Positions 1-64,000 of a DNA stretch of 64,000 nucleotides are shown here, one piece after another (position 1 is the first letter of the stretch; every line of letters starts with the position of its first letter). The stretch is from Tomocerus qinae. Lineage: Eukaryota; Arthropoda; Collembola; Entomobryomorpha; Tomoceridae. A program made the position numbers and the translations under genes. The stretch is from NCBI GenBank assembly GCA_020055645.1, contig CM034548.1, positions 47,670,296 to 47,734,295 of the forward strand. The letters are read 5' to 3'. The notes under the pieces are model-generated. The model had not been told where the DNA came from. It searched no databases and was given only the letters and a program-made list of their open reading frames with translations.

Positions 1-1788
1 GGAGTCATGAAATCCCTTAAAATTTAACTAAACGTATGTAATGCTGATACATAAATAGAATTTGAAAATAATATTTATGAAATTGTGAGCTACATTGATG
101 ATGTAAATTGATCCCAGAAGTAATTTGTGTTCACATTTGTGTAAAAGGACCTTTCCATAAAAGTGAATCGTCATAGAAAAGCTTTCCTGTAGCACTAAGT
201 ATCAGCCAAGTTGGATGTCATTGTGTATGCTTTAGATCTGAGTATTAAAAAACATAGGCCGCTGGGTATTTGAATAAGAGCTGCTGGAGATTGATTTTTG
301 TCCTTTTGAATGTAGTAGAATTGGCAAAAGAATAGATAAATACATCTGTAAGAGTTCTGTATCCATGAAAATCAGTCAAAATATTTACTCAAAATTAGAG
401 GGACGAGTATAACATGTAACTTAGCCTACGATTTAAGTTGTTTTTCTGATCTTTTGGAACTGAGAGTATTCATGTCTCAGTTTAACTTTTCCCTTTGAAA
501 AGAATATTGTAAACAAATAAGTACGTACGTACGTGCATGAATATCTGTAGTATTTCCTTTCGTTTTCATTTCCAAGAGATTTCAATTTCATTCATCTCTC
601 TTCACAAATGTAGTCATCCTGTGTAGTTTCGTTTCATTTCGCTGAGTGTTGGGTAAGAAAACTCATACTCATTCAGATTGAATTCGACTCATTCCTACTG
701 CTATGTTTGGCTGCCAGTGTTTTTCTTTTAGAAAACCTGTCTGTAGTTCTACTTTGATTTGCTAATACTACACCAATTCTCCAAATACTATCATCACTTC
801 CTATTGCCTCCCAAGAATCTCCAAAAGTATAAAAGTTTAGAGACATAAATATAGAAACTCTTTCGCATCTGTTATGTGAGCTACTTTCCTCCAGGAATGT
901 ATACTTTAGCAAAACATAAAGATACAGTCAAGTAATATAATGTTATAGCCAAAGTTAGTTTTCAACTTGGAAATTCCAGAATGTGTGCCCGACTCTATGC
1001 TATGAATCCACTTATAAGGTGAAAACGCAAGGTAAGTATGTATGGAGACGAGGAGGCGATATGGGGACACAGGAGCACATGACATGACTCAGACCAGACG
1101 CATCTTGTCATCATTAGGCTAATGTAAAGTCATTTGAGTAGGAACTTTGAGCTAACCTTTAGGCACCCTCTACTCTATATTATATATAACTCGGGGACTC
1201 ACTTTCACTGGAATTTTCCTATTCTGATATATTTTCGTTAATGTTTTTATAGTTAAGATGCTGAACTGGCTATGTACTTACTTACATACATACACATGCA
1301 TCCTATTTTTCCTATTTGTGGTTCTTGATTTGCTTTGCTGGTCGTGTGACTAGCTGGGGAGCTGTAACGGAGACCTTAAATGGCCTCTTCTGATTTCTCG
1401 ACGAAAGCAAAACTGGGTGAGTTAAGCTTCTTTTGACTCGACCCGACTTGAAGTTAAAAATAATGAAAAGAAAAGAGAAAGAAATTTAGAGATGGTAAGT
1501 AGGAGATTCAGCGAAAGGAAACGTATTTCTATATGCAGGGATGAAGGAGTGAATGGAGAAAGTCTCCAAGTTGTGTCATGACATGTCTACCCAACCAACT
1601 CCTCGTGCACGCTCTCTAAGTGATAAAGTATGTGTATATGAGTAAATAGTAGTATATGCAGTAGCAGGAGTGAAAGAATTCCCGAAATTCATTGCGAGAG
1701 ACAGAAGTAGGAAGGAACCGGAGAAGGTGAAAGAGACAAGATCCTAAATATAAGTAGGTATAGTCAGCAGGGCTAGTGAAAGTACACA
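1..1788. other. AT-rich non-coding stretch
   Basis: I see no gene here. All frames are short and without protein-like composition. Small tracts such as an ACGT run near 520-533 and ACTT/CATA tracts near 1277-1300 are simple repeats. Confidence 0.7.
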
Positions 1789-2035
1789 CCTAGAGAGGTA
1801 TTCATATACTATAGAGGTATTCATATACTATAGAGGTATTTATATACTAGAGAGGTATTCGTGTACTAGAGAGGTATTCGTATACTAGAGAGGTATTCGT
1901 GTACTAGAGAGGTATTCGTATACTAGAGAGGTATTCGTGTACTAGAGAGGTATTCGTATACTAGAGAGGTATTCGTTTACTAGAGAGGTATTCGTATACT
2001 AGAGAGTTATTCTTATACTAGAGAGGTATTCTTAT
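1789..2035. repeat. 19-bp minisatellite array, about 13 copies
   Basis: A tandem array with a 19-bp unit (GGTATTCGTATACTAGAGA). The first three and last two or three copies are diverged. Copies in the middle alternate between CGTGTAC and CGTATAC at the variable site for about six units, so the real repeat there is a 38-bp dimer. Non-coding. Confidence 0.9.
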
Positions 2036-5000
2036 AGCATGGAGCCAACGTAACACTAACGATAAGTAGCATGCATGGTGTTGGTGCGGGGCTGGGAAAA
2101 AAGAAGCTGCTTTCTCTATGCCCGACACACATTAGACTCCTTATCTTTATTTCAGTCAATCTTCATTAGGAACACCGAGACTTCCCCTCCATGCCTCATT
2201 GCTCACCCCATACCCATTTGCCCATTACCTACTCCTTTCCATAGAGAAATCCCTTCAACTTCAATGAAAAATCTCCAGTTTTCCCTTTGCACTCCCATCA
2301 TATACATCACACCTAACTTCCCGCTAGTCAAACAGTCCTCTATTTGACTTTCACTAAATAAGGAGTGAAAGCAACTTCTTTCTCTCCCGCCTAAGTACAC
2401 AATAGTCCTGAGCTAAGTACAAATACCTACTTCTCCCTTTATACTTCATGTATCTATAGGTATGCATTTAGTTGTCTATCTCTCTACTTACTCTCCCCTA
2501 TCCTCATCCACAATCCTAAACTCCCAATCGTTAACAATGCTGTAACCATCTCACTCAACGCGAATCTCTGTTTTGTTACAACCTAAATGCACTTAGGTAT
2601 GCACATGATCCTACTTCAACCTTCTCTTACAACATAATATCTCCACTACTACATATACCTAACTTACTTACTTTGTTTGCCGTTTATCTAACTAAGTTTA
2701 TCGAACAATAAGTACTCTTAAGAACATAGTCTACCATTTCCTAATCACATTATTTCATCTTTGTCTTTTTGCCATCTATACTTTCCTAGATAGTTCCATC
2801 CTCTGTATCTGTAAGCAACATTCAGACGCCTTTTAATTATTTAGTACAAAATATACATTACAACGTTTTGAAAAATATAACATTTGTCAATAGAATATGA
2901 CACATTTCCACTATTTAAATTTGCTTTCGTAACGATCTTAGCAAATGCGAAAGAGTTTCTACACTTCTTTGGTAATTATAATTGAGCACATTTAACGTTT
3001 TGTGTGACTGGTTTCTCTTTTTTATCATACTAAACAACAAATATTAAACAGCTATTAGATTTCTGATTTAAAAAAATTAAATCCTTGATACAAATCATTT
3101 ATTTATATTATACATGACAATATTTTCCAAAAGAATTAAGCACACGTGTCAGAAAATTCCCACTTGAAGAAGCTCTCGAATTTGGAGCTAGTTGTATGTT
3201 TACTTCCAAGTTGCAAAATATTCATATGAAGTACAGGATTGCTTTTCCAAAGTAAAACTCTAACAACTTGGTTTGCTGAAAATCTATGTTGAGTTAAAAT
3301 AACTTTCTGTGTTGGAATCTAAAAACTAGAATTTAAACATCTGTTGTGCCGACAATTTTCTCAGAAAAATTGTTCACAGCAATATTGACCATAATATGGC
3401 TTGAAATGAAAATAATTATGACATTTAAAATTATTTTCATGACATTTTGTCAAAATTTATTATTTTTAAGATGGAATCTTTTTGAAGGTTATAATGTAAC
3501 ATTTATTGTGGCTAAATAAATTAAATTTTGAATGGCAGGACGATCGGAGGTGTTAACATGTGATAAAGTTAAGTGATTATATTTATTTTTTTTTGTTGAT
3601 AAGATTACTGTTTAATGTGAGTAGAGGAATCGTTTGCAGACGAGTGATGTTGTTTGCGAGGATTTCCGTGCCCTTTAGTTGTATGTGAGGGCGGAAGAAG
3701 AGTGTGTTTAAACCTAATTCACATCTGATCTCTAAAACCATTAAACTTTCTCTTAATGTCTAATGCTTTCATCATCATCATTCACTGCGAGTGAAATGAT
3801 CTCATCATTCGAGTTTGGTTTCATTAGCAGACTGTGTGCTACTTACTTACTTTGAGTTAATAGAGCACAGCTTTAAGAACGTAGAGACCGCACCGATCAA
3901 CTTTCTATTACAACAGTGAGATTACACAAACTGTCCATTCCATTTACATGTCTTCCTGTTAGAGATTGTAAGAGAGTTTGGCTTGAAAGTAACGAAAGGG
4001 AAGCAAACTCTCGTTTGGAAAACAAATTTGCATATTTATAAGTCTCAGCGAGACGGGATAACTAGTGCGAAGCGAAAAGTTATGCTACGATGGACAGGGA
4101 TGCACTTCGTCGAGTTGAGAAACAAACAAAATAATATGTAGTATACCTAAGTTCTTACTTATGCATATACCTAAGCGCAGTGTCTCCCAGCTAGTTTAAT
4201 TTACTTAATTATTATAGGCATCTATATAATATGAGTTAAACATTACCGACTTTTAGGTGCATACTCTACGCAAACAACAAATTTGAGATGCACAGACGGA
4301 CAGACATTAGTTGAAATTCCTATCGGTTGAATGAGTAAATGTTGGTGAGTGTGGCTTACATATCTCAACTTACTTACGTCTCTATACTGCATACATAGTA
4401 TAGTTCTATGCCATAGTACTAGCCGTAGTAATAATAATATTGTTGCAAAGTCTTGGCATTGCACTTATTTAAGTTTGAATTTGAATCGACTTCAAGACGG
4501 TTTACTAATGAATCATTTAAAAACAGAGATCACTGATGAAACTAGGACGGAAGTTCCAGAGTATGCACCTACGTCGTTAGTATACTTCCTTCTAAGGCCT
4601 ATGTCTATAGAGATTTAGGTCGAGGTTTGCTCTGTCGACATTTCCAAAATAATTACTCTGGCTGGCATCCTCTGACATCTCCTTTCGAATGTGTCCACAC
4701 TCCTTACACACGGATTATTTACTCCTGTATTTGCGAGGGAGGGAGAGTGAAGTAGTTTGTGCATGGTGAACCAAATGGGTGAAATGCAGAAACTTTGATT
4801 TACCACTGTACATAAACGGAGTAGGTATTAGGTTGGGCACAGTGCAGTGTCTGCTTGTATGCAGTGAGTAGTACTCACTCAGAAGTTGTCTCTGGAAGCA
4901 GTCTTGCATGTGAGAAAGTGAGTGGAGATGTAGGTGACCAGAACAGTTAGCAGTGCAAGGGAACGCGGAGTGAAAGTTCAAGCGAAAGTGTACGTTGGTA

Positions 5001-8000
5001 AGAGGGAGGTGAAAGCAGAGGGAATGTAAACTCTGTAGGAAGGATATTCAACCTGCTTTTACCTTGCTTCACATACTCATTCACTTCACTTACTATATGT
5101 ATGTATTGGAATTGGAATCGATCCATCGATCTAGATTTCGGATTTTGCTCGAGTTTTTGTTGTGAAACGGGTAAACGAGAGAAGAGTCGACTGGCTATAT
5201 AGGCGGAAGAATAGAAGGATAAAAAAGAGTCGACTCTAGTATATCTATAGATGTGTATATCTTATCGATCTTTTTCCGAATTTCCTTCTCTCCAGTTTAC
5301 TTTTCTGTGGTGTGGTGACCGACTATAACTGCTCTATTTTCTTTGCCCTATTCTTCTCTCCTGCCATAACAACGGAGCATCTCTCCGTTAACTCATATTG
5401 CATAGCATTACGTTACTTTTACTTAACTTCACTTTCTCTTACTTTTGTTTAGCTTTCCTCTGCTTTGCTTTCCTTTACTCTCCCTCAAAATTACTGACAG
5501 ATACTCTTCTTCCATATGGACATATGTAGCTTCCCATCAACAGCACTGCGTTCCCAGGCTTCTCATGACTCTATAGTCCTCCACTACACCAAAGCATTCT
5601 CCCTCCTTCCTTTGTCAGCTACTAAAACAAACACAGGATGTCTCATAATACTCCATATATCCACATTATAGTGTGCACAAACCAAGAAATACGCAAAGAC
5701 AACAGCATCAAAATTAATTACTGTCATTCCAGAATCTGCAGTTGAGCAAAGTGTACTCAGTGTCACCCATTTAGTTTTGGCATTAACTACGTTATGAAAC
5801 ATAACCCACTGAGCATATTAAGCCTTCGGACACATTGACATTTTAGTGGCAAGCTAATTGCATTAAGAAACCGTACGTAAAAAATAAGCAAATTCTACTC
5901 AAACAGTCCTGATATCCACAACGTGCTATCAACATCATTAACTCTTCAATTAATGGCGAAATAAAAACCACATAACAATACCTAACACAAAACATAAATT
6001 ATGTGGTTTTCACATTTCTAATAAATGGTTTAAAAATATAATTCACTAAGTAGAGTCCAGATTAATGAGTTCTGCACACAATGACTTTGACTTTTATTGT
6101 TTAATTAACGTAACTAGACTATTTATAAAAAACGAACTTGCAATCATCTTAGAAAATGTTTTGCAAAATATACTAGGTCCTTGTAAAATTCTTGATCAAC
6201 CCTGTACATGGCCATAACTTTTGCATACACTTCACTAAGTCAAAAGAACTCAGACTGCAATCTTTTGCGCCTCCCATTCTCTGGAAACCGATACTAATGG
6301 CTTTGGGAATTTAGCATTAACGTTCCAGAAAGTACATGCCATCATATAGTATTAAATGTGTTACGCAATAATGTAACCAAAAGAGAAAATGACAGAAAGA
6401 CTAGCAATTAAATTTGTACACTATATGATAGCAAAGTGTCATATCGCTATGATTTCGGATTCCCCGACGAGGTTTGGTAGAATGATATCGCTCTATTGGT
6501 GCATAATTTATTTCACATAATAGTAGTATCCGAATTATATACCAAATGATATCTTTTAATTCTCTTTTAATTCTCCCGCCTGGCCTAATAAACGAAATAC
6601 TTAAAAAAATAATTTAAGTATGATGTAAATGAGTTGTCTATTTTTGACCCGAGACAAGTTAAAAGAGAGCAATTTGGATTGGTTTGGATGAACAATAAGG
6701 TGGGCTGGCCTACACGGTGGCAGAAGCTTTATGATTGGCACCCAATGAAGAGGAGAAGGTGGTCGGTTTTTTACTCGACCCACAGGCTACCTTACAGGGT
6801 CTTGAGTTTGCAGAATTCAGAATTTTGCACTGAGTCATTATACAAGCAAATTGTTAGTTAGTTTCAATTAATTGACAACGACAATATATTGTAGGTGGTT
6901 ATTGCTTTTTATTATGTTACAAAAGTGTTTTGAGCGTTTTAAACCTAATATTTCCACCATTTTCAAAATTTATTTGTTGTTGTCTGCTTATTGAATGCCA
7001 CACTGTCACTTATTGTTTTGTTTGGAAGTTGAGAAAGTCAGGATTAAAAATACAAGTCTTGTCGTCAATTAAGTTTTATCCTTTGATTTCTCGATAATGT
7101 CTTTACTAAATATAGTGCTGTGCTATACAACTAGATTGTATAGTAAATATAGTAAGTGTTCTATGGTACAACTTGAAAACAGTTAGAATATACTCCCTGC
7201 AGCCAGGAACACGTATTTGAGTATAAGAGTGGAAAAGGAGCATGTCTATGTGCATGTAGCTCCTTATAGGGAGCATAAAAGCAGAGTCAGTAATAGAATT
7301 TGGAAAAAAGGAGTCAGAGAAGAAGGATAAGTAAACTTTCGCCTGGTAAGAAGATAATGGAACCTGACAATGAGTGAAAGAGACAGAGAAGGGAAAGCTA
7401 TAGGAATGAAAAGAAAGCCGGAGAAAACCCCGAGAGTTCCCAACCACCAAATTTCATCAGCTTATTAAGCTCGATTTCATTCATCCGTCTGCTCGTCTTG
7501 TAGGAGTCTCCGCGGGTATTTCTTTACGTAATCTCATGTCGATTTAAATCTTTCGCGACTGAATTCAACTTGACTTGGCTTATTCTTACTTACTTCTTCC
7601 TGCACAAACTCAATTTAATAAAAGAGCCTCAGCCTCCAACTTTCCACAGAGAAAACTCTCGGACAATGCAATTCCATGTAGTACTAAGTAGGTATACCTA
7701 AGCAGTAAGAATATTATTGTGGGAAAGAGTAGCTTAGGCATTGCCTGAGTATATGAGGTTATGCGTTATGCGTAGAGATAGGAAGGGAGAGGAGCAACAA
7801 TAAAAAAGATATTACCAATCTGTTCAACTCTTAACCTGTACGATAAACCATTGGCATTGAATGGACACATTCACGGAGATTGTTGAAGAGAGAGAGAGCG
7901 TCCGCCTTCCCTATCTCATCTCATCTTGATCCACCGAGTAAGACGGACAGACGTTCGGATGAAATTGAGACTTTTCCTATCACAACCTTATAATATTATT

Positions 8001-9720
8001 AGTATCAACTAACGATAACGATAACTTGAGAGTTAAAGACTAGACAGTAACTACTTGTACGTACACTTGATAACTATATGGCTATAATATACTCTATAAA
8101 ATAACTTTAACTTCCTTAATGCTCTACAGCAGACATCCAAATGAAAAGAATCGATCAAAGAAGTTTTTTATTGGCTTTTTCAGCGTGCAACTCTCCTCAT
8201 GAAACTAGGACAGTAAATAGCGCCACAACTCCCTGTCAGCAACGTACAAGCCAAAGATCCTTAAATTCCTTAAGTAACTTCCTCCGCACAAGAAAACGAA
8301 TAAAGTGATCAAGGTAGAAATCAATCAATCACAAACAAGGGATGTTAGTCAACAGACGGATGTCAGTGCCAACCACAGTCAAAAGTTGTCAGGGTGCTGT
8401 GTGTGATGCCAAGTCCGAACACATCCTAATCTCCTTCCTTTGCTTCTACTAATGCACAGACATACGTACTTCATTGCTTCCACCTATATCTATCTACACT
8501 ACACCTACACGATGGAATGTTTATGGCATGTTTCGATCCTCTGAATATCACAGAACAACAAGGAGGGAAATTACTTCTACACAATTCCCTTTTGCTTAAT
8601 CCATCAGTTCCATTAGACTAGCACCCATTCCTGACATGCAGGGTGACTTCTACTAGTCCTAAAACTGCCTCTAAAAATGCTAAATATTATCTAGACCAAT
8701 ATCATCGGCAGTCGCATGTATATTTACTTATACCTCTTTCCTTAAAAAGTTTTTTGTGAGTCTTCCTCATGACGTTTCAAAATGTGTTGTAAATGCATTA
8801 GTTCACGCTGTACTTCTCTATGACGGTAGCTTTAGTATTGTGTATTGAGTGTTCTGACTCTGACTGGTATGGCCTATGTTCAAAGGCGCATTTGTGTGCC
8901 AAGCGAAAGAAGTAAATCAATTCGACTGACTGAAAGTAGCCCAAAAACAGTGAATAGGTTCACGTACACGTAACATGAAATTTAATATTTATAATGTGCT
9001 TATAAACATCTCACACGAAACATAGACAGGTACGAATGGGAATCTGCTCTGGAGCAGGAAGAAAGGATATAAAAAATATGACATACATAAATATTAGTCA
9101 AAATTTGGCCCGCAGAGCGTACGGGTAGTAGGAATAGGACTCCACCATTTACATCTAGTGTCCATTTATATTTACGGCTCACTGAAATCTACTTCCCTTA
9201 TATCATAGCCAACTCTTGCACTCTTCTTGTCTGTCTATACTCTCCACTGCCCAATTCCAACCGTAAAGCATACAATTTACAACTTTTAGGCATCTGGAGT
9301 AAACCTCCTTACCAAATTTTCTGACCGCTCACCGTACATTAATAAATATACGTAAAATGAATAGAGAAAGTCGTAAGGAGAAAGCAGTTAATGTTTAACC
9401 TCATACATTCCAAATGAAATGCCCTTTCTCATTGCAGCGGAGAGTGCAAATCATAGAAGTGGACTTGAATAGGAACTTCGACTCTACCTAAGATCTGCCA
9501 TATTTCGACAAGATAAGCTGTGACGAAAGCATTTCCAAAGAACTAAGATTTTAACAGAATGGTCCACATGAGTAAGTACCTAAAATTACAAAATTCAAGA
9601 CATGATGGATGGCACAAACTCTAAAAGCATTACCAAACCACAAGGTGTCTTTAATCGATTAGATTTACTGGCGATATGATGCCTGCTGCCTATTCGCCAT
9701 GGGATTACACATGCATGCTA
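2036..9720. other. Gene-free stretch with simple repeats and small hairpins
   Basis: No convincing gene on either strand. Two perfect 12-bp inverted repeats occur: 3406-3417 with 3429-3440 (11-base loop) and 5964-5975 with 5999-6010 (23-base loop). Both are AT-rich and could be chance or decayed transposon ends. Short GA and ACTT tracts recur, for example the GA run near 7890. Confidence 0.6.
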
Positions 9721-9721
9721 C

Positions 9722-9771
9722 GTACAGGCTGCTATAACTCAGCTGGATGTAGTACAGGCTGCTATAACTCA
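9722..9771. repeat. 20-bp direct repeat, two copies
   Basis: The 20-bp word GTACAGGCTGCTATAACTCA occurs at 9722-9741 and again at 9752-9771, a 30-base period with no mismatch. Probably a local tandem duplication. Confidence 0.8.
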
Positions 9772-10360
9772 TATAAATGTATTATCAACCACTTTTTAAT
9801 ATTATGTCTTCACATGTAGGTCATAAAGGTTGGCAGAAAGCTAGTACTATTGAAGATTTTTGTGCTCAAAGTAGGTATTACAGATATATACTACGTAGCA
9901 CAATTGGACACTGTCTACAGCACCGTTCTCATTGTTATCTTATTTTTTATGACATACCTACTCCCAGCGATTATGTCCTATTTCAAAAGTCCCTTGATTC
10001 GCTTTCCATGGTTTTTCACGAGAAAGTAAGTATCCTGATCTTTTGCCAGGGAATAGTGAAACCGTAATCTAAAAATAATTACAACAGTTGAAAAGAGTTT
10101 TTACTTGGATTCAATCCCACTCGTCTGAATTAAGGAGACCAAACGCGTAAAATTTCATAAAGCCCCAAATTCAGATGAAACTACCTTTAAAATCTGATCA
10201 AAAGGTTTTGAGTAATAGCTACTAAAGTATGATATCGCTGCAGATATAGGTAGGGACTAAATAACGATAAGTACTTGCAAAAGTACATAACACTCATGTC
10301 TGTATGTGTGGTGGTTACCGTTAGCACCCTGTAGGGCGCGGGTAGTAAATATATGTACAT

Positions 10361-10413
10361 AATATATACATATATATAACCACGGTATCTATATATATGT
10401 ATATATATGTAGT
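10361..10413. repeat. TA/TATG simple repeat
   Basis: Alternating ATATAC, TATATA and TATATG words make a low-complexity tract. No other function can be seen. Confidence 0.7.
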
Positions 10414-11518
10414 CGTAGTTGAGGAAATTGCTACATATAATGGATTTGTGTACGAAGCTATAATACAGCTTTATTGGAGTGACTAACGTCTTTTTGCTAT
10501 CTCTATCTGCCCCCTCGTAAAACTCGGCTTAAGAGCCCATGTACATAATATAGAGATGCAAACACAATAGGGTTAGGTATACAGCCGCGGAATTCCGTGA
10601 CATTCTCTGTAGAAAGGTTTTGGCTGGGAATCTAACTCACCCACCTACAAGTACATACACAGCAGCAGCACACACATTTACAAATAGAGCCATCCGCAGT
10701 TCTTGTGTGTTATTTTATCGAATGCCATGTAAAGATGTGTGTGCTGTGGTACTTACTATAGCAGATTAAACTAAAGTGTAGTAGAAGGAGTAGCAGGACT
10801 CTTCTGGAATGATTTGGCTTGTTGGCTGACGAACTGCATGTAAGTAAATATAATGTTATGTTAGTATAAAATATCTGTATTAAGTGCCTATATAAACTGG
10901 ATGGCTATGTGCATTAGTTTGTTATGTTGGTTTTCTTGGCTGTAGTAATGGGCTAGTATCTGTAGGGGTAAGTAGTGGTTGGGTCTGTCTACGCTACGGA
11001 GGAGAGGACATTAGAGTCCATACATACATGTATATAGCAGACACTAGACACGCAATCCAGATATGAGAAATTGGGTTTTTTATTTAGCCATAACTTGGCT
11101 AGTCGGTATGTATAATGTATAGGAAGTTTCCTTTTGAGATGGGTTGTGGATGTGAAGAAAACATCGTAAAAAGTCTGTAGAAGGATGATAGGAGGCTTGA
11201 ACTTTAGTTATGCTACTTTATGTCATGTACATAGAGTCGCAGTCAATCCTTACACTATTTTCATGTAAATATTGTATTCTTTCTATCATCTGTGTGTATT
11301 CATAAAAACCTGAGAGTCACTCCAGTCTTCTCCAATTCCTCTTTGCCTTACATTAACTTACGCTACGTTATGACACAATCAGGAGTTACACAGGAAAATT
11401 ACGCCGAATCTTTGCCTGCTCACTTCACTTTACTCTCTCCGTTTTATTAGTGTTACTGCTTTCCTTGCTGCCTGCTTTGTTATTATGACAAGGGGATGCC
11501 ATTCTCCTAGACATTCAC

Positions 11519-11586
11519 ACTACTACTACTAATACTCCTACTACGACTACTCCACTACCACTACCACTACTACTACTACTACTATA
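11519..11586. repeat. ACT trinucleotide microsatellite
   Basis: An imperfect (ACT)n tract interrupted by CCT, CGA and CCA variants. Translations across it are repeat artefacts. Confidence 0.8.
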
Positions 11587-14500
11587 GTATGACTATACTA
11601 GGACTACATCCACGATACAAATATGCAAGGCCTTGAATCACACGGAAGTACATTCTTATACACACATCCGTGCATTTTATACGATGGTGGTGGGTAATTA
11701 GAAGTACTATAGGGCTTTCTCGTCTGTCAGTTCGTCCACTCCAAATTAGACCTTGTTAAGATATTCAGAGCATGTTAGGCAAATATAATAACCAGTGAGA
11801 ACGAGAGACTTGACTTGATTTACCTAAAACGAAAAGTCGAATCAAATGAAATTGTTAAAGATGAGGGGGAAAGGAGATGCTTGTTCTCGCTTAAATTGGA
11901 ATGTAGTAAGGTGAGCACAAGAAAGTCCCAGCAGTGAAAGTCAACTTGCACTTTCCCCACACTGCAAGGAAGGTTAAGAAGACCATTGTACCATGATAGG
12001 GTATACCAGTCTTTCTGGTATAACCAGAAAGCGGGCGAATTGACTTTTACCTAATCTACTTACATATACTTGTTATAGGCCTTGGAGATTGGTTGGATAG
12101 AAATATTATATATTATATTATACTAATATTGGAGAAAGGTATACTATTTGTATACTAGTAGTAGGAGTAGAGCATTGCATACTGTATAGTGGAATCTAAA
12201 ATGTGCAGGTTAACAGAGTCGGGAATGCATATAAATAAGTATGTACATAATAATATTATAGTCTTCACATCAAACCAAAACGACTAAATAGATGACACTA
12301 TAAAGTTAATAGACTGCAATATCAAACGCATTATATTATACAGTAGTTTCCTTACTAGGGTATATGTTATTACGTGTAATAATATATATCTATAGAGGAG
12401 TCTATAGGAATAGTGATAATGTATTATTTTGGCTTGGGAGGATTAGAGGACAGAGGGAAATGAAGTGGATGGATCAACTCTTTTCCCAGTCACTCCACTC
12501 TATTCCAGTTTTTGTGATTTGGGGGACGATAGGACAATCCTGTGCTGTCCTGTCCTGGATAATAGTTAACACTACTACGACTACACTTTCTGCACTACTA
12601 TATAGCTATAGTGTAGTTACATTATACATAGACTGCTGCTTGGTACGTGTGATATGAAAAGTGTGGAATTTCTGGCAGAGTCCCCTAGAAAATTCAACCT
12701 TAGGATAAGTCTTGGAGGAGCAGAGGATTTCATCCGAGTGCCAACTGCCAAATCAAAGGCAGACAATGAAAGTAAGCCACTCACTCAGTCAGCCAAACTG
12801 AAAAGGGAGGCGAGGGAGGTAGGCGAGGTAGTCATAGGCCAAGAAGACGGAGTGAGAGTCTACAGAATTTTGAACGCTGTGCTGTAAGAAATCTTTCTTG
12901 TTCGAAGTAATGGAGAACGAGGATAACATGACACGAACAAGACAGTGCACTGGAAGCAGAGAACTGAGCAAACCAAAAACGAGGGCACTCTAACGGAAAG
13001 ACAAGCGAGGCAAGGGAAAGTCTAGATGAGGAGGACACGAAACAACTAAGTAAGTGACGTATAGGTCTCTGCTTTAATATTATATATTTCGCAGATAGAA
13101 AAAGAGGGATGACATGACACGGCATAATCATATCGTAGCGACAGAGTATCTGCTCTTGATGAGAATCTCGAGACGCGACAGCAGAGATAGAATTGTATTA
13201 CTTGCTTAGTTAATAAAGTTAGTGGGAACACATGAGAGAGTGTCACGAATAAAAAGACGACAAGATGAGGTGATGCATTTGATTAGATTTCATTTCTTTC
13301 TTCTCCTTTCCCCGCAGCTCATTTGGATCACTCTTTCTATTTAAATTTGATTTCTGCTCTCTAAAGCCAAATGAGAATGAAATTATGTGAGAAGAAAGAA
13401 AGTTTCTTTCCCCCTTGTTATCTCTCTACATCGTCGCTCCAACCCACTTCTACTTACTTTCTACGGCATACATACACAGCCCCGATAATATCTAGCGCTA
13501 ATGATATTCTTACAATAGCTAACAACAAGACATGGCACTTCCTCTATTGTCCTTCCTTAGCATACAGACATCTGAAATATTTCGTGACGTATTTTCCCCA
13601 TATCATATCTTGGCGCCAATAGCCTGTTTATTTATTTGTGAAGAATGGTAAGACCGATGAGAGGGAAAGAAGAAGAAGGCAGGCCATCAGGCAGTTATTA
13701 CTATATGTAGCCAGAGCAGAACCAGTGGGCTTTGAAGAAATGGGATTTATTTGATTCACTACTCAAAATGCAAAGTACAGGGCGCAGGGAGTGGAGACTC
13801 GTCCAGGTTTCATTATGAATCCAATTTACGCTTTCCTAGTCCTACTACGTGGCATGAGATTTAAGCAAATGGCTAAAAGAATATATCATACTAGTCTTAA
13901 GCCATTTTTAGCAACATTTGTAGTATTTTACGTATTTGTAGGTTGAGGGATGATTTATCTATGTATTTGGTAAATGTGATAATGCAAGTTAACTTCCTGA
14001 AAGATTTGCAATCGAGGGAGTTTATGTAGGTAGCCCTGTAATATTTTATATACTTATTTAGTGGAGGAGAGCGTAGGAAGGGTCTTGACGTTCGTTTGCG
14101 TTATTTCGACTTCCATCGCTTGAGTTAGGTGAATGGAATGGAAACCACAGATTTGCTTTCCTTTCCTCGGTTTAACGGTATAAGAATCAACTTACGAATC
14201 GTAAGTTACGATTAGCCCGTTGAGAGTGTCTAGCTCCAACCTACCTATTTGTATAGACATCCAGTTTAGGGACCTAGTTGTGTTCTGTTTAGGGCTACAA
14301 TATTATGGGAGCAGTTACACGGATATGTCTGATCTGTAGAAACAGAGACAAGTAGATGGAGAGAGAGAGAGAGCAGATAAATACGTAATCGTGTACGCTT
14401 TGAGTTTTGTTGAGTTTATTTGAGTTAACTGCACGCAGAGTCAGCACGGCAGATAGAAATACGGTGTGCAGATAAGTCTGCAGATTACAAACGGATATGG

Positions 14501-14870
14501 AAAGATTGGATAGCATCGGCTCTAAAGAATTACTAACGATAAGAGTATAGGCCTGGAGAGTAACTCCTTTCTCATGTGTATCTCCGTTGGCTTTAACTTG
14601 GACTTAGTCTAAGCCTCACCTAACTTACTTACGTACAGCAGATCATTCCTGTTGATTTCATTCCCCTTCCATCACTTCAATCCCGAAGATTCCTTCCAAT
14701 CGTACGTTTAAATCCTTTCCTTTCTATTATCTTATAGTAAGTGTGTATTAGGATCCGCTTCAAATATTTATCACTCGCAAAATCTCTATCTCCTCTCCCT
14801 CGCTATTGCAATTCTAGAAAGCCGCAGGGAAACGCTCCCCTTCACCATGGAACTGCAATTAATATCATTT
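11587..14870. other. Gene-free stretch
   Basis: No recognisable gene. A 77-codon open frame on the plus strand at 12654-12887 has mixed composition and an exon-like junction at its end (GCT followed by GTAAGA), but no recognisable motif, so I do not call it. Poly-GA sits at 14360-14373. Confidence 0.5.
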
Positions 14871-14875
14871 CTCAC

Positions 14876-15078
14876 TTGCATTCAATGAATCCTGGAAAAT
14901 TTTTAACTCCCACCGCGGGCTTATTCATCAATTCGTGGAAATTGGCTTTCCCGACTATGCCTAACTCATCTGGCTTCCTAAATACATTTTTTAAGGCTGG
15001 AAACTTTTGCGTAGCAATGAAATTGTCAGGAAATGAGTAATTGTTGATGTTTATTGGTCTAAAATCTATGAAAGCGCA
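14876..15078 (-). other. Candidate isolated exon, minus strand, unknown product
   Basis: On the minus strand a stop-free frame of about 68 codons runs from roughly 15078 down to 14876. Its composition is protein-like (it includes FRKPDELGIVGKANF and NKPAVGVKNFPGF), with frequent Gly, Pro, Lys and Asn and little low complexity. It ends at GAATGCAA followed by GTGAGA, a good splice donor whose GT lies at 14875-14874. A possible acceptor (GCAAAAG) would start the exon at 15003; another (TTCCAG) at 14996. There is no start codon, so this would be an internal exon. The plus strand is also open here for 99 codons, which weakens the case. I do not recognise the family. Confidence 0.25.
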
Positions 15079-17894
15079 TTAGGATCTAATAATCAAATAC
15101 TATATTGCGACAGTTAAAAACAGAATTTTGTACGTGTTTTGAACAACCTAAGAATATTACAAACGATAATCTCGTTATAAATTGCCACTCAAAGTACAAG
15201 TACGTGGGTTATTGTGTATAACAGACTATTTCCTATTGTGCATTCTATATAGAAGATATATTTTCTTTGTGTACTATATTGCAAAATAATTATTTAAGAT
15301 TAAAAACTGATTCGTAGTAGTATAATGTAGCTTATTAACACCCCAAGTACAATGCACACACATAGCAACCTTTATGATGACTTTCTAAAGGATATCATGA
15401 TGAAGTCATTTAATTTTCAATCCGTTTATTCTTGATGAAGGGTGTCTGTCTTTCTACGTAATTCTGAAAGGTTTTCCATTCAATCAAAATTGAATGTACT
15501 ACATAGATACACGCATACATCGTATTTAATAATCAGAAGAAAGGGGAGATGTGTTTTGTCCTCTGCAGTAAAGTTCTCCTTAATCACAAGAAGGAATGAA
15601 TAGACAAATCTCTCATCATATAATACGTACAGACAAACTTACGTTGTAGCAACATTGTATGAAATCTAACATTTTCAGGACGATTTCCAAGAAATGTTTA
15701 TTTACATAGTCTTGTTCCTCTCTTGTTTCCCCCTTCTTTGTTGCTTGTCAAATTCACTTCAACTATCAATAGCGTATTATATAATGCCACATTTTCCAAC
15801 TTCATTTCCACCCACCCATCTTTCATATTTCTCCAAAGACAAACTCGTTGAAAATTTAATAATTTTCAAGTTCATTTCCTAGCAGCCCATTATGACTCGA
15901 GAAGTAATTTTATTGTCTCTTATTCATTGCCGCCCCTGTAATTCTCAGCGACACAAATAGGCTTTATTACATCTTTAATAACACTTTTGTAATCTGACCA
16001 GGACAGAGCCAACCAAATACAATGTGTAAATACTTATTTTAAGGCTGTCATAATTTCTGTCTATGACATAGTGCTCAAAATAAATAGAAAATCACACCAA
16101 CAAAAATTCTGAACATTCACCATCCTCGGAAATTTTTGGCAACAATGAACAATTGAGAATTTATCAAGGCAATAAATAGTTGAATCTAAGGAATTTTCTT
16201 CTGTCGCAGCAATAAATAAGAGAAATGCAGACAGTGCAATAAGTACAACAAAAGGGTCGTTTCGAAAGTGGACCATTTTGAAACTGCCTTCATTACACAA
16301 ACAATATTGTTCCCGTTCCATGTACAGATAATAATATTATGGTAGGTACACCTATAGTATAGTATGGTGGCAATAATTTTGCGGCGCAGGTATCTCTGGT
16401 AATATTATGGCCCCTCAAGTTCAGAATATCTCCTCTCTGCACAATAGTGACACACATATATAGAGAAATGTAGTTACATTGCATACATAATGCATAATTT
16501 ATGGTACCTACGTGGCATGGGTTCATTCTGTACAGTGGGTATGCAGGTATTTTATAGTTAGGCAAATAATGCCACGTATCTCCTACATACAATGTGCATC
16601 TACATATCAAAGTTGTATTATTTATGCATTCTATGCCAACATAAATAGTGGAAATGTATGGGCAGATAAAAGAGGATGGCTAATGCATCTACATTTAGTG
16701 GAAGAGAGAACACCTCTTAACCAACCAAATAATCACATAACCAAGTGAGATGCAGAATATAATTATTTCCATCCAAGTCGTGTGTACACATAATTATTCC
16801 GATGCTCCTCTTACTGCCTTATATACACTGTCTCTTTTGTATGCACAACCAAATAATATGTATCTACCTTACTTACATTGGTGATTAAACTGTGTAATCT
16901 ACAGCTTTACAAGTTTATTCTGCAAATTAAGCCATGTGAACCAAGGCATGGCAACACCATGACAGTCTTTCATTTTATTTCTGTTAATTTATACCTAAGA
17001 ACATTCACAAACACTATCGCAACTATGTATGTGCATGGAACATAATACTTTGGCCTGGCCATCCTCCCCATTCCACGAGTACACTATGTACTATATATAT
17101 ACCTAGTACAAAAACTATGCATCATAGTGTATACACATTTTAAGTGGCATAACCTACTTATTGTGTATACTATGCAGAATGTATGTACTTATTTATTTGT
17201 AACAGATAGTACGGTGCATGCAGGGAGAAAGTCAGACAATTCGTTAACTGTTGAGTTAGCAGAGTTGCAGAATAGTAATTGACTCATTTGAGAAAACTCA
17301 CCTACTAGAATCATATTATTAGTACACATGCATTACTGCCCTATAAATGTGGCTATCATTAGAGAAATCACAGGAATATGGATTTGTGTGGATATAACTC
17401 GGGCTCTCGCGTAGCAAATGAGTAAGTGGAGTAGGAGGGAAGCTTTAGGATTTTGAAAACTACTAATGTTAGTGTAATATGTATTTAACAGTGCAGTTTT
17501 GAGAATTCTCGATGGCGTAAGTAGTACATAAATGCATATATGGCACTAATATAGGGAATAACACATGAGTGTTGTAATAGATAGACGGGAATTTCTTGTA
17601 TAGCTACAGAGGTTGGAAGTAGAACAAGGAAACAAAATTACGGACACATAAATTATAAATATAAGGGCCGACACAATGGGAAATTACCGAAGGACGCTGG
17701 TGAAAGCTGCTTTCTCTTTCGGTGTGAATTGGTTTAGCTTCTTGCAGCCATAGAGCAGAGCCATCACATTACGTACAGATAGTCCCATTAACCACGTTGC
17801 TTAGTATAACCAAGAGTCCAGAGAGATAAATACCAACTTCTGCTTATACTATATATATAGGGATGATAGTGGGATATTATTACGCGTGTTATAG
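15079..17894. other. Gene-free stretch
   Basis: AT-rich sequence without a supported gene. Open frames on both strands are short and rich in codons from simple repeats (ATATAC, TACTTA). Confidence 0.6.
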
Positions 17895-18042
17895 TATGTA
17901 TATGTATGTGTATGTATAATATGTAAATGTATGTATATGTATAATATGTACATATATGTATATGTATAATATTATGTATATGTATGCATATGTATATGTA
18001 CATGTATATATATGTATAATATGTATATGTATGTATTTATAT
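17895..18042. repeat. TATG/TATA microsatellite
   Basis: About 150 bases of TATGTA and TATATG words with interspersed TAATAT. The 71-codon minus-strand frame across it (Ile, His, Tyr only) is a translation of the repeat, not a gene. Confidence 0.85.
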
Positions 18043-18587
18043 GTACTGTGGAGTGTGGCGGTAGGTAACTATTACTAGTAAGTAGTAAGTCGAATGGTCT
18101 ACTTACTTAGGTACTTGTACAGTACAGGGTCGAAATAAGTTTACTTTGTAGTACATACTCTAGTATAATAGTATATCTGTTGACTTGAGTTGGTGGGGCT
18201 TATTGTTAGTTATCCCCTTGACTTGTGCAAGATACTTAAGCCTGAATTAGTGAAACTTTGACATGAAATTAGTGAAGGATGATGTGATGTGCTGGGAAAG
18301 TTAATGAGCAGATGAAAGTCATCATAACGAAAGGCAGTGAGTGACTCGCGTGCTCCAGTCCATGTAATCTCTTGTGCTTCCTAACTTAGTACTTTAGCTT
18401 TGGCATCACTCTGCTCTGTATATCCAGAATATCCACTGCTCGAGTACACGAACAACTTCCCGCACTGATGCCCCATTTCTATACCTACCTTGCTGTCTGC
18501 TTTGGTCGGCTCTGCAGCCTGAGCTCCCACTAAAGGCACCAAGGGATAATATCATACTTCAGTTGAGTTCAATTTAACTTTTTCTAG

Positions 18588-18886
18588 TGGATTTCCAAGC
18601 ACAAGCGCATCCCTGTTATGTTAACAACAAGTACAAGTACACTTCCACAGTCACTAGAAAAGTTAAAACTATGTTCGGCCCAATGGCCACTCAAAGCCAG
18701 AATACTGAGGAGGAGGAGTCAGGTACAAGAGAAAAATTAGAAATGACATCTGAAGTAAAACTAAAGCTAGCATTGCTTAATACTTACAAGAGGGAGCAAA
18801 GGAACATTGAAACTCTTATCATGTCTTTGAAGTCTTCACAAAAAATGTTGAATGGGCTTCAGAGCAACAGTCTGATTCTGGCTTGA
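18588..18886 (+). other. Candidate last coding exon, unknown product
   Basis: A plus-strand frame of about 99 codons follows a plausible 3' splice site (pyrimidine-rich TTTAACTTTTTCTAG ending at 18587) and ends in TGA at 18884-18886. An AATAAA polyadenylation signal follows at 18944-18949. The protein is charged and has a Glu-rich patch, then a Lys/Leu-rich segment likely to be helical or coiled (EVKLKLALLNTYKREQRNIE, then MSLKSSQKMLNGLQ). The frame opens with GTG, not ATG, so it would have to be joined to an upstream exon that I cannot find. No family is recognised. The order acceptor, open frame, stop and poly(A) signal is the main support. Chance remains possible. Confidence 0.35.
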
Positions 18887-18949
18887 TGAACAAGAACAAG
18901 GCTAATAATAATATGAATATCTTATTACGTCAGAAAGGTACACAATAAA

Positions 18950-20780
18950 CACAAAGTATACGAAGACTAATTCAATTCAAAGGAATAATCTCTCATTTCA
19001 AAAGAGTCAAGTGAAAGCAAAACTTCATGAACTCCCTCCTCTCTCTACAACTTGCCCTAAATCCATATATTTTTATAAACACTCACCAATCGACTAGTAT
19101 AATATAAAAATACGTATAATGACTGTCTCCTTTATTTCTTTACTCTCTGGCATCTCTTTCATTAATAAATATCCGTTTTGTCATCATTGTTACTCTCCTC
19201 CAGAGCTTGGAACCAAAATCTATGATAGCTCCTTTTGGCCCTGTGTAGGATGTGAAATCCATTTTAAATAGCTCATTATTCATTAATTCCAATTCAACGA
19301 GAATGAGATGTCTCGAAATCGACCTTTCAGCCCGGAGAACTGAAAGAATATTCCTATATTGTATTATTTTGCTACAGTTTTATTATGACTCTGTCCTAAC
19401 TGCTTATTAGTATGACTATCCAAAACGAAATGTTTTCAAAGTTGGATGTCTCAGCTTAAGCCAATTTTAGACGTATTTTAGAGAATGCAAGAATTATTTA
19501 GAGATAAATCAATTTTTGTTCCATGGAAAAATCACAGTCATATATATGATGGCGTAAGTTTCAGTGAAAAAAGCTTTGGCAACACAATGTGATGAAAGGC
19601 ATACAATCACGGTCTCATTCACCTGTAGAAATTGAAATAGACTTTGAATTATTTTTTGCATTTTCTAGCCATACATATAATATATTTTTAAATTGATAAG
19701 TAGGTTTCTCCCAATAGATGGTAATTTTAATCATTTAAGCACCTCATTGCTTTTTGGGATTTTATTTCTATTGAAAATTATCACGGTTGTATGTCTGGTG
19801 CAATGACAAATGTCTTTTTTGCTCCTTGGTAGAAGATAAGTGAATGTGGTTAGGCTGCAAGCCATTTTATCTCATTTTAAAAATGCAGTCAAATATGCAA
19901 GATGTAGTGTGAATACGAATACTTGCTTAAAGGAAATAAGGCAGTGCGTATGCTGCACATACAAAATAAGAAAATTTTCTAATGGGGGAAAGTAAATGTA
20001 GACTTAATGGTAGATTCGATTGGGCGCACACTCTGGATTTTCTATGTTTAAGAAAATAAACAGTTTGCTGCTTTTGCAAGTACGTATATTGTAATACTTT
20101 GTACTATCCGGTAGGTATCTGGATGGTGATATCATGCTGCCTTGCATTCTGAATTTATCTTGTGGGTACCAACATACAAAGAGAGTTGGATATTACATTA
20201 TACTGCACGTACTCTACATAGACATGTACCCACATACATTATGTATGTTGGTTCATTTATGCTCACATGCATTGAATATTTATAGACGCTTGCAATGAGG
20301 TAGTCGCGCTCCTTCAATTCATAAGTATAGGACCCTTTAACAATCTGCCATACTGAATGGTTGGATATACTACTATAAAGGCATGGATTATTGTCAGCAG
20401 AGTGCATTTTATATGGGCACTACATAAAAGTAATGCAAAGTACACAAAACTGAGACGGAGCATCCTAATATTACTAATATTTAAACTACATGACACGACA
20501 TCCACATCCCTCCTATCTACGCATCACCAGCCATCTAAATTCTTAAACTTGTTTTTAAAATACTTTTACCAAACACGTACTATCAATTTTTACACGTGGA
20601 TATACTACTACATGACTTGCAAACTTTGTTGGTTTTAGCCTAACTTTTAAATCATATTGATATTTGTAATTCAAACCCGGATTTGACATCAATTCACAAA
20701 GACGCCTGCTTCACTATCTATGAAGGGCCAATAATTAGGATTACTTCCTAATGCCCCCGGTGTTTGAAAACCTCGCCTAT
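18950..20780. other. Gene-free stretch
   Basis: No supported gene or clear element. Sequence is AT-rich with scattered short frames. Confidence 0.6.
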
Positions 20781-20784
20781 TTAA

Positions 20785-20872
20785 ATACATCCACCATTTG
20801 AATACCTCCCCATCCTATACCTTCCGGTTAGACTATACCTCCCTGTTTAGACTACCTTCCGATATGATAATA
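20785..20872. repeat. Degenerate ~18-20-bp tandem repeat
   Basis: Four or five diverged units built round AATACCTCC/TACCTTCC words. Low confidence, since units differ at many positions. Confidence 0.4.
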
Positions 20873-21069
20873 TATAATTGATGTATCGTCCCCAATATTA
20901 TATGGTTAAGGAAAAACTAGGATTAAGAATCGGTAAATTTCACAAATAATATAAAATTTAATTGCAATTTTAAAACAGAAAATTAGCATAATTTTATCTT
21001 GTTTCAGTGTTTAAACTGCATTTTAAAATTAAAATTTTTGTTACTTGATATTAAACAATTGTATAATAT

Positions 21070-21100
21070 ACTAGAAAAAGCCCGTCTTACGGACGGGAAA
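21070..21100 (+). repeat. Small GC hairpin at a likely repeat-element edge
   Basis: CCCGTC and GACGGG pair around a 5-base loop (CCCGTCTTACGGACGGG) just after AGAAAAAG in otherwise AT-rich DNA. Such a hairpin often marks an end of a dispersed element. The parent element cannot be bounded here. Confidence 0.35.
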
Positions 21101-21302
21101 TTATCAACACTACCCACTCATGATAACACCAAATCAAAACATTTACCTAAAAAGTGAAATATTTTCTAAAGTTGCTGTTTAAAGTCCTTTTATCACCCGG
21201 GCAGCATTTGGTTTAATTTAGAAATATTGTAATTATTCTTGCGCCTGCGTAGTTACACGAAGTTCATCTTTTACATTTACACATAATATATAGGAATTTT
21301 TT

Positions 21303-21744
21303 CATTGCTGATGTAATTTTGTAATATTTCGAAGAAAACTAATGTACAATCACGGTAGACTTCCTTGTTTTATGTAATGTGCATTACACACACACATGCA
21401 TGCGCATTGTAACAAAAATCCGAAACGTTTATGAAATAGAGGATAGATACAAACATGCCACATAGGAACAAATAATTTTATATTTAGTAACTAGTAGGCA
21501 CCAGCATGTGTGACTCCATTTCGAAAGGTAGGCATCTCTATCTCTATATAATAAAATTATTTATTCCTATGTTGCATATCTCTATCTACCTATACCATGG
21601 ACAATGCGGCTTTTCGTTGCAATGCACAATTGCGTATACAATGCAACTGTTTCATAAATCAAGGAAGTCCATTATGGGTAAACATTAGCTTATGTCGAAA
21701 TTAAACAACGTTAATATGTGTAATCATTTTGAAATTCAGCAATG
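21303..21744. repeat. Two inverted copies of a dispersed repeat
   Basis: The segment 21303-21485 aligns imperfectly with the reverse complement of 21546-21744. Shared blocks include CATTGCTG, ACTTCCTTG, GCATTGTAAC/GCATTGCAAC and CATAGGAA(C/T)AAATAATTTTAT. The ~60-base spacer starts with ACTAGTAGGCACCAGCATG and carries ATTTCGAAAGGTAGGCATC. Either two copies of one family inserted in opposite directions or one long-hairpin (foldback) element. No coding capacity. Confidence 0.6.
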
Positions 21745-21837
21745 ATACTGGGGGCCTAGTCACTATATAATAACGACCGTCTTAGATAAAGCAATAAACC
21801 TGTCTATATATGGATGTACGCGTGGTAGGGTGTTCCC

Positions 21838-21992
21838 AAATGCAAAAATGCGCAAGCGCTAGTGCAATGCATATTACATAAAACAATGAATTAAATTCTG
21901 TGTTGATATTTACTTTTTTCGAAATTAAACCAAAAAATGTTGGCCCGGAAATCTTTTGAAATTTAATAACAGTACTGGTGGCCTAGTATGAT
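21838..21992 (+). repeat. Third copy of the same dispersed repeat
   Basis: This runs in the same direction as the right arm of the preceding pair. It shares the GTGCAATGCATATTACATAAAACAA-type block, TCGAAATTAAAC and the end word GTACTGGTGGCCTAGT, which matches GATACTGGGGGCCTAGT at about 21745-21762. Divergence is high, so the copies are old. Confidence 0.5.
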
Positions 21993-22144
21993 AAAAATGT
22001 AAATCAAAAAGTTTACCTATGTTGCTTGTTTGTCGTATGGATCGCCACCAGGTACGTATAAATAAGTGCGTGAGAGGGGACACAGGGTACCCTTAATCTG
22101 GCTAAAACATCTACTTTTTTCCAAAATTATTCAAATACTTAGTA

Positions 22145-22266
22145 ATATTAAGTGCTCACCCCTTCGATTAAATACTTGGATGCGTGCCTGATGGCCACAA
22201 TATACAATATTATGCATGATTATGCTGGATGCCTACCTTTCGAAATTTAGCCACTAAGAGTCTATA
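22145..22266 (-). repeat. Copy of the GACTAAATTTCGAAAGGTAGG repeat, reversed
   Basis: Read on the minus strand this has GGCTAAATTTCGAAAGGTAG, GCATCCAGC, ATATTGTGGCC and a GGCACGCATCCAAG word, in the same order as the copy near 26,257-26,350. Non-coding dispersed repeat. Confidence 0.55.
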
Positions 22267-22307
22267 ATAATCACACATATTATTATGTATTTGATATTGT
22301 CAAGATC

Positions 22308-22453
22308 AGCACGTATCCAAGATTTTGATCTAGCAAAAGGGTGGGGCCGGACCAAATAATATTTTTTTAAAAACTATATTTAGTCTTTTTTGGAAGAAAG
22401 TAAGATTTTTTGAGCGGACTCTGCACATCCTCGACCCCCTCTACATACGTGCC
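22308..22453. repeat. Short palindromic MITE-like unit
   Basis: The left edge GCACGTATCCAAGATTTTG with a G-rich block (GGGTGGGGCC) mirrors the right edge, whose reverse complement reads GGCACGTATGTAGAGGGGG. The same architecture recurs at 26,337-26,451. Probably a small foldback element of about 120-150 bp. Confidence 0.45.
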
Positions 22454-23037
22454 TAGTGCCGATGCAGTCCACACGACAAAAAACATACTTAAATTTTCTG
22501 ATTTACATATTGAGATGGATGACAAAGGCGCTTGCCCATTTTGGCTTACCCTACTACACATTGATAGAAAGATAGATACATATATAGGTAGGTAATAAAT
22601 AGATGTATCCATTAATCTGAGTTTTAATTAATTTGGATGAAACTCCCAATACATTTGTCTATAGGCTAGCATAACATTAATGTAAAGCAAAATTAGATTA
22701 ACAGGAAAAAATAACATGGATGTCTTTATAGGACTTTCCTGTTGCCAAATAAATATTTAGAAAATCAAAAGAGGCTTCTTTTATAATACAACAATCAACT
22801 GATTCTGTAAAGACATGTATTGTGCCTTGTAAGCCTTAATGTCTACAGTAACAATAATAGTGCTTCGGGCAAAGGCAACAAAGAATTTCGGGTAGTAGTA
22901 GTAGGGGAAAGGATTGAAATTCTAAGTAGATATAGATAAATATGTACCAGTAGCTGATTGTTTTATGCAGAACAATATAAACCGGGTATTACAATCATAT
23001 TATGCTTATCTGCACTATTTGCGAGTACCTTCAGTCT

Positions 23038-23045
23038 GTAGCGAG
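23038..23045. repeat. Left target-site duplication (GTAGCGAG)
   Basis: Eight bases, identical to 23706-23713, directly flanking the hAT-type element. Confidence 0.85.
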
Positions 23046-23705
23046 TAGGCTGACAATAATTTGACGAAGGAAAAACGGGACACCATATAGTATTGTATGT
23101 AGAAGTCGATTTTGACGGGGGTTATGCCATTTAACCATTTATATTAGGAATATTTTCCCGAAGCGCGTTAATTTTAAGATACTTTTGCCCAACAGTTTAA
23201 AAAATGGCATATAATCACGCGAAGCGCGACAATTTTAAGCTATTTTTGCCCTAAAATGACCATAAAAAACAATTATAATCTCGCGAAGGGCGTTAATTTT
23301 AGCCTCTTATTGCTGAAACTAGACAAAAAATCTTATAATCGCGCGAAGCTGGTTAATTTTAAGTTTTGTTTGTCAAAAATGGTGTACAATTTCCTCATAA
23401 TCGTACGATGAGCGTTTATTTTCCTTAAAACGGCTTAAAGTTTCCAAACAATTGTGCGAACAATGAAAATGTTAGGTCCTTTTGTTGAGAAAAGCCAATA
23501 TATATTGTAGATTGTCTTTGCGAAAAATTTTGTTATTTTCAGTCAAAATTTTCCTTTTTCGTTCATAGTAGTCATTAAATTAGACATTACTCAATTTTTT
23601 CTAAAAAACGGGACACGTTTCTGAAAACGGGACACTTTCGGGACGCCGGGACAGGTCACCAAAAACGGGACGATCCCGTTAAAAACGGGACGGATGGTCA
23701 GCCTA
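23046..23705. mobile_element. Non-autonomous hAT-type DNA transposon, 660 bp
   Basis: The element starts TAGGCTGAC and ends GTCAGCCTA, a perfect 9-bp terminal inverted repeat, and is flanked by a perfect 8-bp duplication, GTAGCGAG. An 8-bp target duplication with a TAG-type terminus is the mark of the hAT superfamily. There is no transposase frame, so it would be moved in trans. Inside are about five degenerate ~60-bp tandem units carrying AATCnCGCGAAGCGCG and TTAATTTTAAG (about 23150-23420). Near the right end are six copies of CGGGAC in 83 bases (23609-23691), plus one near the left end at 23076. These may be transposase binding sites. The intact duplication suggests a fairly recent insertion. 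Confidence 0.85.
23150..23420. repeat. Degenerate ~60-bp tandem repeats inside the hAT element
   Basis: Units start near 23155, 23214, 23275, 23335 and 23398. Each has a CGCGAAGnGCG core followed by TTAATTTTA and a T-rich stretch. The last unit is diverged (TCGTACGATGAGCG). Confidence 0.65.
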
Positions 23706-23713
23706 GTAGCGAG
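23706..23713. repeat. Right target-site duplication (GTAGCGAG)
   Basis: Matches 23038-23045 in all eight bases. Confidence 0.85.
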
Positions 23714-26250
23714 CCGAGGACCGAGTACAAGTGTTTGCATTGTAGATGTACATTATGGCCTCACAACCAAATTCTTTATTAGCAGATTCATTATAGAGTT
23801 TGAACTTTGAAGGCTATGGGTCTTTCTTTGTTGAAATTATGCTATACTCAGGTCTACAAATTTTGTTCTTCTAGCGACCTGTGGCAAGAAAGGATTTTCA
23901 ATTTGAGAAGATGCTTATTTATATGGTAAATTTAATTTTGGATCGTAAGTAGTTAGTTTGTAATTATGTTCACTTTGTATCCGAACCCATTGTTGACAAT
24001 TTCATTGTTCTAATAGCCCTTTCTTTACTTTAGTAGGTACGCAGTGCACAGAAATTCAAGCGAAGTAGGTACTTTTCATTTTCTGCTCTCCGTTCTTGCA
24101 TTATTCTACTTTAGCATGATACGAAGCGTTATAAGAACTGTTGATGTAAATGAGAGTAAAGAAGGCAAAGGAGATTCATATTTTAAAGAGGCTTCACTTT
24201 TTCCGTACATTTAAAAAGGTGAATGCTAACAAAGCGGAATGGAAAGTGAATAGAATGAACTGCAAGATGATGTAGTCATCAACCCAATGAAACCCTCTTG
24301 CTTTCTTTATGTGTTAGCAACAATATCAAAGAGTAAGATCTAAGGCTTTCGTTATCAAGAAAGTTGGTCCTGGCTTCTTTATCAAAGTTCATTTTCCTTC
24401 TGGATGGAAGAAACATCACTTTTTTGTATTTTCATCATTTGGGCTAAACAAATGTATACTTAACCATTGCCCTCATTTTATGCTGCATTCACTAAGACTA
24501 TTGAGATTTTCTCCGAATTTTTTAATTACAACTTGTACATACGTCACCCAACTATCGGTAGAGCAGTATTGAATAACCAATTACGAACACCACAGAGTTT
24601 CCTACTTGGAAGAAATTAGACTACAATTTACTTAAGTATTTGTTTACGACCATCTAGTGCTCATTTTTATATCTCGAAATGTAATATTACCTTACCGAAC
24701 CTTACCGAAATGCAGTCATTACCTGCTGATAATTGGGTTTCCCTTGGTGGACCGTAATCATAATTTATCCTTTACAACGAAATTAGCTTACTTATATTTT
24801 CTATCTGTTTTCGGTCGGTTAATAATGCCAACAACCAACCAAACAAAGCGAACAGTATAATAATTGTGTTTTGAAGATGTACTCAGGGTCAGGGCTCGAA
24901 AAGGGCAGGTTTTTGGGTTGGACTTTTGGGTATCAAACAGCAGAAACCCTGGGTTTTTCATACCCAGGATGTACTTGACTGAAAGGCTCACACTGATTGA
25001 GTCAGAAGGCCCCAATGTACTTTGGTGAGTATGTTGTTGGAAACTGTGCTACTTACGTAGTACGTATGTACGTACATAAATAAGTAATGTATACCAAATG
25101 GGGTAACCAAATGGCAGTGGCAATTCGTGTAAAGTGAAATACGAAAGTCAATTTGAAGGTGGATGCTGACCAACTCTTGTCTGCTGTGCCTTGGCCTTTG
25201 GGGCAATTTCCACTGCGAAATTATTTCGTAACAACACAAAAGACAAGCGAATAGGGCCAAGGAAACAATGGAGAAAGCACAATGGTCAATTTCGACGATG
25301 TCTTTTCTGGTGGCTTTCAATCAACTGATCTGCTCCCTGTTCTCCTAGGGCCTTCTCTTTGCTTCGCTTGACTTTCCTTTTGTGCTTTCTCTTTCCACGT
25401 CGTACTGTGCACATATCCAGGTAACTTACTTACAGTAGATTGGACCAAGTCGTCACAGCGGACGTATACAGAATACATACCAACCTGTCCCCAACTACCT
25501 AAGGTTTTCATTCTACATTTACTTACTTTCATATACATCTAAAGAAAAGATAATATGCCAGCAAATAATTTTGATGCAAAGTTCGTAAAGACGTAAGTAA
25601 TTAGTTGAGTACTTATTCCTGAAGTACGTAGATACTAATTTGCATTCAATAGAAAAAAAATGTCGTCAATGAAAGGGACACAATGATGTTTAATGAAAAA
25701 CTACATACTCCCCTTGATTGGAAAAGGAATTAAACGAAAATCACTTTGTTGCTGAAACAAATGCTTTTCGTCGTTTTAACCAAAAATCTCATTTCAGGGC
25801 AATGTGATGTAATGTACCTTATTGCTGTTCAATTGATTCACATTGGCTGTACTAAATAATAGGTAAATGAACATTCTCCAATCTGTATTTCATTTTGCGA
25901 AATAGAGCTAATTCTTAGAAATCTGTAAATGAACTACAGTACAGACAAATTAATCAAAACTGCGTAATTACAGTTTATTGAAGTTGAATTTGAATGATGT
26001 CTAAAGGGAATTGAAAACATCATTTACCTGAGTAGAACAATTGCCAGGGACATTTCTCTGCTCTAAATAAGTTTAAGTCCTGAATCTGGAATAATATCTG
26101 ACATTAAAGCCTTCAGAAATACATTCTTCGTTTAGCATTGTTATAATTTACCATTCTACCATTTGAAGGTAATTGGCTGCTTTACTTGGTAATTACGCAT
26201 AAACATGTATAATATTTATTCAACGATGTGCCATTTATATAACGATTTAT
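23714..26250. other. Gene-free stretch
   Basis: No supported gene. At 24889-24985 a CAGGGCTCGAAAAGGGCAGG word followed by repeated TTTTGGGT/ACCCTGGG words looks like the edge of a decayed DNA transposon, but I cannot bound it. Confidence 0.5.
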
Positions 26251-26256
26251 AATAGA

Positions 26257-26336
26257 CTAGTAGCCCCCAGCATATGTGACTAAATTTCGAAAGGTAGGTA
26301 TCCAGCGTTATCATGCGTATTAGATATTGTGGCCAA
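26257..26336 (+). repeat. Copy of the GACTAAATTTCGAAAGGTAGG repeat
   Basis: Starts near GACTAGTAGCCCCCAGCATA and shares GACTAAATTTCGAAAGGTAG, ATCCAGCG and ATATTGTGGCC with the reversed copy at 22145-22266. Its first ~20 bases also match the start at about 21490. Confidence 0.55.
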
Positions 26337-26451
26337 GCACGTACCCAGAAGAGACTGTAGGGCCCCCTTACCCTGCAGGGTCCTGCTCAGCTCAGTTTTT
26401 GCCATAACTATTTGTTGCGACCCCCCTTACCCAAATTCCTGGATACGTGCC
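26337..26451. repeat. Short palindromic MITE-like unit
   Basis: The left edge GCACGTACCCAG with GGGCCCCCTTACC mirrors the right edge, whose reverse complement is GGCACGTATCCAGG then GGGTAAGGGGGG. It is attached to the previous repeat just as at 22.1-22.2 kb, so both parts may belong to one composite element. Confidence 0.45.
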
Positions 26452-27428
26452 TGAGCTCGCCCTACCACACATAGTTACAAACATATATTTGCAGGTAAAA
26501 ATATTGCTCTATCTAAAACGGTGATTATAATATGGAGATAATTTATGGCTTGGTCGTGGCTCTATTGCTGTAAATTAATGACACTTGGGTGAATAAACAA
26601 TGAGGAAGGGTGGGGGGCATGTGAAATGGCAAAAAGAACGGTTGTAGCATTAGAGATGACAGGGAAGCTTGTGGAATTGGTAAACAATGCAACAGAACTG
26701 TGTAACAATTGACCTAAGTAAGTAAGTAAATAAGTGAGAGTGAAGGAGAAGGAAGCCAAAGAAAACGGAGAGAAAGAAGTGCGAGAGAAAAGAGAAAGCG
26801 TGTGCATTGTGAATGAGGGATGGCATGGTTTGTGCATCCAGTAGGCCTATAGGCTCCTTTGCATGTCTTGTGTGTTGGACCTGTGTGCAGGGCAGGCAAT
26901 CCCAGAAGAAGTTGCTAAGTATCCTTATCGCATCTTTCCACTGTAGTGCATGAATGTGCCCCGATCTGTGTGTTTAGAGCGGATACTTAAGTTGAGCCTC
27001 AAATACAGAGCTAAGTAATATTATAAGTGTAAGTAGGAGAGAGGCAATAAATAGCGGAGATCAATCCCGTGCTCCTCTGGACTACACAGCTAGCTGCAGC
27101 TCCGTTTAGTTTAGCTCAGTCCAATTCGATCCCAACCAATCCAATCCAATCCACTTTACTTTTACTTTGGCTGGAAGACAAACCTTCCTTGCTTTTCTTT
27201 TTCTCAACTCAACTGAAAGTCAGTGTAGCGGAAAGTACATATTAGACAGACGTAGAGTAGGAGAGATCTAACAGAGTGGAGCAGGACTCGCCTCTCCAAA
27301 TAATAATATGAACACAAACTAGTATCTCCCATTTTGTACCTTTATCTAGTATCTCCTGGCATACTCCTCGCAGTAAATGGGTGCATGGACTAATATAAGG
27401 CAATCCTCCAATAACACACACACATATA
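26452..27428. other. Gene-free stretch
   Basis: Nothing supported. GTAAGTAAGTAAATAAGT near 26715 is a simple repeat. Confidence 0.6.
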
Positions 27429-27483
27429 CTACTAGTACATACTAGTACATTCTAGTACATACTAGTACTACATACTAGTACAT
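27429..27483. repeat. 10-bp ACTAGTACAT repeat
   Basis: About five units of ACTAGTACAT with one T-start variant and one insertion (ACTAGTACTACAT). Confidence 0.75.
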
Positions 27484-30400
27484 ATAATATGCCAGTCAAC
27501 ATAGCCTGCCCTAGCCACACTAAAACACACACCGTGTACTTAGCAGTAACTACTTATCTCTCCCTGGTGCACACACTAAACTCATATCCCCTAGAGCAGA
27601 AATGTTCAGGCACACACACAGTAGCATTAAAACACGCCCACGACTACTATTAAAAGGAAAAAAGAAGTAAACAAATTGGAAAGTCCACCAAGGAACATCA
27701 GAAAGAACTGGAACAAGAGACTCATCCTCACTTCTCTAATTATGATATCGATGCCGCAACCCTCGTAATGGAAAGTAAACCACCACTGCGCTGACTACTA
27801 CTATTTAGGCAGTAAGCACTCTCTCTGCAGTTTAACTTATATGAAATAATATATTAAAAGGACCGACAATGGCCACGTTCCTAGATTAAAGGGCTTAGGT
27901 ATGCACCTCTGAGTGTTTGTGTGGAGGAGGTGTGTGTGTAGTATAATATGTATGTGTGCGTGCTAGGGAGAGAGCTATTTGTCTTACTATGCTAGGAATT
28001 TTTGGACGGTGAGAGAGGAGCAAAGAAGAACTAGGCAAGTCAAAAGTAATTAAGTGAGAATGGAGGTGGTCGGACTTATTATTAGCACTAGTGGCGAGTA
28101 GTCTGCTGGTATTATATGGAAGTAAGCAAGTAGGTAAGTGTACGGGGAGAAAGACATTTTGTGCATTTACTATTTATAGGCATTTCACCTAGTGTTGGTT
28201 GGGATGTGAGCAGTGGTAGGGTTGAGTGGCGATACATACAATGGATTGCATTACTTTAACTTATTGTTACTAGGCCGGCATGTTATGTTAGATGGTGGAA
28301 AACAGTCAACAGAAAAACACAGAATTGTGAGGCTAGTTTAAGTGGACTTACATTTAATCCCCGTCCAAAGAGGATTCTCTCGACGAGTGAGAACAATTTC
28401 CTCTCCTCCTTCCGCTACCCAATCAATCCTTTTCTTTTAGTTCCTTTTCCTTGGGAGATGAGACGAAACGAGACGAGATGTCAGAGAAGCTCCCTTTATT
28501 TATTTATCTCCCACAGCTTTTACTTCACTTCGGAACAAGTTCACCCACAATTTGTCCGTTCTCTTTACTCCGATCAAATGTATTTCTTTTCGATGGGTTT
28601 TCTGTGATTAAAGATTGCACAGCCAGCGCATTCCTAATTTAAATTCAATTCTAAGTAAATACTCTCACTGTCTGAGTAATTATAAGCTACCACTTCACAC
28701 CGCCAAACCCATCTCTATTGTTTCTATTTCCAGAATGACCTAATTATACCTTATTTAGTATAGTACTTGCAGAATAACTTCTTATGTGGGTATAGTGCTT
28801 GCAGTAATAGCTAAAATCCTTTCCTCCACTAAATATGTTATTCACACACGAATGTACAGATGTCTGATTTAGTAGAATAGCACTTGGGCTGAATATTTTC
28901 CCAGATCGAGTGGTGAATTAAATATCTACCGAGTTGATTTCTGTATTGGAGTGGAGGTGACTGAATTGGTGGTGCATAGGGAGGAATTTAGTGTTAGTCT
29001 TACTTTGCTGTTGGTAGTGTTTGACTTATCTAACTCGGAAGAGTTGACTTAACTTGAGTTGATGGAGTTTCCCAAGACAATAGTAATAATAAATAGTGGT
29101 GACGGGACGAACAGGATAGCCTATGTAAAAGTTGTGCTTTCACGTCACTAGTGTTCAGCTAATCTCAGCTTTCCTCTTCCTTCCCTCGCTCGTTACTTAG
29201 ATGAGAGTGCAGTAGTTGTAATAGTCAACAGTGTATTTGCTTTGCTTTATTTGGCTTATGCTTACGATTAGCTCAAGTTTAGTCTTTTGCAGTGGTCCTC
29301 GATTATTCAGTTTATACTGAGTAATGTAGTAGGAGCACTGGGCACACAGACTTGGATTGTCTAAGTTGTCTGGTAAGTACAGTTGCTACAGCATTCAGTC
29401 AATAAATGTTAGTGCCACTGCATTAAAGGAAATTCCTTCTTTGCCGTCACGTCTGTCTTCTGTTTCTCTTGGCTAAGTGGCCAATATACGCCAAGTACTC
29501 TTATGTACTAGCAGCAGGACAGGACGGACAAGTTTAGCCAAGTATGTATATGTATACTTAAGCAACTTTTTCTTGCTTGTACGGATATTTATTTGAGAGA
29601 GAGAAGATTCGGTCTAACAATACAAACAGTAAATATGTAATTCCAGTAGGATTTCTCGTATGTATGTGAGGAGCGTCGGTGGGAAACGTGTTGGTAGGAG
29701 CCTCGGACTATGTGGAGGACTGATTGGAGTGGGTAAAGTAGTGAGTGAGTGAGTGAATGAATGACTGACTGACTAACTCATCTTTAGCTGTAGCCAGTTC
29801 ACTGAAGAAATGGCCAATAGAAGAACATGGACTGATTGTGAAGCGTGTGTGTAAAGAGATAGAGACAAGGCCGAACAGGCCACTAGCGTTTTCTCCTCCT
29901 TCAGTGACGACTGCAGTAATAGTAATAACAGTAATGATAATGGTATTAATAATCGTAGTGGTGGCAATAATAATAATAACGCTGAGCCACTCGCCTCACC
30001 CGATCCTCACGAAGAGACGTGGCCAGCCGAGCCAAATGGCTAACGAGACTTTCTCTTCAAAATAGCTCGACAGTGAAACTTTACTGAACTGACCACTCGA
30101 CTCCTCCAATTTCAATCCTAATGCCAACTCTCATAAACGGAGGCAAAGTATTATCTATGTAGCCACTTTCCTTTAGCCAGCAAGGATTTCTATCCCGAGA
30201 GTCAACCCTTTCCTTGGTTTTCACTTGAGACTATCTGTGAGATACAATGCAATCTCTGTAATGTCAGCGAAGGGAGCGACTAATGGAACAAAATAATGTC
30301 ATGTAACGCAGTTTTATAAGATATTTTATTGTTAGTCTCGTTCTGTTCACTCCTTTCCAGTCAAGACCAACAATTCTCACTTTGTCGCCAAATAATACAC

Positions 30401-33400
30401 CACTATGTAGATTATAGTAGTATTTATGTAAATTATGTTGCTTTGGATTTCACCACTGCCTTCTCCCGATCATGCCTCACTGGACACAAGAGAGAATTAA
30501 TGAAGTACATTAAAATAAATGATTCCGCTGGAAACAGTAATGCTATTTTTAACTTGTTTTCCAAATCTTGTTCAAGAGATTGGGTTGAATTGTTCGTTTG
30601 TAGTTCTTTTGGCAAGTGGGGCAATGGTGAACTCAATTGTCCAGGCAACTGTAAGTAGTTGCACTAATGTTCAATTCAGTGTTACAGTATTGCTAAATTC
30701 TTTGCACAAACAGAATCAACATGTGTAACACATTTCCTACACCTAGAACAATTTGTTTGTGAAAAACACCCGAAGCAAAAGTAAACACTTTGATGAGCTC
30801 CTTGGGTCGTTGAGCTACTTCGTGGTACTTGTATAATATGTACTCTGTAATGTCCGAGAGTAAGCGACTGATTGGGGCAATTGTCAACAAGCAGAGGAAA
30901 TCAGTTGGAATGTTCACTCAACCGTTGAGTAGTTAAAGTCAGAATAAATATTATTGAGATTGATAGATTTAACAAGTAATTCCTTGCACAACACCTTCCT
31001 TATTGTTAATACAATTTATACACTTTCTCTTTGTATACAATCGCTTTAAGAAACTGAACAATTATTGTAGCAACAAAACCTGATATTTAGTCTTAGTGAA
31101 ATGGTCACAAACGCAAGTGTTACTCGTTTGAAAGTCTTTTTATTTGGAATAAATCGTATTTCTTGCTTTAGAGGTGTAAATGTACAGGAAGATCACGAAT
31201 GTCTCAATGCGTTTCAAATGTAGTTGAAAGTATGTCGTAAGTTGAGATCCTGAAAGTTGGAGTGCTGAAGATCAAATCAGATCGAATGTGACGAGATCAG
31301 ATCAGATTAGTTGAGATCAGTTTGGATCTTGGTTCGATTCGAAAGAAATCCAGTCGAAGTAACTCAAAGGTATTTCTCAGATAACAGATTCTTTCCGTAG
31401 GAGCTCACGAGTTGGGGATCTTTGGTTTAGTTTCAAGTTTCGTTTAGCTTCTCGAGTGCGTCCTTACAGAGTCAGACACCGGTGGAAACTGACAAAATGC
31501 TCAAGCTAGTGTCGACTGTATATGCAGGAGTTCCAGAGCAGGGAGACGAAGAGTCGGAGTGAGTCAGTCCGGGGCCGGGTTCTGTTCTGTGAGGAGTCCA
31601 TTGAGTCGGCCTTCTACTTTACAACGTTCTCCAACCCAAAAGTTTCCTTCTTCTTGGTTAGTTGGGAATGAACAGGGTTTTCACAACTTTGTTTTACTAC
31701 CCAAAATTCATGCACACTGCTCCTTCACTTCTCGGCTCTGCCTCTCCTCGACGACCAACACTCTCTTTCCTCCTGCCCGCCTTTCCTTGCCATTTCCACA
31801 TTACAGACCATATACTTACTTAGTTTAGGCATTTCAGAACACAAACTCAGAGCTATGAAATTACTACATTATGCATGATGGCCACATACAATTATTCCTC
31901 GCCAAAATTGTATAGTACGTAGTTACAGTTATTATAAAGTTACTAATCGGAAACATTAAACATACTGTGCTTATGTATTTAAATTAACTCACTTTGTCCG
32001 TCCACTTTTTACAGAATCAACAAATATTGATTTTAACAAGCAATGCTCTACTCATGCGACATAATTAGATTACTGCTATTGTAATATACATCTAATAGTA
32101 ATTGTTGGCAACTAAAGTTTAAAAATTGTGTAATCTGCCGGAAGCAAATCCTCATTAAAACTATAGGTAACATTATTAGTAGCGAGTACCTCCTGGGGGC
32201 GAAGGCTTTTAGTGAAAAATAAGTGTAACCCTCCTTTCTCGATCAGGGTCGTATTTGTATTAGAGTTTTAGACGGTAATTCCATAGGCTGTCCTTTCCAC
32301 TATTTAGGATGCAAAAGTTGTCTCTGGCCGAATATGTTCAAAAGTGGTATGAATTTTTTAGATTATCTATAGCTAACCTATAAGTTTGCATTGCATATTC
32401 ATTTTAGAAGGTTGGAAAGTGGAATTAACAATTTTTGGTTTCTAGTTTCAGATTTGCAGAATTGGATTGGATTTTAAAAAACATCAAAATCTAATATCAA
32501 GAATAATGCAATTAATATCTGTTTTCACTGCAAGGTATACCAACTTATTTTCTTCAAATTGTGTGCTAATATTACATTCAGGGCATTGTAGAAGACAAAA
32601 CTTGTATTTATTTACGAGGAAATGTTAATATTGAGAATGATGCTTTGCGATATTTTGTCAAGAAAAGCTAAAAACATTTTCTCCGGCGAATTCTCGATTG
32701 AAAATATAATTTGCAACCTTTCGAGATATGAAAATCAATCTCCAGTGGCCAAGTTTCCCTCAGGTCTTTTCAATACATTTCTCCATAATATTAGATTACA
32801 TTAAATGCATTAGCTAGCATTCCTATCGTACGTAGATTCTGATGTGGTGAAGCGGACGGCGGCTCTCCATCATTTCCTTTCCTATGAAGGTACTTAAATA
32901 GCGTCCATAGTATTGTATTTTATTACATCCAGAACATCCTCTCTCTCTCGATGGCCACAGAGGACAGAGGAGATATACTATATACTATTATGTATAGTAA
33001 TATATATTATGTATATATCAACGTAGCATGAATAAATATGAAACATAATATGTGAGTGGATGCGTGTGTGCCAGGGAAAGGAGGTATTTACCAACTTTAC
33101 ATTGCTTGGAATTGACAGTTGGTGTACTTGGGTTGACTCGGCTTGGGCGAACGTACCTTGGAATGCTTAGTGTTCTGTGACAAAGGTCTGAGAGCCAGTG
33201 TAGTGGAAAGGGCTTTTCATCTCAACAATAAAGTGGATGGATGTACGTAAAACACAATAACAGATGCATTTCTGAGTTTGTAGCCGCAAGGGATCGTTTG
33301 TCTCACTTTTATGACCTCGCTTTGGATTGCTTTCGCATTGCAAATTCAAAGGAATAAATGGCAACTTTTATTATTTTTACGGGAGAGAAAATGTTTTGGG

Positions 33401-34260
33401 CTGGAAATATTATTGACTGAGTTTACCTAATTTGTAGTAAATGTTTGATGTTTGATGACAAATGATAACAGTATATATGTTTGTATATTATGGAAGTGCG
33501 GAGTTTACAGCCGCCTTCTGTTCTTTTCAATTACTCTTTGAATAGATGCTGGTTCTTAGGGCGATTTATGGTGCTAAGAAAGTCGTGAGAAACGGAATAA
33601 TCTGAATTAGTATCTTTATATGTACATAAAAGTAGGAAGTGCATGCAGCTTGGCTAAGGGCAACAACACATTAGTGCTCAGGTAGGTACAAATAATGTTT
33701 AATGCCCTGGCTTTTCTCATCAAAATTTTATGTACTTCATAAATTCGGGGAGTGTTATGACTACTTATGAAGATTTAGTTAGCGGCCATTCGGCATTTAT
33801 GGTGAAGTGTAAAAGCCCTAAAGAAATGCTCATTAAAATGTCAATAATATGTATTCGTATTAGTACAAAGATTATATTCCATGTCAGAACAAAACATAAC
33901 TCGGAGAAAGTTACATTCCGAGGGAAAAGGCTAAGCGGGGCGGAGAAGGAGTTGGTAATTTATGGCCGCTTTGTATGAATACATTGTAGAGACTCCCTCC
34001 ATGCATCGTTAGCTCCCTGTGTCCTGTATTCTATTTCAACCATATTTTATTAAGATGGATTTCTGATAATGGAATCCATACATTATTTTATGCAATTAGA
34101 TTTCCGCACTACTTTCAACTTTAACTTACGCACCAAAATTTTGCTGACGCCCCAGTCCTTCGGAATAATCTTTAAAGTTCCCATTTTCTTTGCTACGTCG
34201 AAACACTTCTCCTCACTCAGGATTTATTAAAATATTTCTACTTATTTCTTATCCATTATA
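27484..34260. other. Gene-free stretch
   Basis: No recognisable gene on either strand. TGAG/TGAC simple repeats lie at 29738-29778 and TAA-rich triplets at 29930-29985. GATCAGATCAGATTAG words at 31280-31325 are low complexity. Confidence 0.55.
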
Positions 34261-34269
34261 TGTAGATAT

Positions 34270-34291
34270 AAAAAAAAAAAAAAAAAAAAAA
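34270..34291. repeat. Poly(A) run of 22
   Basis: Uninterrupted A22 on the plus strand. It may be a retroposon tail on the plus strand, or the poly(T) end of the tRNA-like element that lies to its right on the minus strand. Confidence 0.8.
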
Positions 34292-34576
34292 GCTCACACC
34301 ACTGGTTTGTTTCGTTAGAAACCAATTACACCAGTTGAACATATCTCACTTTCTTTTAAATGTTACGTTAAGTAGTACGAAGAAATGTTAAGGTATTTCT
34401 CCATTCGGAGTTACAGAAGCGGGAAAACCATTGCATGATGCATAATTAGTAACAGCCGTAACTGCTAAATACATCAGCGGTGGAAAAAACCGTATCCAAA
34501 CACCAATATCGCCAAGCATCGAAGCTGTGACCACTCGCCATAGAGATTGACACTCTACCACGCAAGCCACATGTGC
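34292..34576 (-). mobile_element. Possible tRNA-derived SINE relic
   Basis: On the minus strand an A-box-like word (TGGCTTGCGTGGTAGAG, starting at 34569) is followed 44 bases later by a B-box-like word (GCTTCGATGCT, starting at 34525). The spacing is that of tRNA promoters (positions 8 and 52). The acceptor and T stems do not pair, so this is not a tRNA gene. The segment then runs about 230 bases to a poly(T) on the minus strand. A SINE normally ends in A-rich sequence, so the T-rich end is odd and keeps the call tentative. Confidence 0.3.
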
Positions 34577-34599
34577 TGGCTTGCGTGGTAGAGTGTCAA
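34547..34599. repeat. Perfect 23-bp hairpin with 7-base loop
   Basis: TTGACACTCTACCACGCAAG CCA at 34547-34569 pairs with its exact complement at 34577-34599 across the loop CATGTGC. There is no mismatch. One arm coincides with the A-box-like word of the SINE-like element. Confidence 0.95.
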
Positions 34600-34923
34600 G
34601 ATATAATTTATACACTGTCACATATAATTCATATACTCTATTAGCACTATGTGCGTAATCTTAACAATATTGCTAAATAAATATCTAGGTAAATATTCAG
34701 TCATACTCTATAATATATTTTTTGCTTCAGATCTGTGTAAGTTCTGCATAGGTATAAACTATTTGGCATCTAATGCCCTTCTTATTTCCCAAATGTTATA
34801 GGTATGTATCTTTTACTACAGACATTACAAATTAAATGTCACAATGTGTCATAATTCAGTGTACTAAAATCTGCCAGAGTATTACTGAGGTCTTTTTCAA
34901 ACTCGACACATACGTAGAATTCC

Positions 34924-35075
34924 AGGGGCCTAACGATTTTTAGGCCTCGTTAATGCGCGCAGCTACTCGACATCAAAATAAAGACTACAAAGGAAAATGG
35001 AGGTAGGAGGCGTTCTATGTTTTTCTGTTTTCGTCAGCTACGTTTTTTAACCGGGCTTAAAAATCGATAGGGCAC
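34924..35075. mobile_element. Short MITE-like element with imperfect terminal inverted repeats
   Basis: The left end GGGGCCTAACGATTTTTAGG continues to GTTAA. The reverse complement of the right end reads GTGCCCTATCGATTTTTAAG then CCCGGTTAA, so about 25 bases match with a few changes. No coding capacity. No clear target duplication. Confidence 0.4.
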
Positions 35076-35989
35076 TAGTACTTTACCTATGTCAGATTTT
35101 AAAGAAACCTGTATGTACATATATGTGCCCATAATATAATGAAGTACATGTGCCAATGGGTAATTCTTCTGTTTTTACTTTACGCTGCTACACATTGTTG
35201 AAACGTATTGGAGTGGAGAAATATTGGTTTCGTTGAATTTAGAGTTCCTTTAAAAAACCTATGAATCACATCAGAAGAAGTAGGAGTAGAAAAGATCAAC
35301 GAGTGAAATATGTATGGAATAACGATGCTGCGTTACTTATTTTTTCAGAGTCCTGACTATTATGTTTCTATGCATGTGGATACATTCATATGTTATGTGC
35401 ATAATAGTGTATCCTTCGTATTGGAACCAGTCGACTCGGCCGAGTTGTCAGTTTCTTCCCTATCCCTAAAATATGGAATTTTCAAAACGAGGACAGAGGA
35501 AGGGATGTGAGAAAGCATACATGAGCCGTACTAATAAGTATGCTAATGCCATACATACGCTTCTTCGCTTCTTTCCCGCTTGTCTAATATTCAACAAAAA
35601 ACTTTGGAATTTCTCTATGCATTTAATACAGTTTCTATATTCTAAAAACTTAGCCTTTTTACTTATGAAATTCAAAGTATTTCTAATTCAAAGTACTTTA
35701 CTTTCAGCCGGAGTGTGTTACATTTACTACCGCAGAACATGAAGTATGTGGCGCCGCATTGAAAGGTAGAGTTCTCTGAGGTCATCTACCAAAAATTGAA
35801 AACGTATTAAGTTAAATTGGCATTGTCCATCGAATGAAAATATTTTTAGCATACTCTATGATAGTCTATTCCTTGAAAAATGTTTGGTCAATACCCATTA
35901 TTTCAAATGCAGTATAGAAACGACACACACCAATTTAATTTTCGTGAACATAAGCAAGTACTGATATTTATTACTTACCCTTTCATCAG

Positions 35990-36277
35990 GGCCGGATACT
36001 AGGGGTGACAAGTCAAGTCAAAAGGGGTGGCAAAATTGAAGAATTTTGTGATGGAAGTTTCGAATGATTCATTCCACTACTTTAGGGCAAAATAAACATC
36101 TAAAAGAGACAGATTGTAATATTTCATTTTATACTACTTTTTCTTGTAACTAACATTATAAACATTTCGCATACTTTCCTTGTCCCATAGAAACCATTTC
36201 ACAGTTAAAATTGATGAGGTAAATCTAGCAAATATTTTATTACGTCGACAGTTTTTCAAAGCCGGCCTGATTTTGCT
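35990..36277. mobile_element. Possible hAT-like MITE relic
   Basis: The left edge reads CAGGGCCGGATACTAGGGG and the reverse complement of the right edge reads CAGGCCGGCTTTG. CAGGGCCGG-type ends are common in hAT elements. No matching 8-bp duplication is seen, so confidence is low. Confidence 0.25.
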
Positions 36278-38425
36278 CAATTTTGACCGAATTGGAACGA
36301 ACAGAAATAAATGAGCTTTTTTAAATCTTAAATGTGTTCCCAGTGGGGGAATTAAAATGTTAGTCATAAAACCAGTTTGAACATATTAAGGTTGCAATAG
36401 TTTTCTAAATTTTTATTAATTAACCGAACAAAATAGGCGATAATTATGTTTAACATACCTAGAAAAAATAGAAGTCACTCTAGAAAAAACCAATTGCAAA
36501 AATTTTTGATGGATGGCCCACATTAAATTAAAACTTACATTTAAATAACAGTTAAATAGACTAGGCCAAATAAAGCTTAAATAATATTGCCTTTTGGATT
36601 TTTAGGTAAGAATAAAAAAGGTAGTTTATTGGTTAAAAGTTTCTCGCTTAGTAGTTACTATAGCTTATAGTTATGCTTATAGCTTATGTGCCTCTTGCTC
36701 TGGCCATATTATTTTGGAATCGCTGTGATTTAAAGATATCACATAAAAATTGTTCCACATATGAATATTTTTGTCTTGAGATTGTAATTTCGTGAAGTAG
36801 GTCGTACTATGAATGCTAAAAATCAGGAACATGAAGAGAGAGTGGTATTTGTATGTGGTCTGCGTATTCGCCAATCTTTGCAAAAAAGTTTTAAAGAGAA
36901 AACAAATACCTATTATTCCCAGGTAAACACATTCATTTCTTTCCCTCAAGTAAGTAGTGTTTTCACTTGGCAAGGATTCAAACTATAGATTTTGAAACTA
37001 GAGCAAAGTTTTGGGATGTGTGTATCCAGATTATGTAAGAGAGGAGTCAGGAGTTCTCTCCTGATGCCATTTCTTGACATGGTCACGCTCCTTCTATGAC
37101 AGCGTCAGAGTGACGTGACTTGTTCCGAATTGTTTTTTGGATCACGCTAGTCATTGACCTGATAAAGAGAATGATGTACTATAACTGAAATGAAGGAACA
37201 AATTTCAAAAAGTGCATGAGTATTACAGAAATTGTTTTCATTATCATTGAGGAGCTACATATTGTTTGGCAGCAACTCAGCTTGTGTGCCTAAGAACTTC
37301 AGCTTTACATCAACTTGTTTGTCTAAAGGGTGCACTTCAGTTTTGAGTGATGTAGTCTAATGGATCTTCAGCGAAATCGAAAGTGCAACTTTCCAGCTAT
37401 AAATCGACAAACTATTCTAGCTGGTCCAAGCCATCACACTTTAAACAAAACAAGGCACTACACATAGAAACACCACAACTAAGTACCATGAAACCGATAA
37501 ATAATACTCTCCCAAACAGCCAAGAGTTTACCTGAACAAAATTTATTGACGCAGGCTTAACGACTCTTTAATACGATAAATATGATTTCTCTAGAGATTT
37601 TCATCGTGTTTCGAGTACAATCACCATCACAAAATGTACTACTTAAGTAATGCAACTGAAATTATTCAATAAACATTTTGAAATTTTCTCTACTCTATTT
37701 CCTGATGCTATTTGATTAAATAACTTTCAATTTCAAGAAATTTTCAACTAATCTAATTAATACAAGTCACTTAATACATTTCTGAGAAATGGGCTTCACT
37801 TCCTTGTAAAATAAATATGGTAAATAAATAATATTATACTCCAAAAGGGATTTAATAATGGGTTATATTGAAAGTGGGTGTAAAACAAAAGAATTTGGCA
37901 GTTCGTACAAAGGGTTTGGCAGTTAGGCCATAAAGGAATTTGGCTTTAAATTAAAGAATTAGTATTATAAGAAAGGAAAGTGGCTGTTTTTGCGTAAAAG
38001 AATTGGCAGTATTTTATAAAAGATTTTAGCAGTAATCAACAAAGGAAAGTGTACATTAAAATAAAGAGTACATGTAGTCGAGTGGCTCCAGTGGTATTTT
38101 TGACATAATTATTTTCCACATGAAAGATATGTTCAAACATGTTATATATTCTTGGTATAGCTTTATATTTTTATAGTCAATAATAATCTACTGTTTTCAG
38201 GGTTGCCTTTTTTATTACTTCTTAATTATTTTTTCTTATAAGTGAAAATAATGAAAAATAAATTAAAAGTAAATTATGGTGTTATATTCCACGAGGAAAA
38301 TTGGGTGATAACAACAACTAAGTGTGACAATAAGTACATTAAATACAGTCAGGGATGGCAAGAAATATTTTCCCTGCCATGCCTGACTGTTCCATGTGAC
38401 ATCCAATATTAATCGAATTTAATTT
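36278..38425. other. Gene-free stretch
   Basis: AT-rich and without a supported gene. At 37860-38060 a loose ~25-40-base repetition of AAAGAATTTGGCAGT/AAAGGATTTGGCAG words suggests a decayed tandem repeat. Confidence 0.45.
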
Positions 38426-38429
38426 CTTA

Positions 38430-38565
38430 AGGCCGCAGCGAGAGAGGGCACCGGGGGACGTGCCCCCCCCCCCCCCGAACTCAATTTTTTGTCTAAAATC
38501 GCGCGTAAATTAGCATATTTTTTTTCGGTGGCCCCCGAAATTTTTTCTGGTTGCGGCCCTGATTG
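38430..38565. mobile_element. Small palindromic MITE with C14 run
   Basis: The left arm GGCCGCAGCGAGAGAGGGCA then CCGGGGG faces a right arm whose reverse complement begins AGGGCCGCAACCAG and ends in CGGGGGCCACC. The inner side of the left arm carries C14 (38463-38476). It sits as a GC-rich island in AT-rich DNA. Terminal AGGGCCGC is hAT-like. The target duplication is not clear. Confidence 0.4.
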
Positions 38566-41500
38566 TGAGCGTTGTGATATTCAAACCCCTGTAAATATTC
38601 AAATAACCCAAAATTCATATTATTGATCTATAGCCAGTTAAATTTTTACCTAATTCTACAATTCTCTTATCAAACAAGTTAATACTATACAGTACCATTT
38701 ACTCAGGCCAGATTTCGGTTACTGATTACTGCACAGTTTAAGTGCTAAGTTTCATTGGAATACATTCAAGAATTCATTTCTGGTCTAGATGGTGTCTATA
38801 TTTCTCACATCTTGTTATTATGAGCCTACATACGATTACCCTATTTTGATGAGATTCCCCTATTTTAATGAAACCGAAAAACTAACAATTTATTTTCTGC
38901 CTACTGCTACGAGCCTTTTTGCCTACTGCTGAATCCTTTGTACCTCAACTGCCGTTTCCTTTATTCAAATGCCACAATTATTCAAACTGCCACTTTCCTT
39001 TATTTTACCCCCACTTTAATTCATATCCTTTAATAATGTACTCATATACGTTTCTCCAAAATCTACAGGCTAGTAATAGTAAGTTATGTACTAGTACATA
39101 TGTGATAGTTTTAATGCCATATCTAGACAACGAATGACTAAAAACGGTTTGACCGGCATTGCGCAGGTTTAAATGGGATAGAAGTTGCACATTTTAAAAT
39201 TCGAGCCATGAAGTACACAGGGTATACCAGGACAATAACATTGATAGGTATTTGCCCAAAAAGAGGCAACTGTCAGCTACCAATAATAATATTATTATTT
39301 TATGTAACGCAGCCTATCTCTGCTGTTTGCGTTATAGCTTGAGTTTTTCTTAGCTCTCTTCAGTAATGTCAAGTTAGGTAGGTGTTAGAGTGTAAGTTGG
39401 AAACCCACTCGGTCAATAGACATAAAAGGATAGACGAATAAATCCTGGTGATTTTTCGGTACAACGTCAGCGTTAGAATCCATGATTGTTTTCTATTGTG
39501 ACGAAATTTTTCTGTTAATAAATAAGGTCATGAAAAAGTTTCAAATTATTGCCACTTTTACCAATGACAAAGCATTTCTGTTGATAATTGTGTGGACATA
39601 ATTAAGTTTTACAGATATTGTGTACGGAAAAGGAGCCAATTTCCTGGCAAAATGAGGCGGGTGCAGCTTGAAGACCCCTGTTTATCTTTTCTGACCGGGT
39701 TACCACACGGTTTTTTTAAACAAGTGGTCTTGAGGCTCCCCTTGCTTGGTTATAATTAGCCGCAAGTTAACTGTGAACCATAGAGTACATGGGATTGAAA
39801 TACCTATTTGGCAATGACATAGGTAGTACTGGCAATAATAAAAAACAGATGCAATATGCAATTTCAGTTATTTGAATTGTAATGGTATAATAAAGATTCC
39901 ATCGTTTTTTATCTCTAAAAAGTAATCCAACTAAATTTTTTTCTTCATAATTGTGAAATTGAATATGAGGTACATATGTACATTTAAATGTCATTGCATA
40001 TTTACTTTAGTAGTGGATCTATAGGAAAATCCTGAGAGGTTGGGGATGTATATAGCAACTATGTAAGTATAAGGACATATAATATGTTATAAATATTATC
40101 GTTGCAAGTAGAAATTGGAAGCCAGCACAGAGTTAGTAGTAATTCGCAAAACTGCTGAAGTGGAAGTGAAATATTGACGATAGTGTGGCTGAAGCCAAAA
40201 AAGAAACAAAAACAATGTGAACAGGCAAAAGTGATGGTATTGCATGCGATTGCATTACTAACACACATTTGGCTTCTCTTTTCTCCCATTTCCCCTTTAA
40301 ATGTGCCTCTGGTTGGGATGTCTTTATTTTGTATCTGGACATAGAGAAAGAAAAGGGCGAAATCAATTCTGAATGGAATTGGACACTCAATGTCAATCCT
40401 TACAAAGCGGCTACTTGGGTACACGTAGCAAAACCTTGTTTTCCTTTTTAGAACGCATTTAAACTGGTCACTAGTGGTGCAAACCGAAAAGCCAAAAATG
40501 TTCAATAGTGTTTTATGGAGACCATTCTAGTTTCTTTCATGTACTGCTAATTTACTTTTATTTCCTATTTTTTTCTATCTCACCTTCACTCTTCCCACAA
40601 GCCAACCTAGTTTAGTGTAGATTGCTGCTGTTTTATACGTTTCTAACTTTCCCTTAGATATCTACGTAATTACGATATTTTAGCAGGAATTAGTATTATG
40701 CATTGAGTTATATGGGATTTAAAAGCTGATACTTGTAAAATATACGTCCGTCTCTCAAAAGAAGTACGAGTACGTCGAGTAGTGTCTTTACCATTGTGCC
40801 TCTTTGACATTGGGTATTACATGCCTTAAGCCTTTCGTTTGTATATGACAAAGCTACAGTTATATTTTGGGCCATATATTTAAAGGAACAAGAAACTTCT
40901 TTACGTTTAGGATCAAGTTTACGTCAAGAGAAGTTTGGCATGCAATTCTGGAAAGTTGTAATAGTCTCAACACGCAAACAGCCTAGCCTCTCTGCCTGGA
41001 AATGCAACTTTCGTACATACTTAAAGCATAGCATGTGATGTTCAGTTGTCTGTATATATCTGCCACTTTACTGGATTTTGGGTACCTGATATTGATACAG
41101 TGCAGTGCCTGGTGTCAGACCTCCTATGCACTTGTAGTGTATACCAAAGGCAATTTGGTCTTCCGACTTGACTCTTTTCCTTGCCCACCTTCACTAATTA
41201 TAGTATTGAGCATTTTTACTCTTGCCCAGTGAGCACTTTGTCTTTCGTGAAAACTTGTACTGAAAGGGAGTCCAATAAGTTAACGTCTATCTACGACATC
41301 GTTACACTTACTTAGCTGCTAATATGACTCTAATGGTTTTATAGCCGTTCCTTGTTAGTATGACCTGTCGATGAAATAATAAATAGCTACAACTGACGTA
41401 TGCCTGCCTTCCACACTTTATTGCTATTAGCAAAGCCATTTACGACAACATACAGATGCTCTGTTTACAATAAAGGAATTCTCAGACCAACCTTCTTAGC

Positions 41501-41760
41501 CCATCTTAGATCTTTTCTTTATAAGCAAATTTCACTCCTTTCTTTAGATATTTATTTTCAATTCTTTCTAAATCGGTTTCAAACAAACGTTTATACAATT
41601 GTGACTTACGCAATTTCAAAATGTAATGATAGTTAATATACTCAAGTTTAACCTACCGATTCATTTATTAAAAGTCCTTAGATTGTCCGAGGACTGTACT
41701 CGAGTTAGTAATCGAGAGTGAGTGAGTGGTATGCGAGACCGAAAATTACATTAACACAAG
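38566..41760. other. Gene-free stretch
   Basis: No gene called. The longest frame (148 codons, minus, 40059-40505) is Cys/Phe-rich with no motif, and the plus strand over 40269-40451 is open too. Neither has start, splice or homology support that I can see. Confidence 0.5.
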
Positions 41761-41876
41761 GGCGGCTTATACATGATAAAACTTCACTTCACAACTGAGG
41801 ACAACTCCAAATTAAGTTGACTGACTTAATTACACTTTAAAATAATGGACTGAAATGAAAACGGAGCTGACTGATA

Positions 41877-42045
41877 GATCTTCACCTGGATAAGAATAAT
41901 GGAAGTATAAATCGAGATGACTGGTGGAACCTAAGATTCTTCAGGCTGATTGACCATAACTACAAATTGAACTGACTGAGGGAACCAATGATTCTCCAGG
42001 CTGATTGACCACTATATCCAAATTGAACTGACCGAAACTCTCTAT
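41877..42045 (+). repeat. ~55-bp degenerate repeats in the LINE leader
   Basis: Three clear units start near 41877, 41936 and 41991. Shared words are ATTCTtCAGGCTGATTGACC and AAATTGAACTGACTGA. More diverged AACTGACTGA words occur before (from about 41779) and after (to about 42075). Tandem leader repeats in LINEs can act as promoter units. Confidence 0.6.
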
Positions 42046-42281
42046 TGACGGAACTTCATTTTTGAACTGACTGATCGATCCAACTACAAAATTGGAAAAC
42101 TATTGGAGGCTACACCGATTTGACCCAAACTCAATGACAATGGCAAAATATTATTGAAAGAGTGTGTCTTGAGCGAGGCACGGAAAATCTTCGCTCCATT
42201 TCCTGTAAGAGTTCGTTTCCTCTACTATTTATTGGATATATACTAAAAGAGGTTCTATTTATAAAGTCAAATGTAGCTGCC

Positions 42282-43706
42282 ATGACCAAGGGATCTACGA
42301 AGAAATGTGCCGATCCAGATTGCAAAGAAGGAGGCAAAATTGGAGTTCGTCAGAATAAACTAAAATGCTGCAAATGTGAAGATATTTTTCATCGTATTTG
42401 CCAAATTAAGGTCACATCGTCTATTTTTAAAAGTATATCAAAAACATGGGTATGTGACAAATGTAAATTAAATTCTAATATTAATGTCAAACAATGTGTT
42501 CAATGTCAAGGGATTATAAATGATGATGGGATTTGTAACAATTGTATACATTCCGCATTCGATTTAACAGATGAACAATTATCACTGTTATCATCGGAGA
42601 CATATAAAATCTTTACCACTAACGAAAATTTTATATGTCACACTAATAATACTAAAATTCCTATTCCTACATTTCAAAAAGGATTCAAAGCTGCGCATTT
42701 AAATGTCAATTCTATAAGAAACAAAATTTATGATATAGAACTGTTCCTTTTTGAACATAAGGTGGAAGTATTGGCTATTACGGAGTCCAAACTAAATGAA
42801 TCAGATCTAGACAAAAATGTCTCTATTAATAATTATAATACAGTAAGACTTGATCGAATACATAATGACGGGGGTGGCACAATAGTTTATATAAGAAATG
42901 ACATAATATGCTATAATATACAATACGATTGCAAAACACACCAAGATTTAGAAATAACGGTGCTGAAAATCAAACCAAAATTTAAAAAGGGACTAACAAT
43001 TGTTACAGTATATAAGCCACCACAAGTGCCTTTTATTAATTTTATCGAAGCCTTCGAAAAATTAATAGCTAGTCAAGTTATCCAATCGGAGGCAATTATC
43101 TTTGGTGACTTTAATGTTAATCTCTTTGAAAATGACAATGAGAGTAACCTTTTACTTAATACCGCAAAATTATATAACTACGAACAATTAATTGAACAAC
43201 CAACAAGGGTTACCCATAAAACTAGTACTCTCATTGATCACATATATACCAATATCAATAAAAATAGAGTTCATATTGATGTTTTTTCATTAACTAATTC
43301 TGACCACAGATGCATTATGGTCACACATAAAAAACCTGATGTGTTAAAAAACTCTGATATAATATCTTATAGAAATTATAACAATGTGAACTGGGCAGAA
43401 TTAAATGGAAAAATTGCTGGTATTAATTGGGAGGTCTTGAAAGATATGACAGTTAACGAACAACTGACATACTTTACCCAAATGATTAACAAGTTGGTGG
43501 ATGAATATATTCCTTTAAAAAAAGGGCATACGAGAACGCATCTATCCCCTTGGCTTACGGAAGAACACGCCCCTGGTTTGCGGGCCTTAATTTATCACAA
43601 ACATTCGTTAAGAAATAAGCTGGATAAATGCTTCTCGTGTGGAGTTCAGTCAGAATACAAAATATTGAAATATAAAGTAGACAAGCTGGTACAGCTGGCT
43701 AAAAAA
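42282..43706 (+). pseudogene. LINE polyprotein, N-terminal part: PHD finger and endonuclease
   Basis: The ATG at 42282 (MTKGSTKKC) is the likely start: the frame is open upstream only from GTG codons, and this ATG lies just before the zinc finger. Residues 9-61 carry C-x4-C-x14-C-x2-C-x4-H-x2-C-x17-C-x2-C, a Cys4-His-Cys3 PHD pattern. A second CxxC pair set (CVQCQGIINDDGICNNC) follows. The endonuclease, of the exonuclease-endonuclease-phosphatase fold, begins at AAHLNVNSIRNK near residue 141 and shows ITESKLNESD, IIFGDFNVN, LIDHIYTN and SDHRCIMV, so its catalytic Glu, Asp, Asn and His are kept. It would nick target DNA to prime reverse transcription. The frame breaks at the A6 run 43701-43706, where one base has been lost and the sequence continues in another frame. 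Confidence 0.85.
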
Positions 43707-45658
43707 CTTACTTCATTAATGAAATTACAAAATACAATGATAGTACCTCACTTTGGCAAAAGCTTAATACGCTTTTAGGCAATAATACTGGTCAGACTTT
43801 AGCTGTAAACTCTTTGACAATCAATAATGTACAAACTGATGACACCAGTTCCATTAACGAAGCATTAGCTAGTAACTTTATTGTTAAAAATAATCTGAGC
43901 CAAGGTGATGAAGTCTTTATTAATGAAATGTTGACTCAATTCAACGAAGGTGACAAAATACCAATAAATACACAAATCTCATCAGACATAAGTAAGGAAG
44001 ATTTAATTAGAGCGTCAAAAAAGTTGAACTTTAAGGTAGCTAATAAGTTAGAAATACCTGCCAGGGTCATTACAAACTGCATGGATTCACTATTAAATCC
44101 ATTAACTGAAATCTTTAATAATACCCTGTGTACAGGACAATATCCTGACGCTTGGAAAAAGACAACTATTATCCCAATGTACAAAAAGCGTGGCAACAAG
44201 TCAGAGGCCTCATCCTATCGTCCTATTTCGAATTTACCACTACTAAGCAAATGGTTCGAGACAATTATCAAAAATAAACTAAACTATTATATTGAAGCAA
44301 ACAATTTGCTTATAGATGAACAACATGGCTTTCGCTCCCGAAGATCTTGTGTCACTGCGCTAACTGCATTGACACAGGAGTTTTACACGGAGCTAGATAA
44401 GCCTAATCAAAAAATAGGAGCCATTTTTATTGACCTCAAAAAGGCCTTCGATTACGTGTTGCAAAATAGGCTAATAAAAATCCTAAAAAAGTACTATATG
44501 CTTAATGACACGTATATAAATTTTTTGAAAATTATTTCCTGAACCGTACATTTGCCATTAAGAATGGAAAATTTTATTCTAAAGATTTTGATTATGGCCG
44601 TGGGGTCATTCAGGGATCAGTACTAGGCCCAATTTTATTTAATTTGTTTTTCAATTTGATTTCAAAAACTAAAATCGGACCATATTTTACACAAACTGTT
44701 TGCAGATGTCATAATTATATATTATGCGCATGAGTCATCTACAGAGATAACTACTTTTTTGAATTCCGCCTTGGCCAAACTTGATAATTGGTGCTCTAAT
44801 ATGGGATTGCAAATTAACTATGAAAAAACTAAATTTATGTTGTTCCATAAAGTTTGTGCTAACATTGAGAAAGAGTTAATAATAAAATGCGGAAATTACT
44901 ATATAGAGCGTGTGTACACTTTTAAATACCTTGGAGTGATACTAGATCCCACTTTGAATTTTAAGGCTCACTTCACCTCTGTTGAAAAACGTTTCTGCTC
45001 AGCACTAGGTGTCTTACATAGAATAAGGAGAATGGTTCCCTATAAAACATATTCAATGTTAATTAGCACTTATGTCTACCCTATTTCGGACTATGCAATT
45101 TCAATTTGGGGTCCTACAACAAAAAATATGCTTGGTAGCTTACAAAATAAAATTAATAAATCATTATATATTAAAGAATTTCCACAATTGGGTAAATATT
45201 ACCATAAAAAATTTTGGTCCTCAACAGACAACCCAAATAAAAAAGATAAATTAAACATTAAAGATAAAATCCAAAAATGTAAACGAGATCATAAAGAGGT
45301 AAATTGTTGGGAACTACTGGAAAAGGGTAATTTGCTTACAGTAAATGAAAGGCTGATATTCCTCACTATGACTAGTCTGTATAAGATTGTTACTTTTGGC
45401 ACAAAGATAGAATCGCTAAATAATTATTACAGTAAAGAAATCTTAAATGTAACAAATAGAAGCACCAGGCAAGCGAATAACTTGCCAGTAATTGAACATC
45501 GTACTGCACTTTTTGCGAAAAGTCCAATTTACTTTTCAAACGTCACCTGGAACTCCCTTAGTCCGCTGCTTAAGGATAAGAAAGAGAGTGTACTAAATTT
45601 CAGTAAACTTCTTAACTACTACCTATTACACATTAGGGAGGATGATTTCATACATTAA
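43707..45658 (+). pseudogene. LINE polyprotein, C-terminal part: reverse transcriptase
   Basis: This continues the LINE protein in the shifted frame. Motifs in order are WKKTTIIPMYKK, SYRPISNLPLLSKWFE, QHGFRSRRSC, IGAIFIDLKKAFDYV (first catalytic Asp), GVIQGSVLGPILFN (normally a PQG motif), FADV at 44699-44710, then WCSNMGLQINYEKTKFMLF and YTFKYLGVILDP. The FADV box should be FADD: the second aspartate codon now reads GTC, which should kill polymerase activity. There are two more frameshifts, at A4 44528-44531 (one base lost) and A5 44664-44668 (one gained), which cancel. The frame ends with TAA at 45656-45658. No RNase H domain is seen. Confidence 0.85.
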
Positions 45659-45904
45659 GCATTAGGTCAGAATTCGAGGAAGTGTATATGTGTATATTTA
45701 ATCATTTAATGTTACGTTACCTACAAGAGATGTTCTCTTAAAACCATTATGTATATATTGACTTTCGATTGTAACTGGGTACGATGCGGCTTTGACTATG
45801 GGAGTAAGGTAACTAGCTTGCCTTCGGTGCTTTTATTTGAGAAACAGACTTCATGTATAATAATATATGTTTGTACTGATAATAATTGGCACTTAAATAA
45901 AACT

Positions 45905-45924
45905 AATCTGAATCTGAATCTGAA
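45905..45924 (+). repeat. AATCTG tail of the LINE
   Basis: Three AATCTG units then AAC, six bases after AATAAAAC. This is the 3' terminus, where reverse transcription primes. Confidence 0.75.
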
Positions 45925-48900
45925 CATATGGTCACAAAATGATGTAATAATTTTAAAACTGTTCAATCTTTCACCAGATCAGCCGATTTAATAAGTTATA
46001 AAATATTGATACCACTGATCTGAGATTCAAGAAATTTATTTTTTTCGTCGTATTTAGAGAGTTTTACTTAAGGCCCATTAGCAGTAAAAGTTCATGTAAA
46101 CAGTTGGGCAGCGGTAATCATTGCTGTCGCAACGATTTAATTTTGTGCAGTTCCTTGCATTTGTATGTAAGTATTTAGCTGTGATTCGTCAACAGGCTAA
46201 GCTTACATAATCAAGTAAAAGATACTTGAACATCTTGTGTGACGCCATTGCACTGTACTGTACACTATGGCTTATTGGCACGGATGTGAATTTCGTGCCA
46301 GAAACAGCGGATTTGGCTTATAATTAAAATTTCCTATCTCACTAATGTTAAATCAACGAATTTCAAATAGCTATATAACGGGAGCAACGCAAGAAAGAAA
46401 GAATATGTTAATTTAGTTACCCAAAATCAGTCGCTTCACAGTCAGATGGCTGGTTTATAATAATGCAAACCATTTATTAACATGTATGAGGACAAAGTAA
46501 TAATTAAAAGTTCTACTCTACACTATCAAGTATTAACGTACTTTCACTAATACTGTAACATTAAACCAAATGAAAGACCCAAAATAATTTAATGATAAAA
46601 ATGATAACCGCTGTCTTTTGTATTTTGCAACGTTTAAGTTGCTAATTTTAAGTTATGATTTTCGGGTGCCATAGATAAATGCCTCAAGCTCGATGCGACC
46701 TGACGTCAATCTTAATCCTGAATTTCTTACCCTTAATCTATAAATACCTGCGGCATAGGATGATAGGTTATGTGCTTTTAACTATACAATCCAATCTATG
46801 AAAGACGTCAGTATATAACTTATTACTATTTCCCTAAGCAAAATCTCAGTACTCAGATAAGGTATTTCCATTTGAAGAAAATTCTGTACATGCGAATTCC
46901 GTTTTGCTATAAAAATCTAATCTACGAAGGAAATGTTACGGTGGATAGTATCAATTTTTCAGTTATGTAGGTTAAAACATCAAAAGTCATTTGTTCGACT
47001 GATGATTTTGGGCAAAGTAAGACAATACGGATTCTGTCTTATATTTTAAATATTTCTAATAATATAATATATTAATAATGTATAGCAATAATATAAAACA
47101 AACGATCGAACACTGAATGCAAAATGGTATAATGTAAAAACAAACGGCCCCGCAATTTTTCATGGTGATAAATTTTTTGGTGCCATTTAGACTAAAAATA
47201 ATATCACCTTGCTGTGTGAAGAAAGGTAGCAGATCTTCATATCCTTGATGAGACATTTCAATATGGTAATCGTGACGAAATGGCTTAAAGTATCTTGTCA
47301 TAAATGCCTTTAGTCTTGCTTGTCATCAAGTAACTTTTTTGCTGATGTCTTATGGCATTTTAATGGATTTTATTTGAGGATGGTGAGAGCTTTATATACT
47401 TTTCAGCCGATGTGTATGCTTGGACAAAAGAAAAAGTTGCTCAATTGTCAGAAGACGTTTCAGAGCATCAGCACCACTGAATTTTCACCTCCGCTTTAAA
47501 CTTGTATACATACTTAATCTTCGGTTTTAGTTGCATAAGCGTGATGATATGTGGCATAGTTGCCGTGACGGAAATTAAGCCCCTTTATATGCGTATTAAT
47601 AAGTGCCTACTTGTATTGTGTGTGCCATTATATTAAATATAGATAGAGGTAAAGGGTGGCGTTGTGGCTGGCTGGTTCACTGGCGGTAATAAAAACATTT
47701 CCACAGGGCGAGGCCAGATGTGCAAAAGGCACTTTTCTTCTCTATGCAGGCATGCAAAAAATTCAAGTTGTAAATCTCTCAGAAACTCGGTTTCATAAAT
47801 TATCATACAAAGCCTCTGCTGCTCCTTGTTCTTTCCTACTGCTACAATTACCATTTATACGACATCACATCCCACACTATAGTAGTAGAACACACTGATA
47901 GTTACAACTGCATTTTCAGACCCCAAGGTTTCCTTGCACAATATGAAGTAGATATGTTATAATATTTTTTAAAGTATGTTTGTATACAATTGCAGTGCTT
48001 TTCGTATTAGTTTTATGCGTAAATTTTCGAAATTGAGCTTAAGAACCTAATCCACAACTCTCCGCTGTGGTCACCATATAATAAGATTGTACACTACCTA
48101 TTATTCTTTTAGGTTTGGAAAGTTTGCTTTCTTTAATCCCATGATTATTATGCAGAAGGGTATTACATGTACAAACAAACTTCGCCGTATTTCATTTCCC
48201 ATATACGTACAAATTAAGGATACACTATATTAATTCACATCATCATCTACATACTGTCATAATGATATCTCACTATTCGTCCAATAGAATATATCACAAA
48301 TTCTTGCCTTTATTATTGATGAATGTGGACGCGAATTACGGAAAAGCGTATTTTTAGGGTCCCAGCATAGATCTACGAGAAAGGAAATAACCCTAAAGTA
48401 ACTTTGAAGATGTTGCTGGAGGACACGTTTCCCAGTGACAGAAAACTTCCGTGGACAAAAACTTGTGCCCGTTGTTGCGTGTAGCCTTGAACAATATACT
48501 ATGTCACCAGTGTTCTATTTCTTCCGGCTTTTTCGTTTAGCAACTAGCCAGCTGTCTAAAATGGACGGTGACCGAAACGGCCAAATTCAATATAAAAAAA
48601 TTCCATTGATTGGTAGTTTAAAGCTCGACTCTTTGTGATAATTTCAAAATGTTTAGTGGTGAAGTTACAGATTTTTTCTTGTATGCCCTTACTTCGTTTG
48701 GTATGAAATCTTTGTTATACGCGTCATACTTTAAAATTCATTGTCTGTTGGCAGTTTGTTTGATTGATGTGTTATAAATGATTATTAAAATGAACCTATA
48801 AAAAGAACACTTGACATCATTGACCCAACATACAACATGCTTTCTCCTCCGTGTAATTAGTGGTAGATTGGGCTATGAAACTTTGAGTGTAAACGTTATA

Positions 48901-51900
48901 TCAAACTGTCTTCTGACCGATCTTTTGGTCAAATATTTTTTAATGGTTTGGGGTTTTACAAAGCAAAACTAGTTAACCAAATAAAAACAATCTCTTTATC
49001 TCCTTAAAATTGACATTTTTTAGGCTAGTCATCCTTAAAAAGAACGCTAAAGATAAATGATCTAAGTTTTCGAAGTAAAGAAATGAAAAGTAAAAAATTT
49101 ACGAGACAAAAACTTATGATTGACTTGTGAATAAAATGATTTTTGTAGACCAATTTTCCTGAATTTATTGGTGGCCAATGCCCACCTCTGAAATGACGGT
49201 TATTGTATGTTGGGGGATGGGTTTTGTGAGAGAGCAGCATCAATAGGGAAGTAGGTAACCTCGTATGACGGTGAGAAGCACAAAAGATATGTGGGTATTC
49301 TTATTTACATACTTAATAGTATTATCTGTAGGGAGATAGAAGGAGAGAAGGATTGAAGAAAGCATTTTGAGAGAGTGTTATGTTGGGTTGGGGCAACGAA
49401 GCTATTCTGTCGGTTAGATTGAGTGAGTTCCGTTAAGTTTGTTGGTGGGATGGCTAGGATAAGAATAATAATATGATAAGAGAGTAGGACGTATCAGTGG
49501 AGAAGGAGCTGGAAGGAGAGTCAAGAGAAGTCAAGACAGACAGACGGTCTCAATTATACGCACACCAACCAACCACTCTATTTTATAGTCTCTTGGGCTG
49601 TCATAGCCTTTCTTTCAAATCACATTTCTTGCGCGACCCAGCAACCACCATTTCCAACTTGATGTCATCTATATAGCCAACCTAGGTAGGTGTATGCATT
49701 GGTAGGACACATTGCAACGCGTAGTATCTATGCATGTACCTCATTGTGGAAGGACCAAGGAGGATAGTATTATGAGGATAATGGACTACCTACTGCAGGG
49801 TATCCACTGTATACTAGTGTTAAGCAATGTACATGATATGTTTGAGTTATATAGGAAATACTCTGCCGAGCTTATTGTTAGCTCACGATTAGATTACTCC
49901 AGCGAGCGATCTTATTCTGCTTATCTGTATGCATGTGTATGTAGCTATGTCTCCGACTGATTGTGACTGAGTTCTTTTTAGCGGCTTTTTAGGTAGGCGA
50001 GAGAGAAACTCCGTTTTGTCCGCATAGAAAGTTAACTTACCTATTACGCTTTCCACTCGTTATTTATCTTCGTCTACCTTTCTCTCCAATTCCAATCTAT
50101 CTTTCGACTTGGTTTATATTTGTTCGTTTCACCTCCTCCACTCCATATTAACTACTAAATTCTAGCAACTGAACTTTACTTTGACTCATTTACGAATGCT
50201 AGGTGGATTTATAGTACTCACTAGCTATCCTTCCAGTTTCTAACTTCAATGTGGTGATACGCGAACTGGGACATTATATAATAAATGTATGTGTGATATT
50301 GCTCATTAATGCTATGAAGCTGCACTTACCTAATAATTTAAGTCGAACAGGTTAGCTATAAGGATATAGGCTAAACCCATGCATAAATATTGAAAATCTA
50401 TTGAATATATAGTTACAGAAATCTTTCGTCTCGGTTTCGTTTCTGCTTTCGTCGACTTTTCAAATCTCGCCATTCTAATTAGTCCAAGTATAATTACAGG
50501 ATGAAATCAAAGACTAAACTAAAGCTTTGAGTCGTCTCTTTCTCCACTCAAGTGTTATTTATAGGTGCCTACTTCTTTAACTTGAGTGCTTGTTCCCTTC
50601 AATTCCCTGGAATTTATTTGATCTTTCTCAAGTTCTGTCTGTGACGCTCACACGTACTTAACTATGCTACGTCTCAGTTAAATGAGAGTCGATTTCCCTG
50701 ATAACAGAGCGTATTCCTTCTACTGTGAGCCAAGAATCACTTCTCATTTTCTATACAATAATGTCAAATCTGTGTATGATGTACTTCAAATGTCGTGCTG
50801 TAATATTTTGGCACGTGACAAAGTTATGGCAAAGTAGTTGGTTATTGCATGAAGTTTCGCGTAACAAGTTAATACCAGCAGTTTTATAAGTAAAGAAAAT
50901 CACTAATGCTGACGCGTACGTCTAAAAGTAGTTAATTGACACAAAGCGATAAAAACGCCAAATGAGGTACAAATTGATGTAGACTCCTTTCCAACATTAG
51001 TCTCATTCTTCATGGGACTAAGCAAGTAAAATGTATTGCTATTGCTATGATTTCGCTAGCAAATACTTCTGTTTTCATAGTCACAGCTGCGGTGTCAGCT
51101 AAAATGTTCAGCTGTCGCTGTTGATCATAAAAACGACTCGAAGCATACAAATTAAATTATTTTAATTCAGTTTCCCAAAATTGGCCAGTTGGTTTTATGC
51201 ATACAAGTGATAAATAAGTAAACAAAAACTACATATTGGTAAAAAAAGTACAAAAAATAAAATATAACGATTTAAAAAGGATATACACAAAGTACTTAAT
51301 ATTCTCCCTTTTATAGTTTCTGACATTCCCATTTCCCACCAATTTTTGTTGCGACATCTGGGAAATGGAAAAAATTGGGAACAATAAAAATTTATGAGAT
51401 ACTAAATAGTTATTGAGAATATAATGAGCTTAAGGTATTATATTCAGACTACTACCGATCTGCATGAATATTTTTAAAAAATAATTTTTCGGCATTAAGA
51501 GTTTCAATCGAGAAAAAAAGGCCGTTAGTTAAAAGTCATTATATGAAATTCATTTGGAATTCATCATTTGATTTTTAGTGCCAAAAAGGCCAAATAGTTT
51601 AAAAAAGGCTCAAAATTTGCCAAATATGAGAATTTATATATTTTTTCCACTCGATTCTTATATTTCCATTTTTCCACCCACTTGACATTTTTGTTTCTCA
51701 ATTTTCCAACTCGAAACCTTACTCCCCTTACAACCAATACTAGAACAGTATCACTCAGTATTAGTCATCTGAAACAGCAATGTGATCCACCAATTTTCAG
51801 AGTCCTATGCATTTTAATGGCACCAATTCTTCGAAAACCAATTTCTAATATTTGAAGCATTTCCAGTGGCTGGGTTTTTCGTGTCACAAAATAATTTGTT

Positions 51901-53540
51901 GGAGAATATTTCTTCTTGTCATTAATGTTCAAATATGAAGACTTCATTACCAATTTTCCTTTCATTACAGATAAACTCACAGATGTAGTAATCGCTGTAA
52001 CCTCCTATCTTATAATATAAACATAAACCTTATGCGAAGAATGGAGAGGTTGAAGGAATCTAGCTCGTACGTTGCCTTCGTATATAAGTACTTATTTCGC
52101 TGCAGGAGTCTTTTGTCATAGTTAGGTTGAAGTATCCTCACACTCAGAGTCTTCTTTCTATTCAATGTCATCCTCATTTACCATCTTACATTATTATCAA
52201 GAACATGACGATCAAATGTAATTCAAGTACTGGTAACTCGCTGTCAACTCAGTTGGACTAGTTGGGTCGACGTTTATAATTTCATGTCATAATTAATTAA
52301 GACGGCTATTCAGTACACGTGTCTATTCAACCTGAAAAGGGTATTATTACGCTTTTCTTGCTTCCGTACAATGACTTATCGTCCAATGCACCGCCATGAC
52401 TATTACTATATTTCTAAGCAATTAAGATTGAAAATGCGGCCTCTGTTCCATTCCCTGTCCCTGTGGATAATAAAATTTTGAACACTAAAATATTTTCAAT
52501 ATTTTTTTCAATATTGAACGTTCAGTTCACTAATATTCATAAAAATATTGTCATACTTACATTGTCTTCGAAGAGTGTCAATCTTGTAAATAAACTTGTA
52601 TCTTGTAAGCTTCTTGTAAATGTAAAAATATTAAAACCGAGTTGACGTTCGGATTTTCGAAAATTGGAAAAGCTGTTCCCACATAAATAGGTCAGCCCAA
52701 ATCGGATATCTTTTGATGATATACTGCTCCCAAATAAAATGATTTAGGTGAAATTAAAATCGAGGATTGATTATGAAATTCATAAGTTGCATTGCGTGAC
52801 ATTATTTTTACAAACATCGACAAAGTCCACTTAGATGAAACGTATATGTAACATTATTTTAGTATTTCAGGTAACACCACTCATTTTGAGGATTCCAGAT
52901 CAACTTGCATTGCAGACAGGGCAACAGCAAGGAGGGATACCTGGGAGCTCTGTCTCCCTCCCCTCCGAAATCGAAGAAAAGAAAGAAACTTTTACTTTAA
53001 AGCCCAAAAAATGAATACATTTCTACTTATAATTTATCGTCCCCATGCCTGCGGCCTTGCTTCACGTCATTCACGACTTACTATCAGGCATTTGAATGAT
53101 GTTACCTTCATTGTTTTACATAAGCTATTGATTTTATTAACTTGGACTAAGGAAGATTAAGAGTAAAGAAGCCAATTGAGGAATACTCATTTACCTCTCA
53201 ACAAGGGTATCATCATTATGAAAGTTACACTACAGATTATACCATACATATACTACTAGACAACCAGAGCAGAGCTGCTATTGAATTTGGAAAGATTTAA
53301 GTGTCAATATTTTGGTTGAATTTCAAAATATGCTAATAAATATAACCCAGAGCGTAGTTCATTTTTCTATAAAATATATGTATGCATTTTGCTTTTACGA
53401 TCGCCCTACCAGACATACATTCATACATACATACATAGATATATAGGTAGGTAAATTTATTGCTTTATCAAGTCGACTATTATAATATAGAGGTACCCCG
53501 CATTTTTAATTGATATTATCAATATCTCCTTTGCAGTGTA
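45925..53540. other. Gene-free stretch
   Basis: No supported gene or well-bounded element. At 51325-51385 TTCCCATTTCCCACC and its near-complement GGGAAATGG form a weak inverted repeat. GGCCAAA/GGCTCAAA words at 51590-51625 are low-level repeats. Confidence 0.55.
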
Positions 53541-53546
53541 CAAATT

Positions 53547-53617
53547 ACCACTTACCAGTTGTAAGTGGTTTTTAGTGGTATTTAACGTTAAATACCACCA
53601 CCTAAAAGGTAGTGGTA
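53547..53617. repeat. Cluster of interlocking palindromes
   Basis: ACCACTTAC (53547-53555) and GTAAGTGGT (53561-53569) make a perfect 9-bp stem with loop CAGTT. Next to it, GTGGTATTTAAC/GTTAAATACCAC (53575-53598) is a perfect 24-bp palindrome. A third pairing joins TACCAC near 53593 with GTGGTA near 53612. Likely an end of an unrecognised foldback element. Confidence 0.85.
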
Positions 53618-54070
53618 TAAATGGTAAAAATTATAAAAAATAGTTGCATTTAAATTTCGTGTTTGAAATTTGAATAAAATTTGGTACCAAAGTATGAAAT
53701 AGTTTATCAGCTGATGATTGTTGTCATACATTGATAAGTGTTAATCAATCAGAGTTGAATGCAATCGATGGGGACACTAATCGCCCTTATTTGCCGATTG
53801 TGAAACTTGTTGCAATTAAATTGGCGCATCATATCAATTTTAGATTGGCGATACCAAATGCAATCTTGGTTTTAGTAACATTTTTTATAACTTTAAGTGA
53901 ACAACCGAATAGGATTAATTTGAATAATTAAGGGGTTAATTGGAAATATTTGATAAAAAAAGTTTTAAAATCTATATTTTAGTAAGCCTTGTGTACCGGT
54001 ACTAATCTGTCTAATATAACGCTAAAATTTACCATTTTTACCATCAAATGCATTTTTACCATTAAGGGCA

Positions 54071-54972
54071 TTTTTAGCTCGCCTGAATAGGCAGCTTATA
54101 GAATCGCACATTCCGTTCGTCCGTCCGTTTACACGATAACTTTTGAAGACATTGATGGATTTCAACTAAACTTGGCAAAAACATTGCCTATGAACCTGAG
54201 ACAAAGCCTATTGAAAATGAGCCACATTGGTCCATAGGTTCCTGAGATGCCGCGCGCTCACTTTGTCTTCATTTTGATAGTCAAAATGAAAATGTGGCAT
54301 TAAATGGACATTAAAAGTTCAATTGTGTTTCCTATGAATTGTTAGCTTAATGGTACAAAAATATTAATTGTCGCTTCGACAAAATTTAAAATTTTGATCT
54401 TCTTTTGATGTTTCTACTCCATATTACCTAATCAATTTTGATTTTTTGCTTATTTTAATTCTGAATATTAATCAATTTTGATTTTTTGTTTATTTTGATA
54501 CTCAATATTAGTCAATTTTGATTTTTTTGCTTATTCTATTACGATTTTTTGTTGTTTTTAATAGTCAATATTAATCTATTTTGATTTTGGGTTGATTTTA
54601 ATAGTCAATATTAATCTATTTTGATTTTGGGTTGATTTTAATAGTCAATATTAATCTATTTTGATTTTGTGTTGATTTTAATAGTCAATATTAATCTATT
54701 TTGATTTTGTGTTGATTTTAATAGTCAATATTAATCTATTTTGATTTTGTGTTGATTTTAATAGTCAATATTAATCTATTTTGATTTTGTGTTGATTTTA
54801 ATAGTCAATATTAATCTATTTTGATTTTGTGTTGATTTTAATAGTCAATATTAATCTATTTTGATTTTGTGTTGATTTTAATAGTCAATATTAATCTATT
54901 TTGATTTTGTGTTGATTTTAATAGTCAATATTAATCTAGTTTCAGGCGAGCTTCTGTTACGGTTTGCCGTAG
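54071..54972 (+). mobile_element. Non-autonomous Helentron (rolling-circle) copy, ~900 bp
   Basis: The 5' end is TTTTTAGCTCGCCTG, followed by a partner word giving an AGCTCGCCT/AGGCAGCT hairpin. The 3' end has TTTCAGGCGAGCT, the exact inverse of the 5' word, then a terminal hairpin TACGG-TTTG-CCGTA (54958-54971). Between them are a GTCCGTCCGTTT tract, ACGATAACTTTTGAA and a 40-bp tandem array. Subterminal inverted repeats, a short 3' hairpin and an internal minisatellite match Helentron-type elements (the Helitron2/INE-1 group). There is no coding frame. A second copy begins immediately after it, head to tail. Confidence 0.75.
54425..54940 (+). repeat. 40-bp minisatellite, copy 1
   Basis: From 54561 there are 9.5 almost identical 40-bp units (ATAGTCAATATTAATCTATT plus a TTGATTTTGTGTTGATTTTA half). 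Before 54561 the units are diverged (TCAATTTTGATTTTTTG). The first two regular units have GGG in place of GTG. Confidence 0.95.
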
Positions 54973-55018
54973 GTTTTAGCTCGCCTGAAAAAGGCAGCTT
55001 ATAGAACCACACAGTCTG

Positions 55019-55062
55019 TCCGTACGTCCGTCCGTCCGTACGTCCGTCCGTCCGTCGCCACG
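55019..55062 (+). repeat. GTCC/GTACGTCC tract in the Helentron leader
   Basis: A run of CCGT and ACGT units (CGTCCGTCCGTC repeated, with GTACG interruptions). The same tract in shorter form lies at 54114-54132 in the first copy. Such tracts are common just inside the 5' end of Helentron-type elements. Confidence 0.75.
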
Positions 55063-55320
55063 ATAACTTTCGAACACAAAGGCGGAAGTTGACCAAACTT
55101 GGCATAAACAATGCCTACGGACTGGTGACGAACCCTATTGATTTTGGTTTAAATCGGTCCATAAGTTGCTGAGATAACGCGCGCTCACTTTGTCTTTATT
55201 TTGATAGTCAAAGTCAAAAATGGACATAAAAAAATTAAATTGTGTTTCCTATAAATTGTTAGCGGGATAGTATAAAATATTCAACACCGCTTCTAACAAA
55301 CTTTAATTTTAATAAGTTGA

Positions 55321-56080
55321 ATTTAATAGTCAATATTAACCGATTTTGATTTTCTGTTGAATTTAATAGTCAATATTATCCGATTTTGATTTTCTGTTGA
55401 ATTCAATAGTCAATATTATCCGATTTTGATTTTCTGTTGAATCCAATAGTCAATATTATCCGATTTTGATTTTCTGTTGAATTTAATAGTCAATATTAAC
55501 CGATTTTGATTTTCTGTTGAATTTAATAGTCAATATTAACCGATTTTGATTTTCTGTTGAATTTAATAGTCAATATTATCCGATTTTGATTTTCTGTTGA
55601 ATTTAATAGTCAATATTATCCGATTTTGATTTTCTGTTGAATTCAATAGTCAATATTATCCGATTTTGATTTTCTGTTGAATTCAATAGTCAATATTAAC
55701 CGATTTAGATTTTATTTTGAATTGAATAGTCAATATTAACCGATTTTGCTTTTCTTTTGAATTCAATAGTCAATATTAACCGTTTTTGCTTTTCATTTGA
55801 ATTTAACAGTCAATTTTAACCGATTTTGCTTTTCTTTTGAATTTAATAGTCAATTTTAACCGATATTGATTTTCTTTAGAATTTAATACTCATATTTTTT
55901 TAAATTTTATTTTCTGTTTTGGTTTTGATAATCATTTTCTATTTTTGTTTCGAATTGATTTAAGTTGATGTTAATATATTTTAATATTCTAATTCACTGA
56001 TCTTGATAGTCAGAATTAATATATTTTGATTTTGTCTCGATTTTGATAGTCACCATTAATTTATTTTAATTAAGGGTTTT
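55321..56080 (+). repeat. 40-bp minisatellite, copy 2
   Basis: Fourteen 40-bp units at 55321-55880 (ATTTAATAGTCAATATTAAC plus CGATTTTGATTTTCTGTTGA). Single-base variants (AAC or ATC, ATTT or ATTC) mark subfamilies. The last four units are diverged, and decayed units can be traced to about 56080. The unit is clearly related to that of the first copy but has its own consensus. Confidence 0.95.
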
Positions 56081-56642
56081 TACGATTTTAAAACCCATTT
56101 TTATGTTTCCACGACCAGGATTCTCGGGAAAGCTAATTTTATAGTCTAGATCATGTCACGTGAATTGGTAACCCTGACTCTTAATAGTAATTTTTGGTCA
56201 AATGGAGAAGCTATTGAACAACATACAAAATGTTTAAATTTTATTCTAGCTTGTACTTTTTATATTTATCATGGTAACGTAGGCCATGTTTATCACAGCT
56301 TTTTGGAAATAATCTGCAATGTTATTTTTGCAGTTTTGTCATTCGTTTGTCAAAATCGTGCGAATAAGGTGCTCAGAATTCTTACTTGTCATTTGAAATC
56401 GATTTACTTGATACAATCACTAGCTGCTTGACGGGTTGCAGATCTTTTGCTATTCGGTTTCGAACAATCTATTCAGAAGCTGCTTTATCCTAATCAATAG
56501 CAACAAATTTAAAGCCAAACGGTTACACCTGTGACTTGAAGTGAAGTTTCGTTCTGTTTTTATCATATTTTGATTTAATTGTGTTGATATAACTTTTTTT
56601 GTTTGTTTCCATTATTTAACTTTTCTTACCACTCATTTCGCC

Positions 56643-57384
56643 ATGCCGAAAACTAAAAAAATTGGTGAAAAAGCTAAGAAACTCCATAAAAAAGATTTTA
56701 GAAGGCAACAAAGACTTGATCCCGCACATTTGGAGGATGAACGCAAACGTGACGCTGATAGAAAAACCATATTAAGAAAAAATGAAGACTTTTTGGAAAA
56801 CGAAAGGAAGCGTGACGCGGAAAGGAAAGCTGCTCTGCGACAAAATGAAGAGTTTTTGGAAGAAGAAAGGAAGATTGATATTGGGAGAAAGGCCAAAATG
56901 CGTGAGAATGAAGAATTTTTAAAAGAAGAGAGGAAAAGAACCAATGACAGATTAAAGGCATATCGAACAGATGAAAAGTTTTTGGAAGAAGAAAAGAAGC
57001 GTGATGTTGAAAGAAAGGCCACGCTTCGACAAAACGAAGAATTTTTGGAAGAAGAGAGGCAAAGAACTAACAATAGATTAAAGACTTATCGAAAGGATAA
57101 AGAGTTTTTGGAGGAAGAAAGAAAGCGTGATGGTAAACGTAAAGTTAATAAAAGGAAGGATCCCGATTTTAAAAAACAGGAGCAAACAAAAAATAAAGAC
57201 TGGAAAAAGGCAAAGCGTAATCCAGACAATTGGAATGAATGTAGCGAAAATTTTATTAATAACATAAAATATGGACCAGTTTATATTTGTTGTTGTTGCA
57301 ACGGCCTGTGGTTTCCAGATTCTATTCGCAGGTTGAACATGGACAATCTAAAATCCAAAGGACTTAAGGAAGACTTTTTGACAA
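56643..57384 (+). pseudogene. Helentron protein, N-terminal repeats and zinc-finger-like segment
   Basis: Starts with ATG at 56643 in a good context (GCCATGCC). Residues 27-173 are seven tandem 21-residue repeats with the pattern EEFLEEERKRDxxRKxxxRxN, highly charged and surely helical; the nucleotide repeat is 63 bp. Next comes a Lys-rich stretch and GPVYICCCCNGLWF, the Cys-rich segment found before the Rep domain in Helitron proteins. The frame is open to 57473, but after about 57384 the family sequence continues in the next frame (VIADENEKVCFTC), so one extra base lies in or near CAAGAAG at 57382-57388. Probable nuclear and DNA-binding role. Confidence 0.8.
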
Positions 57385-58968
57385 GAAGTTATTGCAGACG
57401 AAAACGAGAAAGTATGCTTTACTTGTTGGATTGGAATCAACAATGGGAAAATTCCAAAACTGGCAGCTTTTAATGGATTCGCTTACGTAGATGTCCCAGA
57501 TGTACTAAAAGGTTTGACGCAATTAGAGGAACGGCTATGTGCTTTACGTCTACCATTTATGCAAATTCGAAATTTAGGAGTTGGTAACCAGTATGGACTA
57601 AAAGGCAATGTTATCAATATTTTAAATACAATTGAAGAAACGGCAAAAGTTCTTCCTAGAAAATTTAATGAAACCAGTGTAATTCAATTACAATTGATGA
57701 GGCGTAGGTGTTATAAAAATCCTTATATGTTCGAGACAATTAGACCTGCAAAGGTCTATACTGCCTGTAAATACTTATGTACCACCGAAATTTACTTAGA
57801 AGAACAAGTTACCTTGTCAGAAGATTGGGAAAATAGACTAACCTCTGATATAGTAGATTTCATTGTTGATGAAAGTGACAAGACAAATAAAATGGATGAA
57901 AATGGCAAATTGGACGAAGAAAATCAGGAAGAAGAGGAACTGAATCCAGGAGGAAACGAGACTCTTCTATACAATATTGATGAAATAAATGGAAATCAAG
58001 CAAAAAGTTACGCACCTGGAGAAAATAAAAGACCACTTTCATTGATCAACGACATGAATGCTGAGGAACTAGCATTTCCAACTATTTATTGCGGACAGAA
58101 GAGGAAATTCAAGATAAAACCAAGCTATGGAGAGATAGCCAAATCAGAAGCTAGGAGGTCCGATCGGAGGGGTTGTATACCAGTAAAATTATTATATTCT
58201 TTTAAAGTATTACAAACTCATCAAGTGTCTAACTTAATTTCTATTTGTCTTCGAAAAAAGAAGTGCGGTACTATTACAGCTGCTGAAATGAAGTCGAATG
58301 AATATGTCAATAACTTGGTACAACATGACGATGGATATCGTATGCTGAAACAAATCAGATCATCTCCTGCATACTGGGAACATAAACAAAATAATTTAAT
58401 GGCAATGATTCGTCAATTGGGTATTCCAACTTTTTTCATAACTTTGTCTGCAGCAGAAACGCATTGGCCTGAACTGATAGTGATACTCAGTCTAGTTTTG
58501 GACCAACTGGTTATTACCGAAGAGAAAGCTGCTGCCCTACCATACCAAAAAAAGGCGGACTTAATTCGAAGAGATCCTATAACTTGTGCAAGATATTTTG
58601 ATTGGCGTCTGAGACAATGGAAGAAGTACATTTTATTATCCCCTGGTGGCGCTTTTTCTGGGTACTTGGTAAAGGACTTCTTCTACCGCATAGAATTTCA
58701 GCATAGAGGTTCACCTCATATGCACGGACTATTCTGGTTGGAAGGGTCTCCAAAATTCAATGATATGGGTGGCACTGAAATTAACGGAGATTGTATTTCT
58801 TTTATTGATCAGTTTATTCAGTGTCAAGCAGATGTCGACGCCGTCATCCATCAAGGTCACAAGCATACCATAACTTGTGAAAGGAAAACAAAAACTGGAG
58901 TAATTTGTAGGTTCGGTATGCCTTATTTCCCATTGAAGGAAACTAATATTTTTTTGCCTTTACCTTAA
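57385..58968 (+). pseudogene. Helentron protein, Rep (HUH nuclease) part
   Basis: Begins with a CxxC (KVCFTC) then IPKLAAFNGF and LTQLEERLCALRLPFMQIRN, standard for the Helitron N-terminal region. The Helitron-like Rep domain follows: IPTFFITLSAAETHWPEL (motif 1) and the metal-binding HUH motif HMH (58717-58725) in EFQHRGSPHMHGLFWL. KHTITCERKT plus CRFGMPYFP is the Cys/His segment after it. The Rep nicks one strand and joins to the 5' end during rolling-circle transposition. A TAA at 58966-58968 interrupts it, and the same frame resumes at once (DVPKNIRQN). The stop replaces what is likely a Glu codon. Confidence 0.85.
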
Positions 58969-61269
58969 GATGTACCTAAAAATATAAGACAAAATTTAAC
59001 TAAAACTGCTATTACTATAAAAGAGTTATTGACAAAAATGCACAAAGACAAATTAAATATTAATATTTCATATGACGACTTTCTTTCCCTTTGTAAATTA
59101 GACGAAAAGACTTATTTGATGTGTATTAGAAATTCCATTAAAAGACCAACAGTGTTTTTAAAGCGGAATGTGGATTCCGTCTTCGAAAACGCTTACAATT
59201 TAAAAATGGCTTCTTTATGGAGGTCTAATATGGATATTCAGTTTATTTTGGACCCTTATGCTTGTGCTAAATACTGTGTGTCCTATATTTCTAAATCATG
59301 TCGCGGGATGTCGAAATTACTCAAAGCTGTGGTAGATGATGTGAACTACGGTAATTCTACCATTCAACAGAAGCTGCGAAAGGTAGCCAGCGTGTTTCTG
59401 AATTCCACAGAGGTGTCGGCACAAGAGGCTGCATATACTATTCTATGTATTCCTCTCAGTATGTGCAGTAGAAGTACAGCCTTTATTTCAACTGGTGAAA
59501 GAGAACAGAGAGTGAGATTCGCTAAATCAATGGAAGAATTGGATAAGTTGAATCCTGATTCTACAGATGTACTGATTCCTGGTTTGTTGGAACATTACTG
59601 TCAAAGACCTACCAATTTGGAGTATTTATGCCTGGCTGATTTTGCGGCATATTACACGTTTTCGAAAAGCAAACGAGCTGGTGTACGGAAGGAATCGAAT
59701 TTTGAGAATAATAACGAAGATGACAATGAACAATCAGAAGATGAGGAGGACACTGCGACAGTTCTGAAACTGCAAGATAATTCTGGTTATATCACAAAAA
59801 GGAAGAAGCCGAAGGTGATAAGATATAGAAGATACAATAAATATCAAGATGAGGAAAACTACTACCGGGAACAAGTAATGTTATATCTACCTTGGAGGGA
59901 TGAAGAGAAAGAGTTGATCTCAGTTGACATAAAGAATCTGTATACCCTAAATTCGCAAACGATTGGAAGTAAGAGAAGCGAATACGAAAAGCAAGCAAAT
60001 ATTGAAGATATGGATTTGGACGATATAGAAGACGAGAGCAGCGAAGACGACTACCATATGGAAGGCCAAATGGAAAGTGTAATCCTGGACATACCTTGCG
60101 GTAACATGGTAAATAATAATGGTGATTTTACTGATGAGAAAGACAGGATAAAGGTATTTAATATTCCCAATGTTTTACCAAATGAAGACTTTGTTGCTTT
60201 AATGAGATCGTTGAACAAAGAACAAAGAAGGTTCATGTACCACAGGCTTAACTGTTTAAAGATCAACGAAAATCCTTCTTATGAGTTTGTGACAGGTGGT
60301 GCCGGTACTGGTAAAAGTCATTTGATCAAAGCCATAGTACAATCCTCTTTGCGATATCTCAATTCCCTACCTGGAGCTACCCCGGATACGGTAAAAATTT
60401 TATTGTGCGCACCTACAGGTAAGGCCGCGTACAATATAAAAGGAAGTACTTTACATGAAACATTCTGTTTGCCATTAAGTCAATTTACTAAACAAATACC
60501 AAAGTTAACGCATGATTTTTGCAATACTCTTTATTGTAAATTAAGAGACCTTAAATTAGTAATCATTGATGAAGTATCAATGGTAAGTTTGAATATGTTC
60601 ATTCAAATAGACAATAGACTTAAACAAATATTTACAAATAACAAATTATTTGGAGGCATAAGTGTTTTATTAGTTGGCGACTTTCATCAATTTAAGCCAG
60701 TTGGTGGAAAATATATATTTGATAAATTAAAAGATCTACAGGCTATATCTGGGAATTTGTTTTGGGAGCCATTCAAACTTTTTGAACTCTCGGAAGTTAT
60801 GCGTCAAAAAGATGACCTACGGTTTGCAAACGCTTTGAACAGGATGTCAATAGGAAAAATGCTCGAAGAAGATATTGTGCTATTCAAGGATAGGGAAATC
60901 AAAGACCCCAAAATAATCCCTCAAGAAGCTGTGCATCTTTACTATGATAATCAAAGTGTCAAAATTTACAATCAAAACGTTTTGGAGAAAATGGTGTCTG
61001 AAGGAATAATCTCAACTGCAAGGGACAAATGCCAAGGAAAAAGTCAAAAGGATAAAGAGGCCATTCTGGAAAGTGCACGGAATTTAAACGTTCGTGAGAG
61101 CCAAGGATTACCCTATGAATTGCTGTTGAAGATCAACGCCAAATATATGATGACAATAAATGTTAACACACGGGATGGATTGGTTAATGGAGCTTCAGGA
61201 ATTTTGAAACAAATTATATATGGAAATTTAACAAATGGTCAAAAAATTCCTATGATAGCTTTAATTTAA
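58969..61269 (+). pseudogene. Helentron protein, Rep tyrosines and PIF1-type helicase
   Basis: The Rep two-tyrosine motif is AKYCVSYISK, with tyrosine codons at 59272-59274 and 59284-59286. An acid-rich linker follows (EDDNEQSEDEED, DMDLDDIEDESSEDD). The superfamily 1 helicase begins near 60200: Walker A GGAGTGKS (60295-60318), CAPTGKAA, Walker B VIIDEVSM near 60562-60585, LLVGDFHQFKPVGG and LSEVMRQKDDLRF. It unwinds DNA from the nicked strand. The frame is stopped by TAA at 61267-61269 within ALI-stop-FDSREVG, where relatives have an Ile-Lys-Phe-Asp-type motif, so an AAA to TAA change is likely. Translation continues in the same frame beyond. Confidence 0.88.
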
Positions 61270-63105
61270 TTTGATTCAAGGGAAGTTGGTCAAGAATGCA
61301 GAGCGGCGAACAACAAAATACCTAATATTTTGGAAAAGAACTGGACTCCGGTAAAGACGGTAAATAAAATCATCAAGAATTGGCCAGGAAGGGATATACA
61401 GGTTGTAAGAAGCCAATTTCCCTTGGTACCTGCTGAAGCTATTACCATGCACAAATCTCAAGGAGGAACTTATGAATCTGTAGCAGTCCATTTACGAAAG
61501 GGATTAACAAGAGCTGCTTTGTATGTCGCCTGTAGTAGAGCAACTAAATTATCTGGACTGTATTTGGAAGGACAATTTACTGCTCCGATGCCTGCTTCAG
61601 GTTTTGATATAGTTGAATTGGAAATGAGTAGGTTGAGGGAAAAAAGAGTAGCTTTTAACTATCCTTTACCCGATAAATTGTCAAAGTCAACGATTACAGT
61701 GTTGTTTCACAACATCCAAAGTTTGAACAGTCACTTTGATGATATCAAAGTCGACGACCAATATCAAAACTTGGATGCTTTGCTTTTTTGTGAATCTTGG
61801 ACCCTTGATACTGATAAATTCTCAATGCCTAACTATTCCCTTATAAATAAAATGGACTGCTGTAGTTCAGTAAGGAAGCCACATGGGCTTTATGCGCTTA
61901 AAAATAACTTATCTTCCCACTCCATTAGAAAAACAGAAATGTTCAGTAAATCGTTTATAGGAGGGTTGGTTGAGTTTGGCTTGATGACTATTGAAAAAGT
62001 TGATATCCTTTATGGGTATAAATCGCCAAAGGTTGTTGTCACCGAATTCCTATCCTTCTTAAATGATATACTACAAAAATATTTTATTGGGCAGATGTTG
62101 ATAGTAGTTGGGGATTTTAACATTGACCTCACAAAATCCTGTTGTTCGGAATTTGTGAAGTTAATGAGCGCTTTTAATCTAAGTTTGAAGTTTAAAATCG
62201 GCCAATATTCGACAAATAGTAATTCCCAAATTGATATTTGCTTTAGTAATATCTCAGAATTGAATTGCTGGTATGCGGAAAGCTATTTCAGTCATCATAA
62301 GCCTATAATGATGTCCTGGGCGATTGATAATAGTATGCTTATGATTGATGACCTAAAGAAACTGTCAGTCAATGATTTGGTTGATGTCAAGGTTGATGCC
62401 ATTGAGATGACTGACTGCAGTATCAGCAAATCTTCTAAAATTATTCCACAGCCAATAGAAGTTGAGTATGACGCAATTGTTTTTAGATTTGGGAACTATG
62501 TAGGCAGTAGAAATTCTATAGCTACTTTGCATGAAGGGCAGTGGCTAGACGATTTAGTGATCAATGCCTATGCCAAGTACTTATTGACTTCCATAAACAC
62601 TGCCAACAACTATGTATTAGATAGTTATTTCTTTTACCGCGGTCAAAACGGGTGTTATCAAGCTGTGGAAGAAATGTTTCCTGATTATCTAATACGAAAT
62701 ATAGATAAATTACGAAATTCCACTATATACCTACCTTCAAACCACATTGACCATTGGTTCCTTATTAAAATCAATTTTGACCCTTTTATATTAACAGTTA
62801 TGGATTCTTTACCCGGTCATGTTAATATTGATGAACATTTGTCCCATTTAAAAAATGTTATGCATTCCGTTCTTGGTATTTTACCAGAATGTTGGCAAAA
62901 TAATTTAATTTTCAGCCACCCTATTCAGATTAATGGGTATGATTGTGGTTGTTTCCTTCTAAAATTATTGGAACAATCTTTAAGTGGTTTAAATGTTTCA
63001 GATGTCAACGCTCAATCGATTTATAATTTCAGAGAGCAGATTTTCCAGATTTTGCTAAATAGCACTGTGTCTGGGCAGTTGCTCCTTAACCAATTAAATT
63101 TGTAA
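61270..63105 (+). pseudogene. Helentron protein, helicase end, endonuclease and Ulp1 protease
   Basis: Starts FDSREVGQECR and contains helicase motifs V and VI, ITMHKSQGGTYES and ALYVACSRATKLSG. From about 61680 there is an endonuclease of the exonuclease-endonuclease-phosphatase fold: VLFHNIQSLNSHFDDI, LLFCESW, VVGDFNIDL (62107-62121) and SHHKPIMMSW. This LINE-like endonuclease is the mark of Helentrons. From about 62460 comes a Ulp1/SENP-like (C48) cysteine protease: GQWLDDLVINAYAKYLL, then HW (His codon 62752-62754), MDSL (Asp 62803-62805), PIQINGYDCGCF (Gln 62926-62928, Cys 62944-62946). All four active-site residues are present. The frame ends TAA at 63103-63105. The protease could cleave SUMO- or ubiquitin-like modifiers or process the polyprotein; this is inference. 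Confidence 0.85.
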
Positions 63106-63183
63106 AACAATTTTCAATACCGAACTTTCGTAGTAATGATTTGCTTTAAAGTGTTGCAGATATGGGGCCTTACCTTCACTAGA

Positions 63184-63258
63184 TTGCGTGCATAACCACA
63201 TTGGAACTACATTGCGTAACTTTGCATTACATTGCATAACTACATTGCGTACATTGGA
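63184..63258. repeat. Tandem TTGCGTAAC-type repeats after the coding region
   Basis: Several diverged units of ACATTGCGTAAC/ACATTGCATAAC (about 15-18 bases apart). It lies in the 3' non-coding part of the element. Confidence 0.65.
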
Positions 63259-63808
63259 AAAGCGTACAACCTATTTTTAACTTAATTTAAATAAAAATTA
63301 TAAACATTATCTTTACTGGCACAAAAGGTAAATGTATAACTCAATAATTTTCACCTCTAATGATGTTCATCCAAGTAAGGGACTCTGGAAATGGTATACA
63401 ATTGGTAATATTGACATTGGTTACGTAAGGTGCGTTCGTTAATGCCAGTAAGGAGACAACCCACGACCATTACCTATTACTGGCAGTGTGACAACCCGAA
63501 TAGGGTGACGAACAAAGACTGTAATTTAATTATGTTATAAATTAACCTGCTAAACAGTCAATTGTTGCACTTTAGGTAATGGAAGTGGGTAAGGTAGCCA
63601 AAGTTTAGTAAGGTTTGATCTAATTATTTTACGTTTGTTGGTCAACAGATAGAAGAAATTATTCTAAACATTATTTGTTTAATTCCGCATTCACACAGAT
63701 GGCATTAAAACGATAGAAATGATGAAAGTTACTTTAGCAGAAATCTTTTGCATGTGATGCATAGCAATTCATAGGTTGGACAATTTTGTATTTTTAATAT
63801 TAGCATAA

Positions 63809-64000
63809 AGTCGATTACCTGGATTGGCTTTGAATGTGCCTTTTTATCTTTTTAACACAGACGACGCTCACTTTAAAACCAATGTTGAAGACAATGGCAA
63901 TCTGTTTGCTGACCATGAGGACATGCCCAGCGAAAATTTTATAAATTTGTCAGCTATTGTAATTTATAGTCATGAAATAAGTCAATTTGGTGCAGGTTTT
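63809..64000 (+). other. Open frame to window end, possible exon
   Basis: A stop-free plus-strand frame of 64 codons runs to the window edge. Within it TTTTTATCTTTTTAACACAG (63841-63860) is a good 3' splice site, and the part after it (FKTNVEDNGNLFADHEDM, then PSENFINLSAIVIYSHE) is protein-like. It could be an exon of a host gene, a captured exon, or a second Helentron frame. The window ends too soon to tell. Confidence 0.3.

Follow-up and report, generated by a model that had tools for sequence, protein, structure and literature searches.

Helentrons carrying OTU or VTD (herpes tegument-like) deubiquitinase domains have been described, and in these elements a Rep-helicase-endonuclease protein likewise goes together with a ubiquitin-family cysteine protease (PMC9741609, PMC4067079). 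Ulp1/C48 domains have been published for Ginger, Mutator, Crypton and CACTA elements (PMC2836005, PMC3212892, PMC2528002, PMC8978399). In Ginger1, a DNA transposon, the transposition enzyme likewise ends in a fused Ulp1 domain, and any one Ginger1 is reported to have either OTU or Ulp1, not both; the partner there is a DDE transposase, whereas in the element described below it is an HUH Rep-helicase-endonuclease protein (PMC2836005). Mutator-like elements (KAONASHI and others), Cryptons and CACTA elements are C48-carrying transposons too, but they belong to other transposon classes, and some Cryptons have C48 in an additional protein (PMC13317346, PMC3212892, PMC2528002, PMC8978399).

The element of the springtail Tomocerus qinae considered here differs from the OTU and VTD Helentrons in that its protease is of the C48/Ulp1 type and lies at the extreme C-terminus, behind the endonuclease. 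This genome has 96 Rep matches, and the 10 kb to either side of each are free of OTU and VTD matches at E up to 0.01. A first reading made from the sequence only (the sequence-only reading) had called a Ulp1 fusion unusual. Searches of open-access papers brought up no Helentron or Helitron with Ulp1; the word is tempered by the published OTU/VTD Helentrons and by Ulp1 in other transposons.

A damaged Helentron gene and its modules

The window (the whole stretch of DNA analysed, 64,000 nucleotides) contains, at 56643-63105, a damaged copy of a Helentron gene, the C-terminus of which is a Ulp1/SENP-type protease. The protein has, in order, a repeat-rich N-terminus, DUF6570, Rep (HUH and two tyrosines), a PIF1 helicase, an endonuclease and Peptidase_C48. 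Copies were surveyed in the T. qinae genome only. Family A, that of the window, has six further copies (L009-L014; 94-96% identity in the main piece), family B has three copies extending to the C48 part and two more fragments ending before it, and a third family is represented by one remnant. The family-B copy L015 encodes all domains in a single open frame of 2197 aa (58% to the window over the piece). The features of the window are as follows.

54429..55896, no strand: 40-bp minisatellite arrays, 5' of the gene; several other copies have related arrays on that side as well, and related 40-bp arrays occur in L015
56643..57385, + strand: N-terminal piece, with start MPKT, E/K/R-rich repeats at about 56729-57132 and a Cys cluster from 57288
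57442..57825, + strand: DUF6570 (Pfam, 5.1e-19)
58273..58731, + strand: Rep domain (Helitron_like_N; Pfam, 1.9e-26)
58696-58725, + strand: HUH motif of Rep, FQHRGSPHMH, with the Helentron-type S between G and P
58966..58968, + strand: in-frame stop TAA (lesion); copies elsewhere are stop-free at this site
59251..59298, + strand: two-tyrosine motif of Rep, DPYACAKYCVSYISKS; a similar motif occurs in L015, L018, L019, L021 and L028
60211..60834, + strand: N-terminal part of the PIF1-type helicase, Walker A GAGTGK (Pfam, 1e-27)
61267..61269, + strand: in-frame stop TAA (lesion; ORF listing)
61432..61560, + strand: C-terminal part of the helicase, UvrD_C_2-like (Pfam, 9.5e-6; 25.8 bits, below the cut-off of 27.4)
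61680..62325, + strand: endonuclease/exonuclease/phosphatase-type (Helentron) endonuclease; family-A row aligned with L015, L018-L021 and L028
62326..62475, + strand: unconserved endonuclease-protease linker; A-B identity 21% over 52 residues, versus 65% and 54% for its neighbours
62476..63070, + strand: Peptidase_C48 (Ulp1/SENP; Pfam, 1e-8; 35.7 bits against a cut-off of 20.7)
63103..63105, + strand: terminal stop of the frame

The first ATG of the gene is at 56643, and the gene is spread over four ORF pieces, one (56574-57473) in another frame and three (57382-58968, 58969-61269 and 61270-63105) in a common frame, parted by the TAA codons at 58966-58968 and 61267-61269. The frame changes at about 57380-57390. 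The ORF listing gives one frameshift and two in-frame stops, in agreement with the one frame with three lesions previously read from the letters. The ends of the element were not found, the copies continuing into 40-bp and 182-bp tandem arrays.

Pfam was searched with each ORF piece of the window separately, and Helitron_like_N, PIF1 and Peptidase_C48 were all matched in this frame, as the proposed profile search had anticipated; profiles and motifs agree with the HUH Rep, two tyrosines and PIF1-type helicase of the sequence-only reading. The combination of HUH Rep, two tyrosines and PIF1 in one protein, by which Helentrons are recognized, is present, and the motifs RGSPHMH and AKYCVSY are common to families A and B. 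The C-terminal AP/LINE-like endonuclease, also used to recognize Helentrons, was found by Pfam in a related Helentron, L018 (Exo_endo_phos_2, 4.5e-7, above the cut-off), and below the cut-off in L015 (8.3e-4). Pfam, searched at E up to 1, did not match the window endonuclease itself, but row L010, which represents family A, can be aligned with the endonucleases of L015 and L018 from end to end. The LINE-like endonuclease read earlier is supported in this way. The Asp of the SDH motif is absent from all six endonuclease rows reaching that site in the alignment. The rule for Helentron-type Rep motif 2 is a Ser between Gly and Pro, preceded by F/Y-x-R, and L015 and L010 carry FYRIEFQHRGSPHMH, which fits it (PMC4067079).

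The C48 profile also scored 33.8 bits in L015 and 35.6 bits in L010. Read from the window DNA, the catalytic codons (His 62752-62754, Asp 62803-62805, Gln 62926-62928 and Cys 62944-62946) stand in the order described beforehand, with 17 residues from His to Asp and 6 from Gln to Cys, the same spacings as in yeast Ulp1. The closest solved structures in a PDB search are the SUMO proteases SENP2 (4.4e-9), SENP5, SENP1 and Ulp1. The profile A1 matched 18 solved-structure sequences (E up to 0.01), 16 of which are SENP1, 2, 3, 5, 7 or yeast Ulp1, the other two being another Ulp1-like SUMO protease and, as the weakest match, another protein; none was SENP8 by name. A single-sequence structure model of C48 had a pLDDT of 33. 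No relatives were detected in viral_contigs with the window C48, alignment A1 or P0001 as queries.

The C48 domain across copies and families

C48 is carried, whole or damaged, by all family-A copies, the C48-reaching family-B copies and the third-family remnant, which answers the question, raised with the first reading, of whether other copies have it. H-D-Q-C is kept in all seven unbroken C48s (window, L009, L010, L014, L015, L016 and L017), although these are not seven independent tests, because L009 and L014 hardly differ in sequence. Four copies (L011, L012, L013 and L026) have a damaged C48, and L015 is the only one of the ten C48-reaching A and B copies with an unbroken frame. The copies are spread over six contigs (C1, C2, C3, C5, C7 and C9), which, with the single unbroken frame, does not support domestication as a single host gene. 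A chance join or one-copy artefact is rejected by the six further copies, the second family and selection.

More distant Helentrons of the same genome lack C48, among them L018. On C2 (66300361), a Rep match shares 200 of 200 residues with L015 (100% identity) and has no C48 match, but it fails as a C48-less counter-example: its DNA (L045) is 99% identical to L015 and stops inside Rep, and it is a 5' fragment, because the L015 match ends there. The match of the second B fragment (C10, 201851-203922) covers only Rep and the beginning of the helicase. Neither fragment tests the C48 fusion.

Three pairs of A and B copies gave C48 an omega of 0.135-0.166, with a 2dlnL of 48-57 relative to omega 1; these values are only approximate because dS between the families is near saturation. 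For five A-B pairs pN/pS lay at 0.37-0.41 and its upper bound at 0.47-0.55. These tests bear out the purifying selection that had been proposed for checking. Rep and helicase, with an A-B omega of 0.04-0.05, evolve more slowly than C48, in which about 46-48% of the residues have changed between the families. Within family A, the pair window-L009 also speaks for selection on C48 (omega 0.18, 2dlnL 13.2). The other within-family pairs give weak support: omega was 0.47 (2dlnL 1.9) for L015-L016, and the ratios for window-L010 (0.66), window-L011 (0.70) and L010-L011 (0.46), with few changes, have bounds that include 1. C48 has an A-B identity of 54%, versus 21% in the preceding linker, a pattern of drifted linker and held domain that marks C48, at sequence level, as a separate constrained module. 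C48 is carried by both families and kept by selection between them; on the simplest inference, it was gained before they split.

The best in-genome C48 relatives outside Helentrons are L022 and L024 (another transposon-like ORF), and host SENPs are among the weakest matches. The host SENP-like genes L031, L040, L036 and L039, named by eye, share the peptidase family and catalytic order with the Helentron C48; matches to L031, L040 and L036 fall in separate exons, whereas L039 (SENP8-like) is matched in one piece. The Helentron C48s form their own clade (97/98) in a long-branched tree, which puts L036 on the side of the transposon C48s. A closer alignment to a host SENP gene, which would have counted against the first reading, was not what emerged: recent capture of a host SENP is not supported, L022 and L024 being closer, and the deeper origin is obscured by long branches.

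Predicted role of the protease

Judged from its sequence, the element belongs to a Helentron subfamily with a catalytically complete Ulp1/SENP tail. This tail is most likely a Rep-tethered SUMO-type isopeptidase, a reading that we favour with some reserve. Rep would hold the protease beside the transposon DNA, and where replication takes place the isopeptidase would strip SUMO, or a tag like it, from proteins of the host or of the transposon; the transposition complex would then be silenced, arrested or turned over less. By analogy, C48 may occupy the place held in other Helentrons by the OTU or VTD deubiquitinases (PMC9741609). SUMO deconjugation appears the most likely role, and the SUMO-tag removal suggested earlier fits the sequence relatives (SENPs and Ulp1); likeness to SENPs does not single out SUMO from NEDD8 or ubiquitin.

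In our judgement, it is poorly known which host factors hold back rolling-circle transposons or aid them. A selected protease with a likely substrate class inside a transposition protein would suggest that SUMO, or a tag related to it, is among these factors. The C48 domain also offers a biochemical handle, which can be made and probed with standard probes. Since Helentrons with OTU and with VTD are already known, it suggests that one kind of activity has been recruited repeatedly. More tentatively, Helentrons may have taken up three ubiquitin-family proteases (OTU, VTD and Ulp1/SENP), such that SUMO/ubiquitin removal at the replication site might be a general need of endonuclease-bearing rolling-circle transposition, with this lineage the first with a built-in SUMO protease.

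The same element could instead have a deubiquitinase or deneddylase, like the fish Helentron VTDs, which we regard as unlikely. C48 domains from other sources can be deubiquitinases. VTD and C48 are, however, different families, and the closest solved structures are SUMO proteases, with the absence of SENP8 among the matches noted above. Zebrafish Helitron VTDs were ubiquitin reactive and two of three also reacted with NEDD8, but they did not react with SUMO or ISG15 probes (PMC9741609).

Cutting of its own polyprotein, which would release Rep-helicase, endonuclease and protease, was also put forward in the sequence-only reading and now seems improbable. The product is very long, with the protease at its terminus, as in some viral polyproteins, and conserved Gly-Gly pairs occur at L015 residues 495 (between the DUF6570 and Rep matches) and 768 (directly after the Rep match). 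Ulp1-type enzymes cleave after Gly-Gly, but the seven Gly-Gly pairs that A and B share all fall outside both the linker from endonuclease to C48 and the acidic pre-helicase linker, and six lie within or adjoin Rep, helicase or endonuclease. In L018, which has no C48, the order of Rep, helicase and endonuclease is unchanged.

That C48 is a functionless passenger, a host or other-transposon piece joined by chance, is very improbable and already largely refuted by the A-B tests: the broken window copy, the four damaged C48s, the faster evolution of C48 and within-family ratios often indistinct from 1 would suit it, but not selection between two families despite so many changed residues, nor catalytic residues intact beside a drifted linker. 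Equally improbable is that C48 serves, without catalysis, as a docking module whose SUMO-binding fold brings the protein to nuclear sites rich in SUMO; some relatives of transposon proteases are inactive, for example insect VTDs (PMC9741609), but all four catalytic residues are present in every unbroken copy.

As a separate observation, the T. qinae genome also has a nuclear COX1 copy preceded by ND2, which under the invertebrate mitochondrial code looks arthropod-like by eye.

The Helentron gene and its C48 domain

The damaged Helentron gene at 56643-63105 appears in the ORF listing as four pieces (56574-63105). The last three share one frame, separated by two TAA stops, and the first joins them via a frame change near 57380-57390, in agreement with the three lesions counted by the sequence-only reading. 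Pfam searches of the separate pieces gave the domain order DUF6570, Helitron_like_N, PIF1, helicase C-terminus (score below the cut-off) and Peptidase_C48 (C48, the Ulp1/SENP-type protease domain). The endonuclease of the window is too divergent for Pfam detection; the family-A endonuclease (family A includes the window copy) aligns over its full length with its counterparts in Helentrons elsewhere in this genome, and Pfam detects the domain in a related Helentron, L018. The domain order originally read is upheld, with the endonuclease placed by alignment. The gene is classed as a Helentron by the features of its protein, the diagnostic Rep motif among them; the ends of the element were looked for and not located. 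The C-terminal fusion is directly observed, and the four catalytic residues previously assigned to C48 were recovered from the window DNA (first base of each):

62752, catalytic His of C48
62803, catalytic Asp of C48
62926, catalytic Gln of C48
62944, catalytic Cys of C48

In the endonuclease, the window (62290-62305) and all six fetched rows reaching the motif (L010, L015, L018-L021) read S-H-H, S-R-H or S-Y-H, at a site where related endonucleases have S-D-H.

Copies with and without the fusion

A search of the genome (334 Mb, 115 contigs; window at G000:C3:47670296-47734295) with the last ORF piece gave at least 69 matches (72 of 150 candidates scored). Family A comprises the window copy and six others (L009-L014), at 94-96% in the main piece. 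L009 and L014 may not be independent insertions, because they are 99% alike over all compared, both flanks included; L012 and fragment L027, 12 kb apart, look like a single split copy. The window and L010 have diverged unevenly: dS is 0.50 across the DUF6570 region (57382-58100) and 0.03 across the endonuclease and C48 (61680-63070), which suggests that lineages of family A have exchanged sequence by recombination or gene conversion.

Family B, a second Helentron family (L015, L016, L017), is 58% identical to the query piece overall in L015 and 45-70% by part in L016 and L017. L015 has 2197 open residues and all domains; it too may be imperfect, since its final few residues, past the protease core, are unlike those of L016 and L017. 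Two family-B fragments end before C48: L045 on C2 (DNA 99% identical) stops inside Rep, and one on C10 matches only in Rep and the early helicase. A third family is represented by a remnant only (L026). With the family-B protease as query the same set was recovered, after which identity falls to 22-29%.

C48 is fused in all 10 family-A and family-B copies reaching this part, and in L026; the catalytic H-D-Q-C is present in all seven copies with an unbroken domain. Damage to C48 was found as follows:

L011, one stop
L012, truncated, Asp changed
L013, frameshift
L026, damaged

In distant Helentrons of the genome (about 33% identity), the match stops at the end of the endonuclease. The last-piece search shows at least 16 such places, where matches begin at residue 6-19 and end at 347-356; among the C48 matches listed, the nearest to any of these 16 is 166 kb away. 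The C48 profile had no match at E up to 1 in five fetched distant loci (L018-L021, L028); in four the frame closes within a few residues of the endonuclease end, and in L028 the break falls within the endonuclease itself. A comparison by position, which took in 32 of the 69 places, has 31 Rep matches that are followed within 10 kb by a helicase-endonuclease match; for seven of them the same downstream stretch also contains a C48 match. These are counts of rows rather than elements, some of which yield two Rep rows. Two more of the 31 are family-A copies L012 and L013, whose damaged C48 domains are absent from the C48 match list. Since all seven C48-bearing rows belong to family A or B and the distant Helentrons lack the domain, C48 marks one clade of Helentrons in this genome, a restriction that is directly observed. 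All 96 Rep matches lack an OTU or VTD (deubiquitinase) match within 10 kb (one OTU row, overlapping another, left out).

Constraint on the protease and its possible action

Selection was assessed by the Nei-Gojobori method (200 codon bootstraps) and a pairwise codon model, which were concordant between families. Omega between A and B is 0.135-0.166 for C48 (three pairs; 2dlnL 48-57 against neutrality), 0.085-0.119 for the endonuclease and 0.04-0.05 for Rep and helicase, the exact values being soft because synonymous sites are near saturation. Neutrality of C48 between the families is excluded by the upper bounds of pN/pS (0.47-0.55, five pairs). Identity between A and B is 65% in the endonuclease, 21% in the linker and 54% in C48, and a constrained domain after a free linker is the pattern that a functional fused domain should leave. 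Within families, support for selection is mixed, and the pairs differ by few changes: omega is 0.18 for window and L009 (2dlnL 13.2) and pN/pS 0.17 (0.06-0.39) for L016 and L017; L015 and L016 (0.47, 2dlnL 1.9) are not distinct from 1, and the bounds for window-L010 (0.66), window-L011 (0.70) and L010-L011 (0.46) all include 1. Copies may drift once inserted.

The window C48 matches SENP2, SENP1, SENP5 and Ulp1 in the PDB, and a five-sequence profile (A1) matches SENP2, SENP5, SENP1 and Ulp1 best. No SENP8-named chain is among the 18 PDB matches of A1; SENP8 is the NEDD8 protease. A single-sequence AlphaFold model of the window domain was unusable. In a tree of 19 C48 rows from the genome, the Helentron domains form their own clade (97/98), in a half that also holds C48s of another transposon-like ORF and L036, a SENP6/7-like host sequence; the remaining three host sequences lie in the other half. 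The tree has long branches (tool warning) and was read only for recent capture of a host SENP, none of which is visible.

Rep-helicase would act at the transposon end to begin rolling-circle replication, and the protease, travelling with it, may strip SUMO-type tags nearby, with silencing proteins, repair proteins and the transposon protein itself as candidate substrates. This idea transfers to SUMO a proposal made for VTD Helitrons (PMC9741609), namely that their protease keeps proteins required for transposition from being lost to the proteasome. Processing of its own polyprotein by the protease is less likely because neither the linker before C48 nor the acidic linker before the helicase has a conserved Gly-Gly. 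One such site does fall in the interval from DUF6570 to Rep, and another immediately past the Rep match.

The literature already describes Helentrons with OTU and VTD, and Ginger, Mutator, Crypton and CACTA elements that carry Ulp1/C48. Searches of an open-access library, which takes in neither Repbase nor most subscription journals, brought up no Ulp1-bearing Helitron or Helentron; relative to that library, such a Helentron may be new.

Other protease frames and flanking repeats

A multi-copy set of C48 ORFs (L032 at C1:128863400-128865600, L033, L034 and L037; also on C21 and at C1:18.0 Mb) has open frames of 214-421 aa, often in tandem pairs and not near Helitron Rep matches; in some, the active site carries Asn in place of the usual Asp, or EC in place of DC. 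Another transposon-like ORF (L022-L025, L038, L042, L043; up to 595 aa) carries the motif HHTNNAVESYFSNTKNQL and a C-terminal C48, and looks Mutator-like by eye; in L022, the one locus tested, three ORFs had no Pfam match except C48. A single herpes tegument-type protease profile match (8.1e-7, 342-aa frame) lies at G000:C87:12751-13275, on a contig with no Rep match listed.

In five family-A copies the 3' part is followed by tandem arrays of a 182-bp unit, which vary in length. Arrays were located at:

L029, from base 418 (right of the window end)
L009, L011, L013, L014 and L030

They are absent from L015 and L016, with weak matches only in L010. Beyond the array, L013 and L030 have another repeat, whose unit the match offsets put at about 172 bp. 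The arrays may be compared with the satellite-carrying non-autonomous Helentrons of the oyster (PMC7492417).

A long nuclear mitochondrial DNA copy with open COX1 and ND2 upstream (invertebrate code) was found at L044 (C1:36.67 Mb). The last 200 bases of L011 contain a GGCCCTTAAAAGGGCC hairpin, similar to the histone mRNA 3' stem-loop, directly right of the satellite array.
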